Source of the DNA: Leptolyngbya ohadii IS1
GTDB lineage: Bacteria > Cyanobacteriota > Cyanobacteriia > Elainellales > Elainellaceae
Direction of reading: 5' to 3'
NCBI RefSeq assembly: GCF_002215035.1
Contig: NZ_NKFP01000006.1
Span: forward strand, 3,811,080 to 3,875,079
DNA length: 64,000 nt
Under the pieces are notes generated by a model. It was not told the DNA's origin and did no database searches. It saw only the letters and a list, made by a program, of their open reading frames with translations. Positions within the stretch are counted from its first letter, which is position 1, and each line of letters starts with the position of its first letter. This document shows, in pieces, positions 1-64,000 of the stretch. The position numbers and the translations under genes were made by a program.

Positions 1-2
1 TG

Positions 3-836
3 GCAGTTATTACCAATCGCTCCCGAAATTCCCTTGCATCTCAGCTTCCCTCCCGGATCTCCCAGTTCTTCAAACGATCGTTTCCCACAATTATTGCGCT
101 GGTTGTATTCCTGACTATCTGGCAAGTGCTTTGCTCTGGTCCAGATGCCACCCTGCCCAGCCCGACTAAAGTAATTCAGGAAACCTGGGACCCGCTAATC
201 ATCGATCCCTTCTTTCAGGGTGACGGTACGGACAAGGGCTTATTCTGGCAGATTGTTGCCAGCTTGAAGCGGGTAGCGGTTGGATATACCCTGGCGGCGG
301 TGGCTGGAATCGGCTTAGGCATTGTTATCGGAGTCAGTTTGTTCATGTATCGCGCCCTCGACCCCATCTTCCAGGTGCTGCGAACGATTCCCCCCCTGGC
401 ATGGTTGCCGATCTCCCTAGCAGCGTTCCGCGACTCTCAGCCTGCGGCGATCTTCGTGATTTTCATTACGGCAATTTGGCCCGTCATCATCAATACGGCA
501 GTCGGTGTCCGCAACATTCCTCAGGATTACAACAACGTTGCCAAAGTGCTTCAGCTGTCCCGCGTCGAGTATTTCTTTAACGTCCTGCTTCCTGCCGCCC
601 TCCCCTACATCTTCACCGGACTGCGAATTGCGATCGGTCTATCCTGGCTGGCGATCATCGCTGCGGAAATGCTGACTGGCGGTGTGGGAATCGGCTTCTT
701 TATCTGGGATGCCTACAACAGCGGCAGCTTAAGCGAGGTAATTCTGGCAGTTCTCTACGTGGGTCTGGTGGGTCTGCTCCTCGATCGTCTGATCAGCTTC
801 ATCGGTCATTGCATCGTCCCCGACGAACAGGGCTAA
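3..836 (+). CDS. nrtB: Nitrate ABC transporter permease NrtB (5' end cut by window edge)
   Basis: Inner-membrane permease of the nitrate/nitrite ABC transporter, which forms the channel energised by NrtC and NrtD. The reading frame is open to the left edge of the window, so only the first few residues are missing. The polar N-terminal stretch is followed by a hydrophobic segment, then several membrane spans, and by the binding-protein-dependent permease loop around the EAA region (YFFNVLLPAALPYIFTGLRI), which contacts the ATPase. The following nrtC starts 53 bases after the stop and narB lies further along the same operon, so nitrate rather than bicarbonate (the paralogous CmpB) is the likely substrate. 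NrtA should lie just outside the window. The family call is firm; the true start is not visible. Confidence 0.93.
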   Translation, partial: AVITNRSRNSLASQLPSRISQFFKRSFPTIIALVVFLTIWQVLCSGPDATLPSPTKVIQETWDPLIIDPFFQGDGTDKGLFWQIVASLKRVAVGYTLAAVAGIGLGIVIGVSLFMYRALDPIFQVLRTIPPLAWLPISLAAFRDSQPAAIFVIFITAIWPVIINTAVGVRNIPQDYNNVAKVLQLSRVEYFFNVLLPAALPYIFTGLRIAIGLSWLAIIAAEMLTGGVGIGFFIWDAYNSGSLSEVILAVLYVGLVGLLLDRLISFIGHCIVPDEQG

Positions 837-842
837 CGATTT

Positions 843-874
843 ACTCATCCACCCATCCACTCATCCACCCCTCT
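843..874. repeat. Octameric tandem repeat between nrtB and nrtC
   Basis: Four adjacent 8-base units of the form ACYCATCC, the last one degenerate, fill most of the nrtB-nrtC spacer. This is the kind of short tandemly repeated sequence common in filamentous cyanobacteria. It has no obvious hairpin. A second octameric array of a different unit lies inside narB. Confidence 0.75.
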
Positions 875-889
875 CCCCTTCAAACTGCC

Positions 890-2887
890 ATGTCTTCCTT
901 CGTTCATATCGATCACATCGATCAAGTCTTCCCCCTTGCCAACGGCGGTGAATATATCGCCCTCAAGAACATCAACCTGCAAATCAAAAAAGGTGAATTT
1001 ATCACGCTGCTAGGACATTCCGGCTGCGGTAAGTCTACCCTGCTTAACATCGTTGCCGGACTCGCTAAACCTGCGGCGGGCGGTGTGATCCTGGAAGGGC
1101 GACAGGTGACAAAGCCTGGACCCGATCGCATGGTGGTGTTCCAAAACTATTCGCTGCTGCCCTGGCTCACGGTGCGTCAGAATATTGCCCTGGCAGTTAA
1201 TCGGGTGCTGCGCGACAAGCCCGAAGCGGAACGGCAGGCGATCGTGGAAGAACACATCGATCTGGTGCATTTGCGTCATGCAGCAGATAAGCGACCGGGA
1301 CAGCTTTCCGGCGGGATGAAACAGCGGGTGGCGATCGCACGGGCACTGGCTCTGCGTCCGAAGGTGCTGCTGCTGGATGAGCCGTTTGGCGCACTGGATG
1401 CCCTGACTCGGAGCGGACTCCAGGATCAGTTAATGCAGATTGCTCAGCAGAACGAGCTGACCTGCATTATGGTGACGCACGATGTCGAAGAGGCTTTGCT
1501 ATTGTCCGATCGCGTCGTGATGCTGACCAATGGACCCGAATCCCACATTGGGCAAATTCTGGAAGTTCCGTTCGATCGTCCGCGTGAGCGATTGGCGGTG
1601 ATGGGTCATCCCAGCTTCTACAGTCTACGGAACGAAGTGAACTACTTCCTGAACCAGCAGAAGAAAGCCAAGCAGCGTCAGGTGATTCAGGTGGTTCCGG
1701 GCAATGGTCTGGAGAAAATTAACCTGGAGATTGGCTTTATCCCCCTGACGGACTGTGCGCCGCTGGCGGTTGCCCAAGAGAAAGGATTCTTCCAGAAGCA
1801 TGGCTTAGAGCAAGTCACCCTCTCCCGCGAACCGGGCTGGAAAGCGATCGCCGACGGAATTACGAGCGGTCGCCTGGATGCGTCGCAAATGGTGGCAGGA
1901 ATGCCGATCGCCCTCAGTTTGGGCATGAAGGGAATGCAGCCGACGCCGATCGTCACCGGGATGGTGCTGAGCCGCAACGGAAACGCGATTACGCTGAGCA
2001 AGCGGTTTTATAACCAGGGAGTGCGATCGCTAGAAGATTTGAAAACGGGGATCGAGCGGAACCGGGACAAGGTTTTAACGCTGGCGGTGGTTCACCCGGC
2101 ATCGATGCACAATCTAATGCTGCGCTACTGGCTGGCTTCGGGTGGGATCGATCCCGATCATGACGTAAATATCGTGATGATTCCGCCAACCCAGATGGTG
2201 ACTGCCCTGAAGACGGGCGCGATCGACGGCTACTGTGTGGGTGAACCCTGGAATTCCCGTGCGGTTCAGGAAGACTTAGGCTACGTGATCGCCACTGACC
2301 TGGATATCTGGTCGGGACACCTGGAGAAGGTGCTGGGCGTGCGGGAGGAATGGGCAAATCGCTATCCCCAAACCCACATTGCCCTGGTGAAGGCACTCCT
2401 GGAAGCCTGCGAATACTGTGACGATCGCCGCAACCGCGAAGAGATTGCCGAAATCCTTGCCCGTCCAGAATACATTGGCACATCGGTTGAGTACATTCGC
2501 CCCGGTCTGGTGACGCCCTACGATCGCGGTATGGGTGAAGCTCCCAGTTCGCTGCTGCGCTACAACCAGTTTTACGTCGATCGCACCAACTGCCCCTATC
2601 GGGTGGAAGGTCTGTGGATTATGACGCAGCTTGCTCGCTGGGGAATTACGCCTTTCCCGCGCAACTGGGTAGATGTACTGGAACGGACGCGTCGCGTAGA
2701 TGTATTCGGTGCAGCAGCACGGGATCTTGGAATGCTCGATATTGAACCTAATCGTCGTCCGGTCACGCTCTCGGATGGAACCGTGTTCAACCCTGACGAT
2801 CCGGTCGGCTATCTCAACAGCCTGGCGATCAAGCGCGACGTGCGAATCGAAGAAGTCAGCCTGGATATGGTTCCCGCATCTCGCTAG
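890..2887 (+). CDS. nrtC: Nitrate ABC transporter ATPase with NrtA-like domain, NrtC
   Basis: ATP-binding subunit of the nitrate/nitrite transporter, about 665 residues. Residues 1 to about 260 are an ABC ATPase: Walker [10 protein letters not shown] at 42-50, signature LSGGMKQRV, Walker B LLLDEP followed by the D-loop. Residues from about 280 to the end are a second domain resembling the substrate-binding protein NrtA (motif starting [20 protein letters not shown]). In NrtC this domain is known to have a regulatory role in ammonium inhibition of uptake. The ATG at 890 is preferred because an upstream in-frame ATG at 809 would overlap nrtB and add a repeat-encoded tail without homology. The gene lies between nrtB and nrtD in the same orientation. 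CmpC of the bicarbonate transporter has the same architecture; the narB linkage argues for NrtC. Confidence 0.93.
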
Positions 2888-3070
2888 ATTTCGCTTTTTG
2901 TCTGGTGGGCTGGGCATTCTGTCTGTCCGGTTCAGAGGTTTACAAGGTAAACAAATTGCCTGCCCATTCAGGAGTGAGATCGACAGTTTTTTCACTAGGC
3001 GGGCAAGATGCCTACTCCACAAGACAAATTAGCTTTTCATGACGCTTTTTGCCCTTTTCTGACACCCCCT

Positions 3071-3910
3071 ATGCAAATTTTGAACTCCACAAATCTTGAA
3101 CTTGCACCGCCCGCCCTGCAAAAGCCGTTCCTCGCGATCGAGAATGTCTCAAAGTCCTACCCCACGCCGAGCGGTGAACCCTATCCGGTGCTGAAAGACG
3201 TCAATCTCACGGTGCAGGAAGGCGAATTTATCTGCGTCATTGGGCACTCTGGCTGCGGTAAATCAACTCTGCTGAACATGGTGGCGGGTTTTAATCAGCC
3301 GACGGAAGGCGAAATCCGCCTGCAAAACAACCGCATCACCAAACCCGGCCCCGATCGCATGGTGGTATTTCAAAACTATTCGCTGCTGCCCTGGAAGACG
3401 GCGTTTGAGAATATCTACCTCGGCATTAATTCCGTGTGGCGCAAGAAGTCCAAGTCGGAGAAAGAGGCGATCGTTCGCGACCACTTAAACATGGTGGGCT
3501 TGAGCGAAGCCGCAGACAAAAAGCCAAAGGCATTATCGGGCGGGATGAAGCAGCGAGTCAGTATTGCCCGTGCCCTGGCGCTGCGTCCCCAAGTGCTAAT
3601 TCTGGATGAGCCGTTTGGTGCACTCGACCCGATCACCCGCGAGGAACTCCAGGATGAGCTAATGAAAATCTGGACGGAGCATCGCACAACCGTTCTGATG
3701 ATTACCCACGATATCGATGAGGCGCTACTGCTTGCCGATCGCGTCGTGATGATGACCAACGGACCTGCGGCAACGATCGGGGAAATTCTGGAAGTGCCCT
3801 TTGCCCGTCCGCGTAACCGGGTTCAGGTGACGGAAGACCCCCGCTACTACGATCTGCGAACTCAGGCGATGGAATTCCTCTACCGCCGCTATGCTCACCT
3901 GGAAGAGTAG
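3071..3910 (+). CDS. nrtD: Nitrate ABC transporter ATPase NrtD
   Basis: Second ATP-binding subunit of the nitrate transporter, about 279 residues, partner of NrtC. It has a single ABC ATPase domain: Walker A GHSGCGKS at about residues 59-66, a Q-loop ([11 protein letters not shown]), signature [10 protein letters not shown], Walker [11 protein letters not shown] and the switch histidine in ITHDIDEA. It closely resembles the NrtC ATPase half but lacks the NrtA-like extension, which is what separates NrtD from NrtC. An in-frame ATG at 3008 exists, but the ATG at 3071 gives the usual family length and is preferred. The stop is 8 bases before the narB start, indicating co-transcription. Confidence 0.93.
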
Positions 3911-3918
3911 ATTCACCC

Positions 3919-6129
3919 ATGTCTACCCCGATTAAAACCCTGTGCCCGTACTGCGGCGTAGGCTGCGGTCTCGAAGTCATTCCCACCGACAATTCTCAAT
4001 CCTCTTCCCCCGCTCCCCCGCTCCCCTGTTCCCCCGCTTCCTACAAAGTAAGGGGCGATCGCTCCCATCCCTCCAGCCAGGGTATGGTTTGTGTCAAAGG
4101 GGCAACGGTGGTAGAGGCGATCGATCGGGATCGGTTGCTGTATCCGATGTGGCGAGAATCGCTGGATCAGGAATTTCAGCGGATTAGCTGGGAGGAGGCA
4201 TTTCAGAAGATTGTCGATCGGATTCGACTCGTGCAGGGGGCGATCGGTAGGGATGGGATTTGTGTCTACGGTTCCGGGCAGTTTTTGACGGAGGACTACT
4301 ACACGGCGCAAAAGCTGGTCAAGGGCTGTCTGGGAACCAATAATTTTGATGCGAATTCGCGGCTCTGTATGTCTTCGGCAGTGTCGGGCTATGTGCAAAG
4401 TTTAGGATCGGATGGTCCGCCCTGCTGCTACGACGATCTGGAACTGACCGACTGCGCCTTTATTGTCGGGAGTAATGCGGCGGAGTGTCACCCGATCGCC
4501 TTTAATCGGTTTCGGAAGCATCACAAGCGCAATCCGAACGTCAAACTCATCGTTGTTGATCCCCGCCGCACGGAAACCGCTGAAGCTGCCGATCTGCATT
4601 TGCCGATCCGTCCCGGCACAGATATCGATCTGTTTAACGGCATGGCGTATTTGCTCAAGCAGTGGGGCGCAGATCAGCCGAAATTTATCGATCGCCATAC
4701 GTCCAGCTTTGCGGAATTCGAGGAGGTCATCCAGCACTATTCGCCCCAGGTAACTGCCGATCGCTGTGGGATTACCGTCGAACAACTGGAGCAGGCGGCG
4801 CGGATGTGGGCAGAGTCCGATCAGGTGCTGTCGCTGTGGTCGATGGGCATGAATCAGTCCAGCGAGGGGACTGCCAAAGTTCGCAGTTTAATTAATTTGC
4901 ATTTGCTCACCGGACAGATTGGCAAACCGGGAGCCGGACCCTTTTCCCTCACCGGACAACCCAATGCGATGGGCGGACGGGAAGCAGGCGGACTTTCCCA
5001 TCTGTTGCCGGGATATCGCTTTGTCAAAAGTGACTGGCATCGGGTCGAGGTGGAGCGAGCTTGGAAATTGCCTGCTGGAAGCATTTCGCCCGATCCCGGT
5101 CGCACGGTGTGGGACATGATTACCGGGCTGGAAACCGGGGATGTGGGTTTAGTCTGGATCGCCGCGACAAATCCGATCGTCAGTTTGCCCGATCTGGAAC
5201 GTAGTAAGGCTGCACTGCGCCGATCGCCCTTCACGGTTTATCAGGAAGCCTATTACCCCACGGAAACCGCAGCATACGCCCATCTGCTGCTGCCTGCCTG
5301 CCAGTGGAGCGAAAAAACGGGGACGATGACCAACTCCGAGCGGCGCGTAACGCTTTGTCCTGCCTTTCGTCCTGCCCCCGGTGAGGCAAAGCCCGACTGG
5401 GAAATTTTTGCGGAGGTGGGTCGGCGGCTCGGCTTCACGGAACAGTTTGCCTTCCAATCAGCAGCAGAGGTTCACGCCGAATTCGTGCAGCTCACTCGCG
5501 ATCGCGTCTGTGACATGACGGGCATCTCCCACGATCGCCTGCAACGGTCAGGACCCCTCCAGTATCCCCTGGCTGAGGGACAGTCTAATGGAACGCCGCG
5601 CCTCTACACCGATCTGCGATTTCCCACACCCGACGGACGTGCCCGCTTTGGAGCCTACTATTCTCGCGGCTTAGCCGAACCCCCCGACGAGGATTTCCCC
5701 TACGTTCTTACCACGGGCAGACTCTACGGACACTGGCACACCCAGACCCGCACCGGACGCATCGAGAAAATCCGCCAGATGTACCCCAATCCCTTTATCG
5801 AAATCCATCCTCGTGATGCGGCTCAGCTTGAGGTGAATGAGGGCGAGTGGGTGGAGATTCGATCGCGCCGAGGCATGGCTCGTTTCCCTGCAAAAGTCAC
5901 CAGGGCGATCGCTCCCGGAACACTATTTGTGCCGATGCACTGGGGCGAACTCTGGGCAGACCAAGCCGAAGCCAACGCCCTCACCCATCCCACAGCCTGC
6001 CCCGACTCAAAGCAGCCCGAGCTGAAAGCCTGTGCCGTCCAGATTATCCCGATTCGGCAGGAAAGTCAGAGCGATCAAGCGCTGTCGGAAGTCGTCACAG
6101 AAGCGCTGCTGCAACTGGCAGAGAATTAA
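3919..6129 (+). CDS. narB: Ferredoxin-dependent assimilatory nitrate reductase NarB
   Basis: Reduces nitrate to nitrite with electrons from reduced ferredoxin, using a [4Fe-4S] cluster and bis-MGD molybdenum cofactor in the cytoplasm. The cluster ligands are visible as Cys9, Cys12, Cys16 (motif CPYCGVGC) and Cys58 (MVCVKG). The molybdopterin oxidoreductase core follows, and the C-terminal molybdopterin dinucleotide-binding domain begins near residue 590 ([19 protein letters not shown]). Length (736) is normal for the family. It is odd that residues about 26-41, between the third and fourth cluster cysteines, are a Pro/Ser-rich insert (with an extra Cys37) encoded by an octameric DNA repeat at 4007-4038. 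The gene is the last of the nrt operon. Its stop faces the convergent CheW-like gene only 18 bases away. Confidence 0.95.
4007..4038. repeat. Octameric repeat translated inside narB
   Basis: Four consecutive 8-base units of consensus CCCCCGCT (third unit CCCCTGTT) lie in frame within narB between the codons for the third and fourth iron-sulfur cysteines. Because 8 is not a multiple of three, only certain copy numbers keep the gene open. The four copies plus flanking bases here encode a Pro/Ser/Ala-rich loop. Confidence 0.8.
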
Positions 6130-6147
6130 GGCGATCGCATATCGCGT

Positions 6148-6654
6148 TCAGCCTGAGGCGGCGATCGGAACCAGCATTCGCCGGAGATTCAGCAGAAAAA
6201 CCGTAGCTGGGGCTTGTTCCAGCGCAAGAGTAGCCGCATGGCTGGCAACCCTGAGGACACCGGACGAACTGCCCGTTTGCGGCAGGATCTGGATCAGGTC
6301 TAGCGGGAACTCGACCAGATTCGGTGGCTCACCCACAGGGATGGCACAAAGCTCGCCGGGTAAACCGTGCGTAATCACTAAAAAAGGGCGATGGGTAGGT
6401 GCGGGGACAGCATTTTCTGGTTCTAACTGCTGATGCAGATCAAAAAGCGGAATTACATGGCGTCCGATTTGAATTAAACCAGCTTTGTCCAGTTCACCTG
6501 TTGTTACGGGACGATTTATCACTTGCAGCACTTCGCTGACTGGCAGCATGAAAGAATAGTTGGCAGCAGAGAAAATGATAAATTTTCCGATCTCTAACTC
6601 ACGGATTGGCTCACTCTGCATTAGTTTGATTTCATCCTTTTTCCGTCGCATCAT
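6148..6654 (-). CDS. CheW-like chemotaxis coupling protein (extra copy)
   Basis: A 168-residue CheW-domain protein, last gene of the minus-strand phototaxis operon. The CheW fold is suggested by the N-terminal strand pattern (KFIIFSAANYSFMLPVSEVLQVI), the central IPLFDL motif and hydrophobic strands in the second half. CheW proteins couple MCP receptors to CheA. It starts 53 bases after the end of the CheA gene, so it is probably co-transcribed, but it is not part of the canonical pixGHIJL set and may serve as an alternative adaptor. An alternative ATG at 6621 would remove 11 lysine-rich residues. The specific role is unknown. Confidence 0.8.
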   Translation of the reverse strand: MMRRKKDEIKLMQSEPIRELEIGKFIIFSAANYSFMLPVSEVLQVINRPVTTGELDKAGLIQIGRHVIPLFDLHQQLEPENAVPAPTHRPFLVITHGLPGELCAIPVGEPPNLVEFPLDLIQILPQTGSSSGVLRVASHAATLALEQAPATVFLLNLRRMLVPIAASG

Positions 6655-6707
6655 TTATGCCGCATGGTTTGGAACGTGGATCAGGCGGCACAGTCAAGTC
6701 CCCTGAG

Positions 6708-9698
6708 TCAGGCAACGTGGGCAAGTAGCGTAGTAACCATTTTTATGAGCTTATGTTCCATAAATGGCTTGACCATATACACTGTTGCCCCAAGCTGCGA
6801 AGCCAGCATTCGATGCTTGTCATCACTGCGGGAAGACAGGATGAGAACAGGAACACTGGCAAGAGCGGGAATTTGCTGACGATGCCTGAGAAATTCAAAC
6901 CCGTTCATTCTGGGCATTTCAACATCGCAAATCACCAGTCGAATATTGGGCTGCTGCTGAAAACAATCCAGCCCTTCGCGCCCATCCTGCGCCTGAAGAA
7001 CCTGATATCCTGCCTTTTCGAGGGTCAGAACCAGCGATTGACGAGTGGTGATTGAATCTTCGACCACCAGGATTCCGGTATTGGGGCTTGCTCTCAATTC
7101 CGATGTCGCTACAGCAGGGGCAAAAGGCAGCAGGCGCTCGGTCAAACCCTGTTCTGGCAGGGCATGGGTCCATCCGCTTAAAAGGCTGCTTTCCTGAGCA
7201 TCCATCACAATTCTCTCCAGCAGGGTGGCGGCATCAATGACGAGTGCCAGTCGCCCATCTGCCAGCGTCGCTGCACCCTGAACATATTTTGGCGGGTGAA
7301 TCATCGATCCCAATGGACGAATCACGAGTTTTTGTTCACTGGTTAAGCGATCGACTTCCAGACCCAGCAGTTCTCCCTGGCGGCGAATCAAAATGACTGG
7401 CTTGGCAGATTCATGGGAAATAAAATTCTTAGACGCCAGAGAAGAGGGCGATGAAAATGCAGGCGTTGGCGCTTCGTAGTCTAATGCCTCAACGATCGAG
7501 TAGATCGGAATTAACGCTTCCGTTTGGTTGTGGAACCAGCGCAGGAATTTGCCGCCATTCCGCTCCTGGATCTGGCTGGAGGACGGAATCAAGATTTGCT
7601 CGATCGGATCGTCTAGGAGGGCATAGGTTTTACCGTCGGCTTCACAGACAAAGAGTTGGGCAATCGTCAGATTCAGCGGAATCTGTAGCATGAAAGTCGT
7701 TCCCCGATGCGGCTCCGATTGAACAGTGGCTTTGCCCTGTAGCGCCGTGAGCTGGTTTTTGACCACGTCCAGACCAACCCCCCGCCCAGAGAGATCGCTT
7801 ACCTGGGTAGCCGTCGAGAAACCTGGCTCAAATAGGATTTCCGTGAGCTGTTCCGGACTCAAATGGTTGACCTGCTCGATCGATAGGAATTGTCTTTCCA
7901 CAGCACGCTGCCGAATTTGGTCAAAGTTCAATCCGCTGCCGTCGTCCTGCACTTCAATCACCAGATTCCTGCCGTGGTAATACGCAGAAAAGGTAATTAA
8001 ACCCCTCTCCGGTTTACCTTGCTGGCGGCGCAGGGTAGGCGGTTCGATACCGTGAGCAAACGCATTACGCAGCAGGTGCAGCAGCGGATCAAAGAGTTTT
8101 TCTGCCACTGCCTTATCGACCAGAACTTCACCCCCCTCTAGCTTGAGCGCAACGGGTTTGTTGTGAAGGGTTTCGAGCTGTTGCAGCATACGGGGAAAGC
8201 GATCGAAAATTTCGCTCAGGGGCAGCATTCTGGCTTCGATCAGCGCGTCTTGCGTATTGGTTAGCAGTTGGTGCTGCTTTTCTAGCAGTTGGCTGGTCTG
8301 TTCGGTCAGCAAATAAATTGCCTCTGCCGTCTCCGAGAACTGCACGGTCTGGTCGAGAAGCGATCGAATCAGGTCGGCGCTGTTTAAGTAACCGGATCGA
8401 TCGAAGCGGTTCCTGCGTCTTTTGCGCGATCGCGATGCCGATTTACTGGACAACGAGGGGGGCACCGATGGGGGATTCTTCGCCTGCGTTCGCTGCTGAT
8501 GGTTTGCTTCACGATGGGTGTGATCTTGAAGCTGCGTGAAAAGCTGCTGATGGCGCTTGACCTGACTCAGCAAGGTTTTGCTCACCCTCTGCAATTGTTC
8601 GGTCTGAAGCGACTGGCGATTCTGATGGGTGACTAACTCTCCAACCGCATGGTTGAATCGATCGAGATGCTTGACTGCAACCCGAACCGTCGGCAGCGCT
8701 GAACTGGAATCTTTGTGGGCGGGTTCTTTCAATGGACTAGTCGTTGGCTCCGACAGTAGGGGATCGGGAGTAAGGCTGGCGCTTTGCAAAGCGATCGTGC
8801 CTGCCTGGGACAGTGATTCTCCCGTCGAGGCAGGCTCGGTTGCCGACCCCCAAATGCTCTCCAGAAGACCGCTGGAAGGTTCTTCCAGTAAGTTTTCAGC
8901 ACCATCAAGGGCTGGCGGCATTGCAAGCTGCTGTAGCGTGCTGGAGGGCTCGCCCCCCTGAGTTCGATCGCCTGCCAGAACGGCTGCCTGTCCCGCCTGG
9001 AAATCTGCCAGTGCCGCCTGTGCAATCCGGATTGCCTGCTCTGGATAGTAGGTGAGGGCAGCGATCGTCGCTCTGGCAATTGCCGCGAATCCAGAGAGGT
9101 TTAGTGACTCAGCCAATCCCAACAGCACTTCCGCATGGGTTTGCAGTTCAGCTTTCACCGCTTCGGGTTCAGTTTCGTTGAGCATTGCCGCAATCTGCTC
9201 TAGCCGCTGCGCGACGCCCAGTTCAAACATCGATTGGGCGAGGTCAAACCCCAGATCGGCTGAAGTGGGCAGGTAAGGTTCCTGATCAAAACAGTCTCCG
9301 AGCTTATCCTGGAGCAGGGCAAACACAAAAGCTGTTTGATTCAGCACTTCTGTATCGTTGATCGTGCTGCCGTTGAGTTCTGCCATTAGCGGCAGACGCA
9401 GGCACTCCAGCCCCTCAAACAAAAGCGCTTCAACCTCTGGATCAAGCGAGAGATTGGGTTTACACAGTGCCTTGAAAATATCCTCCAGGGAGTGAGCAAT
9501 CTGGGCGATCGTCTCTAGACCCACGCTGGTTGAAGCGCCCTTCAGGGTATGGGTGGCTCGCATCAAATTATTGACCTGATTGATGCCCCAGTTTTTGCGG
9601 AGGTTAAATAATCCCTCCTCGATCGCTCGCAGCAGTTCAGGGGCTTCCTGGCGGAAATATTGATAGGTTTGCTGACGAATGGTGGGATCTAAGCTCAT
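6708..9698 (-). CDS. pixL: CheA-type hybrid histidine kinase (PixL-like)
   Basis: Cytoplasmic histidine kinase of the phototaxis pathway, about 996 residues. Domains in order: N-terminal HPt with phosphoacceptor His50 in the motif ATHTLKGAS; a long acidic/serine-rich linker; dimerisation region starting near residue 330; HATPase with N-box LLHLLRNAFAHGIE and G-boxes (DDGSGL, GRGVGLDVV); a CheW-like regulatory domain; and a C-terminal receiver whose phosphorylatable Asp lies in VICDVEMPRMNG. This fused receiver is typical of cyanobacterial CheA/PixL proteins. The ATG at 9698 is chosen because HPt homology begins there and it falls 25 bases after the stop of the receptor gene. Gene order with the upstream genes matches pixGHIJL, which controls type IV pilus-based phototaxis. 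Confidence 0.9.
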   Translation of the reverse strand: MSLDPTIRQQTYQYFRQEAPELLRAIEEGLFNLRKNWGINQVNNLMRATHTLKGASTSVGLETIAQIAHSLEDIFKALCKPNLSLDPEVEALLFEGLECLRLPLMAELNGSTINDTEVLNQTAFVFALLQDKLGDCFDQEPYLPTSADLGFDLAQSMFELGVAQRLEQIAAMLNETEPEAVKAELQTHAEVLLGLAESLNLSGFAAIARATIAALTYYPEQAIRIAQAALADFQAGQAAVLAGDRTQGGEPSSTLQQLAMPPALDGAENLLEEPSSGLLESIWGSATEPASTGESLSQAGTIALQSASLTPDPLLSEPTTSPLKEPAHKDSSSALPTVRVAVKHLDRFNHAVGELVTHQNRQSLQTEQLQRVSKTLLSQVKRHQQLFTQLQDHTHREANHQQRTQAKNPPSVPPSLSSKSASRSRKRRRNRFDRSGYLNSADLIRSLLDQTVQFSETAEAIYLLTEQTSQLLEKQHQLLTNTQDALIEARMLPLSEIFDRFPRMLQQLETLHNKPVALKLEGGEVLVDKAVAEKLFDPLLHLLRNAFAHGIEPPTLRRQQGKPERGLITFSAYYHGRNLVIEVQDDGSGLNFDQIRQRAVERQFLSIEQVNHLSPEQLTEILFEPGFSTATQVSDLSGRGVGLDVVKNQLTALQGKATVQSEPHRGTTFMLQIPLNLTIAQLFVCEADGKTYALLDDPIEQILIPSSSQIQERNGGKFLRWFHNQTEALIPIYSIVEALDYEAPTPAFSSPSSLASKNFISHESAKPVILIRRQGELLGLEVDRLTSEQKLVIRPLGSMIHPPKYVQGAATLADGRLALVIDAATLLERIVMDAQESSLLSGWTHALPEQGLTERLLPFAPAVATSELRASPNTGILVVEDSITTRQSLVLTLEKAGYQVLQAQDGREGLDCFQQQPNIRLVICDVEMPRMNGFEFLRHRQQIPALASVPVLILSSRSDDKHRMLASQLGATVYMVKPFMEHKLIKMVTTLLAHVA

Positions 9699-9723
9699 GG
9701 ATGCAATCGTTAGGTTATCTGGC

Positions 9724-12696
9724 TTATTCGGCCTTGAACTGTTCGCTCTTAGACTGGAGATCCTGCGCCATTGCCAGAAGATCCTGGAACGACGCTGAAA
9801 TGGTGCCTGCATCCTGGGAGGTGCGGTTGGCGATCGCGGCGACATCCTGCATGGTTTGGGTCACAGACTGGGACTGCTGTGCCTGTGCCTGCGTTGCCTG
9901 GGTAATGCCTGCCACCAACTGACTGATCTGAGCCGTTGCATTGACGATCGCATTGAGATATTCGCGAGCCTCAATCACAACCGTGGTTCCCGATGAAACT
10001 TGCTCGATTCCCGTTTCCATTGCTGTTGCCACTTCTGCCGTACTTGCCTGAATTTCCTGAACCAGCTGTTCAATTTCGGTGGCGGCACTGGCAGACTGAC
10101 GCGCCAGCGATCGGACTTCATCGGCAACAACCGCAAAACCCCGCCCGAAATCCCCCGCACGGGTTGCTTCGATCGTGGCGTTGAGTGCCAGGAGCTGCGT
10201 CTGAGTTGTAAATTGACCAATCAGACTGACGACCCTGGAAATCTTCTGCGACGATTCGCTTAGCCGTCGAAGGCGAATGCTGGTTTCAATGACGGTGGCG
10301 CGGATGTCCTCCATTTCGTCTACGGTGCGATCGATCGCGGCATCTCCCGCCATGACAATCTGGTTTGCCTGCTGCACAGCGGCTTCCACCTGTTGTGCAT
10401 CTGCCTCAACGTTCTGCGTGGAAACTGCCATCGCCTGAACCTGCGCGAAGACTTGTTCGAGTGCCTGAAGCTGGTGCTGTGCCTGAAGGGCAAGCTGATT
10501 GATTGCGGTATTGTTTGCCTGTGAGGTTTGCGCAACCTGATTTGCAGCGGTTTGCATCTGCGTCACGGTTTGCCGCAAGCTATTCAGCGTGTTGTTGTAG
10601 GCATCGGCGATTGTGCCCACTTCCGAATCAGTAACCGGAGCGCGAACGGTTAAATCCCCTGCCAGTGCCGGACGTACCGCTGTCAAAAGCTGCATTACCT
10701 CCTGCTGAAGCTGCTCTTTTGCCACTTTTTCGCGATCGGCGGCTTCTGACACCTGCCGGGACTGCTGCTGAAGCTGCTCAATAAACTCGCCCTGCTGAAT
10801 TGCCACGTTTAACTGAGCGGCAATCTGTTTGGCAAACTCAATGTCTCCCTCTTTCCAGACACGCGGTTCTGTGCAGTGGTGGATACAGAACAAGCCCCAT
10901 AGGTCCTCGCCCCGGAGCAGCGGCACGACCAGGTTTGCTCGCACCTGAAAGTGCGACAGCGTTTCGAGATAGCACTCTTGCAGTCCCGACTCGTAAATAT
11001 CGGATGTCGCAAAGACGCGCCCCTGTCGGTACTGTTCGGCAAATCCCTCACTGAAGCAGTGATCGATGACTTTGACAGACATTGCAGAGACCAGTCCAGC
11101 CTTGACATCCTCTGCAATGGTTTCTCCTTCGGCGTATCCGGGAAAAAGCTTGAAAATTGCCACGCGATCGACCTGCAAAAAGCTCCGCACTTCCCTTGCC
11201 GTTGTCTTCAGCATGGTCTGCAAGTCCAGAGATTGCCGGATGCGATCGACCGTTTTAGAAATGACTCGCTCCCGCTCTGCGGTCTTGGTAAGCTGCTTGG
11301 ACTGGTCGCGGAGCTGCTCCAGATACTCTGCCTGGTGAATTGCCAGCCCAAACTGCCGACCCACCTGAACTAGCAGGTTGACATCGCTTGCAGTCCAGTG
11401 GCGCGCTCCTGAGTTCTGGTAGGCAGCTAGCAAGCCCCACAGCTTCTCTCCATCAAAAATGGGGGCAATTGCCTGCGCTTTAGCTTCAAACCCTTCCAAA
11501 ATTTCAATATGGCAGGGAGCCAGTCCGGCTTCATAGATGTCATCGACAGTAAAGGTTTCATGGTGGCGATAGCGTCCGCCCTGGGTTTCCTGCAAGTGCG
11601 TATCGTTCCAGGCGGTTTCCAGATCTCGCCCCACCAGTCCTACCCAGTTTCTGCCGACAGACTCCGACACGAAGCGTCCGCCCCAATCGGCATCGAAGCG
11701 ATAAACGGCAACGCGATCGCACTTTAACTGGTGCCGCACTTCTTGTGTGGTGGTATTGAACAGGCTGTCAACGTCCGAAGCCTGGTGAATTTTGTGAATC
11801 ACCTGGGCAACGATTTTGTCCTGTTCTGCCTGCTCTTGTTTCTGGGCGCGGGCCTCCGCAGGCTGAAAATTTAAGCGCAGTTCCTGAACGATTTGCTGGA
11901 GCAGATTGATTTCCGGCAATTCCCACTGGCGTAAACGAGCGCACTGCTGCACTGCCAGCAATCCCCAGATCTGCTGATCGATCACGATCGGTAAACTGAG
12001 GCTGGTTTTGATCTGAAAGCGGTCAAGCAACTGGGACTGATAGGGCGTCACCTGTTCTGAAGCCGCATTGACTGTTACAAAAGGCTGGTTTTGATAGTTT
12101 GCCAGCGTCTCGTCACCGAACAGGACAACGGACAGGGTTTCATTCAGACTGGGCGTAAAGCCGTTGATCATCGACTCTGCAACAACAATTCCCTGGCGCT
12201 CCCCCTGAGCCTGATAAACCAGCACACGATCGGCGCTAAAGTGCTGACGAATTTCTGCAACCGCGATCGTCAAGAGGGCATCTCGGGTTTCTGCCTGCTG
12301 CATCCGGCTCGCGACCTGAAACAGCCATTCTAAACGCTGATCCAGTTTGCTGGCGGCAGAAGCACTGCTGCTATAGCTCCGGGGCACAGCACCGTAAGGA
12401 AAGGACTGACCTTGGGAATTCTCGATTTTCTGCATGAAATTAGCGGGTTCTTGAGTAACACCGTCGAGTTGTGCCATACCGTTGATTTGTGCAACACCGT
12501 CGGTTTGTGCATGAGGTGCAGGCTGATAGAAAGCAGGAGCCGGAGCAGCGCTAGTCCTGTCGGCTGCATCGATCGCGCTAGCAGATGAAGGAGGGGTAAC
12601 AGCAAGAGCGGCATGGGGAGAGAGAGAAGATGAGGACGCATCCCACTGCTCATCGGGTGTCCCGGCATCTGGCACATCGCTCAAAAGGCGGTTCAT
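9724..12696 (-). CDS. pixJ: Methyl-accepting photoreceptor with three GAF domains (PixJ-like)
   Basis: Receptor of the phototaxis operon, about 990 residues, with no obvious transmembrane segment. Counting from the ATG at 12696: a Ser/Ala/Gln-rich N-terminal region; GAF1 about 115-275; GAF2 about 295-455 with a Cys-His pair ([10 protein letters not shown], Cys codon 11512-11514); GAF3 about 480-635 with a DHCF motif (Cys codon 11056-11058) plus a second Cys-Tyr site ([10 protein letters not shown], Cys codon 10972-10974); HAMP-like region; and an MCP signalling domain whose hairpin tip is [20 protein letters not shown]. Bilin-binding cyanobacteriochrome GAFs use exactly such CH and DXCF cysteines, so GAF2 and GAF3 are both likely chromophore sites. 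Upstream in-frame starts at 12750/12759 would overlap pixI by about 50 bases and cannot be excluded. Confidence 0.88.
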
Positions 12697-12704
12697 CAAG
12701 CGTT

Positions 12705-13388
12705 TTATTGGGGAAGCATGGACGCTTCGCCCTTCGGGTGTTTTTTCCATATGGGACACTGCATTAAGGACTGAAGATCTAAAACGGCATCGCCAGACCC
12801 CGGAAGAATTCCTTGCACGAGGGGCAGGAGGTCTGGGGAAAATAAGCCGATCGGCGCAGGCTGAAGCTGCTGGAGGTCATGCAGTTCAATCTCTTGGACT
12901 TGAGTCACAATAAGACCGATCGCCTGCTGACTATTTGCTTGCTGACTATTTACCTGCTGACTATTTGCCTGCTGACTGCTCTCCCCGCGAGTCTCAGCCA
13001 CAATTACGTTGAACTGGCTCAAGCACTGCCCCTGCTGAACAGGAGAGGAATAGCTGACAAAGTGATTGAAATCAATCAGCCAGAGCATTTCTCCGCGCCA
13101 GTAGCAGATGCCAAGCACCGATCGCGGCATTTCGGGGATGGGGAGAACATCGCTAAACTCAACTTTCAGAACTTCGATAATTTGTTCGAGCGGCAGCAAA
13201 ACGCTGTCCTGGTTCCCCAAAACAAAACGCAGCAGTCGTTCTCTGGTTTCGGGGGGAATTACATCGAAGAGAAGCCCAGTCAAGCCGTTAAAATTATCGG
13301 CAGCATTGATTTGCGGACTGGCTGATTGCGAACTGGCTGATTGCGGACTGCCGATTTGCTTGTTAGTCGGTGTTTCACCAAACTGCAT
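12705..13388 (-). CDS. pixI: CheW-type adaptor with repeat-encoded Gln/Ser tracts (PixI-like)
   Basis: CheW-domain coupling protein, 227 residues, between the CheY-type and the MCP gene of the pix operon. The CheW fold spans about residues 48-215 ([35 protein letters not shown]). Two low-complexity stretches interrupt it: an N-terminal Ser/Pro/Gln/Ala tract (repeats of SPQSA type) and an internal tract of QQANS-type pentapeptides at about residues 140-157. Both are encoded by 15-base tandem repeats, so copy-number change would keep the frame. It is expected to link PixJ to PixL. The stop codon is 8 bases ahead of the preferred pixJ start. Confidence 0.87.
12922..12978. repeat. 15-bp tandem repeat inside pixI (internal)
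   Basis: Three good copies and one degenerate copy of a 15-base unit (consensus GCCTGCTGACTATTT) run in tandem. On the minus strand each unit encodes a five-residue block of the QQANS type. Confidence 0.85.
13313..13357. repeat. 15-bp tandem repeat inside pixI (N-terminal)
   Basis: Three units of consensus GCGGACTGGCTGATT, the last one diverged, encode the [13 protein letters not shown] blocks near the N-terminus of the CheW-like protein. It has the same length as the internal array but a different unit sequence. Confidence 0.82.
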
Positions 13389-13401
13389 GGCTAAATTTTC
13401 C

Positions 13402-13767
13402 TTAACTCGCCGTCAGGCGCAAAACGGTATCGGCTAACTCATCCTGCTGCACTGGTTTTGGTAGATAGGCATTTGCCCCCAGCATGCTGCCCCAGAGTTT
13501 ATCGACGTTGGTGCCCTTGGTTGAACAAAGCACGACGGGAATGCATGAGGTGCTGGTATGAATTTTCAATTCCCGACAAAGTTCAAAGCCGCTTTCTCCC
13601 GGTAGCATGACATCCAGCAGCACGAGATCGGGCTTTTGCGATCGCAGCAGAACTCGCGCTTCTTCACAGTTGGTCGCGCTGACAACAAAGATGCCCGCCT
13701 GAATCAGGTATTGGGTCAGCAGTTCTGTTTCTGTCAAACTGTCTTCAACTAAAAGAACTGTGGTCAT
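13402..13767 (-). CDS. pixH: CheY-type response regulator (PixH-like)
   Basis: Single receiver-domain protein of 121 residues. Conserved features are the acidic pair in LLVEDSLTETE, the phosphoacceptor Asp in VLLDVMLPGESGFE, the conserved Thr/Ser region (VVLCSTKGTN) and the Lys in YLPKPVQQDEL. It has no output domain, so it signals by protein contact, as PixH/PilH proteins do in pilus-based phototaxis. It lies 37 bases downstream of the PatA-type regulator gene and 13 bases before the CheW gene, inside one minus-strand operon. Confidence 0.9.
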   Translation of the reverse strand: MTTVLLVEDSLTETELLTQYLIQAGIFVVSATNCEEARVLLRSQKPDLVLLDVMLPGESGFELCRELKIHTSTSCIPVVLCSTKGTNVDKLWGSMLGANAYLPKPVQQDELADTVLRLTAS

Positions 13768-13804
13768 ATTCTGGGTTCGGTTCCACTGGGTTGATAGGAA
13801 TGAG

Positions 13805-15010
13805 CTATTGAGATGTAAATCCAGGAAGAGTCTGCCGCAGGGTATTCAGCACTTTATCTGGCTCGATCGGCTTAGATAGAAAGCCCGAAGCCCCCGCAAG
13901 CTTGGCTCGCACACGGTCAACAATGCCGTTGCTCCCCGTCAAAATCACGATCGGAACATCCTTGAAGGCAGTGATTCGCCGGATCTGGGTGCAGACTTCA
14001 TATCCGTTGGCGATCGGCATCAATAAATCTAAAAAAATCAGATCGGGCTTTTGCTCCAGCAGGATGGGAATGGCTTGAAGCGGATCAGGAATGCTGATCA
14101 ACCGATGACCCGCCCGGTCAAGAATCTGGTTCATTGCTGTGCTATCAAATCCGCTGTCCTCGACGTAAGCAATCACAAACTGGCGCGAGGATTGCTGATT
14201 CACTCGAATATCTCCAACCGGATTTAGCCCCATGATGCCTTGCTTGATATAGGGCATGAGCGATTGCGTTAGCGGCACGATAGGCTGCTTGAGACGGATA
14301 GCAAGATCCCTCAAAGTCCAGTATCCGTTTGCGAATGCTGTGAGGTTGTGATAAGTAAGTAGCGAAGTTTGCTGTCGAAGTCCTTCGGAGTCCCAGATCA
14401 AAGGTGCCAGATTTGGGGAGATTCTTTCCAGACCGCTCTGCTGCCAAACTGACCAGGCTTGTGCTGCCTGCTGCCAGATCCGTGCTGCCTCGAAAGAAAC
14501 CAGCCAGGAGGAATCAGTCGAGGAAGCCGCAAGGGGCTGAGAAGTTAGGTGCATTTTTACAGGCTGCGGGGAGAGGTGCAAGGTTTGAATGAGATCAAAC
14601 ACAACCTCCAGCAAATTACCCGCAACGATCGACGACAAATGGCTCTGCTGAATTTGTCCCTGCTGCACCAGATGAACCAGCGATTGATAGTTCCAGCAGC
14701 GAACGCAATTAACATCTTGGGAAGATGAACGCTGGAAAGATGAGCCGCCTGCGAGCTGAGGACAATATTGCACCAGTTGTCGATGCCATCGGCGTAGCGG
14801 ATGCAGTTCGCCAGCACATCCTACCAGGCGACCCTGAAAAAAAAAGAAACTCCAGGTTGGCTCTGCGTCAGGAGAGGGGCTTAAGTCCAGCCGCCTAGAG
14901 ATTCGTCTGCGGCTACAGACTTGAAAATGATTAATGAGGTCATTGATACGATGAATTGGATAAACAATCGTTGAAGAACAACTAAACTCCAGTGAAGAAG
15001 GTTGCGGCAT
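13805..15010 (-). CDS. pixG: PatA-type response regulator (PixG-like)
   Basis: Response regulator of 401 residues with a PATAN (DUF4388-type) N-terminal region followed by a C-terminal receiver. The receiver begins near residue 270 (FVIAYVEDSGFDS) and its phosphoacceptor Asp is in LIFLDLLMPIANGYE; the terminal Lys motif is FLSKPIEPDKV. PixG/PatA proteins act upstream of the pilus motors in phototaxis or in heterocyst patterning. Its position as first gene of the cheY-cheW-mcp-cheA operon favours a PixG role. The promoter should lie in the long spacer above 15010. The N-terminal 270 residues are less conserved, so the exact start is moderately certain. Confidence 0.86.
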   Translation of the reverse strand: MPQPSSLEFSCSSTIVYPIHRINDLINHFQVCSRRRISRRLDLSPSPDAEPTWSFFFFQGRLVGCAGELHPLRRWHRQLVQYCPQLAGGSSFQRSSSQDVNCVRCWNYQSLVHLVQQGQIQQSHLSSIVAGNLLEVVFDLIQTLHLSPQPVKMHLTSQPLAASSTDSSWLVSFEAARIWQQAAQAWSVWQQSGLERISPNLAPLIWDSEGLRQQTSLLTYHNLTAFANGYWTLRDLAIRLKQPIVPLTQSLMPYIKQGIMGLNPVGDIRVNQQSSRQFVIAYVEDSGFDSTAMNQILDRAGHRLISIPDPLQAIPILLEQKPDLIFLDLLMPIANGYEVCTQIRRITAFKDVPIVILTGSNGIVDRVRAKLAGASGFLSKPIEPDKVLNTLRQTLPGFTSQ

Positions 15011-15867
15011 TCTTGAAACACAGAATTATGGAGAACTAAGAACCTTAATGCGTACAGCTGTATAGAATGCAGAAAATAACGGCATCCACAGTTACTATGG
15101 CAAGGCAAAATAGTCCACGAGTGGACGAATGAAACTAGGCAAGCGTAATGAAAGGCACTGTCTGGAAAATTTTAGAGAGTGAATCTCTGCGTAACTCAAA
15201 CGACACGGAAAAGCTGCTTTTACAAGACAGGTAAGCGTACACTCTGAGATTTGAAACTAATGATAGACACTTCCCACAAACGCTGTGAACGATCGGAACC
15301 GTGACTAACTCGCTTAATCGACAATCGTTATACTACCGACCTATCGACCATCGCACTATCCGCTTCAATACAGCGTTTCTACTTGAGCCGGATACGAATA
15401 GTGGTAGGCTGTGTTTCCAGGTTAGGCGAACCTATCCATCTACATACCCTATCCATCTACATACCCTATCCATCTACATAACAGTCATATCCGATTTAAT
15501 TGAAAAGGCTGTAGCCACAGCGTATAAGCAACTTTGCTGATGATTATAGCCGTTGAAGAGAGAAAATTCAGCGAAATAGCGGATGTAGATTAGAATTAAC
15601 TAAAACTTTATTGTGATCGCAAAGTTTGCAAAGGTTTTTCTGTTTCTCTCCGGTTTTGCAGTTTATTGTCCGAATAGAAAAAGATCACCAGCTTAGCGGG
15701 CTGTGTATTAAACCGATTGATCTGGCGAGGATGATTGAGGCTAAAGAGGATAATTGAGGAGGAGCGTCTATTCTCTAAAATAGGAACTGTCGCTTCGCCA
15801 AGATCCGCTCATTGCCAAGATCCACCAAGCGAATTCAGGGTCACGCTAGAGGTTAGATTCGGAGTCA
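15011..15867. other. Long AT-rich intergenic region between pixG and the HAD gene
   Basis: About 860 bases separate the divergent pix operon and HAD gene. No supported gene is present; the short open frames have no recognisable content. It holds a triple 17-base tandem repeat at 15431-15480 and should contain both divergent promoters. I could not identify specific operators. Confidence 0.6.
15431..15480. repeat. Triple 17-bp tandem repeat
   Basis: Three adjacent copies of the unit CCCTATCCATCTACATA, the first lacking its initial C, sit in the middle of the pixG-HAD spacer. No coding function is apparent. Confidence 0.85.
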
Positions 15868-16590
15868 ATGCTAAAAGCTGTTCTTTTTGACTTTAACGGC
15901 GTCATCATCAACGATGAGCCGCTACACGATCGCCTACTGGAGCAAATTCTGCTGGAGGAAAACCTGCGGTTCAAGCCCAACGAGTTTCGGGAGGTTTGCC
16001 TGGGACGCAGCGATCGAGTTTGTCTAACGGAACTGCTAGAGCGGCGCGGGCGGATGGTCACAGAAGAGAATTTAGTTAAGCTGATTGCCCGCAAATCGTT
16101 TTTATATCAGCAGCAAATTGAATCGATGGACAAATTACCCATCTATTCAGGATTAACGGATCTGCTGTTTCAGCTTCGTGCCGCCAAGCTGCCGTTAGCC
16201 GTGGTGAGTGGGGCAGTGCGGGCAGAAATTGAACAGGTGCTAAAGCAGGCAAACCTGACGCAGTATTTTTCTGCGATCGTCGCTGGAGACGAAATAAAAA
16301 CCAGCAAACCTGACCCGGAGGGTTATCTGCTGGCAGTCGATCGCCTCAACGCGCAGTTTCCCGACCTACAGCTTCAGCCGCAAAACTGTCTGGTGATTGA
16401 GGACACTTTTTCCGGAATCGAAGCGGCAAAACGGGCAGGAATGCAGGTAGTTGGGGTTGCGAATTCCTATCCCTTCCACATGATGCAGCGTTGCTCCAAC
16501 TGGGCGGTCGATTATCTAAACGAACTAGAATTCGATCGGGTGAAGGAAGTGTTTGCCAAATCTGCTGCGGGGACGACGCGCAAATCCTAA
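15868..16590 (+). CDS. HAD-superfamily hydrolase, beta-phosphoglucomutase-like
   Basis: Cytoplasmic HAD phosphohydrolase of 240 residues. Motif I is FDFNGVIIND near the N-terminus (nucleophile Asp8), motif II Ser in AVVSGAVR, the Lys in KTSKPDPEGY and motif IV Asp in CLVIEDTFSGIEAAK. A C1 cap insertion lies between motifs I and II, as in beta-phosphoglucomutase and phosphoglycolate phosphatase relatives. The usual second Asp of motif I (DxD), the acid/base residue, is Asn10 here, which may change or weaken phosphatase activity. The substrate cannot be told from sequence. The downstream DoxX gene follows after 40 bases on the same strand. Confidence 0.85.
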   Translation: MLKAVLFDFNGVIINDEPLHDRLLEQILLEENLRFKPNEFREVCLGRSDRVCLTELLERRGRMVTEENLVKLIARKSFLYQQQIESMDKLPIYSGLTDLLFQLRAAKLPLAVVSGAVRAEIEQVLKQANLTQYFSAIVAGDEIKTSKPDPEGYLLAVDRLNAQFPDLQLQPQNCLVIEDTFSGIEAAKRAGMQVVGVANSYPFHMMQRCSNWAVDYLNELEFDRVKEVFAKSAAGTTRKS

Positions 16591-16630
16591 ACTACCGCTA
16601 ATTTGAAGGCATGCAGTAGAACAGCGGGTA

Positions 16631-17065
16631 ATGGACGAACAGTATTCTTATCGCTCTGGCAATCATCCCATCGAATCGATTAAATCTATTGCTCGGTTCA
16701 TTCTGGCGATCGGCATGATCGTCGTTGGATTACAGCACTTTGTGCTTCCCGAAGGCTTTGCCAAAATTATTCCAGAATTTATTCCCTTTCCGTTCACGCT
16801 GGTTTACCTGAGCGGTTTTCTAGAAACGATCGCAGGCGTTGGCTTACTCATTCCCCAATTTAGCCAGCAATCTGCCTGGATGCTTGTACTCCTATATATC
16901 ACTGTCTTTCCTGCCAATCTTAATCAGGCAATTAACAACATTCCTGTCGATGCGTTACCCCACGATCCACCCTTGATCTGGCTCCGATTGCCCTTTCAGC
17001 TATTCCTGGTGTCCTGGGCATGGTGGTTGACCAGAGATCGAAAAAGATTCCCGAAAATCAGCTAA
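16631..17065 (+). CDS. DoxX-family membrane protein
   Basis: Integral membrane protein of 144 residues with about four hydrophobic helices. The first contains the DoxX-like pattern ILAIGMIVVGLQHF followed by a short loop with FAKIIPEFIPFPFTLVYLSG. The family has diverse and mostly unproven roles (quinone- or redox-linked in some bacteria). The gene is 40 bases downstream of the HAD hydrolase and may be co-transcribed, although no functional link is evident. Start ATG at 16631 gives a complete first helix after a charged N-terminus. Confidence 0.8.
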   Translation: MDEQYSYRSGNHPIESIKSIARFILAIGMIVVGLQHFVLPEGFAKIIPEFIPFPFTLVYLSGFLETIAGVGLLIPQFSQQSAWMLVLLYITVFPANLNQAINNIPVDALPHDPPLIWLRLPFQLFLVSWAWWLTRDRKRFPKIS

Positions 17066-17148
17066 AAACAAATCGGGCACAACCTCACAAAACCGACTGA
17101 CTATAGCCTGGTTTTTGAGCGGTAATGCCCAACTTTTTAGATTTAAAT

Positions 17149-17178
17149 TTTAAGATCTAAATCTTTAAGATCTAAATC
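17149..17178. repeat. Pair of 15-bp direct repeats with internal palindrome
   Basis: Two tandem copies of TTTAAGATCTAAATC lie downstream of both the DoxX gene and apcC, in the convergent spacer. Each copy contains the palindrome AGATCT and a degenerate third copy precedes them. It could fold into small AT-rich hairpins, but no clear T-run terminator is attached. Confidence 0.7.
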
Positions 17179-17267
17179 CGGCAGATTCATCAACGACGAT
17201 TACCCCTTTAGGAAACTGCGAAGCAACCGCCTAATAAACCTGAGGCTTGAAGAATCCTGAGGAGGGA

Positions 17268-17471
17268 CTACTTGAGTCCGGCATTTAAGCCCGGCTTGCC
17301 AGTCGCCAATTCGACCTTGACAATCTTGCCGCCCATCTTTTGAATCCGCTGCTGTTCCTTAAACCAGTTGTCGTAGGGAACCAGCTTGGTGAAATAGGTG
17401 TTTTGCAGTTCCCGCTGGGTGCGAATCCGCGTTTGGCTGGGAACGCAAGCCGTTACTTTGAACATCCGCAT
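17268..17471 (-). CDS. apcC: Allophycocyanin core linker ApcC (Lc 7.8)
   Basis: Small phycobilisome core linker of 67 residues that caps allophycocyanin trimers in the core cylinders. The sequence MRMFKVTACVPSQTRIRTQR and the basic C-terminal part (GGKIVKVELATGKPG) are characteristic of the CpcD/ApcC linker fold. It is the third gene of apcA-apcB-apcC, 263 bases after the apcB stop. No apcE is found upstream, so the large core linker must be encoded elsewhere. Confidence 0.96.
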   Translation of the reverse strand: MRMFKVTACVPSQTRIRTQRELQNTYFTKLVPYDNWFKEQQRIQKMGGKIVKVELATGKPGLNAGLK

Positions 17472-17734
17472 CGTAAACTCTCCTGAAAAGTCGGAAACAG
17501 GTTTCTTGAATCCGTCAACTGAATCCTAATCAAAATCTGGGAGTCCAGAATCAATCTTAGACTGTCTCAGCTCGCTTTTTAAGCCGCCCCTGACTGCCTA
17601 ACACTCACTCTAGACTTCCCAGACTTCCAGGAAATTCAAGCTGTGAGTCTTCAGCTTTCAGCCCTAAACCCGAATGATGAACGTGATGAAATCACTGTTC
17701 GATCGAGCCTAAAACTCAAAACCCAAAACTCCAA

Positions 17735-18220
17735 TTAGCTCAAGCCAGAGCTGATGTAGTCGAAGTAAACGCCCATTTCCTTACCAGCGTCAGCACCAAC
17801 CAGGCTAGCGGTGACTTCCTTCATTGCCTGGATTGCCTGCACGGTAGCAGCGATCGGTACACCCAGCGAGTTGTAGGTTTCCTTCAGACCATTCAGCACA
17901 CGCTCATCCAGGATGGAAGGATCTCCAGCCAGCATTGCGTAGGTGGAATAGCGGAGGTAGTAGTCGAGGTCGCGGATGCAAGCAGCATAGCGACGGGTGG
18001 TGTACATGTTGCCGCCGGGACGGGTGATGTCCGAGTACAGCAGGGACTTAGCAACTGCTTCCTTCACGATTGCAGCAGCATTAGCGCTGATGGTGGTTGC
18101 TGCACGAACGCGCAGTTCACCGCTGGAGAAGTAGCTCTTCAGCTTCTCGATTGCGGAGGTATCCAGGTACTTGCCCTGAACGTCAGCCGAGTTGATTACA
18201 GAAGTAATAGCGTCTTGCAT
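17735..18220 (-). CDS. apcB: Allophycocyanin beta subunit ApcB
   Basis: Phycobilisome core chromoprotein of 161 residues carrying one phycocyanobilin at Cys81 ([16 protein letters not shown]). The Asn at residue 71 (PGGNMY) corresponds to the gamma-N-methylated asparagine of beta subunits. It pairs with ApcA to form the allophycocyanin trimers that funnel energy to the photosystems. The gene follows apcA by 100 bases, with an AAGGAAG ribosome-binding site about 10 bases before the ATG. Identity is very secure. Confidence 0.98.
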
Positions 18221-18320
18221 GATCTCGCTTCCTTAAAACGTAATCTTGTGGATCAAGATAGAAAATTGAAAGAGGGATGAGTTTTCCAGACTGAAGCAAT
18301 ATTGCTCAGATTGGAAACTC

Positions 18321-18806
18321 TTATTGCATTGCGCCGATAACGTAGTCGAAGTAGGAGCCAGCTTCAGCGGCATCTTCACCCGACATCATCGACGTAGCAG
18401 CATTCTTCATTGCGCGAACGCCTTCAGCAACTGCATCGATCGGAGTACCCAGAGACTTGTACATCTCACGAACACCCACGATACCGATTTCTTCGATCGG
18501 GGTCACATCACCGGAAACGACTCCGTAGGTGATGAGGCGCAGGTAGTAGTCGAGGTCACGCAGGCAGGTAGCGGTCATTTCTTCGCCGTAAGCGTTGCCA
18601 CCGGGGGAAACAACGTCAGGACGCTTTTGGAAGAGCTGATCGCCAGCTTGCTTCACAATGCGCTCACGGGAGTCGGTCAGCACCTGAGCGATCCGCAGAC
18701 GACGCTCACCAGAGGTGACGAAGCCTTTGATTTGATCCAGTTCACCAGGGCTGAGATAGCGAGCCTCAGCATCAGCATTCACGATTGACTTCGTGACAAT
18801 ACTCAT
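18321..18806 (-). CDS. apcA: Allophycocyanin alpha subunit ApcA
   Basis: Phycobilisome core chromoprotein, 161 residues, with the phycocyanobilin attachment Cys81 in [16 protein letters not shown]. It forms alpha-beta monomers with ApcB. The gene begins with a strong GGAGG ribosome-binding site 9 bases before the ATG and is the first gene of apcABC. The promoter should lie in the roughly 480-base spacer above 18806. Residue pattern and length match canonical ApcA rather than the minor variants ApcD or ApcF. Confidence 0.98.
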
Positions 18807-19288
18807 TGATGGATTCCTCCAAAAAGCAAAATTTACCAGGGATGTTTATACTGGCGTGCATCAATAAAGGTGCCTGAACACTAGCCCCTAGCAGTCATCT
18901 CCCTAGCGGTCTAGCCTCAGTCATCTTCCCGATTTATTGTCCGGCATCCCGTTCGCATTATTAGGCACATCGCAACATTTTTTAATACATTTCCTCATGG
19001 AAGCTCACAGAACGTCCAGCAGGTCAGTGAAAGACCCGTTGACAGCATAGATTGCAGGATTTGACAATCTCTTGATCCGCAGCTTCTTTACTGAGCGGTG
19101 CGATCGTCTCATGGCTGAGAAGCCGTAATAAACGACGTCACAGATTGTAGAGTTTTTATTTCGCGTTCCTTTCGAGTTGCCATTCGGAGTTGCCATTCGG
19201 AGTTGCCATTCAAGTTTCGATTACAGGAGAGGTGGGAATACTGGGAGCATCTCCGCACAGACCCGACTGCTTCACTGCTTCTATTTCT
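18807..19288. other. Divergent spacer upstream of apcA
   Basis: A 480-base region between apcA and the first glycosyltransferase gene. It must carry the apc promoter and a long 5' leader. No gene is supported. A triple 13-base repeat at 19174-19212 lies close to the glycosyltransferase start. Confidence 0.5.
19174..19212. repeat. Triple 13-bp tandem repeat
   Basis: Three adjacent units GAGTTGCCATTCG (the last ending in A) lie 77 bases upstream of the glycosyltransferase ATG. Confidence 0.85.
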
Positions 19289-20257
19289 ATGACTGACTTT
19301 ACGGTTGTCATTCCCACCTATAACGGCGAACATCGTCTTCCCGGCATCCTGCAATGTCTTCGATCGCAGGTTTGTCCCCCAGATTTCTCCTGGGAAATTA
19401 TTGTGGTGGACAACAACAGTGCCGATCGGACTGCCCAACTGATTGCTAAGTATCAAACCAGTGAGGAGAGCCAGTTTCCCTGTCCGTTACGGTATGCATT
19501 TGAGCCACGGCAGGGCGCAGGCTTTGCGCGACAGCTTGGGATCGAGGAGGCACACAGCGAATTTATCGGCTTCCTGGACGACGATAATTTACCCGATGAA
19601 GATTGGGTGACTGCCGCCTATTTATTTGCCCAGAGCCATCCCCAGGCAGGGGCGATCGCTAGCCGCATCTGGGGAGATTTTGCAGTACCGCCTGCACCCG
19701 AACTAAAACCCCTGCTGCCGTTCCTGGCCTTGACCAATCGGGGCGATCAGCCGTTGCGGTATGACCCTCGTAAGCCGTTATTGCCCCCCTCCGCAGGATT
19801 GGTGGTGCGGCGATCGGCTTGGCAGGGAAATGTTCCTAGCCATCTGGTACTGAATGGTCGGACTCCCGGCAGTATGGTGACTGGAGAAGATCTGGAAGTG
19901 CTGGCACATCTTCAGCGATCGGGCTGGGAAATTTGGTACAACCCGGCAATGAAACTGCGGCACACCATCGCGGCGGCACGGCTTCAGGCGGAGTATTTGC
20001 TGCCGTTCTTTAATGGAATTGGCTTGAGTCGATACGCAACGCGCATGGCAGGACTTCCCACCTGGCAACGGGGATATATGACGATCGCCTATGCAATCAA
20101 CGATTTGCGAAAAATAGTTCTTCACCAGTGGAACTATCGCGGCAAGGTGCGATCGAATCTGGTGGCAGCCTGTCAGTGGGAATTGCTGAAAAGCAGTTTT
20201 ATTAGCCCGCTCTATTTGTGGCAGCAGGGATACTTGAAGCGATTTTCTCAAGAATAG
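19289..20257 (+). CDS. GT2 glycosyltransferase, HpsE-like (copy 1)
   Basis: Family 2 glycosyltransferase of 322 residues. The GT-A start FTVVIPTYNGEHRLPGIL, the nucleotide-binding region IIVVDNNSADRTAQL and the metal-binding DDDN motif (FIGFLDDDNLPDEDW) are all clear. The acceptor-side GEDLEVL motif is around residue 210. The pattern resembles HpsE of the hormogonium polysaccharide locus in filamentous cyanobacteria, but that assignment comes from memory of the family and is not proven. It uses the ATG at 19289; the upstream frame is repeat-derived. A paralogue follows 41 bases downstream. Residues after about 260 are basic and could be peripheral to the membrane. Confidence 0.8.
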   Translation: MTDFTVVIPTYNGEHRLPGILQCLRSQVCPPDFSWEIIVVDNNSADRTAQLIAKYQTSEESQFPCPLRYAFEPRQGAGFARQLGIEEAHSEFIGFLDDDNLPDEDWVTAAYLFAQSHPQAGAIASRIWGDFAVPPAPELKPLLPFLALTNRGDQPLRYDPRKPLLPPSAGLVVRRSAWQGNVPSHLVLNGRTPGSMVTGEDLEVLAHLQRSGWEIWYNPAMKLRHTIAAARLQAEYLLPFFNGIGLSRYATRMAGLPTWQRGYMTIAYAINDLRKIVLHQWNYRGKVRSNLVAACQWELLKSSFISPLYLWQQGYLKRFSQE

Positions 20258-20298
20258 GAACCCTGGTACACCAAACAAATCTACTAGCAGATATTTCC

Positions 20299-21282
20299 AT
20301 GATTTCTAATTCTGAAGCGGTTCATTTTACGGTTGCCATTCCAACCTATAACGGTGAGAAAACTCTGCCGCTCGTTCTGGAAAAATTGCGATCGCAAATT
20401 ACCCCTGAGACGCTGAGTTGGGAAGTCATTATTATTGACAACAACAGCACCGATCGAACGGCAGAAACTATTGCTTCCTGGCAGGCTAATTTTCCAGTTC
20501 CGCTGCATTATCATCTGGAAACCAAGCAGGGTTCAGCCTATGCTCGACAGAAGGCAGTTCAAATGGCGCAAGGGGAATGGATCGGGTTTCTAGATGATGA
20601 TAATTTGCCTGATTCGTGTTGGGTTTCAGCCGCTTATCACTTTGGAACCGAGCATTCTAAAGCGGGTGTCATCGGTGGACAAATTCACGGTAAATATGAG
20701 ATTGATCCTCCCCTCAATTTCGATCGAGCAAAGGGGTTTTTAGTAATTCGGAAATATGCTCAGGCGGCAAAGCAATTTGAGCCAGAAAAACTGCGACTGC
20801 CTCCCGGTGCAGGGCTAGTTGTTCGCAGGCAAGCCTGGATCGAAAGTATGCCCAATCGCTTTGTACGTGCCCATCGTGGTGGACACGACTACGAGATTTC
20901 GCTGCGGATTTACAAGCAGGGTTGGCAAATTTGGTATAACCCGGAAATGGAAATTGAACATCTCATTCCGGCATGGCGGATGGAGAAAGCATATCTCAAT
21001 AAAATCGCTCGAATTTATGGACTATGTACCTGCGAAATTCGTTTGATTTTGGCGCGATCGTGGCAGAAACCTATCCTATTAATCAGAAGCTTTCTCGGCG
21101 GATTAAAACATACAATGCTTCACTTAATTCGCCACCGACAGCGGGCATTTTCCGATCTGGGGCTTTCCTGCGAAACGGCATTTTTTATAGGCAGTATGCT
21201 CAGCCCATTTGAATATATTTGGAAACAGATCGATCGACTCAGGGTAAACCTGATAGCAAGGGCGATCGATGGGAACAGCTAG
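20299..21282 (+). CDS. GT2 glycosyltransferase, HpsE-like (copy 2)
   Basis: Second GT2 enzyme of 327 residues, a paralogue of its upstream neighbour: FTVAIPTYNGEKTLPLVL, VIIIDNNSTDRTAET and GEWIGFLDDDNLPDSCW align position by position. The C-terminal GGHDYEISLRIYKQGW replaces the GEDLEV acceptor motif of copy 1, so acceptor choice may differ. The gene starts 41 bases after the copy 1 stop, implying an operon made by local duplication. It is probably involved in extracellular polysaccharide synthesis; the donor and acceptor sugars are unknown. A GC-rich hairpin follows the stop. Confidence 0.8.
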   Translation: MISNSEAVHFTVAIPTYNGEKTLPLVLEKLRSQITPETLSWEVIIIDNNSTDRTAETIASWQANFPVPLHYHLETKQGSAYARQKAVQMAQGEWIGFLDDDNLPDSCWVSAAYHFGTEHSKAGVIGGQIHGKYEIDPPLNFDRAKGFLVIRKYAQAAKQFEPEKLRLPPGAGLVVRRQAWIESMPNRFVRAHRGGHDYEISLRIYKQGWQIWYNPEMEIEHLIPAWRMEKAYLNKIARIYGLCTCEIRLILARSWQKPILLIRSFLGGLKHTMLHLIRHRQRAFSDLGLSCETAFFIGSMLSPFEYIWKQIDRLRVNLIARAIDGNS

Positions 21283-21320
21283 AAATTTTTGGCTGTAAAA
21301 AACAGCTTGTATTGGCTCGG

Positions 21321-21348
21321 TTCCCCCCAGAGTTTGGGGCTAGGGGGG
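21321..21348. repeat. Palindromic C/G-run hairpin element
   Basis: A run of CCCCCC followed by a short spacer and GGGG...GGGGGG forms a hairpin between the convergent glycosyltransferase and ubiD genes. It resembles one arm of the inverted-repeat element at 54941-55105 (CCCCCTA...CCCC/GGGG pattern) and may also act as a bidirectional transcription barrier. Confidence 0.55.
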
Positions 21349-21380
21349 CGATTCGGAATGATAGTCTCTTAGCCTAATTC

Positions 21381-22892
21381 CTACCGAATGTCGTAGCCAA
21401 ACAAATTGGGATTCACCTCGTCCAGCTTCAAATCAGCCAAGCCATACTCCGCCCAGCGCCGATCGACCATTGCCGCTGTATCCGGATCGGACTTCAGGGG
21501 TTCGTGCCAGTAGCGATCGGTTTCCGGTGGAATCTTCGTGGTGGCATCGATGCCCATGCGTCCGCCCAGTCCAGATTTTTCTGTGGCGAAGTCCAGCGAG
21601 TCAAACGGCGTATCGGGCAGGATAAATACATCCCTTGCCGGATCAACTTTAGAGGCGATCGACCAGACCACCTGACGCGGATCGCGGATGTTGATGTCCT
21701 TATCAACCACAATTACAAACTTGGTGTAGTTGAACTGGGGCAGGGCACTCCAGAAAGCCAGCGCCGCCCGTCGCGCATGACCGGGATATGCCTTGTCGAT
21801 CGCCAGAACTGCCGCCTTGTAGCTGAGGCTTTCCATTGGCAGAAAGAAGTCCACAATTTCAGGAACCTGCTGCCGCAGAATCGGCGTATAGATGCGGTTT
21901 AACGCCAGCGCCATCATCGCGTCTTCTTTGGGCGGACGACCGCTAAAGGTGGTCATGTAAACGGGATCTTTGCGATGGGTGACGGTGTGGAAGCGAATCA
22001 GGGGAGCTTTCTCATTTACGCCACCATAGAAGCCCATGTGGTCGCCAGCGGGTCCATCAATCGCCGTTTCGCCGGGGGTAATCGTCCCTTCCAGGACAAA
22101 CTCTGCATCGGCGGGAACTTCCAGGTCGATCGTCTTACATTTCGCCAGCTTTACCCCTTCGCCACCATAGATACCCGCAAACAGCCATTCGGAGAGATCC
22201 ACGGGAATCGGAGTGGCTGCCGCCATAATCAGCAGCGGATCGACACCTAAAGCCACTGCCACCTCCAGCTTTTGCCCCCGCTCTGCCGCCTTTCGCAGGT
22301 GACGGGTTGCCCCCCGAATCGAGAGCCACTGGACAGTCATCGTATTTTTGGATTGAATTTGCAGACGATAGACGCCCACGTTCACCGTGCGATTTTCCGG
22401 GTCTTTGGTAATCATCAAGCCCAGCGTAACCACCCGCTCCGCATCACCGGGATACACGCGCAGCAAAGGCAGCTTAGTCAGATCAACTTCATTGTCCTTC
22501 AGGACAACCCGCTGACAGGGCGGAAAGAAATCCCGTCCCGGTTTTGCCTTAAGGACGCTAAAAAGTGCCTGTCCTAGCTCGATCGCCTGTGAGACTTTCT
22601 TGGGGGGACGGGGCTGATAGAGCAACGCCAGCTTTTTACCCAGGGCTTCCAGTTCTTCGGGATGCTCCATGTTCATCGCCCAGCAGATCCGCTCTACGGT
22701 TCCCATCACGTTGATCGCCAGGGGATAGTCTGCGCCTTTCACGTTTTCAAACAGCAGGGCAGGTCCACCCGATTGCAGCATCCGATTACTAATCTCAGCA
22801 ACTTCGAGATTCGGATCGACCAGTGCTTTAATCCGTCGGAGCTGTCCCCGATTTTCAAGCAACTGCAAAAATTCGCGTAGATCTCTCGCCAT
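21381..22892 (-). CDS. ubiD: UbiD-family 4-hydroxybenzoate-type decarboxylase
   Basis: Prenylated-FMN-dependent decarboxylase of 503 residues, a UbiD homologue thought to remove the carboxylate from 4-hydroxy-3-polyprenylbenzoate in cyanobacterial plastoquinone synthesis. The N-terminal MARDLREFLQLLENRGQLRR, the central E-x-P-FAEG-like segment (GDHMGFYGGVNEKAPLI) and a C-terminal FLLPD-type region (DVFILPDTPFDSLDF) are diagnostic. The ATG at 22892 fits the family start. The gene for solanesyl-diphosphate synthase, which makes the side chain, is elsewhere in this window. UbiX, needed for the cofactor, is not here. Confidence 0.9.
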   Translation of the reverse strand: MARDLREFLQLLENRGQLRRIKALVDPNLEVAEISNRMLQSGGPALLFENVKGADYPLAINVMGTVERICWAMNMEHPEELEALGKKLALLYQPRPPKKVSQAIELGQALFSVLKAKPGRDFFPPCQRVVLKDNEVDLTKLPLLRVYPGDAERVVTLGLMITKDPENRTVNVGVYRLQIQSKNTMTVQWLSIRGATRHLRKAAERGQKLEVAVALGVDPLLIMAAATPIPVDLSEWLFAGIYGGEGVKLAKCKTIDLEVPADAEFVLEGTITPGETAIDGPAGDHMGFYGGVNEKAPLIRFHTVTHRKDPVYMTTFSGRPPKEDAMMALALNRIYTPILRQQVPEIVDFFLPMESLSYKAAVLAIDKAYPGHARRAALAFWSALPQFNYTKFVIVVDKDINIRDPRQVVWSIASKVDPARDVFILPDTPFDSLDFATEKSGLGGRMGIDATTKIPPETDRYWHEPLKSDPDTAAMVDRRWAEYGLADLKLDEVNPNLFGYDIR

Positions 22893-23197
22893 GATGCGCT
22901 TCCTCGTGGGGAATCCTGTGAAACATCTGTTTACATTTCTTCTTTCATTATGAAGGAGCAAGCTAATCCCCAGAAAAAAGATTCGATCGCCTCAAGATGC
23001 GGTAGAACATTAGAACAGTAGAACATTCGTACAAAACACCCACACCACCCAGAAATAGAACAAAAGTACTTAAAAATGGGCACTACAAACGGGTGTTATT
23101 CTATTTCGCCCAAACCCGAATACCCTTAGAATCAAAATTCCGATTGGTCGTCTTTTTCACCTGATCCTCTCTTCACTACTGCGAAGTTATCATTCCT

Positions 23198-26100
23198 GTG
23201 CCTCCTTCCCGTTCCTCCCGCTATCCGATTCAACGCTGGCAGATTGCCGACTTTCAGCCCGATCGTGCCGCACAGCTTGGGCAGTCCCTTCAGCTATCGC
23301 CTTTGCTGGCGCAGATTTTGATCAATCGTGGGGTGGGTACGCCGGAGTCTGCCCGTCAGTTTTTGGAGCCGGAACAGCAGTTTCTCCCCTCGCCGCTGGA
23401 CGATTTCCCCGATTTAACGATCGCCATTGAAATTCTGCTAAATGCAATCTCCAGCCGTCAGTTTATTGCGATTTGCGGTGACTACGATGCGGACGGCATG
23501 ACCAGTACGGCTTTGCTGCTGCGGGCGTTGCGCTATCTGGGAGCAGTCGTGGACTACGCCATTCCCAGCCGAATGCAGGAAGGCTACGGCATCAATCGCC
23601 GCATTATCGAGGAATTCCATCAAGACGGGGTGAGCGTCATTCTCACCGTGGATAACGGCATTGCCGCCCATGAACCGATCGCCTTTGCACGGGAATTAGG
23701 CTTAGCCGTGATTGTGACGGATCACCACGACATTCCGCCGACGCTGCCAGATGCCAATGCGATTTTGAACCCCAAACTCATCCGCGAAGAGTCGCCCTAT
23801 CGAGGTGTAGCGGGGGTGGGCGTTGCCTACATTCTGGCGATCTGTCTGGCACAATGTCTGCAAAAAACGCAGGATCTCACGACACCGCTGCTGGAACTGT
23901 TTACGCTGGGGACGATCGCGGATCTGGCTCCCCTGACGGGGGTAAATCGCCGCTGGGTAAAACGAGGGTTAAAGCTATTGCCTGCTTCGCGAAATCCGGG
24001 GATTGAGGCACTGATTCAGGTGGCAGGTCTGAGCAACGAAAAGGCACTGAAACCGGAGGCGATCGGCTTTCGATTGGGTCCCAGAATTAACGCGATCGGG
24101 CGACTGGCAGATCCGCAGATTGTGATCGAGCTTTTGACAACGGAGGATGATGGGCGAGCGCTGGAGCTGGCAATGAAATGCGAGCAGGTGAATCAGCTCC
24201 GGCAGCGCTTATGTGAACTGATTGAGCAGGAGGCGATCGTCTGGTGTGAGCAGACCCGGTTCCAGCCCCAAAAAGAGCGGGTGTTGGTGGTGGTGCAGCC
24301 TAACTGGCATCATGGCGTGATTGGCATTGTGGCGTCGCGGCTGGTGGAGCGGTACGGGGTGCCCGTGTTTATTGGCACTTACGAAGATGAGTCCGAGCAG
24401 CAGATTCGCGGCTCAGCCCGCAGCATCCCAGAATTTAACGTATTTGAGGCGTTGCAGTTCTGCGGCGATATTTTAGAGAAGTTTGGCGGACACCGGGCAG
24501 CAGGCGGGTTTTCCTTTAAGGCGGCTCACCTGGAAGAAATGCGATCGCGACTTCGGATTTTTGCCCACAATCAGCTTCAGCCCCAGCACCTCAAGCCGTT
24601 GGTGACGATCGATGTTCAGGCAAATTTCCGCGACCTCACCCACGATTTGTACGAACAGCTAGACACCCTTCATCCCTGCGGCATCGAAAATCCCGATCCG
24701 GTATTCTGGACGCCAAACGTGCGCGTGATTGAGCAGCAGACGATCGGGCGAGACAAGAATCATCTAAAAATGACGCTGGCGCAGACCAACGATCCGGCGA
24801 TGGGCATCCGGGCACTGGCTTGGCGGTGGGGCGAATTCTATCCGCTTCCCGATCGCGTGGATGTTGCCTATCGCTTGCGTTTGAATGAATGGAACGGTAC
24901 AAAGTCGATCGAGCTGGAATTAGTAGGTGTCCGTCCCGCAGAAGGCTCGCAAAATTCGTCCAGTTCTGGCTTAACAGATGCTTTTACAGCAATTAAAACA
25001 GACCTGAATCTTGCAGCAGGCTCAGAAATACCGATGAACGGCAGCCTGAATGGTCGTTCACGCAGTCAAGCTAACCCTTCCATTCAACCTATTGACCTAT
25101 CTGTTAATCCGTTGGTGAGTCGATCGATGAATGGTTTAGTCGAACCCATGACCGAACCTTCGGGGAATCCGCCAGCGCATCAAGCCAACGGCACGGCACC
25201 AAGTTTCAATCTGGATCGATCGACCCAGGAGGAATCCGCCAATTATTCTTCCGACTATAAATCCGACTACGAAAAAGAGAATGAGGCTGGGGATGCATCG
25301 TTTATTCCGTTTGTTTACAACCACCGCCACTATCTCTGTCGCATCAAATCATCGGCGATCGGACGAGAATCCATTGGGCGCGAACTCAGAATTCGCAATG
25401 CAGAAGGACAAATTCTAACTCTCTATCCCGATCAACAACAGGGATGGATGGGAGAAGATCGGGCAACGGGTCAGGCGATCGATCTGTCACAGGCGTTTTA
25501 TTTCAATCTGATGCAGGCAGCGCTAAGTGCGCTGGAGATTGCCGAAAAAGATCAGCTCATCCAGGAAAAGGATCGAGAGATTGCTGCTCTGACTCAGCAG
25601 GTGGAATCCCTGAAGCAGAAGCTAAAGCAGTTTTCCCTTGCTGCTACCGCTCCGATCAGTCCATCTGTTTCTAGTTCATCCAGACCGCCTGCTTTAATTC
25701 CCGACGGCAAGATCGCCGCATTAGCCACCGTCCTCTCAGCTAAAGCACAGCGCGAAATTATTGCGATCGACCCAGCCGAATTCGAGGAGAGTGATTTATT
25801 TGATGCCGACGCCGATTTTTCAGAAGCAGGACTGCGCCTCTGTGAAGTTATTGAACGGGAAATAGTTCAGCCCATTTTCGATCGTCTTCAGCAGTCTGGC
25901 TTAATCATTGCCTTGCCGGACTATCCCGCCCTCTATCATCTGCCGCCCCTGCTCGCCAACGAATGGTCTGCCCTGCGGGAAGAACTGCTGCTCTCCCCAG
26001 ACTGCCCTCAGCAACACGAATACGATGACGTAATTTCCGATGCCGTTAGCGAAGCCGATCGCGAACAAATTTGCGCCTGTCTATCTAACTGGCAAACGCC

Positions 26101-26245
26101 GATCGCCCTCTGGCTGCTCCACCCGCAAGCCGCCTCTGTGCTAAGCCAGATCGATCAGCTCCAAGCCATTGCTGCCGATGAGGAAAGCTGTTTGTATGGC
26201 TGGCAGTTTGATCTGCTGCGATCGTTTGTCCTGGGCGGCAATTAA
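23198..26245 (+). CDS. recJ: Single-stranded-DNA exonuclease RecJ with long C-terminal extension
   Basis: 5'-3' single-strand exonuclease for recombination and repair. The DHH core is visible: CGDYDADGMTS near residue 93, VDNGIAAHEP, and the signature VIVTDHHDIPP, followed by DHHA1 (VVVQPNWHHGVIGIVASRL; GGHRAAGGFSF) and an OB-like domain ending near residue 570. It is 1015 residues long, well above typical bacterial RecJ. About 120 residues of Ser/Asn-rich linker are followed by a beta-rich segment, a coiled coil (AEKDQLIQEKDREIAALTQQ) and an acidic helical C-terminus. The start codon appears to be GTG at 23198. The gene is divergent from ubiD and precedes tRNA-Pro on the opposite strand. Confidence 0.92.
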   Translation: MPPSRSSRYPIQRWQIADFQPDRAAQLGQSLQLSPLLAQILINRGVGTPESARQFLEPEQQFLPSPLDDFPDLTIAIEILLNAISSRQFIAICGDYDADGMTSTALLLRALRYLGAVVDYAIPSRMQEGYGINRRIIEEFHQDGVSVILTVDNGIAAHEPIAFARELGLAVIVTDHHDIPPTLPDANAILNPKLIREESPYRGVAGVGVAYILAICLAQCLQKTQDLTTPLLELFTLGTIADLAPLTGVNRRWVKRGLKLLPASRNPGIEALIQVAGLSNEKALKPEAIGFRLGPRINAIGRLADPQIVIELLTTEDDGRALELAMKCEQVNQLRQRLCELIEQEAIVWCEQTRFQPQKERVLVVVQPNWHHGVIGIVASRLVERYGVPVFIGTYEDESEQQIRGSARSIPEFNVFEALQFCGDILEKFGGHRAAGGFSFKAAHLEEMRSRLRIFAHNQLQPQHLKPLVTIDVQANFRDLTHDLYEQLDTLHPCGIENPDPVFWTPNVRVIEQQTIGRDKNHLKMTLAQTNDPAMGIRALAWRWGEFYPLPDRVDVAYRLRLNEWNGTKSIELELVGVRPAEGSQNSSSSGLTDAFTAIKTDLNLAAGSEIPMNGSLNGRSRSQANPSIQPIDLSVNPLVSRSMNGLVEPMTEPSGNPPAHQANGTAPSFNLDRSTQEESANYSSDYKSDYEKENEAGDASFIPFVYNHRHYLCRIKSSAIGRESIGRELRIRNAEGQILTLYPDQQQGWMGEDRATGQAIDLSQAFYFNLMQAALSALEIAEKDQLIQEKDREIAALTQQVESLKQKLKQFSLAATAPISPSVSSSSRPPALIPDGKIAALATVLSAKAQREIIAIDPAEFEESDLFDADADFSEAGLRLCEVIEREIVQPIFDRLQQSGLIIALPDYPALYHLPPLLANEWSALREELLLSPDCPQQHEYDDVISDAVSEADREQICACLSNWQTPIALWLLHPQAASVLSQIDQLQAIAADEESCLYGWQFDLLRSFVLGGN

Positions 26246-26250
26246 ATAAG

Positions 26251-26324
26251 TCGGGATGACAGGATTTGAACCTGCGGCATCCTGCTCCCAAAGCAGGCGC
26301 GCTACCAAGCTGCGCTACATCCCG
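26251..26324 (-). tRNA. tRNA-Pro(UGG)
   Basis: A 74-base cloverleaf. The acceptor stem CGGGATG pairs with CATCCCG plus discriminator A, the D arm contains AGCGCAGCTTGGTAGCGC, the anticodon stem CTGCT/AGCAG encloses a loop with TGG, and the T arm carries GGTTCAAATCC. The CCA end is not encoded. It lies antisense, 5 bases beyond the recJ stop. Confidence 0.96.
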
Positions 26325-26401
26325 AAGTCCTGACCCCATGATATACGGAAGTGACCCCACCGACAACAAAACTCAATTGACAACACAAGCCTCGATCGCA
26401 G

Positions 26402-28213
26402 TTATGCATGACTGGCTACTTTCAGGGTACGAAGTCGGTTAATGGCGGCAGCCAGCTCGATCGATCGAAACACCGTCAGATCTCCTTGGGGGTAAGGCGT
26501 CAAAGCATCCAGTGAACCATTTCTGATATCACGCATGACATCTTCAAGAATGTCAGAGAGCGATCGCTTTCCGTCCAGGTAATGCTGCTGAATATAAGCA
26601 ATAGCAGCCCCGACCGCCCGAATTTGCCCGACTTCGACCAGTTGTTCGATCGCAGATAAATCGATCGATTCGCCGCCAAACACCAATTCATCCACATCCC
26701 GGACTTTGAGCTTGGGTGAGCGTTCTTCTCGTTCATATTCCTGAGAATCGCGGGAGCTAGAATCACGAAAGTCACGCTGCCAGCTGCGTTGGGGAGAATC
26801 CAGCCGTTGGGCAATGGGTGTTCTGAGCGTAATGGAGCCGAATTTTTCGCCCCCCTCTGCCGTGCGATCGGTTTGGTAAGCGGCAGCAATTTCCTTTGCC
26901 TGCTGGGTCACGTTCTGGGGCTGAAAATCGACCATTGCAATCACGGTATCCGCGACCTCAAAGTAGTCTCCGCTGCCGCCCATTACGAGAATGGTTGACA
27001 CACCGTAGTCTTGATAAAGCTGGCGAATTTTGTCCACAAAGGGCGTAATTGGCTCCTTGTTTTTGGCGATGAGTGCCTGCATTCGGCGATCGCGAATCAT
27101 AAAATTCGTTGCAGAAGTGTCTTCGTCCACTAGCAGAACCTTTGCGCCTGCCTCCAGTGCTTCTATGATGTTTGCCGCCTGGGAGGTGCTGCCGCTGGCA
27201 TTTTCGGTGGAGAACTGGGTAGTTGACCGCCCCTGGGGTAGATGGTTGATAAACGGGGAAATATCGACGCCTGCAATACTGCGTCCGTCCTCGGCTCGAA
27301 TCTTCATTGCAGTGGCATTCGTGACAAGCTGTTCCCGCCCGTCTCCGGGGATGTGGCTGTAGATTCCGAGGGAAATGGCTTTGAGCAGGGTTGATTTACC
27401 GTGATAGCCACCACCCACAATCAGCGTCACGCCCTTGGGAATGCCCATTCCGGTGATCTTGCCCTGGTTAGGGCGATCGAACGTCACGCGCAGGGAATCC
27501 GGTGATTGAAAAGGAATTGCCTGTTCTGTTGAGGGATTACGGGAGGGAGTACGAGCGGAAATCGAAGACATCGGCTGATCGTTCACGCCACTCTGACGCG
27601 GCAAAATTGCACCATCAGGAATAAACGCCACCAGTCCGTTTAGCTCTAGCTGAGAGCGCAGCCAGTCCGCATCCTCGACTACTTCAACGTGGGTTTGCAC
27701 TGCTTTCGCGTTAAGTGCAGCAAAAAAGAGCGATCGCCGCACAATTTCCGGCACATCCTGACACAGTAATTCCGCTGCCTGCCGCCCCAGAATCGTCCGT
27801 CCCCTCGCTGGCAGACCCACCATAAAGCGCACTTCCACCTGCTGAGCATTAATCCAAACCGACGATCGTTCCAGCACTGCCTGCTTGGGAGGCACGATCG
27901 CAATCAGTCCACTTTTGCCGCTGCCTCGCTTTTCCCGGAGCTGGGCAGACTGCCGATCGAACTCGCGGTTCAGGTAATCCCGCAGGGCAATCTCGCGGCT
28001 GGGCGATTGATACAACTCCGCCGGAAACTTGGCTTCAGGCTGAGGAATACGCACGCTTACCCGACTGGGAGCAGCAAACGGATCACCCTGCACATGGTCG
28101 ATCGTTAGCGTAAAGCCGGGAAACTGATACGTCCCTCGAATCTGCTGATATGCCTTGTAGCTCTGCTGATCAAGACGCAGCAGGGTTTGGTGAAGGGTCT
28201 GGGCAGTCAACAT
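26402..28213 (-). CDS. ABC-class predicted ATPase (COG3044 type)
   Basis: Soluble P-loop ATPase of about 603 residues. The P-loop is GGGYHGKSTLLKAISLGIYS, the Walker B region is VLLVDEDTSATNFMIRD, and VMGGSGDYFEVADTVI lies near the switch region. This arrangement matches the uncharacterised family of ABC-class ATPases with no transport partner. The N-terminal 250 residues bear the conserved FTLTIDHVQGDPFAAPSRV block. The family's biological role is unknown. The ATG at 28213 is preferred over one at 28246. It is not clearly part of an operon; its neighbours are tRNA-Pro (same strand, downstream) and bioD (divergent). Confidence 0.82.
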   Translation of the reverse strand: MLTAQTLHQTLLRLDQQSYKAYQQIRGTYQFPGFTLTIDHVQGDPFAAPSRVSVRIPQPEAKFPAELYQSPSREIALRDYLNREFDRQSAQLREKRGSGKSGLIAIVPPKQAVLERSSVWINAQQVEVRFMVGLPARGRTILGRQAAELLCQDVPEIVRRSLFFAALNAKAVQTHVEVVEDADWLRSQLELNGLVAFIPDGAILPRQSGVNDQPMSSISARTPSRNPSTEQAIPFQSPDSLRVTFDRPNQGKITGMGIPKGVTLIVGGGYHGKSTLLKAISLGIYSHIPGDGREQLVTNATAMKIRAEDGRSIAGVDISPFINHLPQGRSTTQFSTENASGSTSQAANIIEALEAGAKVLLVDEDTSATNFMIRDRRMQALIAKNKEPITPFVDKIRQLYQDYGVSTILVMGGSGDYFEVADTVIAMVDFQPQNVTQQAKEIAAAYQTDRTAEGGEKFGSITLRTPIAQRLDSPQRSWQRDFRDSSSRDSQEYEREERSPKLKVRDVDELVFGGESIDLSAIEQLVEVGQIRAVGAAIAYIQQHYLDGKRSLSDILEDVMRDIRNGSLDALTPYPQGDLTVFRSIELAAAINRLRTLKVASHA

Positions 28214-28490
28214 AGGGCTTCTAGATAAAAAATGGGGCGATCGCATCAGAAAAACAGCCCTCCTATTTTAGGAGACCACGGAAAAGACAAAACGCTAGAG
28301 AACCAAGGAGAGGAGCAAACGGTAGAAGACTAAATCGGCTTGCTTCCCCGTCTTGCTTTACAGTTTCCCAAAACTCCAATCCCATCGTTAAATGGAAGCA
28401 GCAGGCTTTTGCAAAAGTTGGGCGAATCAGCTTTAGTAACGAGGCTCACCCACGCTGCAAAGCACTGCCCACTGTCCGTCGAGGGAAACC

Positions 28491-29174
28491 GTGTTAAACG
28501 CACTCTTAATTGCAGGCTCCGATTTTGGGGTCGGAAAGACCGTTCTGATTTCAGCCCTGACTGCCTACTGGCAGCGCTATTGCAACAATCGATCGCTAGG
28601 CGTGATCAAGCCGATCGACTGTGGCGGCAACCATGCAGAACAGTTCCAATCCTTTTCGCTGAACCAATCCGCCGAGCAAACGAATCCAATCCGGTTTGAG
28701 TCGAATCTGCCTGCCCCGATCGCTGCCCTGCGGGAAAACCAAAAAATTGAGCTAGAGAAAATCTGGCGATCGTTTGAATCCCTCAGCCAGCAAAAGGAGT
28801 TTGTGCTGCTGGAGGGCTTGGGCGGACTGGGATCACCCATGACGGCAGAAATGACGGTGGCGGATCTGGCATGGGATTGGCGAATTCCGATCGTGCTCGT
28901 GGTGCCCGTACAGCCTGGGTCGATCGCGCAGGCAGTCGCAAATACGGCGCTGGCAACTCAGGCGCGAATTCATCTCAAAGGAATTGTGTTGAACTGTGTG
29001 CAGCCCTGTCGCCCTCAAGAAATCGATGATTGGGCATCCCCAGATTTGCTGCAATCCCTGACCCAGAAGCCCATTCTGGGGTGTATTCCCTACCTGAGCG
29101 ACCCATCTGACGCCAGTAAATTGGCTCAGGTTGCTTCCCAGCTCCACGTCGAGCGGCTACTGCCCCTAAGCTAG
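28491..29174 (+). CDS. bioD: Dethiobiotin synthetase BioD
   Basis: ATP-dependent synthetase, 227 residues, that closes the ureido ring of dethiobiotin in biotin synthesis. The P-loop is GSDFGVGKTVLISAL, a variant of the family GTDTxVGKT motif. VIKPIDCGG and FVLLEGLGGLGSP correspond to the substrate and magnesium-binding segments. The likely start is GTG at 28491, directly before the conserved first strand. No other bio gene lies nearby, as is common in cyanobacteria. Other P-loop amidoligase relatives (CobQ/CbiP-like) are less likely given the length. Confidence 0.85.
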   Translation: MLNALLIAGSDFGVGKTVLISALTAYWQRYCNNRSLGVIKPIDCGGNHAEQFQSFSLNQSAEQTNPIRFESNLPAPIAALRENQKIELEKIWRSFESLSQQKEFVLLEGLGGLGSPMTAEMTVADLAWDWRIPIVLVVPVQPGSIAQAVANTALATQARIHLKGIVLNCVQPCRPQEIDDWASPDLLQSLTQKPILGCIPYLSDPSDASKLAQVASQLHVERLLPLS

Positions 29175-29263
29175 CAACAGCAATTTAATCAGCAGCCATT
29201 CTTGAGGGTTGAGCATCTTGCCTGCCAGTAACGCCTTTCCCCCAAATTTCGCTTCCTCTAAAC

Positions 29264-30301
29264 TCAAGGCGCAGGATTCGGATAGCGCAAATGAACAGAC
29301 TCAATCTCTGCCAGCACTTCCTCTGACAGGCGAACCTCTAAATTGCTGAAATTCTCCTTGAGCTGATCGATCGACGTTGCTCCCACGATCGCACTGCTGA
29401 CAAACCAGCGGCTTCTGACAAACGCGATCGCCATTTGCGCCGGAGTCATTCCATGCTGTTTGGCAATCTCGACGTAGGCAGCAACAGCATCCGGGACGTT
29501 GGGTTTCAGATATCGCTGCCCAAATCCAGGGAACTGCAAGAGCCGCGCCTGCTCTGGTGGGTGGTGCAAATATTTTCCTGTTAAGCAGCCAAAGGCGAGC
29601 GGACTGTATGCCAGCAAGCTCACCTTCTCCCGGTAGCAAGCTTCTGCCCATGTCCAGTCAAACACGCGATTCAGCAGATTGTAGGCGTTCTGGACAGAAA
29701 CGATTTTAGGCAGTCCGAGCTGCTCCGCCACCTGACAAAATTTCGTGATGCCCCAGGGGGTTTCATTACTCAAGCCCAGATAGCGGATTTTTCCCGCCTG
29801 GATCATTTCTGCAAAACCGATTAATTGCTCAGCGATCGTCTCAGTCTCTCGATCTTTTGCAGGATCGAATTGGGTTTGCCCAAACAGCGGCACATAGCGA
29901 TCAGACCAGTGGATCTGATACAGGTCAATATAATCGGTTTGCAGTCGGCTGAGGCTGGCATCTACGGCTTGCCGAATATTGGCACGATTAATTGCCTTGG
30001 CACCGTCCCGAATCCATTTCATGCCGCGCCCCGGACCTGCAATTTTGGTTGCAATAATGAATCGATCGCGCTGCTGGTGCCTCAGCCACTCCCCAACGTA
30101 AGACTCTGTAAATCCGTAGGTTTCTGCCTGCGCCGGGACGGGATACATCTCCGCCGTATCAATAAAGTTCACTCCCTGGGCGATCGCATAGTCAAGCTGC
30201 TGGTGCGCCTCCTCGATCGTATTTTGTCGCCCAAAGGTCATGGTGCCCAGGCAGATTTCCGAGACACGCAAATCGCTCTCACCAAGGGAGTTGTATTTCA
30301 T
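29264..30301 (-). CDS. Aldo/keto reductase (Tas-like)
   Basis: NADPH-dependent oxidoreductase with a TIM-barrel fold, 345 residues. Conserved pieces are GTMTFGRQNT at the N-terminus, the catalytic Asp-Tyr pair region (FIDTAEMYPVP), the Lys region (IIATKIAGPG), the YIDLYQIHW motif and the NADPH-binding VGATSIDQLKEN near the end. The length and the EEAHQQLDYAIAQGVN segment are like Tas/aldo-keto reductase 11-12 members. Physiological substrates are unknown. The ATG at 30301 removes an unsupported 11-residue lead. It is convergent with bioD and 69 bases downstream of the mmsA-like gene on the same strand. Confidence 0.87.
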   Translation of the reverse strand: MKYNSLGESDLRVSEICLGTMTFGRQNTIEEAHQQLDYAIAQGVNFIDTAEMYPVPAQAETYGFTESYVGEWLRHQQRDRFIIATKIAGPGRGMKWIRDGAKAINRANIRQAVDASLSRLQTDYIDLYQIHWSDRYVPLFGQTQFDPAKDRETETIAEQLIGFAEMIQAGKIRYLGLSNETPWGITKFCQVAEQLGLPKIVSVQNAYNLLNRVFDWTWAEACYREKVSLLAYSPLAFGCLTGKYLHHPPEQARLLQFPGFGQRYLKPNVPDAVAAYVEIAKQHGMTPAQMAIAFVRSRWFVSSAIVGATSIDQLKENFSNLEVRLSEEVLAEIESVHLRYPNPAP

Positions 30302-30370
30302 TAGTCCGTTGAGATCGAATGTCACCAAGTTCAAATATTACCCATCCATAAAGTTCCCGATTAGAATCCA

Positions 30371-31861
30371 TTAGAACTGCCGCGACCAATCTTTAAACCA
30401 GCGTTCAACCACAACCTTGGTTTGGGTAAAAAACTCGATGGCGTGCTGTCCCTGTCCGTGCAAGTCGCCAAAGAAGCTCTCCTTCCAGCCGCTAAACGGG
30501 AAAAAAGCCATGGGAGCCGCCACGCCAATATTAATTCCAATGTTGCCTGCCTCCGCCTCGTAGCGGAACTTTCGGGCAGCCGCGCCGCTATTGGTAAACA
30601 GACAAGCCATATTGCCATACTGTCCGCGATTCACCAGCTGAATGGCATCGTCGATCGTTTCCACATGAATTAGACTCAGTACCGGACCAAAGATCTCAGT
30701 TTTGGCGATCGTGCTGTTAGGGTTTACATCCTGCAAAATTGTGGGACGTACAAAGTTCCCCTGCTCGTATCCGCTAATCTGAGGCGATCGACCGTCAATC
30801 ACCATCTTCGCGCCTTCTGCCTCACCCTGTCCGATTAGCTGCTCGATCCGCTGCCGACTTTCCGTACTGATCACCGGACCCATTTGCACCCCTTTGTCCA
30901 GCCCGTTGCCAACAATTCGTGATTCTGCCGCCGCTGCGATCGATTCTGTGTAGGTTCGGCGGGCTTCCCCGATCGTAATAGCGATCGACGCTGCCAAACA
31001 CCGCTGCCCGGCACAGCCAAAGGCACTATCCGCCGTAATTCGGGTAGTCATGTCCATATCCGCATCCGGCAGCACAATAATCGGATTCTTCGCACCGCCC
31101 TGACACTGTACCCGCTTCCCGTTTGCTGTCGCCCGACTGTAGACATACCTTGCCACGCCGCTCGACCCGACAAAGCTAATTGCCCGAATCAGCGGATGAT
31201 CCAGAATTGCGTCTACCGCTTCCTTCGCCCCGTTCACCAGATTCACCACGCCGGGCGGCAGTCCAAGCTGATCGATTAAAAAGAAAACCTTCTGCATCGT
31301 CAGCGGCACTTTTTCCGAGGGCTTCACAATATAGGTATTGCCACAGGCGATCGCATAGGGCAAAAACCAAAAGGGAATCATTCCCGGAAAGTTAAACGGC
31401 GCAATCACCGCCGCCACGCCCAACGGTTGCCGAAACATAAACTCATCGATACCGGACGCAATATCCTCAAAGTTCGTCCCCTGCATCATCATTGGAATGC
31501 CACAAGCTGTCTCCACATTTTCGATCGCCCGCCGCAGTTCCCCCCGCGATTCGTCCAGGGTTTTGCCGCATTCGATCGTGATCGTGCGTGACAGTTCCTC
31601 GAACTGCTCCTCCATCAAATTCTTCAGCTTAAACAAATACTGAATTCGCTGAGGAGCCGGAGTCCGCCGCCAGGACTGAAACGCTTCCTGAGCCACCTGT
31701 GCCGCCCGATCGACTTCGCTTGCCGGAGACAGCGGCACCTTTGCCAGACGATCGCCCGTTGCCGGGTTCACAACATGGACAAACTCAGTGGCAGCAGAGT
31801 CGCACCACTGACCGTTAATGTAATTCGGCAAAATGGGCAGTTCAGTTATAAGTTCAGACAT
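30371..31861 (-). CDS. mmsA: CoA-acylating methylmalonate-semialdehyde dehydrogenase
   Basis: NAD- and CoA-dependent aldehyde dehydrogenase of 496 residues, of the MmsA type that converts (methyl)malonate semialdehyde to propionyl- or acetyl-CoA in valine, beta-alanine or inositol breakdown. The catalytic Cys lies in [12 protein letters not shown]. The NAD-binding region [20 protein letters not shown] and [13 protein letters not shown] fit, and the general-base Glu of hydrolytic ALDHs is replaced by QGGAKNP, typical of the CoA-acylating class. The C-terminal [15 protein letters not shown] motif is strongly MmsA-like. The substrate in a photoautotroph is inferred only from family. The aldo/keto reductase follows on the same strand. 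Confidence 0.88.
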
Positions 31862-31992
31862 GGGGCGATCGCAGAGTAAGAATCAATTTGCACTTACAAA
31901 TATCAGTCTATCCTCCTGTATCCTGTACCCGATGTCCGACTTCGCACAATCCATATCCCTGTGGGCAATTCCGGCAATAAAAAACTGGCAAT

Positions 31993-32020
31993 AAAAAAGC
32001 CCCTGCATTTGCAGGAGCCT
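31993..32020 (-). terminator. Rho-independent terminator after psbC
   Basis: On the minus strand GCTCCTGCA pairs with TGCAGGGGC across a two-base loop and is followed by six T residues, 38 bases after the psbC stop. Confidence 0.9.
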
Positions 32021-32057
32021 ATGTATTCACAAGGAGACTAAAAGGTTAGTCGGAAGA

Positions 32058-33443
32058 TTAGTCGATATCGGGCATTGCCAATACCGGCTCGTTCTCGCGA
32101 TCGATTCCCTTCTCGAAGCCAGCCGCAGCAGCACGAGCGCGACCCGCGTGCCACAGGTGACCGACCAGAAAGAAGAACGCCAGCACGAAGTGAGAGGTAG
32201 CCAGCCAAGCGCGAGGCGACACAAAGTTCACGGAGTTGATTTCCGTTGCCACACCGCCCACAGAGTTCAGCGAACCCAGAGGAGCGTGAGTCATGTACTC
32301 AGCAGCACGACGAGCTTGCCAGGGCTGAATGTCGTTCTTGATCTTGTCCAGATCCAGACCGTTCGGTCCACGCAGCGGCTCCAGCCACGGACCCTGGAAG
32401 TCCCAGAAACGCATGGTTTCACCACCGAAGATGATCTCACCTGTGGGGGAGCGCATCAGGTACTTACCCAGACCGGTCGGACCTTGAGCAGAACCCACGT
32501 TTGCACCCAGTCGCTGGTCACGAATCAGGAAGGTCAGAGCCTGAGCCTGAGAAGCTTCGGGACCCGTCGGACCAAAGAACTCACTGGGGTATGCGGTGTT
32601 GTTGTACCACACCATACAGGAGGCGATGAAGCCCATCAGGGACAGCGCACCGAGGCTGTAGGAGAGGTATGCTTCACCCGACCAGATGAAGGCACGGCGC
32701 ACCCAGCCAAAGGGCTTGGTCAGAATGTGCCAGATACCGCCGGCGATGCAGATAAAGCCAACCCAGATGTGACCGCCAATGATGTCCTCCATGTTGTTGA
32801 CGCTGACGATCCAGCCGTCACCACCAAAGGGAGACTTGAGCAGGTAGCCAAAGATCACCGCAGGATTCAGGGTCGGGTTCGTGATGACGCGCACGTCACC
32901 GCCGCCCGGTGCCCAGGTGTCATACACACCGCCGAAGAACATTGCCTTCAGCACCAGCAGGAATGCACCGCAACCCAGCAGGATCAGGTGAATCCCGATG
33001 ATGGTGGTCATCTTGTTCTTGTCTTTCCAGTCATAGCCAAAGAAAGACGAATACTCTTCCAGGGTTTCAGGACCGCGAACGGCGTGATAGATACCGCCCA
33101 GACCCAGAACCGCAGAGGAAATCAGGTGAAGCACACCCACCACGAAGTAGGGGAAAGTATTGATCACTTCACCACCGGGACCAACACCCCAACCCAGGGT
33201 TGCCAGGTGAGGCAGCAGGATCAAGCCCTGCTCGTACATCGGCTTCTCAGGGACAAAGTGAGCGACCTCAAACAGGGTCATTGCACCTGCCCAGAATACA
33301 ATCAGACCCGCGTGGGCAACGTGTGCGCCCAGCAGTTTACCGGAAAGGTTGATCAAGCGAGCATTACCAGACCACCAGGCAAATCCAGTCGATTCCTGGT
33401 CGCGTCCGCTCAGCAGGATTGAATTATTAGAGAGCGTTACCAC
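32058..33443 (-). CDS. psbC: Photosystem II core antenna CP43
   Basis: Chlorophyll-binding inner antenna of photosystem II, 461 residues with six membrane spans. It starts at a GTG codon ([11 protein letters not shown]) inside the end of psbD, giving a 17-base overlap. This start is the classic arrangement in cyanobacteria and chloroplasts, and any upstream start would include psbD sequence. The large lumenal loop contains [20 protein letters not shown], whose Glu and Arg supply ligands to the oxygen-evolving cluster. The C-terminal [20 protein letters not shown] is canonical. It is translationally coupled to psbD and followed by a strong terminator. Confidence 0.98.
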
Positions 33444-34485
33444 GGGGCAGTACCTCTTCGGGGAATGTAAATTGTTCGTGAGGCTGATCCTGAGGAGCCA
33501 TCCAAGCACGGATACCCTCGTTCAGCAGAATGTTCTTCGTGTAGAACGTCTCAAATTCGGGGTCTTCTGCTGCCCGAATCTCCTGCGATACGAAGTCGTA
33601 CGCCCGCAGGTTCAGCGCCAGTCCTACCACGCCAACCGCACTCATCCACAAGCCCGTCACCGGCACAAACAGCATGAAGAAGTGCAGCCACCGCTTGTTA
33701 GAGAAGGCAATCCCGAAAATCTGAGACCAGAATCGGTTTGCCGTCACCATCGAGTAGGTCTCTTCAGACTGCGTCGGGTTGAACGCGCGGAACGTGTTGG
33801 AACCATCGCCATCTTCAAACAGCGTGTTCTCCACCGTCGCACCGTGAATCGCGCACAGCAGAGCACCACCCAGGATGCCCGCCACGCCCATCATGTGGAA
33901 CGGGTTCAACGTCCAGTTGTGGAACCCCTGGAAGAACAGCAAGAAGCGGAAGATTGCTGCTACGCCAAACGAAGGCGCAAAAAACCACGAAGACTGTCCC
34001 AAGGGGTACATCAGGAATACGCTGACGAACACCGCGATCGGACCACTGAAAGCGAGAGCGTTGTAGGGACGGATGCCGACCAGACGGGCAATCTCGAACT
34101 GACGCAGCATGAAGCCGATCAGACCGAAGGCACCGTGCAGGGCAACGAACGCCCACAGACCGCCCAGCTGACACCAGCGGGCGAAGTCCCACTGTGCCTC
34201 AGGTCCCCACAGAAACAGCAGGGAGTGACCGAGGGAGTTGGGGGGAGTGGAGACGGCAACAGTAAGGAAGTTGCAGCCTTCGAGATAAGAAGAAGCGATA
34301 CCGTGGGTGTACCAGGAGGTCACAAAGGTCGTACCAGTCAGCCAGCCGCCGAGTGCCATGAAGGCACAGGGGAACAGCAGCAGTCCCGACCAGCCGATGA
34401 AAACGAATCTGTCGCGCTTGAGCCAGTCATCAAGGACGTCGAACCATCCTCGCTGGGCTTGTGCACGCCCCATTGCTATGGTCAT
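33427..34485 (-). CDS. psbD: Photosystem II reaction centre protein D2
   Basis: D2 subunit of the photosystem II reaction centre, 352 residues with five transmembrane helices. It binds P680 chlorophyll, pheophytin and [31 protein letters not shown], the iron/QA region [17 protein letters not shown] and the C-terminal [10 protein letters not shown] are canonical. The AGAGGATAT ribosome-binding region is a few bases before the ATG. It is the promoter-proximal gene of psbDC. The family often has two genome copies of psbD (one with psbC, one alone); this is the psbC-linked copy. Confidence 0.98.
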
Positions 34486-34877
34486 TTCATATCCTCTTAA
34501 TATGAGATCAGATCCATTCGATCGCTAAACCAGCTTACCTGGATTCAGGATGCCGGACGATCGTGGAAACGATGAACATGAGTCGCGGATACTTAGAAAC
34601 GCAGATGTGAGAAACAAATGCTCCTCCGTATCGCTGTCTCTCCTGCTAAGCATTACTGCCTAGGCATTCTGAGACCGGACTTAATGTTTCTATATGATAG
34701 GGAGATATCAAAAATTTTACAATCTGATACGTGATCGTCTCAGAAAGTCTCCCTGCTCTCATGAACGGTTTAAGCGTTCACTGATCAGATTCTACAGGCA
34801 ACTGATCCCGCGATCGCTCAATCTCCCCGATCAGTCTGCCTTTGATACCGTTCTTTACCTCTGGATAAAATAAGCTC
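34486..34877. promoter_or_regulatory. Divergent psbD / ycf4 promoter region
   Basis: A spacer of 392 bases between the divergent psbDC and ycf4 genes. It is AT-rich toward 34690-34740 and must contain both promoters and the psbD leader. I see no gene and no clear operator. Confidence 0.5.
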
Positions 34878-35450
34878 ATGGCTGCAACAACCGCATCCAA
34901 AAATGAGAACAACTTGATTCTTCGCCAATCGGTTCTCGGCGCACGCCGCTTTAGCAACTATTTCTGGGCGGCAGTCTGCACGATGGGCGGAGCAGGGTTT
35001 TTGCTCTCAAGTCTGTCTAGCTACACAAAAATTAATCTGCTTCCTTTCTCTGACCCGACCCAGCTTGTCTTTATTCCCCAGGGAATCGCGATGGGCTTCT
35101 ACGGAGTTGCTGCCCTGCTGCTGTCTACCTATCTGTGGCTCATCGTTTATTGGGATGTGGGCGGCGGATATAACGAATTCGATCGCCAGACGGGGAAAGC
35201 AACGATATTTCGATCGGGCTTTCCGGGAAAGAATCGCCGGATTGAGCTGACCTACCCACTGGAAGATATCCAGGCAATCCGGGTGGAAATTCGGGAAGGC
35301 ATCAGTCCCAAGCGTGCCCTTTACCTGCGAATTAAGGGCAAAGGCGATCTGCCGCTGACCCGCGTTGGACAACCCCTGTCGCTGACAGAATTGGAAAACC
35401 AGGGCGCGGAACTGGCTCGTTTCCTCGTTGTACCCCTGGAAGGTCTCTAG
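34878..35450 (+). CDS. ycf4: Photosystem I assembly factor Ycf4
   Basis: Thylakoid membrane protein of 190 residues that helps assemble photosystem I. Two adjacent hydrophobic helices lie near residues 27-50 and 68-95 (NYFWAAVCTMGGAGFLLSSL; GIAMGFYGVAALLLSTYLWL). They are followed by the conserved soluble part with YNEFDRQTG, FRSGFPGKNRRIEL and LEDIQAIRVEIREGISPKR. Length and motifs match cyanobacterial Ycf4. It is divergently transcribed from psbD and is followed 45 bases on by a cyclophilin gene. Confidence 0.96.
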   Translation: MAATTASKNENNLILRQSVLGARRFSNYFWAAVCTMGGAGFLLSSLSSYTKINLLPFSDPTQLVFIPQGIAMGFYGVAALLLSTYLWLIVYWDVGGGYNEFDRQTGKATIFRSGFPGKNRRIELTYPLEDIQAIRVEIREGISPKRALYLRIKGKGDLPLTRVGQPLSLTELENQGAELARFLVVPLEGL

Positions 35451-35495
35451 GGCGGATAATGGCTGAGGACTACCCAGAGAATCAAATTTGTAATC

Positions 35496-36269
35496 ATGGA
35501 AATTCGATTTCGTCGCTGGTTTACTGCCTGCCTACTGGTCAGTTTTATGCTGCTGTCAAGCTGTGCAGGGCAGAATCAGACCCAGGAGAACACGTCGAGT
35601 GCTAGCCCGACGCCCGCGGAAACCGTCACACCTGCCCCAACTGCTACAAATTCCCTGAGTCCCCAATTCAGTAAGCTGCCTCGGCTTAACGGTGAGGCAA
35701 CGGTGGAGATGGTGGTGAAAGGCTCGCCTATTACAATTCGCATTGATGGGGCAAATGCGCCCATTACCGCTGGCAATTTTGTGGATCTGGTGAATCGCCA
35801 GGTGTACGACGGCACGGCATTCCATCGAGTAGTACGGGAGCCTCAACCCTTTGTGGTGCAGGGCGGCGATCCTCAAAGTAAAGACCCAGCATTTCCTGTG
35901 AATCGGTTGGGCACAGGGGGGTACATTGACCCTGCTACAAATCAAGAGCGGGCAATTCCCCTTGAGATTAAGCCAGCAGGAGCCGATCAGCCCGTTTACA
36001 GCAAGACCTTTGAGACCGCTGGGATAACAGCAAAGCCTGCCCTAGCTCATACGCGAGGTGCGGTAGCGATGGCACGTTCTGCATTACCCGATTCGGCTTC
36101 GGCTCAGTTTTATGTTGCGCTGGACGACCTGACGTTTCTAGACGGCAATTATGCCGTTTTTGGTTACGTAACGAGCGGTATGGAAGTTGTCGATCAGATT
36201 CAGCAGGGCGATCGGATTACCTCAGCCAAAGTAACCGCTGGGTTAGAGAATTTGCAGGCTGCAAACTAG
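35496..36269 (+). CDS. Cyclophilin-type peptidyl-prolyl isomerase lipoprotein
   Basis: Predicted exported prolyl isomerase of 257 residues. A basic N-terminus and hydrophobic stretch end in the lipobox LLSSC (Cys about residue 24), pointing to a lipid-anchored protein, followed by a Thr/Ala/Pro-rich linker. The cyclophilin domain starts near residue 60 with GSPITIRIDGANAPITAGNF, then AFHRVVREPQPFVVQGGDP and the C-terminal YAVFGYVTSGMEVVDQIQQGD. Its location in the thylakoid lumen or periplasm is inferred. The gene sits 45 bases downstream of ycf4 and has its own terminator. Confidence 0.9.
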   Translation: MEIRFRRWFTACLLVSFMLLSSCAGQNQTQENTSSASPTPAETVTPAPTATNSLSPQFSKLPRLNGEATVEMVVKGSPITIRIDGANAPITAGNFVDLVNRQVYDGTAFHRVVREPQPFVVQGGDPQSKDPAFPVNRLGTGGYIDPATNQERAIPLEIKPAGADQPVYSKTFETAGITAKPALAHTRGAVAMARSALPDSASAQFYVALDDLTFLDGNYAVFGYVTSGMEVVDQIQQGDRITSAKVTAGLENLQAAN

Positions 36270-36310
36270 TCTGTTTAAATCGTTGACGCACACATCACCA
36301 TAAATCAATA

Positions 36311-36340
36311 GAACTCTCTGGATACGCCAGGGAGTTTTTT
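36311..36340 (+). terminator. Rho-independent terminator after the cyclophilin gene
   Basis: AACTCTCTGG and CCAGGGAGTT form a near-perfect stem around a short loop, followed by six T residues, 41 bases beyond the cyclophilin stop. Confidence 0.9.
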
Positions 36341-36601
36341 ATGACAAGTTTTAGACCGCACTGTAAAAAAGGACAGTAGATTAAGATAATCTGAATTTCA
36401 TGATTCGGTCAAAAGCAGGATGCTAGCAGCGATCGCGTCTGCTTGAGCAAATACAGGCAAAAGCTTCTTGCCTGGAGGAGTGTTAGAGAAATTTTAAGCC
36501 GATAGTCAGGCAAGGTTTAGCTCATTCACTTTGAACGTTTGCCTTTGCTTATAGGACTTTTTCGATACCGTAATCAGCCTATGGGTTTTCCGAGGCGAAC
36601 C

Positions 36602-36620
36602 CTTAAGCTAGTATTAAGGA
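36602..36620. promoter_or_regulatory. Palindrome CCTTAA-N7-TTAAGG upstream of ndhF3
   Basis: A perfect inverted repeat with 6-base arms and a 7-base spacer, containing a T-N11-A core as in LysR-type binding sites. It is 116 bases before the ndhF3 ATG. In cyanobacteria this operon is controlled by the LysR-type regulator NdhR/CcmR, but assigning the site to that protein is inference. Confidence 0.4.
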
Positions 36621-36642
36621 TAGATTTTTTCTGATAGCACGA

Positions 36643-36663
36643 ATAGCTTCCATAAAGCTATTT
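36643..36663. promoter_or_regulatory. Palindrome AATAGCTT-N5-AAGCTATT upstream of ndhF3
   Basis: A perfect inverted repeat with 8-base arms and a 5-base spacer, again with T-N11-A, 73 bases before the ndhF3 start and 22 bases after the first palindrome. The spacing, about two helical turns centre to centre times two, suits a tetrameric LysR-type regulator. A leader-RNA hairpin is an alternative reading. Confidence 0.4.
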
Positions 36664-36736
36664 CTATTAGCCAGATTAATTCTGGGTATAGCTGTGACGG
36701 ATGAGTTAACCCTAGCGTGCCTACAGGACGGTACTG

Positions 36737-38596
36737 ATGACCCAGTTTCTTGCTGAAACCGCTTGGCTTATTCCCCTGTATCCCATATTTGGGATGCTGC
36801 TTTCCATTATTTGGTTTCCGTCGATTACTCGTCGGACGGGTCCGCGACCTGCGGGCTATGTAAATGCAATCACAACCTTCCTGGCGTTCATGCATGGCGT
36901 TCTGGCTCTGCCCGTCGTTCTGCATCAGCCGCCAATTCACCTGACCTTTCCCTGGCTTGAGGTAGCGGGACTTAACTTAACAATTCCCGTAGAGATCTCT
37001 GCGCTAACCGTTGGGGCAATGGTGCTGATTACCGGACTGAATTTCCTGGCACAAATCTACGGTGTGGGTTATTTGGAGATGGACTGGGGCTGGGCAAGAT
37101 TCTACTCGATGCTTGCTCTGTTTGAAGCAGGAATGTGTGCGCTTGTCCTGTGCGACTCCCTGTTCTTCAGCTACATCATCCTGGAGATTTTGACCCTTGG
37201 CACCTATCTGCTGATTGGCTTCTGGTTTAATCAGTCTCTCGTGGTTACAGGCGCACGGGATGCCTTCCTCACCAAGCGGGTGGGCGACCTTTTCCTGCTG
37301 ATGGGCGTTCTGGCAATCTTTCCGCTCGCAGGCACCTGGAACTTTAACGAGTTAGCGGTTTGGGCACAGACAGCAAACGTTGATCCGACGATCGCAACGC
37401 TGGTCGGTTTGGCACTGCTGGCGGGTCCGATGGGTAAGTGTGCCCAGTTTCCGCTGCACCTCTGGCTAGATGAGGCAATGGAAGGTCCGTTCCCCAGCAC
37501 AATCCTGAGAAATTCGGTGGTGGTGGCAACGGGTGCTTGGATCATGATCAAGCTGGAGCCTGTCCTGGCACTATCTCCGGTCGTTCTGAATGCGGCAATT
37601 GCGATCGGTGCGGTTTCGGCGATCGGTGGGACGCTAATTGCGATCGGACAAATCGACATTAAGCGGTCTTTCTCCTATCTGGTGACTGCCTATATGGGCG
37701 TTGTGTTTATCGCGATCGGGGCACAGCAAACGGAAGCGGCTCTGCTAATTGTGTTTACGCACGCACTGGGTATGGCGGCGATCGTGGCAAGCTGTGGGTC
37801 GGTCGTTCTTAACAACATCACGCAGGATTTGACTCAGTTAGGCGGATTGTGGAAGAAGCGTCCGGTAACAGGACTTTCCTTTATCGCAGGGGCAACGGGT
37901 CTGGTTGCACTGCCGCCGCTGGGTGGGTTCTGGGCGATGCTGAAGCTAGTGGACGGTCTATGGCAGACGAGTTCCTGGCTGGTGGGTCTGGTGCTGGTGA
38001 TCAATGCGCTGGCTGCCTTTAGTCTGACCCGTACCTTTGGCTTGATCTTTGCCAACAAGGAACAGCCGATGACGGTTCGATCGCCGGAAAATCTTTGGGC
38101 GATTACGCTGCCGATGACAATTCTGGCGGGTTTTGCGATCCACGCACCTGTGATTCTGCTGTCTTTGGGTCTGCTGCCAAGCTGGGCGGAGATGAGCAAG
38201 GACGTGGCGCTGCTGCTGACCTGGTCGAGTATTTTTGGCTTGAGTATTGGCTGGGTGGTCTATATCAGCAAGTACGTGCAAAAGCCGGTTCGTCTGCCCT
38301 CGAAGGCGCTGCAAGACCTGTTCGCCTATGACTTCTACACGCCGAAACTCTACAAGTCGAGCGTGGTGGGCAGTGTGGACATTATTTCCCGCGTTACGGA
38401 CTGGTTCGATCGCTACTTCGTGGATGGATTGGTGAACCTGGTGGGTCTATCTTCTATCTTCGGCGGCGAAACCCTGAAGTACGGTAACTCCGGTCAGACG
38501 CAGTTCTATGTACTGACGATCGCCTTTGGCTTAGTTCTGCTCGCACTTTTAGCAAGCTGGTCGTTCCTATCTCAGCTAACGATCGGCATCGGGTAA
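36737..38596 (+). CDS. ndhF3: NDH-1 subunit NdhF3 (inducible CO2 uptake complex)
   Basis: Large antiporter-like membrane subunit, 619 residues, of the NDH-1MS complex that couples cyclic electron flow to high-affinity CO2 hydration. It has the proton-translocating quinone oxidoreductase core: GVGYLEMDWGWARFYSML, then KCAQFPLHLWLDEAMEGPFP and the broken-helix region with the conserved Lys in GQIDIKRSFSYLVTAYMG. The short C-terminal tail distinguishes it from respiratory NdhF1. The assignment to the F3 type rests on the gene order ndhF3-ndhD3-cupA. It follows two palindromes that are candidate operators. Confidence 0.94.
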   Translation: MTQFLAETAWLIPLYPIFGMLLSIIWFPSITRRTGPRPAGYVNAITTFLAFMHGVLALPVVLHQPPIHLTFPWLEVAGLNLTIPVEISALTVGAMVLITGLNFLAQIYGVGYLEMDWGWARFYSMLALFEAGMCALVLCDSLFFSYIILEILTLGTYLLIGFWFNQSLVVTGARDAFLTKRVGDLFLLMGVLAIFPLAGTWNFNELAVWAQTANVDPTIATLVGLALLAGPMGKCAQFPLHLWLDEAMEGPFPSTILRNSVVVATGAWIMIKLEPVLALSPVVLNAAIAIGAVSAIGGTLIAIGQIDIKRSFSYLVTAYMGVVFIAIGAQQTEAALLIVFTHALGMAAIVASCGSVVLNNITQDLTQLGGLWKKRPVTGLSFIAGATGLVALPPLGGFWAMLKLVDGLWQTSSWLVGLVLVINALAAFSLTRTFGLIFANKEQPMTVRSPENLWAITLPMTILAGFAIHAPVILLSLGLLPSWAEMSKDVALLLTWSSIFGLSIGWVVYISKYVQKPVRLPSKALQDLFAYDFYTPKLYKSSVVGSVDIISRVTDWFDRYFVDGLVNLVGLSSIFGGETLKYGNSGQTQFYVLTIAFGLVLLALLASWSFLSQLTIGIG

Positions 38597-38656
38597 TTTC
38601 TGTTTCTGACTTCTAGACCTTCTGACTTCTAGACCTCACTCTTATAACCCCTCACT

Positions 38657-40177
38657 ATGCTAAGTGCTCTCATCTGGATTCCCATGGTTGGCGCATTGGT
38701 CGTCAGCCTGCTTCCCAGCAAATATTCCCCCTCGCAGGTTCGTTCCAGTGCCCTTGCGATCGCAATTGCCAATCTGCTCTGGACAATCTGGGTTTTGACG
38801 CAGTTTGACGTCACCCGACCAGGAATGCAGTTTCAGGAGTTTTTGTCTTGGATTACCCCACTAGGACTGAACTACGAACTGGGGGTTGATGGCTTATCCG
38901 TGGTCATGCTGGCGCTCAATAGCCTACTGTCTCTGATTGCCATTTTCAGCAGCAGTGAAAAAATTCAGCGCCCAAAGCTGTTCTACTCAATGGTGCTGCT
39001 CGTGAATGGTGGCGTGGCGGGTGCCTTCCTGGCGCAAAACCTGATGCTGTTCTTCCTGTTCTATGAGCTGGAGCTAATTCCCTTCTTCCTGATGATCTCT
39101 ATCTGGGGTGGGGCAAAGCGGAGCTACGCAGCCGTTAAGTTCTTGATTTTTACAGCGGTTTCGGGGGCGCTGGTTCTAGTCAGCTTCCTGGGGCTGGTCT
39201 GGCTGTCCGGCGCGTCGGATTTCTCCTATCAATCGGTGCTGGGTCAGACATTGCCGATCGGCTCTCAGGTTCTACTGCTGGGTTTGATGCTGGTGGGATT
39301 TGGCATCAAGATTCCCCTGGTGCCGTTCCACACCTGGCTGCCTGATACCTACGTTGAAGCGTCTGCCCCCGTGGCAATTCTGCTGGGCGGCGTGCTGGCG
39401 AAGCTGGGAACTTACGGTCTGGTTCGGTTTGGCATGGGTCTGTTCCCCGAAGCTTGGGCGCAGCTCTCTCCTTTCCTGGCAACCTGGGCAGCGGCGAGCA
39501 TTCTGTACGGAGCTTTAGCAGCGATCGCTCAAAAAGACATCAAGCGCATGGTGGCATATAGCTCGATCGGGCACATGGGCTACGTGCTGTTAGGTGCGGC
39601 AGCTCTGACTCCGCTGGCTCTCGTGGGTTCAGTGTCGCAGATGGTGGCGCATGGCTTGATTCTGGCGATTCTGTTCCATCTCGTGGGCATCATCGAAGAG
39701 AAAGTTGGCACCCGTGACCTGGAGGTGCTGAACGGTCTACTGAACCCGATTCGCGGCTTGCCCTCGATCAGTTCACTGCTAATTCTGGGCGGCATGGCAA
39801 GCGCAGGCATTCCCGGACTGGCGGGCTTTATCGCAGAATTTCTGGTGTTTCAGGGCAGTTTCTCGATTTTCCCGGCACAGACAATCGTCGCGGTTGTGGG
39901 AACTGCTCTCACCGCAGTTTATTTTGTGATTCTCATGAACCGTACCTGCTTTGGTAAGCTGAGCAACTCCACGGCATACTATCCGCAGGTGTCTACGGGC
40001 GAGAAATTCCCAGCGCTGGTGCTGGCGGTGTTAATTCTGTTCCTGGGCTTGCAGCCGAGTTGGCTGGTTCGTTGGACAGAGGCAACCACCACGGCTCTGG
40101 TAGCAGCAATCCCGCCGGTGCAACAGGTGGCTGTGAATGTTCACCCTTCACTGGACAGCCTGGAAATTAATAACTAG
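38657..40177 (+). CDS. ndhD3: NDH-1 subunit NdhD3 (inducible CO2 uptake complex)
   Basis: Antiporter-like subunit of 506 residues with about 14 membrane helices. The NuoM-type signature LMLFFLFYELELIPFFLMIS, the loop KIPLVPFHTWLPDTYVEASA and the QKDIKRMVAYSSIGHMGYV segment with its conserved Lys are present. It is 60 bases downstream of ndhF3 and 97 bases upstream of cupA. That linkage marks it as NdhD3 of the low-CO2-inducible NDH-1MS complex rather than the respiratory NdhD1/D2. Regulation is presumably shared with ndhF3. Confidence 0.95.
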   Translation: MLSALIWIPMVGALVVSLLPSKYSPSQVRSSALAIAIANLLWTIWVLTQFDVTRPGMQFQEFLSWITPLGLNYELGVDGLSVVMLALNSLLSLIAIFSSSEKIQRPKLFYSMVLLVNGGVAGAFLAQNLMLFFLFYELELIPFFLMISIWGGAKRSYAAVKFLIFTAVSGALVLVSFLGLVWLSGASDFSYQSVLGQTLPIGSQVLLLGLMLVGFGIKIPLVPFHTWLPDTYVEASAPVAILLGGVLAKLGTYGLVRFGMGLFPEAWAQLSPFLATWAAASILYGALAAIAQKDIKRMVAYSSIGHMGYVLLGAAALTPLALVGSVSQMVAHGLILAILFHLVGIIEEKVGTRDLEVLNGLLNPIRGLPSISSLLILGGMASAGIPGLAGFIAEFLVFQGSFSIFPAQTIVAVVGTALTAVYFVILMNRTCFGKLSNSTAYYPQVSTGEKFPALVLAVLILFLGLQPSWLVRWTEATTTALVAAIPPVQQVAVNVHPSLDSLEINN

Positions 40178-40274
40178 TCGGTTATAGGCATCCTCTCCGC
40201 ACCGCTGCTTAAGGGATGTCTACAAGAGATTCAAAGTGACTCCAAACCTCTACGCTTTTATCCTCTAACCGCTT

Positions 40275-41591
40275 ATGACTGCAACGATTCTCCCCCCCAC
40301 TTCAACGTCTTCGCCCAAGATTCCGCCCTCGACTCACGAATTTGCTGAAGTCATTTATCGGCTGGAGGCGGGTGGAGCCATGCTGCCCGACACGCCGGAA
40401 AACCTGATGCAGATCATTGGTCTGTACAAGGCGTATGCCGTGCCGATGGATTTCTACTGGCGCGATCTGCTCTACATTGCCGAGCATGTTTTCCTGAATC
40501 CGCTGCCCTTCTTTAAGTACTTCATTTCGCAGGAGTATCTCGATCGCCAAAACCACTACTCCGGCGATGAGGCAGACCTGAGAATCTGGCGCGGGACGGG
40601 CGCGGCTCACCCGGAACTGCTGGAATTCATGGACAAGGGTGAACTCAAGTCCAAGATGCCCCGCCTGTTCCACCACTGGTATCACGATCGGATCAACATG
40701 GAGTTTGCCGAAGAATGTATGCGGGCAATGCTCTGGCACGGTCGCGATATGGGCATGGGCTTATTTGATGCCTACCTGGACAGCGACGAGTACAAGCAAA
40801 ACGCCGATCGCGCCATCAAGGCATACTTCAAGAAAAATCCGGCGATGCTGGGGCTGTACAAGCTGTTCCCCGATATGTTCCTGGAGCAGTGCCGCCAGAT
40901 GTCCTACTACGCCAACCTGGGACTGTTCTGGGAAATTATGGCTCCGGTGTTCTTTGAGATGTCGGATCTGTACGATGAGGGCAAGATTGCCAGCGTCCCG
41001 GATGCGATGAACTTCCTGGTTAACGGAATTTTTGCGATCGCGGGTCGTCCGATCTACCACCACGTCTACATCGACGGCGAGTGTTTCGAGATCATTCCCA
41101 AGTCGAAGGGCTTTATGTGGCTGTATGAGGCGGCACTACCCTACGTGGAAGCTGTGTTTTACCGCACGTCGCCATTCCGAGGCACTAAGTCCTACAACGC
41201 GCAGGCGGGTCAGGTTCCGGAGCTTCAGAAGGACTTCCACTACGGCGTACTCTACGCAGACAAGTTCCCGGTGGGGACGGCTGGCATTCCGCCGACGCTG
41301 CTGGCACAGGATATGCTGCACTTCCTGCCTCAATATCTGGTGGACTACTATCAGCAGTTCTGCCGGGGCGAGGACGATATGCTGGTGCAGTTGGCAGTCA
41401 GCTTCCAGCGATCGATGTACTGCGTGACTTCAGCGGTAATCCAGGCGTTGCGCGAGGCTCTGCTGTACCCGCTGGACGATCCGAATCCGAAGCACCTGAT
41501 GGCAAACCGGAAATTCTTTGAGGCACAGATGGATCGGTTTGTGCGTCCGGAGGCTCAGCTTCGCCGGATTCAGACACAGAATTATCGCTAA
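40275..41591 (+). CDS. cupA: CO2 hydration protein CupA (ChpY)
   Basis: Peripheral subunit of NDH-1MS, 438 residues, thought to act as a carbonic-anhydrase-like module converting CO2 to bicarbonate at the complex. The sequence is rich in conserved aromatic and acidic residues (YRLEAGGAMLPDTPENLMQI, RIWRGTGAAHPELLEFMDKG, NMEFAEECMRAMLWHGRDMG) characteristic of the CupA/CupB family. Linkage to ndhF3-ndhD3 identifies it as CupA, the inducible form. A terminator at 41654 ends the operon, and no standard cytosolic CupS gene follows; the nearest FAS1-fold protein, at 42298, carries an export signal. Confidence 0.95.
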   Translation: MTATILPPTSTSSPKIPPSTHEFAEVIYRLEAGGAMLPDTPENLMQIIGLYKAYAVPMDFYWRDLLYIAEHVFLNPLPFFKYFISQEYLDRQNHYSGDEADLRIWRGTGAAHPELLEFMDKGELKSKMPRLFHHWYHDRINMEFAEECMRAMLWHGRDMGMGLFDAYLDSDEYKQNADRAIKAYFKKNPAMLGLYKLFPDMFLEQCRQMSYYANLGLFWEIMAPVFFEMSDLYDEGKIASVPDAMNFLVNGIFAIAGRPIYHHVYIDGECFEIIPKSKGFMWLYEAALPYVEAVFYRTSPFRGTKSYNAQAGQVPELQKDFHYGVLYADKFPVGTAGIPPTLLAQDMLHFLPQYLVDYYQQFCRGEDDMLVQLAVSFQRSMYCVTSAVIQALREALLYPLDDPNPKHLMANRKFFEAQMDRFVRPEAQLRRIQTQNYR

Positions 41592-41653
41592 AGCGATCGC
41601 TAAGACGACAGCAATTTAGCTATTCCTTCTGCCAATTCAATCGATAACGATCG

Positions 41654-41679
41654 GGGTATGGGCAACCATGCCCTTTTTT
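41654..41679 (+). terminator. Rho-independent terminator after cupA
   Basis: GGGTATG pairs with CATGCCC (one T-G pair) around a GGCAAC loop and is followed by six T residues, 62 bases after the cupA stop. Confidence 0.8.
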
Positions 41680-41700
41680 ATGGCGAATTTATGACAAATT

Positions 41701-42138
41701 TTATGGCAGATATTTCTGCACCACATCCCAGCCTGTCCAGGTGACGATCGCAAATGCCAGCAGCAGGACAAGATTCGTACCTAAATGCAAACCCCTTGCC
41801 CAGGGACGATCGACTGAAATCTGAGTGGCGCTCCAGGCAGAAAGTAGCGTTAGACCGACGACGATTAAACCTGCGGGTAGGTGGTTGGAATGTCCCAAAC
41901 TGCCGTAATGTCCGATCGTGCCAACTAAACCGATCGCCAGCAATAGCAGCACCAGAAAAACCATCGTGCCGCCAATTGTGAAATGAACGGGACGGAGCCA
42001 CTGCGGACGCGCTTGTTGGGTTTGACGGCTGACGAAAAGCCAGCTTCCGGTTAAACCAAGCAGCAAGTAGGCAAAGAGGGACAGACCCATTGACCAGGCA
42101 GCGGCACGCCAGAGCCAAATAAAGGAAGGGAGATTCAA
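41701..42138 (-). CDS. DUF4079-family four-helix membrane protein
   Basis: Integral membrane protein of 145 residues with four hydrophobic helices: one after SFIWLWRAAAWSMGLSLFAY, then VHFTIGGTMVFLVLLLLAIG, LPAGLIVVGLTLLSAW and LVLLLAFAIVTWTGWDVV. Conserved His residues face the second and third helices (RPVHF, GHYGSLGHSNH), which suggests heme or metal binding as in cytochrome-b561-like bundles, but this is inference. The family is found in cyanobacteria and its role is unknown. The gene lies opposite the cupA operon, sharing the space after its terminator. Confidence 0.75.
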   Translation of the reverse strand: MNLPSFIWLWRAAAWSMGLSLFAYLLLGLTGSWLFVSRQTQQARPQWLRPVHFTIGGTMVFLVLLLLAIGLVGTIGHYGSLGHSNHLPAGLIVVGLTLLSAWSATQISVDRPWARGLHLGTNLVLLLAFAIVTWTGWDVVQKYLP

Positions 42139-42297
42139 GGAAAAGCACTTTTCGAAGCGACGTTTCTATTATCGCTGTATTGCTTCCGAATAACGTGATT
42201 AGCATAGCGGGAATAGCTCTAAAGACAGACGGCTAGGGCGAACGCACTCCATAAGGTGAAGAAAGATTTCACCCGAATTGACAGGAGGACGTAACCA

Positions 42298-43104
42298 ATG
42301 AGTTTTAAATCCCAGCTTCGTTTTTTGACAGTCGCCGCTGTTGGTTTAATGGGTGCGGTTGCGCTCAATCCAGCTCAGGCACAAACGACTAGCAGCCCAA
42401 CCAGCCCAACTCAACCGACGACTCAGCCCGGCTTAACCACTCCCGGAACCTCTGGTACAACCACTCAGCCTGGCTTAACCACTCCCGGAACCCCTGGCAC
42501 GACTCAACCCGGATTGGGAACTACCCCCGGAACTTCTGGCACAACCACTCAACCTGGACTGGGAACGGGCACTTCCACCCCTGGCAGTACAAATACCCCC
42601 GGCGTTACCGCTCCTACAACTCGTCCTGCTCCGGCAAATCAAGCCAACACGGGTAACACAGGAATTGCCGAGCTGCTGCGTCAGGCTTCTTCGGCAGGAA
42701 CTTTCAATACTCTTGCGCGCGCCGTACAGGCAGCAGGTGTGGCAAATGCAATTCCTGCAACGGGAGATCAGCAGTTCACGATTTTTGCTCCCACAGATGA
42801 AGCTTTCGCAGCGCTTCCGCCCGGCACCCTGGAGAAACTGCTCCAGCCCGAAAATCAAGCATTGCTGCGTCAGGTGCTTGCCTACCATGTAGTTCCCGGT
42901 GAGGTCACTTCTAGTCAACTCCGGACGGGTGTAGTTGATACCCTGGGCGGCGGTGTAGCGGTGCGGGTTGCTGATGGTCGGGTTATTTTAAATGATGCAA
43001 GCGTGGTTCAACCGGACATTCAGGCAGCCAATGGGGTGATTCACGTCGTCAACCGCGTCCTGCTGCCAGCCGAACTGCGTCGGCAACTGATTTCGCTTCA
43101 GTGA
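42298..43104 (+). CDS. Secreted fasciclin (FAS1) domain protein with Thr/Pro-rich repeats
   Basis: Predicted exported protein of 268 residues. A signal peptide covers about residues 1-29 (hydrophobic LTVAAVGLMGAVAL, cleavage after AQA). Residues 30 to about 118 are a low-complexity tract of TTQPGL/TTPGTSG repeats. One FAS1 domain follows, with FTIFAPTDEAFAALPPGTLE (H1 box) and YHVVPGEVTSSQL (H2-like region) and VIHVVNRVLLP at the end. FAS1 domains mediate adhesion or polysaccharide contacts. A strong AGGAGG ribosome-binding site precedes the ATG. It occupies the place after cupA where some cyanobacteria have CupS, also a FAS1-fold protein, but the export signal argues against a CupS role. Confidence 0.88.
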   Translation: MSFKSQLRFLTVAAVGLMGAVALNPAQAQTTSSPTSPTQPTTQPGLTTPGTSGTTTQPGLTTPGTPGTTQPGLGTTPGTSGTTTQPGLGTGTSTPGSTNTPGVTAPTTRPAPANQANTGNTGIAELLRQASSAGTFNTLARAVQAAGVANAIPATGDQQFTIFAPTDEAFAALPPGTLEKLLQPENQALLRQVLAYHVVPGEVTSSQLRTGVVDTLGGGVAVRVADGRVILNDASVVQPDIQAANGVIHVVNRVLLPAELRRQLISLQ

Positions 43105-43739
43105 AGCCTTAGTAGAGCTTTAGTTAATCTGGCGATCGAACTACGATAAAACCTCTGGGGAGAGATTTGCGGCAGCAAGAATGCTCAGTGCCTTGAGGAA
43201 TTGCTGAACTACCGTCTGTCTCTCCCTGCTGTCGTTTGGGTTTCGCTTCCTTGTCCCGAATGCTCCTCGTTGAGTTTTCGTCTCTATTCGTTCTCGCTTC
43301 TACAGGGCAATGAATCGCGGTATAGAATTTATTAAATTTCCTCTTTTAGAGCTTAATTTAGATTTCAATTAGCTCTCAATCTGTATACTTCTTGTTCCTG
43401 CATGTCTTCAATTACGGAGGTAATTGCTGCGGCAGATATATTATCCTCTGGTGAAACTTGTACAGGATAAGGGTTAACCTGCTTCCTTTGACGCAATTAA
43501 TCTCATTCTTCTGGTTAGCTCTGGGCAGGAAAACGAACCGTTAGACTGCGAGTAATGCCGCTTTGTATTGCTGAGTTATATTTCTAAATCTTTGACTGAT
43601 TCTGTCCTCAATCCGCGATTCGTTTCTGCCCCCATCTGTTTGTACCCATTTCTCCATACCTCATTACATTGCCATTCCCGTTGACACTCTGGCACTTCTA
43701 ACACTGGCACTTCTAACACACGAAATCAGGAAAGACACT
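43105..43739. other. Intergenic region with a 15-bp direct repeat
   Basis: A 635-base, mostly AT-rich spacer after the fasciclin gene. No supported gene. It ends with two tandem copies of CTGGCACTTCTAACA at 43689-43718, just before the next gene. Promoter elements are expected but not assigned. Confidence 0.55.
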
Positions 43740-44609
43740 ATGAAATTATCGCTTTATTGCCGACTGGGTTTAGCGAGCGCTGGGACTGCTCTTCTCGCTC
43801 TAACGATACCTGTCGCTGCTCAAACGTCAACAGGACTGGGTGGACTCAATCCAAATCCAGGCACAACTTCAACGGGCATTCCCCGCTCTCCGTTTGACGT
43901 TAACAATTCAACCACAACTTCTGGCACCGCCCCTTCTGGAACCACAACGATTACGCCTCAAGGAAATGTGACGACGATCGTGACGCCAGGAATTGTGACA
44001 CCGGGAATTAATGGCACGGCTACTGGTGTGCAAACTACGACAACGACGACAGGCTTCCCCAGCACCACAGGTACACTCGGCACCAGCGGCTTCCCAGCAA
44101 ATACGGCACCGTTGGGTCCAACCTCGACGGGAATATTTGATACACCAAGCTTTAACACGCCAAGCTTTAACTTCCCAACAGGTACGTCTAATCCTGGAAC
44201 ATCCAGTTCTGTGACGCAAACCACGGGAACTTCGGGTGTTGGAACGCAGGGAACTGTAAACCAGGGTGTTGGTATTCAGAATCCTGGAACAGGAATTGGC
44301 GTCCAGGGAACAGGGGTTGGAGCACCGGGATTTGGCAGTTCTGTGAATCAACAGGGTGTTGGAATTCAAGGCACAGGAACATCCGGTGTAATTACGCCCG
44401 GAACAACGACAGGAACATTTGGCACCCCTGTTAATGGTTCTGTGAATTCTGGAGGTTCAGTGAATGGTGGATTTACAGGACAAGCCGGAACAGGTTTAAC
44501 ATCACCTGGCGTCAACTCTGGCGTAAATTCTGGAATCAATTCTGGCATCAATTCCGGAGTGCAAACGGTTCCTCCTAGTGGAACAGGCGGGACAACATTT
44601 TTGCGTTAG
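43740..44609 (+). CDS. Secreted Gly/Thr/Ser/Asn-rich repeat protein
   Basis: Predicted exported protein of 289 residues with no recognised domain. It has a signal peptide (about residues 1-28: LGLASAGTALLALTIPVAAQ). The remainder is almost free of charged residues and is built of Gly, Thr, Ser, Asn, Pro and Val in loose repeats such as QGVGIQ, GTGVGA and the terminal run of NSGVNSGINSG units. It resembles extracellular sheath or surface repeat proteins, and compositionally its neighbour at 42298. The low charge and simple repeats suggest an unfolded or beta-roll structural role; function is unknown. No homologue is recognised by eye. Confidence 0.7.
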   Translation: MKLSLYCRLGLASAGTALLALTIPVAAQTSTGLGGLNPNPGTTSTGIPRSPFDVNNSTTTSGTAPSGTTTITPQGNVTTIVTPGIVTPGINGTATGVQTTTTTTGFPSTTGTLGTSGFPANTAPLGPTSTGIFDTPSFNTPSFNFPTGTSNPGTSSSVTQTTGTSGVGTQGTVNQGVGIQNPGTGIGVQGTGVGAPGFGSSVNQQGVGIQGTGTSGVITPGTTTGTFGTPVNGSVNSGGSVNGGFTGQAGTGLTSPGVNSGVNSGINSGINSGVQTVPPSGTGGTTFLR

Positions 44610-44762
44610 TGTTTGGAGCTATCGAGGTAATCCTTCAGATAAGCCAAAAGACACAGGTTTTCAATCCTTTGATTTGCCCAATATGAATGCAGGTGTAAGG
44701 GTTAAGTAAACCGGAATCTTGTTTTAGTAACACCACGAGTAATTCAAAACTGGAGCAAAGAT

Positions 44763-45083
44763 ATGGCAGATCAATCGCTGCAAGCAATGGATTTGGATGC
44801 AACGATCGCAGCTCTTCAACAGGGCGTTACTTCGATTCCTATCGATGAAGCGATCGCGATTATTGAAACCTGGCAAAGCCAACTGCAAGGACATGATTTA
44901 GCAGAAGACCTGGGCGAACTGAAAGCCGCTCTGCAAAACGGTGAATTAGGCAGCATTTCGGATATTTTGGTTGACATCGGCGAGGACACGATCGGTACGG
45001 CTAGTGCAGCTCCCAGCGACGCTAGTTCAAAACTTCAACAGCTCGGTCAAATCCTGTATCAAGCAGGTCAATCTATCAAGTAA
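44763..45083 (+). CDS. Small acidic helical protein of unknown function
   Basis: Soluble protein of 106 residues with no signal peptide, Cys or membrane segment. It is acidic and rich in Ala, Leu, Gln and Ile, consistent with a small helical bundle (IDEAIAIIETWQSQLQ; LAEDLGELKAALQNGELGSI). A strong terminator follows 38 bases after the stop, and the ATG is preceded by a GGAGC-like site, so it is probably a real, independently transcribed gene. I do not recognise the family. Confidence 0.7.
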   Translation: MADQSLQAMDLDATIAALQQGVTSIPIDEAIAIIETWQSQLQGHDLAEDLGELKAALQNGELGSISDILVDIGEDTIGTASAAPSDASSKLQQLGQILYQAGQSIK

Positions 45084-45121
45084 ATCACTGCATTCTGTCA
45101 CTGGATAACGTCAATAGCACT

Positions 45122-45143
45122 GGGGGCTTGAAGCCCCTTTTTT
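45122..45143 (+). terminator. Rho-independent terminator
   Basis: GGGGC and GCCCC flank a TTGAA loop and are followed by six T residues, 38 bases after the small acidic-protein gene. Confidence 0.92.
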
Positions 45144-45250
45144 GTTTGACCGAAGTTGAGCTGGAAAACAAATTTTGATTCAGGTGTTGCAATTTGATTG
45201 GGTCGATATAATTCCTCATAGGACAGCCTTTAGTAAGGAGCAAAGTCGCA

Positions 45251-45919
45251 ATGAGAAAGCAAACCATTAAAAAAGCAGGAATCGTTGTTGGGCTATCCTT
45301 ACTAGCGATATCCGCCCATCAGGTTGTTTCTTCAGCCTCCGTCCTTCAGCGTCTATCCTATCCATTACAGGCACAAACTCCTTCAGATACACCTGCTCAA
45401 CCTGCAACCGAACCCCAAACCGAAGAACCGATTCAGGCTCCCTATGTACCCACGCCTCAGGTAGTTGTGGACAAGATGCTCGAAATGGCGGCAGTTGGAC
45501 CTAATGATCTGGTGTATGACCTGGGCAGCGGGGACGGCAGGGTAGTCATTACGGCAGCACAAAAATTCGGCACAAGGGGCATTGGCATTGAGATTGATCC
45601 AGAGCTGATTGCCCTGGCAAATGAAAATGCTGCGGCTGCGGGAGTCAGCGATCGCGTTCAGTTTCGGGAGCAGGATCTGTTCGCTACTGACTTTAGCGAT
45701 GCCACGGTCGTCACGCTGTACCTGTTGCAGGACATGAACCTGAGGCTACGTCCAATTTTGCTGAGGCAGCTCAAGCCCGGTACGCGCATCATTTCCCACA
45801 GCTATACGATGGGAGACTGGAAGCCCGAAGACACCGAGGTTGTGCAGGGTCCGAGCAAGCTGCACATTATCTACAAATGGACGGTTCCTGAAGTCGTACC
45901 GCCGGAACTCCTGCAATAA
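45251..45919 (+). CDS. Class I SAM-dependent methyltransferase with N-terminal export signal
   Basis: Protein of 222 residues. A basic N-terminus and hydrophobic segment (AGIVVGLSLLAISAHQVV) look like a signal peptide or membrane anchor, followed by a Pro/Thr/Gln-rich linker. The methyltransferase fold starts at TPQVVVDKMLEMAAVGPNDL. The SAM-binding glycine motif is YDLGSGDGRVVITAAQ, with the acidic ribose contact in GIGIEIDPELIALA. TLYLLQDMNLRLRPILLRQL is typical of a cyanobacterial family annotated as methyltransferases. Export of a SAM-dependent enzyme would be unusual because SAM is cytosolic, so a membrane-anchored orientation with the enzyme inside is possible. The substrate is unknown. 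Confidence 0.78.
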   Translation: MRKQTIKKAGIVVGLSLLAISAHQVVSSASVLQRLSYPLQAQTPSDTPAQPATEPQTEEPIQAPYVPTPQVVVDKMLEMAAVGPNDLVYDLGSGDGRVVITAAQKFGTRGIGIEIDPELIALANENAAAAGVSDRVQFREQDLFATDFSDATVVTLYLLQDMNLRLRPILLRQLKPGTRIISHSYTMGDWKPEDTEVVQGPSKLHIIYKWTVPEVVPPELLQ

Positions 45920-46082
45920 TAATTCAGACCGTACCCTGACTGTTTCCTCAACCGTTCTCGCCTGGCCCTACCCCTGCGCCTGACAGATATTCCCTGAACA
46001 TGAGCTACCTCATAAACACCTCTCGTTCAGTCTGTCATTGTAGAGAAGTCATCAAGCGTACCGAACAAAAGGAACCTTCCCA

Positions 46083-46802
46083 ATGATTCGACTTCTGGTT
46101 GGGATTCTCGTATTTGTGATTAATACCGTTTATCGCGATCGTCCCTATCCTCGCTTCTATGTGCTGGAAACGGTGGCACGCGTTCCCTACTTCTCTTACC
46201 TTTCCGTACTGCACCTTTACGAAACGCTGGGCTGGTGGCGACAGGTAGACTGGCTCAAGGTTCACTTTGCGGAATCCTGGAACGAGCTACACCACCTGCT
46301 GATTATGGAAGAACTGGGCGGCGGCAATTTCTGGCTCGATCGTCTGCTGGCTCGTAGCGTTGCCCTGGTTTACTACTGGATTGTTGTCGCTCTCTATGTC
46401 GTGGCGCCTCGCTCTGCCTATCACTTCATGGAGCTGGTGGAAGGTCATGCGTTTCAGACCTACAACAAATTCCTCAAAGCCAATGCCGCTGAACTTAAAG
46501 CACAGCCCGCTCCGGCGATCGCCGTGAAATATTACCGCGATGGCGACCTGTATATGTTCGATGAGTTCCAGTCTGCCCATGCGCCGGAGGAACGTCGTCC
46601 CCAAGTGGACAACCTGTACGATGTCTTCCTGGCAATTCGCGACGATGAACAGGAGCACGTCAAGACGATGGTGGCTTGCCAGCGATCGAATAAAGCACAG
46701 GCTTTAAGTCCCCACGCAATCGAAAAGACGATCGAAATTGTGACTGCCCCTGCCGATCTATCATCTGATTCTCAGGGTGAAGCGATCGTTGAAAAAATCT
46801 AG
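46083..46802 (+). CDS. Alternative oxidase / plastid terminal oxidase type
   Basis: Di-iron, membrane-associated quinol oxidase of 239 residues that passes electrons from plastoquinol to oxygen. Iron-ligand motifs are visible: LETVARVPYF (Glu near 29), NELHHLLIMEELGG (Glu68, His71), HFMELVEGHAF and RDDEQEHVKTMVAC near the C-terminus. The spacing resembles the plastid terminal oxidase more than mitochondrial AOX, and the cysteines that regulate plant AOX are absent. It probably acts as an electron safety valve in the thylakoid membrane. A terminator follows at 46860. Confidence 0.92.
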   Translation: MIRLLVGILVFVINTVYRDRPYPRFYVLETVARVPYFSYLSVLHLYETLGWWRQVDWLKVHFAESWNELHHLLIMEELGGGNFWLDRLLARSVALVYYWIVVALYVVAPRSAYHFMELVEGHAFQTYNKFLKANAAELKAQPAPAIAVKYYRDGDLYMFDEFQSAHAPEERRPQVDNLYDVFLAIRDDEQEHVKTMVACQRSNKAQALSPHAIEKTIEIVTAPADLSSDSQGEAIVEKI

Positions 46803-46859
46803 CCGCCGTTTCTCACGTCTCTCGAAATAGTTTCTAAAAATAGAACGATGCATTCTCCA

Positions 46860-46885
46860 GGGGCAGTTTATTTGCTGTCCCTTTT
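46860..46885 (+). terminator. Rho-independent terminator after the oxidase gene
   Basis: GGGGCAG and CTGTCCC flank a TTTATTTG loop and are followed by five T residues, about 58 bases after the oxidase stop. Confidence 0.8.
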
Positions 46886-46994
46886 TGCTTGATTGCCGTT
46901 ATCTTTAGGCGATCGATCATGACCTTCCCCCGCAATAATTCAACCGGCGCGAACCGCCCCTCCAGGATGTCTCACTTGGTTTCATAAAGATAAA

Positions 46995-47036
46995 CAAAAG
47001 GGCAGAAGGTTTGACCCCCTACCCTTTGATTTTTTG
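46995..47036. terminator. Probable bidirectional terminator between the oxidase and sir genes
   Basis: CAAAAGGGCAG pairs with CTACCCTTTG around a 13-base loop, with T-rich flanks on both strands. It lies just beyond the sir stop on the minus strand and may also stop read-through from the oxidase side. Confidence 0.6.
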
Positions 47037-47059
47037 TTCTGAAATCAGAATATTCGCGA

Positions 47060-49000
47060 TCAGGAAAGCAAGCCGTTCAGGTAAGCTTCGATCGCCGCAT
47101 TCACCAGTTCCGTCATCGGTTTGCCCTGCTCCGTTGCCATGCCCTTGAGCCGCTGGTAAATCTCAGGACGCACAGAAATCCGGTGGCGTTGTCTAGCGGA
47201 ACCCGTTGTCGCCTCGATCGCCGTTTCCAGCACGGTCGGGTCGTAGGATGCCGCAAATTGCCGCAGGGCATCAAAGCCCACCCGATGGCAGAAATCCCCA
47301 AAGCTTTCCTCTGGATTGCGCGACTGCTTGAAGTAAACGAACAGCGGTTCCAGCGTCACTTCCAGATCGTCAAGAGCCATGTTGTCCAGATAGGGAGCCG
47401 AGAGGCGCGTCTGGTTTGGTTCTGCGCCCAGCCAGATTTGATAGCGATCGGGAGATTGACCGACGAAGCCTAGCTCTGCCAGATAGGGACGGGCACATCC
47501 GTTCGGGCAACCCGTCATCCGGGTAACAAGAGACTCTTGGGGCAGACCGACTTTGACCAGCAGGGCACGAATGCGATCGAGAACCGAATGCAGAATCCGC
47601 TCGGATTCCGTTACCGCCAAACCACAGGTCGGCAGCGCAGGGCAAGCCATTGAGTAGCGAACCAGCGGATCGATTTCGGTTTCTTTCTTGATCCCGTGGC
47701 GATCGAGGATGCCCTGGATCTCTTCCCTGTGTGCCGGGTCGATTTCCGACAGGACAACGTTGTGGTTGGGCGTGAGGCGCATCGGCAGCGCAAATTTTTC
47801 CTCGATCAGGCGCAGGGCAGTCTTGAGCCGGAAGGAGCCTTCGTCCTTAACGCGACCATTCTCGATCGAAACGCCCAGAAACAGCTTGCCATCGCCCTGT
47901 TCGTGCCAGCCCAGGTAATCTTCGTACTTAAATTCCGGCAGCGGTCTAAACGGCTGAATCTTCTTGCCAAAATAGCCTTCCACCGTTTCGCGGAACTTGT
48001 CTACGCCCCAGTCGTGCAGCAGGTACTTCATGCGGGCGTGTCTGCGGTTTGCCCGATCACCATGATCCCGCTGGGTTGCGAGGATTGCCTGCATCAGGGC
48101 ATAGATATCGTCCTTGTCCACATAGCCGATCGCATCAGCCGCACGGGCGATCGTTTCTTCCTTGTTGTGCGTCCGTCCCAACCCGCCACCGGCGTAGACG
48201 TTGAAGCCTTCCAGCTCATCGCGATCGTTCAGGATCACCACCAGGCTCACATCCTGGGAGAACAGATCCACCGAGTTGTCGCCCGGAACGGTCACGGCAA
48301 TCTTGAACTTACGCGGCATAAAGTACGTGCCGTACAGCGGTTCTTCATTATTGGGAATTGCCACCCCTTCGCGGGTCTGCTGACGCGCCGCAATCACATC
48401 CGGATGAGGTTCTGCCGTAATTGCCTTCTCGCCGTCCAGCCAAATCTCGTAGTACGCGCCCGTGTGGGGAGTCAGCAGATCCGCAATGCGATCGGCATAT
48501 TCCCGTGCGTACATATAAGCGGGCTGATTCTTATAGGTAGCAGGTGGAGCCATGACGTTGCGGTTAATGTCGCCGCAAGCTCCCAGGGTTGATCCCATGT
48601 TGCGGATGATTTCTGCCAGCACCGTTTTCAGGTTGCGCTTCAGGATGCCGTGGATCTGGAAGCCCTGCCGCGTGGTCGCTCTCAGGGTGTGGTTGCCGTA
48701 CTCCTCCGACAGGCGATCGAGTGCCAGATAAAGCTGCGCCGGGATAAAGCCGCCCGGACTGCGGGTTCGCAGCATAAACTGATAGTCCTTCTCCTGCCCT
48801 TTTATCCGGTTGTCGCGGTTGTCCTGCTGGTAGGAGCCGTGAAACTTGAGGATCTGAATTCCGTCCTCGCTAAAGTGGGTCGTATCCTGAAGGATCTCGG
48901 TCGCGACAGGTTCGCGGAGGGCATTGCTGCGCTCCTTAATACCTTCAACTTTGGAAACTTTGGGTGCAGTAGGAATCGATCGCGGCGGAGTTGTGACCAT
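47060..49000 (-). CDS. sir: Ferredoxin-sulfite reductase with C-terminal RHH-like tail
   Basis: Assimilatory sulfite reductase of 646 residues that reduces sulfite to sulfide with ferredoxin, using a coupled siroheme and [4Fe-4S] cluster. The cluster Cys pairs are in [16 protein letters not shown] and [17 protein letters not shown]. The N-terminal ferredoxin-like parachute region has [11 protein letters not shown] and [12 protein letters not shown]. It is unusual at the end: the last 42 residues ([20 protein letters not shown], then a [12 protein letters not shown] helix) read like a ribbon-helix-helix (CopG/Arc) DNA-binding unit rather than the normal sulfite reductase end. Chloroplast sulfite reductase is known to bind nucleoid DNA, so this could be meaningful. 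The start ATG at 49000 fits. Confidence 0.93.
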
Positions 49001-49241
49001 TGCAATGAGCTAGTAAAAATGAGCTAATCAAGACGAAGTGGCAGTACGGGCAAAAGCTTCGATCGAGAATGATTACTCACGGAAAGCCATCACAGGCAGC
49101 AGCGCAGTTTACCTTCGGTTTGCCTGGAGCCACAGATGCTTATCCGGTATCCCGATCGGAAAAGGGTGAATTTAGATACTGTCTGATTCTAGCATCGCAT
49201 TGTCTGAGTGAATTCGTTTGGGGCGTTAGGAAAAATTTCGA

Positions 49242-49982
49242 TTAGCGACGAGAGACAGCTTTTGAGGATTTGACGTACCACCGCCAGGGGAGGTCTACCC
49301 CTTGAGTTAAGCCAATTCGGGTGGTTTGGACGAATTCGATTTGATGATGATCGTATTCTGCTTGCCATTTAATAGAACGATGCTCCAGCCAGAGGGCATT
49401 TCCGATCGCAAGGGGCTGGGCAGTGAGAGAGGTATCGATTTGTAAAATTCGGCAGAGTTTTCCGGGTCCGGCAGCGGCGCGGTGGGGTTTGGCGGCATCG
49501 GTGGGCGGTGTCCAGTCGGGGAGGCGATCGAGTTCCAGGGCACGGAGCAAAACAGCACTGGGTCTGCCCTCCAGGTCAGTGACGACGTTGAAGCAGTGGT
49601 AAATGCCGTAGATGCGATAGACGTAGCTCATACCCGCTTTCCCAAAGAGGATGCGGTTGCGATCGGTTTCGCGGCGGTAGGCGTGCATCGCGGGATCGTC
49701 TGGGGTGTATGCCTCGGTTTCGACAATTAATCCCCGGTAGGTTTGTCCATCAGGAAACTGTCTCACCAGCACACAGCCCAGCAGATCGGTGGCAACTTCG
49801 GGGGCGGGACGGGAGAGCCATTCTGGGGCAATCGGCAGATTTTCGTTGGGAGTAGGCAAATCAGAGGATGGGAAAAAGGCAGATGACACGGTATTTGGAC
49901 AGAAAATTTGTGGGGGGCTGTTGCAATCGTAAAGAATCTTGGTGCTTCCTGGCGGGTCGATCGATTTTTGCTCCAGAATCAA
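49242..49982 (-). CDS. mpg: 3-methyladenine DNA glycosylase (Mpg/AAG type)
   Basis: Base-excision repair enzyme that removes alkylated purines. The AAG-family segments [19 protein letters not shown], the catalytic-region [20 protein letters not shown], and [18 protein letters not shown] with the DNA-intercalating Tyr region are all present. ALWLEHR and [20 protein letters not shown] complete the domain. The homologous part begins about 50 residues after the first ATG, so the true start may be nearer 49840 than 49982; the extra residues look non-conserved. Identity is firm, the N-terminus is not. Confidence 0.88.
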
Positions 49983-50153
49983 ATAAACCTGTTCAACCCG
50001 GAAGGAGAATCCATGCAGGATTTACTTCTGAGGTTAATTTCAGCCACCTGGATAATATCTTCCCTTAGCCCGATCGTCCCGAACTATTGAGATTCGGTAG
50101 AATTTCGATCGATATCAGCTAACTGTCAACTTTATTAAACGAGCGGAACCGCT

Positions 50154-50276
50154 ATGGATGTGAAAACGATTTTGCTGGCACTCACCCCGTTCTTTATTCT
50201 GGCTTGCCTATTCTTTGGCACACGCAACGGCTTCTACGACACCGATAACTATCACGGAAACGGCTCTGCTCACTAA
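50154..50276 (+). CDS. 40-residue single-span membrane protein
   Basis: A very short gene beginning at ATG 50154 and ending at TAA 50276. The product has one hydrophobic segment (about residues 6-21, ILLALTPFFILACLFF) followed by a polar C-terminus ending in DTDNYHGNGSAH. Size and layout match the small thylakoid subunits of photosystems or NDH-1 (for example NdhP/NdhQ-like proteins), and the tail looks conserved. However, I cannot name it with certainty. No strong Shine-Dalgarno sequence is seen upstream. It stands alone between a divergent mpg gene and the beta-CASP protein gene. Confidence 0.6.
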   Translation: MDVKTILLALTPFFILACLFFGTRNGFYDTDNYHGNGSAH

Positions 50277-50465
50277 TCGCTAGATTCCCCATTTGGGCGT
50301 AATTCAAGCCACAATTAAGGCACAATAGGAGTCAGGATAAATCCGGGTGCGATCGGTTGCAGCTCAGCCTGAAAAAAGGCTTGGGCGATGGTTGCATTCT
50401 GGATTAATTCTCTTTCTCCATCTGGCACTGAGACAGATCCGGTTTAGCGCAATTCAGATGAGGCG

Positions 50466-52226
50466 GTGTCCCATTTTTGGACTCAGGATGATTGGGAACA
50501 CTGCCTTCATGTTCAGCTTCCGCGATCTGAAGCGTGCCACTGCTGGTTTCATGGAATCGCTGCTGTGGTCGAACTGGAATGCTTACCCTACGGAGCGGGA
50601 CAACAGGAAGAAGGCGTTTGCCTACTGGTGCGGATGGGGTCGCATCGGATTCTTCTGGACTGCGGGCTAACGAATGTTGCACCCCTGATTCAGAATGCGG
50701 GTAAAAAGCCGCCTGCCGATCTGGTGATCTGCTCCCACGCCCATCCCGACCATGCGAAGGGACTACTAGACCTGCACCGGGCGTTTCCCCAAATGCCCAT
50801 CTATGCCAGCGAAGTCACCACTCAGCTTCTGTCGCTCAATTGGCTCGACCAGGCAGAGGTTCCTACGTTTTGTCACGCTTTGCCCTGGCGATCGCCCGTT
50901 GAATTTCGAGAAGGACTCAGCGCAGAACTGATTCCGGCGGGTCATTTGCCCGGTGCGGCGGCGGTTTTGATTACCTATACCACCCCGGAGCGATCGTACA
51001 CGCTGTTTTACACCGGGGACTTTTTGCTATCGAATTCCCGCCTCGTAGACGGTTTGCCCCTGGAGGAACTGCGCGGACTCAAGCCCGATGTGCTGATTCT
51101 GGAAGGCAGCTATGGCACAGCCCGCTATCCCCACCGCAGACAGCAAGAAAACCAGCTTGCCGAGCGAATTCACCACGCGATCGCCGAGGGTCAGTCTGTC
51201 CTGTTGCCGACACCCACGCTGGGACTGGGGCAGGAAATTCTGATGCTGTTGCGAAGTCACCACCATTTCACCGGACGGGATGTAGATATTTGGGTGGCGG
51301 GAAGTGTGGCGCTGGGCTGTAATGCTTATCTGGAAATGCTGTCCCACTTTCCTAGCTCTGTCCAGAATTTTGCCCGTCATCAGCCTCTCTTCTGGGATGA
51401 GCGAATCCGTCCCCGTGTCCGACCGCTGGAACTGAAGCGGAACGGCAATGGCTCCACCGCCATGAATCGGTTTCCCTGTATTGTGATCACCGATCAGGAA
51501 GCGGATCTGAGCGATTACTGTGTGCCCGATAGCGGTCCCTGGCTGTTGCTTGTGCCTCAGCAGTTTGGACGATCGGCAATCAATCCCGATCTGCTGCAAA
51601 TGCTGGAGGATTCCCCAACCCTAAATCGGCTGCTGCAAAGCGGACAGTTGGCGATCGAGTCTTATTTCCTGGGGGATCACTGCGACGGCACGGGAACGAC
51701 CCAGCTTATTCATAACCTGCGTCCGCAGCACGTTATTTTTGTGCATGGCTCTCCGGCGTACCTGGGCGACCTCACCAGCCTGGAGGAACTGCAAAACCGG
51801 TATCACCTGCATACACCTGCTGCCGGAGTGAAGGTCGAACTGCCGATCGGCGAAACATTCATTCAGCCCGCCGCCCCCGATGCCCGCTACGAAGGGGAAC
51901 TCTCCGAGCAGGAAACCGCTGTAACGATCGTTCTCCCAGAAGCCGTTACCTCCGATCCCCGCTGGCAGAATTTTGCCGATACGGGTCTGATCGAGGCTCG
52001 CTGGCAGGGAGAAGAACTGATTTTGCGCGGCTTGCGTCAGCGGGAATTGCTCAACCAGAGCAACGAATCCAGTGTGCTGCGGGACGTCGAATGCTGCGAA
52101 AACTGCCTTCACTTTCGCGGACAGCGCTGCTGGAATCAGGCTTCCCCTCTGTTTGGCTTTAAAGTCACGCCCGAAGGGTACTGTCCCGGCTTTAGTGCGG
52201 CTCCCCCCCGAAGAGACGATCGCTAG
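50466..52226 (+). CDS. Metallo-beta-lactamase / beta-CASP nuclease-like protein with Cys-rich tail
   Basis: Up to 586 residues. The metallo-beta-lactamase motif SHAHPDHAKGLLD and further ligands in PAGHLPGAAAV and YTGDFLLSN indicate a two-metal hydrolase. ILEGSYGTARYPHR followed by QSVLLPTPTLGLGQEILMLL matches the beta-CASP cap that marks RNA or DNA nucleases, and FVHGSPAYLGDL supplies a later His. The C-terminus carries five cysteines (543, 544, 547, 555, 573) in a CCxxC...C...C arrangement. A GTG at 50466 is the longest start; homology begins at LECLPYGAG, so a GTG near 50565 may be the true one. The function (RNA processing) is inferred from the family. Confidence 0.85.
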   Translation: MSHFWTQDDWEHCLHVQLPRSEACHCWFHGIAAVVELECLPYGAGQQEEGVCLLVRMGSHRILLDCGLTNVAPLIQNAGKKPPADLVICSHAHPDHAKGLLDLHRAFPQMPIYASEVTTQLLSLNWLDQAEVPTFCHALPWRSPVEFREGLSAELIPAGHLPGAAAVLITYTTPERSYTLFYTGDFLLSNSRLVDGLPLEELRGLKPDVLILEGSYGTARYPHRRQQENQLAERIHHAIAEGQSVLLPTPTLGLGQEILMLLRSHHHFTGRDVDIWVAGSVALGCNAYLEMLSHFPSSVQNFARHQPLFWDERIRPRVRPLELKRNGNGSTAMNRFPCIVITDQEADLSDYCVPDSGPWLLLVPQQFGRSAINPDLLQMLEDSPTLNRLLQSGQLAIESYFLGDHCDGTGTTQLIHNLRPQHVIFVHGSPAYLGDLTSLEELQNRYHLHTPAAGVKVELPIGETFIQPAAPDARYEGELSEQETAVTIVLPEAVTSDPRWQNFADTGLIEARWQGEELILRGLRQRELLNQSNESSVLRDVECCENCLHFRGQRCWNQASPLFGFKVTPEGYCPGFSAAPPRRDDR

Positions 52227-52234
52227 AAAGACAT

Positions 52235-52266
52235 AAAAAATTGGGCAACCTTGCTCGATCGCCCAA
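52235..52266 (-). terminator. Rho-independent terminator after moeB
   Basis: TTGGGC and GCCCAA arms around a 14-base loop, followed on the minus strand by six T residues, 31 bases after the moeB stop. The hairpin also lies just downstream of the convergent beta-CASP gene. Confidence 0.82.
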
Positions 52267-52296
52267 CTCAAAGCTTATTCAGGATTTTAGGAAGCC

Positions 52297-53469
52297 TTAA
52301 TACTGCGGCACAGAAGGATCAACTTCCTGACTCCAGGCATTGATGCCGCCCTTCACGTTGATGCCGCTGATCCCCGCTTCTTTTAGAATGCCAACTGCCT
52401 TAGCCGATCGTCCGCCCATTTTGCAGTGAACAATTAGCTTGTGACCGTTAACGAGTTCCTTCACCTTATCCACGCCGTTGCCATTTTCGATGTCGGGCAG
52501 GGGAACTAGCACCGAGCCGGGAATTTTAGCGATCTCGTATTCGTTTGGATTGCGAACATCAAGCAGCACGTAGTCCGATGCGCCGCTGTCGAGGATTTCC
52601 TTGAGCTGTTTAACGGTGATTTCTTCCATCGCTGCCTGTTGCTGTGCTTCTGCTGCTTGTGCTTGGGGAATGCCGCAAAACTCTTCGTAGTCAATCAGCT
52701 TGTCGATCACGGGACGCACGGGATTGGGACGCAGTTTTAGCTCCCGGAAGGTCATGTTCAGCGCGTTGTAGAGCAGGAGCCGACCGCTGAGGGTTTGCCC
52801 CACGCCCGTAATGATTTTCACCGTTTCCGTTGCCTGTACCACGCCAATCAGCCCAGGGAGAATACCCAGTACGCCGCCTTCCGCGCAGGAAGGAACCAGT
52901 CCGGGTGGCGGGGGTTCGGGATACAGGTCGCGATAGTTGGGTCCATCCTGATAGTTGAAGACGGTTGCCTGTCCTTCAAACCGGAAGATGGAGCCGTAAA
53001 CGTTTGGCTTCCCTGCCAGCACACAGGCATCGTTGACCAGATAGCGGGTCGGGAAGTTGTCTGTGCCGTCTACCACAATGTCGTAGGGTTCGATAATAGC
53101 CAGCGCATTTTCAGAGGACAGCCGCGTTTCGTAGAGGTCTACCTGACAGTAGGGATTGATTTCCAGAATGCGATCTTTTGCAGACTGAATTTTGGGCTTG
53201 CCGACCCAGGAAGTTCCGTGGATCACCTGCCGCTGAAGGTTCGAGAAATCGACTACATCGAAGTCTACGATGCCGATTCGCCCAATGCCTGCCGCCGCCA
53301 AATAGAGCAGCAGAGGAGAGCCGAGTCCGCCCGTACCGATACACAGAACACTCGCGGCTTTCAGGCGTTTTTGCCCCTCTAGCCCGATCTCCGGCAGGAT
53401 CAGGTGACGCGAATAGCGTTCGTAGTCGTCTTTTGTCAGTTGAATGTCATCCAGATTCGGATTCAGCAT
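52297..53469 (-). CDS. moeB: MoeB/ThiF-type adenylyltransferase fused to a rhodanese domain
   Basis: E1-like activating enzyme of 390 residues that adenylates the C-terminus of a MoaD/ThiS-type sulfur carrier. The nucleotide-binding motif is CIGTGGLGSPLLLYLAAAGI, followed by GIVDFDVVDFSNLQRQ and the conserved Arg/Asp of the ThiF fold (DGTDNFPTRYLVND). The C-terminal domain from about residue 290 is rhodanese-like with the active Cys in LIVHCKMGGRSAKAV, which can hand persulfide sulfur to the carrier. The CxxC pair that binds zinc in E. coli MoeB is replaced by an RPNPVRPV segment. A JAMM peptidase gene lies about 0.8 kb away on the same strand. Molybdenum-cofactor synthesis would serve NarB in this window. 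Confidence 0.9.
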   Translation of the reverse strand: MLNPNLDDIQLTKDDYERYSRHLILPEIGLEGQKRLKAASVLCIGTGGLGSPLLLYLAAAGIGRIGIVDFDVVDFSNLQRQVIHGTSWVGKPKIQSAKDRILEINPYCQVDLYETRLSSENALAIIEPYDIVVDGTDNFPTRYLVNDACVLAGKPNVYGSIFRFEGQATVFNYQDGPNYRDLYPEPPPPGLVPSCAEGGVLGILPGLIGVVQATETVKIITGVGQTLSGRLLLYNALNMTFRELKLRPNPVRPVIDKLIDYEEFCGIPQAQAAEAQQQAAMEEITVKQLKEILDSGASDYVLLDVRNPNEYEIAKIPGSVLVPLPDIENGNGVDKVKELVNGHKLIVHCKMGGRSAKAVGILKEAGISGINVKGGINAWSQEVDPSVPQY

Positions 53470-53590
53470 GATACGAGTAACACTGCATGAAGAGATAAAA
53501 GGTTTGGGGTTTTGAGGGGATTGGGCGTGACTTGCCTTTTTCTATTACAGCAGGTCTGTCGCATTCTCGAGCATGAAATGAGGTCGATCG

Positions 53591-54226
53591 ATGATGTCTC
53601 TTCTGGCTCGGCGGTTTGGTTGGTTGGGATGGATAGGTATTTGCAGTATTTGGGTTAGCGGAGGGATGGGGTTGGGTAGTGGGGCTGTGGCTCAAACCTT
53701 GCCGGAAGTTGATTCGGAAGGGAAAACTGATATGGATTCTTCTCAGGTGGTCTGGTTTGGAACTTCGACAGGTTCATGTCCTTTGCCACCGATCGCTCTA
53801 TCGAGGCAGGCTGCTGATGAATTCTCAGAACTATCGCAGGAACCCGCTCAGGCTGAAGGAGGAATCGTGGTTCCGGGTGTGGAGATGCCCGATCAATCCT
53901 TCACTCGATCGTTTAGCGGTCTGTACGCCCTGGTTGGTCTTGCGGAATACTATCGAACCGAGAATCAAACCGAGCAGGCAAATTCGGTGCTTAACGCGGT
54001 TCTGCAAAATATTGATGCGCTGGCAAGACCGTCCCTTAAGGTGATAGTTTTGGCTGGAGTCGTGGGTGTGTTTGCGTCTCTGAATGAGAACGATCGCGCC
54101 CAGGAAGTTTTAGCGCAAGCCACAGGATTTGCTGAAGCAGCAGAGAATACAGACCAGCGAAACATTAGTGCAATGGCGCTCGTGCAGGCATACAGTGCGC
54201 TAGGAGATTACGCAGCAGCTTCTTGA
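53591..54226 (+). pseudogene. Secreted TPR-like protein, interrupted by an in-frame TGA
   Basis: A 211-residue frame starts with a signal-like segment (basic residues followed by LGWIGICSIWVSGGMGLGSG). It then has helical repeats of TPR character (SGLYALVGLAEYYRTENQTE; ASLNENDRAQEVLAQATGFA; ISAMALVQAYSALGDYAAAS). The frame is stopped by TGA at 54224-54226, but translation in the same frame continues without shift for 27 more codons to TAG at 54308-54310, encoding IAEAIDSPELRQRVQEAI and a short tail, which reads like the missing last helix. This suggests a recent nonsense change rather than an original end. The extended tail would overlap the convergent JAMM gene by 32 bases. No known function. 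Confidence 0.62.
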
Positions 54227-54278
54227 ATCGCAGAGGCGATCGACTCTCCCGAACTCCGTCAGCGGGTACAGGAAGCAA

Positions 54279-54800
54279 TTAGCTGTGCTGAGGCAAATCC
54301 GTCTCGGTAGTTAACAGTTCTACGGGCTGAAACTGGTGATTTTCGTCAAGCTGCCAACCGCGAACGTCCTGGGTTTTGCCCTGATGCACGGACACGATGA
54401 TGTACACATATTCCGCCCAGGCGAGGAGCCGATCGCACTCTGAAGGCAATGCCACATGATCTGGGTGAGAGTGGTAGATCCCCAGGACAGACCAACCCCG
54501 ATCGCGGCAATATCGCTGTGCTTTGAGTAAATCCTTCGGATCAATCCAGTAGCGATCGAGCTTTGCGCCTTCGGTAATTTGGGCAGCGGGGATCTGGAGG
54601 GCGAGATCGGCAGTGGTTTCTGGAGTCCAGGCGTTATGAGTCTCCCAGATTTCGGTAATTTGTTTGTGAGGGGATGGGTTGGGCGATCGATCGACTTCAC
54701 CCTTGATCTGTCCAAGCAGCAAGCCACAGCATTCTTCGGGATAGGTGCGTTCTGCGTGGTTCTGGATCTGGCGCAGTTGGGCTTCGGTGAGATAGAGCAT
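54279..54800 (-). CDS. JAMM/MPN-family metallopeptidase (Mov34 type)
   Basis: Zinc peptidase-like protein of about 173 residues. The JAMM signature is complete: Glu in YPEECCGLLLG, then HSHPDHVALPSECD, which fits HxHx7SxxD exactly. Such enzymes remove C-terminal extensions from ubiquitin-like proteins. In bacteria they process MoaD/ThiS/CysO sulfur carriers. MoeB-rhodanese, encoded nearby on the same strand, is the E1-like partner of such carriers, so the two may act in one sulfur-transfer pathway; no carrier protein gene is seen between them. The ATG at 54800 (MLYLTEAQLRQIQNHAE) is the best start; an upstream ATG at 54905 lacks homology. Confidence 0.88.
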   Translation of the reverse strand: MLYLTEAQLRQIQNHAERTYPEECCGLLLGQIKGEVDRSPNPSPHKQITEIWETHNAWTPETTADLALQIPAAQITEGAKLDRYWIDPKDLLKAQRYCRDRGWSVLGIYHSHPDHVALPSECDRLLAWAEYVYIIVSVHQGKTQDVRGWQLDENHQFQPVELLTTETDLPQHS

Positions 54801-54940
54801 CGTTGAACAGTGCAGAGACCTACAGTAGCACCATAGATCCTGACGATCGGTTTTGACAGAAGAATATCTTTTGTCTTGAAGTCCCCCATTTGCTGCGGTG
54901 TACACACGAATAGAGTCTGTGAGTATTCAACGTCTTGCAG

Positions 54941-55105
54941 CCCCCTAAATCCCCCAATTTTTGGGGACTTCCGAACCTTGTGAGTCGAGCGATCCTCCTG
55001 TAGCGGCTGCGCGAAGCGGTCGAGCCATTATTCAAGGAGGCGATTGCTGTCCAAAAAATAGAACGAGTGTTTTCAAAGTCCCCCAAGCTTGGGGGATTTA
55101 GGGGG
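54941..55105. mobile_element. MITE-like element with 30-bp terminal inverted repeats
   Basis: The 30 bases at 54941-54970 and the reverse complement of 55076-55105 match at 27 positions. Each arm is itself a C-run/G-run hairpin (CCCCC...GGGGG). The roughly 105-base centre has no coding capacity but includes the dispersed motif TAGCGGCTGCGCGAAGCGGT. This is the structure of a small non-autonomous inverted-repeat element, and a partial relative occurs at 21321-21348. No target-site duplication is clear by eye. Confidence 0.6.
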
Positions 55106-55152
55106 CAATGCAGGATCTAGAACACTTGTAGATAAATTCCCTAAACAAATCC

Positions 55153-55608
55153 CTACACCCCATAGCAGAAGCTCGATCGCTTCTCGGTTAGTTCATCAAC
55201 TTGAGTCAGCAGCAGACCCGATCGCCACAGTCCACAGCGACAGACAATCGGACAATATTGGCAGATCAACTTTCTCTGGTGAAGCGTTGGAAGCGTTTGG
55301 CTGACATCATATTTGGCGATCGCTCTAGCAATTCGGCGCGCATTGTCTTTGGGAACGCCTGCTTTAGTTAATTTGTGCCAGTAGCGCAGCATCGTGTGTT
55401 TGGCAACCAGGATTTGAGCCATGCTGTCTGCTTCGATCGGCGAAACGCCCAGCGCGATCAGTTTTCCAGGATCGAATTGCAGCAGATCGACGGCAGTTCT
55501 ACCGGCATCCAAACCTGTGGAACAGGAGCTTGCGGAATACGAGTTATCGGAATCTGAATGATCGGGCTGCGAGGAACAGGAGCGCATTGGTGGCTGAAGA
55601 TGCATCAT
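55153..55608 (-). CDS. Hypothetical protein with C-terminal Cys cluster
   Basis: A 151-residue protein of unknown function. The first 30 residues are Ser-rich and probably disordered. The middle is helical and basic (LGVSPIEADSMAQILVAKHT; GVPKDNARRIARAIAKYD). The end carries Cys116, Cys119, Cys123 and Cys125 in QRKLICQYCPIVCRCGLW, a spacing suited to a metal site. I recognise no family. It ends next to the inverted-repeat element at 55105. Codon use looks like the surrounding genes, so it is probably real. Confidence 0.6.
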   Translation of the reverse strand: MMHLQPPMRSCSSQPDHSDSDNSYSASSCSTGLDAGRTAVDLLQFDPGKLIALGVSPIEADSMAQILVAKHTMLRYWHKLTKAGVPKDNARRIARAIAKYDVSQTLPTLHQRKLICQYCPIVCRCGLWRSGLLLTQVDELTEKRSSFCYGV

Positions 55609-55947
55609 GATTCAGTGAACTGAAGCCAGTGACAAGTGACGATTTTCTTATAGAGGAATTCAGTACGAAGGTCGGTTATTTCAATCCTCTACTGATGATT
55701 TGCCCGCGAGTTCCCCGTGATTCTCATCACTGTCGATCGGCTTACCCTAGGGCTAACGAATTTTATCTGATCAAAATTTTTTGCGATCGCTTTACGAGAA
55801 GTCAAGCTTTACCAGAATTGCCGCAATAATCGTTAATACTTCAGCGATAATAGATCGCATTGCGTCCCTGACATTGTTCTGGGTTCCGTTTGGGTTAATC
55901 CCGTTTGGGCTAATCGTTCTTGGCTAATCGTTCGGGCAGGTATTGTT

Positions 55948-56589
55948 TTGGGAATAGATCTTCGCAGCTACGTTTACCTCGACAGCATTCAGCCCCAGCA
56001 CGCTGCTTTTCTTGGGACGCAGGCACTTGGTTTCTTGCCCCTTCCAGGGGATTCGTCCCTCTGGGTAGAAATTGCGCCGGGAATTGAAGTTAATCGCCTG
56101 ATGGACATCGCTCTTAAGTCGGCAGCGGTACGTCCAGGGGTGCTGTTTATTGAGCGTCTGTACGGACTGCTGGAAATTCACTCCACTCGGCAGAGCGATA
56201 CCCTGGCAGCGGGACGCGCCATTCTCGACTATATCGGGGTCAGCCAGCGGGAAAGCCTGAAGCCGCGCATTGTCTCCAGTCAGATTATTCGCAACATTGA
56301 TGCCCACCACACTCAACTGATTAACCGCACCCGCAAGGGAAATATGCTGCTGGCAGGACAAACGCTGTACATCATGGAATGTGAACCCGCTGCCTATGCT
56401 GCCCTGGCTGCCAACGAAGCGGAAAAAGCGGCATTAATTAACATTCTGCACATCTCGGCGGTGGGCAGTTTTGGACGGCTTTATCTGGGCGGTGAGGAAC
56501 GGGACATCATCGCGGCATCCGGGGCAGTCGTCGGCTCACTGGAAAATATTGCTGGGCGAGAACTGGAACTGCGCGGACGCAAAGAGTAG
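55948..56589 (+). CDS. ccmP: Carboxysome shell protein CcmP (tandem BMC)
   Basis: Tandem bacterial-microcompartment shell protein, 213 residues, that forms the double-layered trimer with a gated pore in beta-carboxysomes. [54 protein letters not shown] and the C-terminal half [20 protein letters not shown] match the CcmP pattern, with the two BMC folds repeating. The start is a TTG codon at 55948, since no ATG or GTG lies in frame before the conserved beginning. It is not linked to the ccmKLMN genes, which is usual for CcmP. Short direct repeats lie just upstream. Confidence 0.93.
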
Positions 56590-56702
56590 ACCGAAAGGGC
56601 AAGTCGAAAGGGTAAATCAAAAGAGCGCATCGGAAATTCGCGATCGAAGTCATTTGAGTCGCTGTAATTAACAGGAGGCAGGGCAGGGGCGCAGCGAGAG
56701 GT

Positions 56703-57614
56703 ATGGCAAATTCAGAACATCTGGCACTGCTAAAGTGGGGCGCGATTGGCTGGGAAGACTGGCGGCTACATCACCCCCAAACTGATCCCGAACTGAGCGA
56801 GGCGGATCTGCGCGGCTTTGATCTGAGCCGTCTAGATTTACGTCGGGCAACCCTGCGGCGATCGTCTCTGATTGGAGCAAACTTGAGTCAGGCAATTTTG
56901 CGCTCGGCGGATCTCACCCATGCCAACTTGTATGAAGCAACTCTGACCCACGCGGATCTCACCGAAGCTGACCTGACCGATGCTCACCTGATTGGGGCAA
57001 AGCTGAACGGCGCAGACTTACAGGGAGCCATTTTCAGAAATGCCGATCTGCGGGAAGCAAACCTAATTCGGGCAGATCTGAGCCTGACGGATTTAATTGG
57101 AGCCGATCTGCGAAAGGCAATCTTACGATCGGCGGATCTCAGCGATGCTAACCTGACGCGATCGGAGTTGAGCCGTGCGGATTTGAATCAGGCAAATCTC
57201 ACCAGTGCAAGGCTAAGCCGTGCTAATGCCTATCAAACAGAGCTAAATCGTGCCCTATTGCCGAAAGCCACACTGTATAAAACAGTTCTGGTCGAAGCTC
57301 GATTAGTTCATGCCGTTCTGATCGGAGCAACACTGATCGAGGCAGTGGGCGATCGATCGGACTGGAGCTGGGCAAATCTGAGTAAGGCAAATCTGGCAGG
57401 GGCAAGCCTGATTAGGGCAAACCTGCGGGGGGCGAATCTAAACCGCGCCAGCCTCAAGGGAGTCAACCTGGAGAAAGCCAATTTGCGGGGAGCCAACCTG
57501 ACTCAGGCAGACCTGTGCGGGGCGAATTTGACAAACGCCGACCTCACGGATGCCAACCTGACGCTGGCACGGCTGCAAAATACGATCCTGCCTGATGGAT
57601 TCCGCCATTACTAA
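56703..57614 (+). CDS. Pentapeptide-repeat protein
   Basis: Soluble 303-residue protein made mostly of A(D/N)LxX pentapeptides from about residue 35 to the C-terminus (for example LRGFDLSRLDLRRATLRRSS; LIGANLSQAILRSADLTHAN; NLRGANLNRASLKGVNLEKA). The repeats form a right-handed quadrilateral beta-helix. The N-terminal 30 residues (HLALLKWGAIGWEDWRLHHP) are a short non-repeat cap often seen in cyanobacterial members. Function is generally unknown in this group; there are no TM segments or signal peptide. It lies 113 bases after ccmP with no evident link. Confidence 0.9.
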   Translation: MANSEHLALLKWGAIGWEDWRLHHPQTDPELSEADLRGFDLSRLDLRRATLRRSSLIGANLSQAILRSADLTHANLYEATLTHADLTEADLTDAHLIGAKLNGADLQGAIFRNADLREANLIRADLSLTDLIGADLRKAILRSADLSDANLTRSELSRADLNQANLTSARLSRANAYQTELNRALLPKATLYKTVLVEARLVHAVLIGATLIEAVGDRSDWSWANLSKANLAGASLIRANLRGANLNRASLKGVNLEKANLRGANLTQADLCGANLTNADLTDANLTLARLQNTILPDGFRHY

Positions 57615-57774
57615 CCATACTAAAAGCAACTTAAAGCTGGGCAGCAAAGATGAGAGACTCCACAGGAAGGCAGGCTCATAACAGGAGGTTTAACTCGTCC
57701 AGGCAAAATACTTATGATTAAAATGCGATAAGATATGTAATATTTCGTAACCCACCATCAGCGACGGCTCATCC

Positions 57775-58746
57775 ATGACCTCAGCGACCTCCCTTTTCTC
57801 TCCCGTTGACGCAGATCTCCGCCTGCTGACTGAGAACCTGAAGCAACTCGTGGGAGCCAGACATCCAATTCTTTACGCCGCAGCAGAGTATCTTTTTGGG
57901 GCGGGAGGAAAGCGGCTCAGACCAGCGATCGTCCTACTGGTGGCAAAAGCAACCATGCCGGGGGGAGAAATCACGCAAAAGCACCGTCGTCTGGCAGAAA
58001 TCACTGAGATGATTCATACGGCGAGCCTGGTCCATGATGATGTAATCGATGAGTCCGAACTGCGTCGGGGTGTACCCACGGTCAACAGCAGCTTTGGCAA
58101 TCGGGTAGCGGTGCTGGCAGGGGATTTTCTGTTTGCTCAATCCTCCTGGTATCTGGCGAATCTGGATAACCTGGCAGTCGTGAAGCTGCTTTCCGAAGTG
58201 ATCCGCGATTTTGCGGAAGGTGAAATTCAGCAGGGTTTAAACCGCTTTGATGCCAGTCTGTCGATCGAGGCGTATCTGGAAAAGAGCTATTACAAGACTG
58301 CTTCCCTGATGGCAAACAGCGCCAAAGCCGCAGCCATCCTGAGCGGAGCATCGGAGACCGTAGCGCAGCAGCTTTATGAGTACGGTCGTCATCTGGGCTT
58401 GGCGTTTCAGATTGTGGATGACATTCTAGACTTTACGGCTTCTAGCGATGCCCTGGGTAAGCCCGCCGGATCGGATCTGAGAAGCGGAAATCTGACTGCC
58501 CCTGCCCTGTTTGCGATGGAGGAAAAGCCGTACCTGGAAACCCTGATCGAGCGGGAATTTGCCGAGGAGGACGATCTGGAACAGGCAATGGCACTCATTC
58601 AGGACAGTCGCGGCATCGAGCGATCGCGCCAACTCGCCCAGGATCACGCGCAGCAGGCGATGCAGTGTCTCAACGATCTCCCGGCATCAGACTGTCGGCA
58701 GGCACTCCTGGAATTGTGCAACTACGCCCTGAGCCGTCAGCACTAG
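57775..58746 (+). CDS. sds: Solanesyl-diphosphate synthase
   Basis: All-trans long-chain prenyl diphosphate synthase of 323 residues that makes the C45 side chain of plastoquinone. Both Asp-rich motifs are present: LVHDDVIDESELRRG and FQIVDDILDFTASS. The family start ILYAAAEYLFGAGGKRLRP and the EVIRDFAEGEIQQGLNRFD helix also fit. Chain length cannot be proven from sequence; sds is the usual cyanobacterial annotation for this close relative of long-chain synthases, whereas CrtE makes geranylgeranyl diphosphate. It acts in the same quinone pathway as the UbiD-type decarboxylase in this window. Confidence 0.92.
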   Translation: MTSATSLFSPVDADLRLLTENLKQLVGARHPILYAAAEYLFGAGGKRLRPAIVLLVAKATMPGGEITQKHRRLAEITEMIHTASLVHDDVIDESELRRGVPTVNSSFGNRVAVLAGDFLFAQSSWYLANLDNLAVVKLLSEVIRDFAEGEIQQGLNRFDASLSIEAYLEKSYYKTASLMANSAKAAAILSGASETVAQQLYEYGRHLGLAFQIVDDILDFTASSDALGKPAGSDLRSGNLTAPALFAMEEKPYLETLIEREFAEEDDLEQAMALIQDSRGIERSRQLAQDHAQQAMQCLNDLPASDCRQALLELCNYALSRQH

Positions 58747-58858
58747 CAGCGACTTTAAGCAAACCTCACAAAACAATTCCGCGATTCTGCGGGCACCGTA
58801 GGACGATCGGCTGAGCCAAGCTGGAGCAAATTATCTGCTCCCAGCCATTGCGTCTACT

Positions 58859-60001
58859 ATGACAGCCTACATTTCGCGATCGTCTGCTGTTATTCCGAGT
58901 GCCGCTATCCAAAGTGCGCTAATCCAGACCGAACACCCCTCTACGCTCCGCAAAACCGTCAAACTTGCAGTGATTGGGGCTGGACGGTGGGGAACCCATC
59001 TGGTTCGCAATTTTCTCGCCCTGCCGCAGGCGGAACTGGTAGCCGTGGTCGATCCGAATGGGGAACAGCTTCAATCTTTGCCGCAAAGGTTAGGAGACGA
59101 TGGCAGCCTGGATAATCGCCTGCTGTTAACGGACTGGAGAGCGGCATTAGATTTGCCTGATTTGGATGCGATCGTAGTGGCAACTCCGGCAATCAGCCAT
59201 TTCCCACTAATTGAGGCAGCTTTGCTGCGGGGTTGTCATGTGCTGGCGGAAAAACCGCTGACGATCGACCCCGCAGAGGCAAGGCAGTTGTGTCAGTTGG
59301 CAGTTCGGCAGCAGCGGCAGCTTGTGGTCGATCATACCTATTTGTTTCATCCGGCAGTCCAGCAAGGAAGGCAAATGATTCGCGCAGGGGAATTAGGCGA
59401 GTTGCGCTATGGCTATGCCAGTCGGACTCATCTAGGTCCAGTGCGTCAGGATGTGGATGCCCTATGGGATCTGGCGGTGCATGATATTGCGATTTTTAAC
59501 AGTTGGACAGGGGAAACCCCGATCGCAGTACAAGCACAGGGAATGAACTGGCTGCAATCTGGCATCGCCGATCTAGTCTGGGTCAAACTCACCTATCCCA
59601 ACGGCTTTGAGGCAATCATTCATCTCTGCTGGAGCAATCCCGATAAGCAGCGTCGTCTCTGTATGGTGGGCGATCGAGGAACGCTGGTCTTTGACGAGCT
59701 AACGCCAAATTCCCCCCTGACTTTCCTGCCAGGAAATTTTGAGAATAACTGTGAGAAGAACGCACCGTTTAATCCGATCGTCCTGTCGCCTCAAGTCATC
59801 GCGATCGAACCTGTAGAACCCCTTCAGCAGGTATGCCATCATTTTCTCGACTGCGTGGAATCCAATCAACCCTCGGATATTTCATCGGGAGAACTGGGAG
59901 CCGATCTGGTGGAAATTTTGGCAGCACTGACGCAATCGATCAATCAGAAGGGTCAACTGGTTTCTCTTCGGTCTGATAGGTCTAATAGATCTGGTATCTA
60001 G
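58859..60001 (+). CDS. Gfo/Idh/MocA-family NAD(P)-dependent oxidoreductase
   Basis: Oxidoreductase of 380 residues. A non-conserved N-terminal stretch of about 32 residues precedes the Rossmann motif LAVIGAGRWGTHLVRNF. The catalytic-site EKPLTIDPAEARQL carries the conserved Glu-Lys-Pro, and HTYLFHPAV and the C-terminal alpha/beta domain (SRTHLGPVRQDVDALWDLAV) follow. Members act on sugars or nucleotide sugars. The substrate is unknown. The start at 58859 is uncertain because the leading residues lack homology. It lies on the same strand as the downstream AAA protein gene, across a 309-base gap. Confidence 0.87.
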   Translation: MTAYISRSSAVIPSAAIQSALIQTEHPSTLRKTVKLAVIGAGRWGTHLVRNFLALPQAELVAVVDPNGEQLQSLPQRLGDDGSLDNRLLLTDWRAALDLPDLDAIVVATPAISHFPLIEAALLRGCHVLAEKPLTIDPAEARQLCQLAVRQQRQLVVDHTYLFHPAVQQGRQMIRAGELGELRYGYASRTHLGPVRQDVDALWDLAVHDIAIFNSWTGETPIAVQAQGMNWLQSGIADLVWVKLTYPNGFEAIIHLCWSNPDKQRRLCMVGDRGTLVFDELTPNSPLTFLPGNFENNCEKNAPFNPIVLSPQVIAIEPVEPLQQVCHHFLDCVESNQPSDISSGELGADLVEILAALTQSINQKGQLVSLRSDRSNRSGI

Positions 60002-60118
60002 GCTCAGCCTGGATACGGCTCGGATGCGGCTCTGCCGCTAATAGCTCAGGAGGCAACAGCCCGCCCAAAGAGGACTCCAGCACAGAGCATTGGAACGAGC
60101 AGAAAAAACCGAGCATTC

Positions 60119-60153
60119 CACTCCCCATTCCCCACTCCCTACTCCCCACTCCC
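60119..60153. repeat. Heptameric tandem repeat (five copies)
   Basis: Five 7-base units of consensus YAYTCCC lie in the 60002-60310 spacer between the oxidoreductase and AAA genes. They are typical short tandem repeats of filamentous cyanobacteria. The rest of that spacer holds no gene I can support. Confidence 0.85.
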
Positions 60154-60310
60154 CAACCAAAACCCGATCGCACCAAACAAAATATTTTTCAATACCGGAA
60201 TCCCGCATTACAGCTTCGATACAGTCCACCCCAAACCGCCCGATCGAAATGTCTATACTGAGAGCATCAATCTGCAAGCATTGCAATGGGCATCACGCCG
60301 GAAGGGAAGT

Positions 60311-62173
60311 ATGGACGACTTTTTTAGAGAACTGGAAGAATTGGTGGATCAGGGGTTTGAGGGACTGCTGGAGTTTGTGCGCGTGATTGAGGGGCGATCG
60401 GAACCGGATGATGTCCGGATGGAACGAAACGATCGCACGCCCGATCGAAGTAATGTGCAGACGCAGACTCGCCCTGAAACAGAGACCACTTCCCGTTCTT
60501 CTGGCAGTCCAACCGGAAATTCTGCACCGAGCGATCGTCCTCCGATTCCGTTTAGCGACTGGTTTGCCCCGCCAACTCCAACCACAACGGCTTCCCTCTC
60601 GGACATTGGCGGTCTATCGGAAGTTTTGCGGGAACTGCGCGAACTGGTGGAACTGCCGCTGAAGCGTCCCGAACTGCTGAAAATGCTGGGACTGGAACCC
60701 ACGACCGGAGTGCTGCTGGTGGGTCCGCCCGGAACCGGAAAAACCCTGACGGCGCGTGCCTTGGCAATGGATCTGGGGGTGAACTACATTGCGATCGTCG
60801 GTCCTGAAGTGATGGGCAAATACTACGGCGAGGCAGAGCAGCGGTTGCGGAATATTTTCCAGAAGGCGACTCGTTCTGCGCCCTGCATTGTCTTTATTGA
60901 CGAAATTGACAGCCTCGCACCCGATCGCGCCAGTGTGGAAGGCGAAGTGGAAAAGCGGGTGGTAGCTCAGCTACTCAGCCTGATGGATGGCTTTGCCAAA
61001 ACCCCTGGTGTGATTGTACTGGCGGCAACCAATCGTCCCGATCAGTTAGATATGGCGCTACGCCGTCCGGGAAGGTTCGATCGCGAGGTGCAGTTCAGAG
61101 TGCCCGATCGCCGAGGTCGGATGGAAATTCTCAGCATTTTGACAAAAGAGATGCCGCTGGATAGCACGGTGGATCTGGAGGAAGTTGCCGATCTGTCCGT
61201 AGGGATGGTGGGGGCTGACCTGAAGGCACTCTGTCAGAAAGCAGCTTATACGGCACTACGACGACTCATGCCGGACTTCAATCATCCCGCTCCCGCCCGG
61301 ATGCAGGTGACTCAAAGCGATTTTCTGCAAGCGATCAAGCAAATCAAGCCTGCCGTGCTGCGATCGGTCGAGGTGGAAACGCCTAAAGTCTCCTGGGATT
61401 CGATCGGCGGATTAGACCATGTGAAGCAAACCCTCCAGGAATCGGTGGAAGGGGCACTGCTCTATCCCGATCTGTATCGACATACGAAGGCAAAAGCTCC
61501 CCGTGGCATTCTGCTCTGGGGTCCGCCGGGAACGGGGAAAACTCTGCTGGCAAAAGCAGTGGCGGCACAGGCAAGGGCAAATTTTATTTCGGTCAATGGT
61601 CCTGAGCTGCTAAGCAAGTGGGTCGGCGCATCGGAACAGGCGGTGCGGGAGCTATTCACCAGGGCAAGGCAAGCGGCTCCCTGCGTCGTGTTTGTAGACG
61701 AGATCGATACGTTGGCTCCGGCGAGGGGCAGCTTTATCAGCGATTCCGGTGTGAGCGATCGCGTGGTGGGTCAGTTGCTCACCGAACTGGACGGACTCCA
61801 GGACTGCCCGAATGTGCTGCTGATTGGCGCAACCAACCGACCGGAGGCACTTGACCCCGCACTGCTCCGCGCCGGACGACTGGATCTGCAAATGAAGATT
61901 GATCTGCCGGACCAGGAAGGTCGCCTGTCGATTTTGAAGGTGCATAATGGCGATCGTCCCCTGGCTGAGGAAGTCGATTTGAGTCACTGGGCAGCCCAAA
62001 CGGAAGGCTGGAATGGGGCAGATCTGGCACTCCTGAGCAATCAAGCAGCGTTGGAAGCTGTTCGTCGCTACCGCAATGAGGGACAGACCGATCCCACAAG
62101 CCTGCAAATTACGACCGCAGATTTCACGACTGCCCATACGCGACTGGTGAATCAGCGCAACGAAACAGCGTGA
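60311..62173 (+). CDS. Double-AAA ATPase, CDC48/VAT-like
   Basis: Protein of about 620 residues with two AAA modules. Module 1 has LLVGPPGTGKTLTARAL and CIVFIDEIDSLAPDRASVEG. Module 2 has ILLWGPPGTGKTLLAKAV and CVVFVDEIDTLAPARGSFIS. Both have second-region-of-homology motifs with paired arginines (TNRPDQLDMALRRPGRFDRE; TNRPEALDPALLRAGRLDL). Instead of the double-psi-barrel N-domain of p97/VAT, there is only a short acidic and Ser/Pro-rich region (residues 1-90). It is likely a hexameric unfoldase; the substrate is unknown. The ATG at 60311 (MDDFFRELEELVDQGFEGLL) is preferred over 60281. Confidence 0.9.
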   Translation: MDDFFRELEELVDQGFEGLLEFVRVIEGRSEPDDVRMERNDRTPDRSNVQTQTRPETETTSRSSGSPTGNSAPSDRPPIPFSDWFAPPTPTTTASLSDIGGLSEVLRELRELVELPLKRPELLKMLGLEPTTGVLLVGPPGTGKTLTARALAMDLGVNYIAIVGPEVMGKYYGEAEQRLRNIFQKATRSAPCIVFIDEIDSLAPDRASVEGEVEKRVVAQLLSLMDGFAKTPGVIVLAATNRPDQLDMALRRPGRFDREVQFRVPDRRGRMEILSILTKEMPLDSTVDLEEVADLSVGMVGADLKALCQKAAYTALRRLMPDFNHPAPARMQVTQSDFLQAIKQIKPAVLRSVEVETPKVSWDSIGGLDHVKQTLQESVEGALLYPDLYRHTKAKAPRGILLWGPPGTGKTLLAKAVAAQARANFISVNGPELLSKWVGASEQAVRELFTRARQAAPCVVFVDEIDTLAPARGSFISDSGVSDRVVGQLLTELDGLQDCPNVLLIGATNRPEALDPALLRAGRLDLQMKIDLPDQEGRLSILKVHNGDRPLAEEVDLSHWAAQTEGWNGADLALLSNQAALEAVRRYRNEGQTDPTSLQITTADFTTAHTRLVNQRNETA

Positions 62174-62192
62174 GATTGATCTCTGCAATGGG

Positions 62193-63179
62193 TCACAGCG
62201 TTTGCGGTGTGGAGGTAGGACCGTTGCATCTTGGACCCTCTGGCAACCAGACCAGCAGATCGATGCACATCCGTCTTGCTTCCATGCCCGTATCCCAGGC
62301 GTGATATACAACATATTCCACTTGCCCATCAGGACTGAGGGCGATCGAGTTATGCCCTGGACCCAGTACCCTGCCGCGAACCGATCGCAATACTCTGGGA
62401 CCCGATTCATTGCCTGCGTCGGAGTAGGGACCTGTGACCCGATCGGCAACGCCATAATCCACACCATAGCTATCCGTTTCCCAGCGTCCGCCGCTGTAGA
62501 AGCAGTAGTAGCGATCGCCGTGCTTTCGCACACAGGGACCCTCTAAGGTATGCCAGTCGTAGATGCCGCCGTACATGGGGCGATCGGCTAAAAATCGCTG
62601 CCAGTCGTGGCGGGCACGGAGGATCACTTTGGGTTCCCCTGCAAGTTCGGTCATGGTGACTAAGCGATCGACCACCAGCGCAGTTCCAGCACGGACTCCA
62701 TTCTTGGTATCGAGGAAATCCTGGGCGTAGAACAGATACCACTGCCCATCGTCGTCCTGAAACGGACTGGGATCGATCGCAAAGGCGCAGGTTTTCGGAT
62801 CGATCAGGGCATGACCGACATCCTCATAGGGTCCCAGCGGATCGGAACTGGTTGCCACGCGAAGCTGATGGTTTTTGTCCTCGTGCCCCACGGAATAGTA
62901 GAGGTAGAACATCCCGTCGCAGTAGGCAACCTCCGGTGCCCAGAAGTTATCGCCCAGAGCCGAATCGGGACGCACCAGTGCCCGACCCGCCGATTCCCAG
63001 TGCGCCAGATCCGCCGACTTCAGTAGGGGAAAGACGCGACTCTGATGCTGTTCTCCCACCTGTCCTGCCGCTTCTGCTGGACCCGTGCCGATCGCATAGT
63101 AAATTCCCTGATGCTGCCAGACAAACGGATCAGCAAAGTAGCCGGGATATACGGGATTGGTGTAGGTTTGCGCTGTCAT
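62193..63179 (-). CDS. GH43-family glycoside hydrolase
   Basis: Predicted arabinanase/xylosidase-type five-bladed beta-propeller enzyme of 328 residues. The catalytic Asp sits in YTNPVYPGYFADPFVWQHQG near the N-terminus, the pKa-modulating Asp in CAFAIDPSPFQDDDGQWYLFY, and the acid Glu in LEGPCVRKHGDRYYCFYS. There is no signal peptide, so action in the cytoplasm or another export route is likely. The start at 63179 is the Met just before TYTNPVYPG. It is convergent with the AAA gene (stops 19 bases apart) and 47 bases downstream of the PhyH gene on the same strand. Confidence 0.85.
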   Translation of the reverse strand: MTAQTYTNPVYPGYFADPFVWQHQGIYYAIGTGPAEAAGQVGEQHQSRVFPLLKSADLAHWESAGRALVRPDSALGDNFWAPEVAYCDGMFYLYYSVGHEDKNHQLRVATSSDPLGPYEDVGHALIDPKTCAFAIDPSPFQDDDGQWYLFYAQDFLDTKNGVRAGTALVVDRLVTMTELAGEPKVILRARHDWQRFLADRPMYGGIYDWHTLEGPCVRKHGDRYYCFYSGGRWETDSYGVDYGVADRVTGPYSDAGNESGPRVLRSVRGRVLGPGHNSIALSPDGQVEYVVYHAWDTGMEARRMCIDLLVWLPEGPRCNGPTSTPQTL

Positions 63180-63226
63180 TAAATCCAAATCTGCAAATTC
63201 ACTAGCGGGACTGATGAAAGACTCGA

Positions 63227-64000
63227 TTAATACTCGAAATTGATATACGTCTCCGTTCCCCGATCGGATAGCTGATCCACGACGTTACAGCGCAGCATTT
63301 CCTGAAGTTCGGGCGAGAGACTATTGTAATAATCCGCTGGCAGTGTTAAATCCACCTTGTGGGTGTGGAGCCAGTGCATCACGTATCCCATGACCACCAT
63401 TGGACGCGGTTGCGGTGTAGTATTCGGGGTTCCCCGGTGCAGTGCTAGAGGCGATCGAATCATCACGTCTCCGGGCTGCATATAAAACTGCTCCATTGCA
63501 ATTTCGCCTGCCCGAATTTTCACCAGTCCTTCCTCACGCGGCATCCGGTGAGTTCCCCGCGCCATTTCAAAGGGACCGTTCTCCGGTGTCACTTCAACCA
63601 GGGGGAAGTTCACGGCAACGGCATAGAGCGGCGTATTAATGTGGTCACTAAACAGCGGACGGAAATCGCGATGAATTTCCTGATACTCCGACCCTTGGAA
63701 GGGAATATCGGTCGCAAGCTGAACCAGTCGATATTCCTGGTAAAACACGCGATCGAGAATTCCTAGAATCGTCGAATTTGCAAAGACCTCCGGATTCGCA
63801 AACGGCTTCACCCAGGGAAACGTGAGATACCAGCGAGCCGGACCTCTAGGAGCCAGTCCACCGGGCTGCTGTTTCCGTTGCTCAAATAATTTATTAAAGG
63901 CATCTGCCCATTCTTCAACCAGCGATCGATCAAATAACCCACGAATAATACAAATTCCGTCTCGGTTGAGATCTTCGGCAAAGCGATCGAGGTCTGTGGC
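63227..64000 (-). CDS. Phytanoyl-CoA dioxygenase (PhyH) family protein, N-terminus cut by window edge
   Basis: Fe(II)/2-oxoglutarate dioxygenase-like protein. At least 257 residues lie in the window, and the frame stays open to the right edge, so the real start is outside. A GTG at 63811 is an internal codon: the upstream residues (DLDRFAEDLNRDGICIIRGL and QPGGLAPRGPARWYLTF) clearly belong to the domain. Iron-ligand motif HxD is HRDF (YQEIHRDFRPLF) and the distal His with the 2-oxoglutarate Arg is in LALHRGTPNTTPQ. Substrate unknown; hydroxylation of a natural product or lipid is possible. It precedes the GH43 gene by 47 bases. Confidence 0.83.
   Translation of the reverse strand, partial: ATDLDRFAEDLNRDGICIIRGLFDRSLVEEWADAFNKLFEQRKQQPGGLAPRGPARWYLTFPWVKPFANPEVFANSTILGILDRVFYQEYRLVQLATDIPFQGSEYQEIHRDFRPLFSDHINTPLYAVAVNFPLVEVTPENGPFEMARGTHRMPREEGLVKIRAGEIAMEQFYMQPGDVMIRSPLALHRGTPNTTPQPRPMVVMGYVMHWLHTHKVDLTLPADYYNSLSPELQEMLRCNVVDQLSDRGTETYINFEY

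What the first reader, a model, noticed from the sequence alone, without database searches (positions are those of the whole stretch)
10972..11514. PixJ-like receptor carries two different cyanobacteriochrome cysteine sets
GAF2 has a Cys-His pair in [10 protein letters not shown] (Cys codon 11512-11514) without a DXCF motif, the pattern of canonical red/green-type cyanobacteriochromes. GAF3 has a DHCF motif (Cys codon 11056-11058) plus a second Cys-Tyr site (codon 10972-10974), the DXCF blue/green type. One receptor with both chemistries could compare two colours of light. Family knowledge: CH and DXCF motifs are established in cyanobacteriochromes; bilin binding here is inferred.
Basis: partly seen in the sequence, partly recalled or inferred. 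Interest (0 to 1): 0.6.

Follow-up and report, generated by a model that had tools for sequence, protein, structure and literature searches.

The report
Two-colour light receptor for cyanobacterial phototaxis

Summary
All three cysteine codons lie where stated in a 1011-aa PixJ-like receptor (GAF1-GAF2-GAF3-HAMP-MCP) inside a pixGHIJL-type operon. GAF2 belongs to the extended red/green (XRG) lineage: WXDXXL motif, Cys-His, no second Cys, and all 14 pocket positions compared equal AnPixJg2. It sits in a 100/100-supported clade with AnPixJg2, NpR6012g4 and Slr1393g3. GAF3 is a dual-Cys DXCF domain, but not of the TePixJ clade (AU p = 2e-5). It belongs to a separate 'DHCF' clade in which 31 of 33 members keep both cysteines. 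It also has Tyr instead of His after the canonical Cys and a third Cys (C625) where AnPixJg2 has Ala350 beside ring D, so its exact colours are less certain than 'blue/green'. The XRG + DXCF mix recurs: 23 of 91 MCP receptors examined have both, and Nostoc punctiforme PtxD (six colours) is a published precedent for a multi-chemistry PixJ-type receptor. Likely working: red drives GAF2, blue drives GAF3, green resets both, and a long helix carries the sum to HAMP/MCP and PixL. Well supported by sequence, untested by experiment, modest novelty.

The parts
9724..12759 (-). PixJ-like receptor ORF, 1011 aa: GAF1-GAF2-GAF3-HAMP(half)-MCP; the start is uncertain (GTG 12759, ATG 12750 or ATG 12696)
   Evidence: Pfam GAF 7.4e-58 (3 stretches), MCPsignal 4e-39; no evident transmembrane helix (highest 19-residue Kyte-Doolittle mean 1.22)
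11866..12342 (-). GAF1 (aa 140-298), no bilin-binding Cys
   Evidence: groups with Cys-less GAFs of relatives, 44-row clade
11308..11808 (-). GAF2 (aa 318-484), extended red/green (XRG) cyanobacteriochrome domain
11593..11610 (-). WNDTHL = WXDXXL motif of XRG domains (W384, D386)
   Evidence: sequence; motif definition from PMC11284453
11512..11514 (-). canonical Cys416 of GAF2, followed by His417
11233..11391 (-). predicted continuous 53-residue helix joining GAF2 and GAF3 (aa 457-509)
   Evidence: AlphaFold2 model ma76af261b123, helix 150-202; pTM 0.56, so the relative placement of the domains is uncertain
10768..11274 (-). GAF3 (aa 496-664), dual-Cys DXCF cyanobacteriochrome domain of the 'DHCF' clade
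11053..11064 (-). DHCF motif; second Cys568 at 11056-11058
10972..10974 (-). canonical Cys596 of GAF3, followed by Tyr597 (CY, where TePixJ has CH)
10885..10887 (-). third pocket-side Cys625 of GAF3, aligned with AnPixJg2 Ala350 (ring D side)
   Evidence: Cys in 28 of 33 clade rows; Ala350 placement from PMC11284453
10570..10662 (-). C-terminal half of a HAMP domain (aa 700-730), below Pfam's cut-off
   Evidence: E 0.0013, 19.4 bits against a cut-off of 25
9832..10371 (-). MCP signalling domain (aa 797-976)
6708..9698 (-). PixL-type CheA with receiver domain; likely start ATG 9698, just after the pixJ stop
   Evidence: Hpt, HATPase_c, CheW, Response_reg
6148..6654 (-). additional CheW-like protein
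   Evidence: CheW 2.4e-05
12705..13388 (-). PixI-type CheW
   Evidence: CheW 3.6e-14
13402..13767 (-). PixH-type single-domain response regulator
13805..15010 (-). PixG-type response regulator with a long N-terminal domain (weak DUF4388, 0.0045, below cut-off)

Best explanation
A soluble PixJ-type phototaxis receptor with two photochemically different cyanobacteriochrome units in series. GAF2 (red/green) would hold phycocyanobilin on C416, absorb red in the dark state and green after photoconversion. GAF3 would hold a bilin on C596, with C568 adding to bilin C10 in the dark state to give a blue-absorbing form; blue light breaks that bond and gives a longer-wave, probably green, form. Red therefore switches GAF2, blue switches GAF3, and green would reset both. 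GAF3, next to HAMP/MCP, is the core input; GAF2 acts through the connecting helix as a second-colour modulator. The MCP sets PixL (CheA) phosphorylation of PixG/PixH and so steers type IV pili. Shown here: sequence, lineage of each GAF, conserved cysteines, operon, bilin synthesis genes. Inferred from family knowledge: bilin attachment, colours, reset logic, motility output.
For: Cys codons exact. GAF2: 3W2Z AnPixJg2 E 1.1e-72, all 14 compared pocket positions identical to AnPixJg2, both trapped-twist Phe positions present (one of them is among the 14), XRG clade 100/100 in a tree built without the motif columns, model matches 3W2Z at Z 26.9, 1.9 A over 176 residues. GAF3: its best PDB hits are cyanobacteriochromes (6OAP 9.2e-45; TePixJ 3vv4 2e-30), DHCF clade 99/95, 31 of 33 clade rows keep both Cys, model matches TePixJ 4glq at Z 22.2, 2.1 A over 149. 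As the last GAF before the MCP, this domain type is found in 31 receptors of my set, 17 of 31 with an intact XRG GAF upstream. The pix gene order is found around relatives in nine named-record loci of the ten tested (L011-L014, L016-L019, L021; L014 and L018 end before or within pixL; L024 gave a PixJ match alone) and in a second operon of the same genome. The genome has 3 heme oxygenase matches and 1 bilin reductase match.
Against: No bilin binding, spectrum or phototaxis was tested. GAF3 departs from TePixJ: CY not CH, Cys625 where TePixJ-type domains mostly have Ile or Val, and a separate clade. The domain arrangement in the model is uncertain (pTM 0.56). SynPixJ1 has two transmembrane segments (PMC5812497); none is evident here. 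14 of 31 receptors with the same last GAF show no intact XRG GAF in the same frame (L021 has a broken frame, L088 is cut by the contig end, and L096 has an XRG GAF too short for the scan), so the pairing is not obligatory. Most of the sample came by similarity to this receptor.
Confidence: 0.75

Rival explanations
1. GAF3 is a real dual-Cys bilin sensor but not blue/green: Tyr597 stacking on the bilin and Cys625 beside ring D give another pair (for example blue/red or blue/orange with retained PCB, a fluorescent weakly converting state, or biliverdin use).
For: CY in 16 and Cys at the C625 column in 28 of 33 clade rows; only 2 of 72 TePixJ-type (I.DPCF) domains have Cys there; His-to-Tyr at this site raised biliverdin use or fluorescence in engineered domains (PMC9378818; PMC6336887, passages); in Tlr0924, a DXCF domain, the part that keeps PCB ends in a red-absorbing state (PMC4067208, passages).
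Against: The engineered cases are red/green or NpR3784-derived domains, not DXCF; clade rows with CH also have Cys at the C625 column (8 of 8), and Cys occurs there in 20 of 80 single-Cys domains, so it may only be one of several small residues; CY is also found in 8 of 72 TePixJ-type domains.
Confidence: 0.3
2. Only GAF3 governs output; GAF2 binds a bilin but is a signalling bystander or only tunes gain.
For: The DHCF-type GAF is kept next to the MCP in 31 receptors while an intact XRG GAF is seen in 17 of 31; in several relatives a Cys-less GAF lies between the two.
Against: GAF2 keeps all 14 compared pocket positions and is directly adjacent to GAF3 here, in L061 and in L011, which argues for use.
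Confidence: 0.25
3. GAF3 (or both) is a degenerate, non-bilin GAF.
For: Cys-less GAFs are common in the same receptors (GAF1 here).
Against: Asp, the Tyr302-equivalent, Leu, both Cys and the His shared with TePixJ are all kept in GAF3; clade-wide retention of both Cys.
Confidence: 0.04

Closest known systems
PtxD (NpF2164) of Nostoc punctiforme
   Same: Multi-GAF cyanobacteriochrome fused to an MCP in a che-type cluster; single- and dual-Cys bilin GAFs in one receptor; six colours; needed for hormogonium phototaxis (PMC5812497, passages)
   Different: Seven GAFs; two of its dual-Cys GAFs, g2 and g3, are of the insert-Cys type (PMC5240096, passages), not DXCF; no sequence of PtxD was compared here
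AnPixJ GAF2 (PDB 3W2Z), red/green
   Same: GAF2 of the window: motif, pocket, fold, clade
   Different: about 61-64% identity
TePixJ GAF (PDB 4GLQ, 3VV4), blue/green DXCF
   Same: DXCF second Cys, canonical Cys, fold; listed as a methyl-accepting chemotaxis protein
   Different: separate DXCF clade; CH not CY; Ile at the position of C625; about 35-38% identity
Synechocystis PixJ1 (tax1)
   Same: MCP receptor in a pixGHIJL-type cluster; blue/green second GAF (PMC5812497, passages)
   Different: two GAFs, one bilin, two transmembrane segments; the window receptor has three GAFs, two likely bilins, no evident membrane segment; its sequence was not compared here
PPHK dual sensor histidine kinase (PDB 6OAP)
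   Same: Best PDB sequence hit of GAF3 and a two-domain sensor in series (the name PPHK is recalled)
   Different: lacks the DXCF Cys (DQYF) and is a histidine kinase

Membership tests
XRG (red/green) cyanobacteriochrome, GAF2 | WXDXXL motif | tested here: met
   WNDTHL at aa 384-389
XRG (red/green) cyanobacteriochrome, GAF2 | canonical Cys, Cys-His, no DXCF second Cys | tested here: met
   C416-H417; His at the second-Cys column
XRG (red/green) cyanobacteriochrome, GAF2 | falls in the XRG clade | tested here: met
   22 XRG rows one clade, 100/100, motif columns left out
XRG (red/green) cyanobacteriochrome, GAF2 | red/green photoconversion with PCB | not testable with these tools
   needs expression and spectra
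DXCF cyanobacteriochrome, GAF3 | D-x-C-F second Cys plus canonical Cys | tested here: met
   C568 and C596
DXCF cyanobacteriochrome, GAF3 | groups with other DXCF domains and not with Cys-less GAFs | tested here: met
   33-row clade with 31 DXCF, one single-Cys and one Cys-less row, 97; 99/95
TePixJ-type (DPCF) DXCF clade, GAF3 | placement with TePixJ | tested here: not met
   AU p 1.9e-5 against it
TePixJ-type (DPCF) DXCF clade, GAF3 | His after the canonical Cys | tested here: not met
   Tyr597; TePixJ-type (I.DPCF) domains have His in 64 of 72 and Tyr in 8, so the feature is usual, not strict
DXCF cyanobacteriochrome, GAF3 | PCB-to-PVB isomerisation and blue/green photocycle | not testable with these tools
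   inferred from the family only
PixJ phototaxis receptor | CBCR GAFs fused to MCP, in a pixGHIJL-type gene order | tested here: met
PixJ phototaxis receptor | membrane anchoring as in SynPixJ1 | tested here: not met
   highest 19-residue hydropathy 1.22; not a dedicated predictor, and anchoring is not known to be required in all PixJ proteins
PixJ phototaxis receptor | control of phototaxis | not testable with these tools
   needs a mutant

The most novel reading that the evidence does not exclude
GAF3 represents a dual-Cys lineage ('DHCF' clade), uncharacterised as far as I could find, whose pocket brings three cysteines (C568, C596, C625) and a Tyr next to the anchoring Cys around one bilin, giving a photocycle that differs from TePixJ-type blue/green sensors. 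Paired with a red/green GAF it would make a three-colour (blue, green, red) receptor in which green is the common reset. The clade may also be the nearest DXCF kin of the red/green lineage, so that the tandem preserves both sides of that evolutionary step.
Probability: 0.15. Interest if true: 0.55.

Novelty: new member of a known kind. Interest (0 to 1): 0.3.

Why it matters
If the colours are as inferred, one short receptor (three GAFs) reads red/green and blue/green ratios with a shared green reset. That is a compact system for asking how tandem photoswitches add up in one chemotaxis-type output, simpler than seven-GAF PtxD. The DHCF/CY/C625 clade gives a defined set of domains for measuring how the residue after the anchoring Cys and a ring-D-side Cys tune DXCF photocycles.

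Tried and rejected
Rejected: GAF3 as a TePixJ-clade domain (AU p 1.9e-5). Rejected: GAF3 as a degenerate GAF. Not resolved: whether the DHCF clade is sister to the XRG lineage. It is 83/86 in the best tree, and holding DHCF with the TePixJ-type domains is not rejected (p 0.323). No root from outside the cyanobacteriochromes was used.

Considered and weakened: C625 as a unique third ligand. Cys is also found at that column in 20 of 80 single-Cys and 4 of 59 XRG domains, so it may be just a small residue. Counting every last-GAF domain as having both cysteines (30 of 30) is circular, because that set was chosen by the motif; the tree clade (31 of 33) is the fair count. The pLDDT of the model is good but pTM is 0.56, so no statement is made on the angle between the domains.

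Own slip: I left out three loci as duplicates (L068, L076, L096). L068 and L076 are the same contigs as L021 and L011; L096 repeats L037, which was not in the survey, so it should have stayed in. One search recounts with L096 put back. The trees do not contain it.

Literature: four papers likely to define DXCF lineages or review the field were not held. A search for 'third Cys', 'third cysteine' or 'triple-Cys' with cyanobacteriochrome or DXCF listed 20 of 320 papers; none of the cyanobacteriochrome papers among those 20 had any of those phrases. A search for DHCF, 'CY motif' or 'Cys-Tyr motif' with cyanobacteriochrome found one paper, PMC9378818, on a red/green domain. That covers only the held open-licence library, so absence from print is not claimed.

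Full report
Observation. The minus-strand ORF 9724-12759 (1011 aa) holds the three motifs exactly where reported: C416 (11512-11514) in [11 protein letters not shown]568 (11056-11058) in DHCF, C596 (10972-10974) in ECYLE. Pfam finds three GAF stretches and an MCP signalling domain, and a sub-threshold HAMP half at aa 700-730. No membrane segment is evident. The start codon is uncertain (GTG 12759, ATG 12750 or ATG 12696).

Surroundings. The gene lies in a minus-strand cluster: PixG-type regulator 13805-15010, PixH-type regulator 13402-13767, CheW 12705-13388, PixJ, CheA/PixL (ORF from 9845; likely ATG at 9698), and a further CheW 6148-6654. The same gene order was found by tblastn in nine of ten loci tested from named records (L011-L014, L016-L019, L021; L014 ends before pixL, L018 ends within it) and in a second cluster of the same genome (L141); L024 gave a PixJ match alone. 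The extra CheW was found in L011, L012, L013, L021 and L141 only. The genome has one ferredoxin-dependent bilin reductase match and three heme oxygenase matches, and two phycobilisome proteins lie at 17735-18806, so bilin should be available.

GAF2. Best PDB match AnPixJg2 3W2Z, E 1.1e-72; then NpR6012g4 6BHN, 1.8e-71 (the domain names are recalled, the call gives the entries and molecule names). It has the WXDXXL motif that defines XRG domains, and no second Cys. The definition is from PMC11284453, of which I read parts 1-3 of 6. All 14 pocket positions compared equal AnPixJg2, including W289, D291, T292, C321, H322, L326 and A350; the beta2 and alpha4 Phe positions linked to the trapped-twist photoproduct (PMC5240096, passages) are both Phe. 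The choice of some of the 14 positions rests on my recall of the AnPixJg2 pocket.

GAF3. Best PDB matches are 6OAP (9.2e-45), miRFP670nano (1.2e-33) and NpR6012g4 (4.8e-33), with TePixJ 3vv4 at 2e-30, all cyanobacteriochromes or derived from them. It has D566, C568, F569, a Tyr at the Y302 column, C596, L601, and His at the Y352 column, as TePixJ does. It differs from TePixJ in three places: Tyr597 for His523, Phe for Leu on helix 4, and C625 for Ile; TePixJ-type domains have Ile or Val there in 70 of 72, Cys in the other 2. PMC11284453 places the matching residue of AnPixJg2, Ala350, at the beta face of ring D. The beta2 residue is not Phe, so the two-Phe arrangement named for red/green and Teal-DXCF photocycles (PMC5240096) is not met; this favours green over teal, by inference. 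In the clade as a whole the beta2 residue varies and is Phe in some rows.

Survey. One similarity search over 388 cyanobacterial genomes gave matches at E <= 1e-110 in 129. I fetched 80 stretches chosen by hand from its listed matches, best first and mostly those reaching the MCP end, and added the 16 loci. A profile scan and classification by aligned columns gave 93 MCP proteins with such GAFs; with the two true duplicates (L068, L076) dropped there are 91: 23 with both XRG and DXCF domains, 11 XRG only, 47 DXCF only, 10 neither. The 91 include the window and a short second ORF of L140. In two of the 23 (L129, L130) the DXCF domains sit on the XRG side of the tree, probably a Cys regained. 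31 of the 91 end in a DXCF GAF of the window's type; 17 of 31 also carry an intact XRG GAF. Of the other 14, L021 is broken by a frame change, L088 is cut by its contig end, and L096 (the same contig stretch as L037) has an XRG GAF that was too incomplete for the scan but shows. The residue after the canonical Cys in the 31 is Tyr in 19, Leu in 11 and His in 1. The nearest relative, L061 (79% identical over residues 157-1010), has the same none-XRG-DXCF order. In many other relatives a Cys-less GAF lies between the XRG and the DXCF domain.

Trees. With the motif columns removed, a 270-domain quick tree puts GAF2 on the XRG/single-Cys side (99) and GAF3 in a 33-row clade (97), of which 31 rows have both cysteines; the two others are one single-Cys and one Cys-less domain. 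A careful tree of 67 rows (the references, the window and random draws from each class) gives XRG 100/100 and the DHCF clade 99/95. Window GAF3 with the TePixJ-type domains is rejected (p 1.9e-5); DHCF plus TePixJ-type as one group is not (p 0.323). The C625 column is Cys in 28 of 33 clade rows.

Structure. An AlphaFold2 model of the tandem (31-row alignment, pLDDT 86.9, pTM 0.56) shows two GAF folds joined by a 53-residue helix. GAF2 aligns to 3W2Z at Z 26.9, 1.9 A over 176 residues, tied with the far-red domain JSC1_58120g3 (6xhh, Z 27.0, 1.0 A over 164). GAF3 aligns to 6oaq at Z 25.4, 1.8 A over 174, and to TePixJ 4glq at Z 22.2, 2.1 A over 149. Fold alone therefore does not tell the colour classes apart. 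The model has no bilin.

Mechanism. From the families: red/green domains are red-absorbing in the dark and green-absorbing after light; DXCF domains are blue-absorbing in the dark, with the second Cys on C10, and typically green-absorbing after light (PMC11284453). Put in one protein, this gives red as the driver of GAF2, blue as the driver of GAF3 and green as a common reset. The DXCF GAF is the constant element next to HAMP/MCP in this group of receptors, the XRG GAF the variable one (the group was chosen by its last GAF), so I take GAF3 as core input and GAF2 as modulator. Output through the MCP to PixL and PixG/PixH follows the tax1 model reviewed in PMC5812497 (passages). All steps after sequence assignment are inference.

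Known context. PtxD (seven GAFs, at least six binding bilin, two with a second Cys link, six colours) already shows that one phototaxis MCP can mix single- and dual-Cys chemistries (PMC5812497, passages). PMC13383048 describes PixJ as having one to five GAFs in series (passages). CY is described as rare in red/green domains, NpF2164g5 being the exception (PMC9378818, passages); in the DXCF domains of my set it is frequent. I found no held paper on the DHCF/CY/C625 combination, but the library lacks the DXCF lineage paper and reviews that I looked for. Verdict: correct observation, good inference, ordinary kind, with one mildly unusual domain.

Noticed in passing
L141:4961-14432 (same genome, contig C1, about 833-842 kb): A second complete pixGHIJL-plus-CheW cluster in the same genome. 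Its PixJ also ends in a DHCF/CY GAF and MCP but has no intact red/green GAF (none, single-Cys D.DRIL/CY, none, DXCF; L064).
   Followed up: partly
window:10885-10887: Third pocket-side cysteine (C625) in GAF3; the column is Cys in 28 of 33 rows of its clade but in 2 of 72 TePixJ-type domains.
   Followed up: partly
L066, L069, L070, L072-L074, L078, L079, L081, L082, L085, L086: In these relatives a Cys-less GAF sits between the red/green and the last DXCF GAF (13 such domains form one clade); the window receptor and L061 lack this spacer.
   Followed up: no
L017, second GAF: A red/green-lineage GAF with WXDXXL whose canonical Cys is replaced by Asn (NY): a likely loss of bilin attachment.
   Followed up: no
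L129 and L130, GAF2/GAF3: DTCL/CH domains that fall on the red/green side of the tree: probably a second Cys regained within the red/green lineage.
   Followed up: no
L021:5665-9635: PixJ relative split into two open frames, by a frame change or an assembly error.
   Followed up: no
window:809-6129: ABC transporter proteins with an NMT1-like domain followed by a molybdopterin oxidoreductase (probably nitrate uptake and reduction), converging on the pix cluster.
   Followed up: partly
window:17735-18806: Two adjacent phycobilisome proteins (allophycocyanin-like by eye) on the minus strand.
   Followed up: partly
window:9698-9845: The CheA ORF as listed overlaps the end of pixJ; an in-frame ATG at 9698 just after the pixJ stop is the likelier start.
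   Followed up: yes
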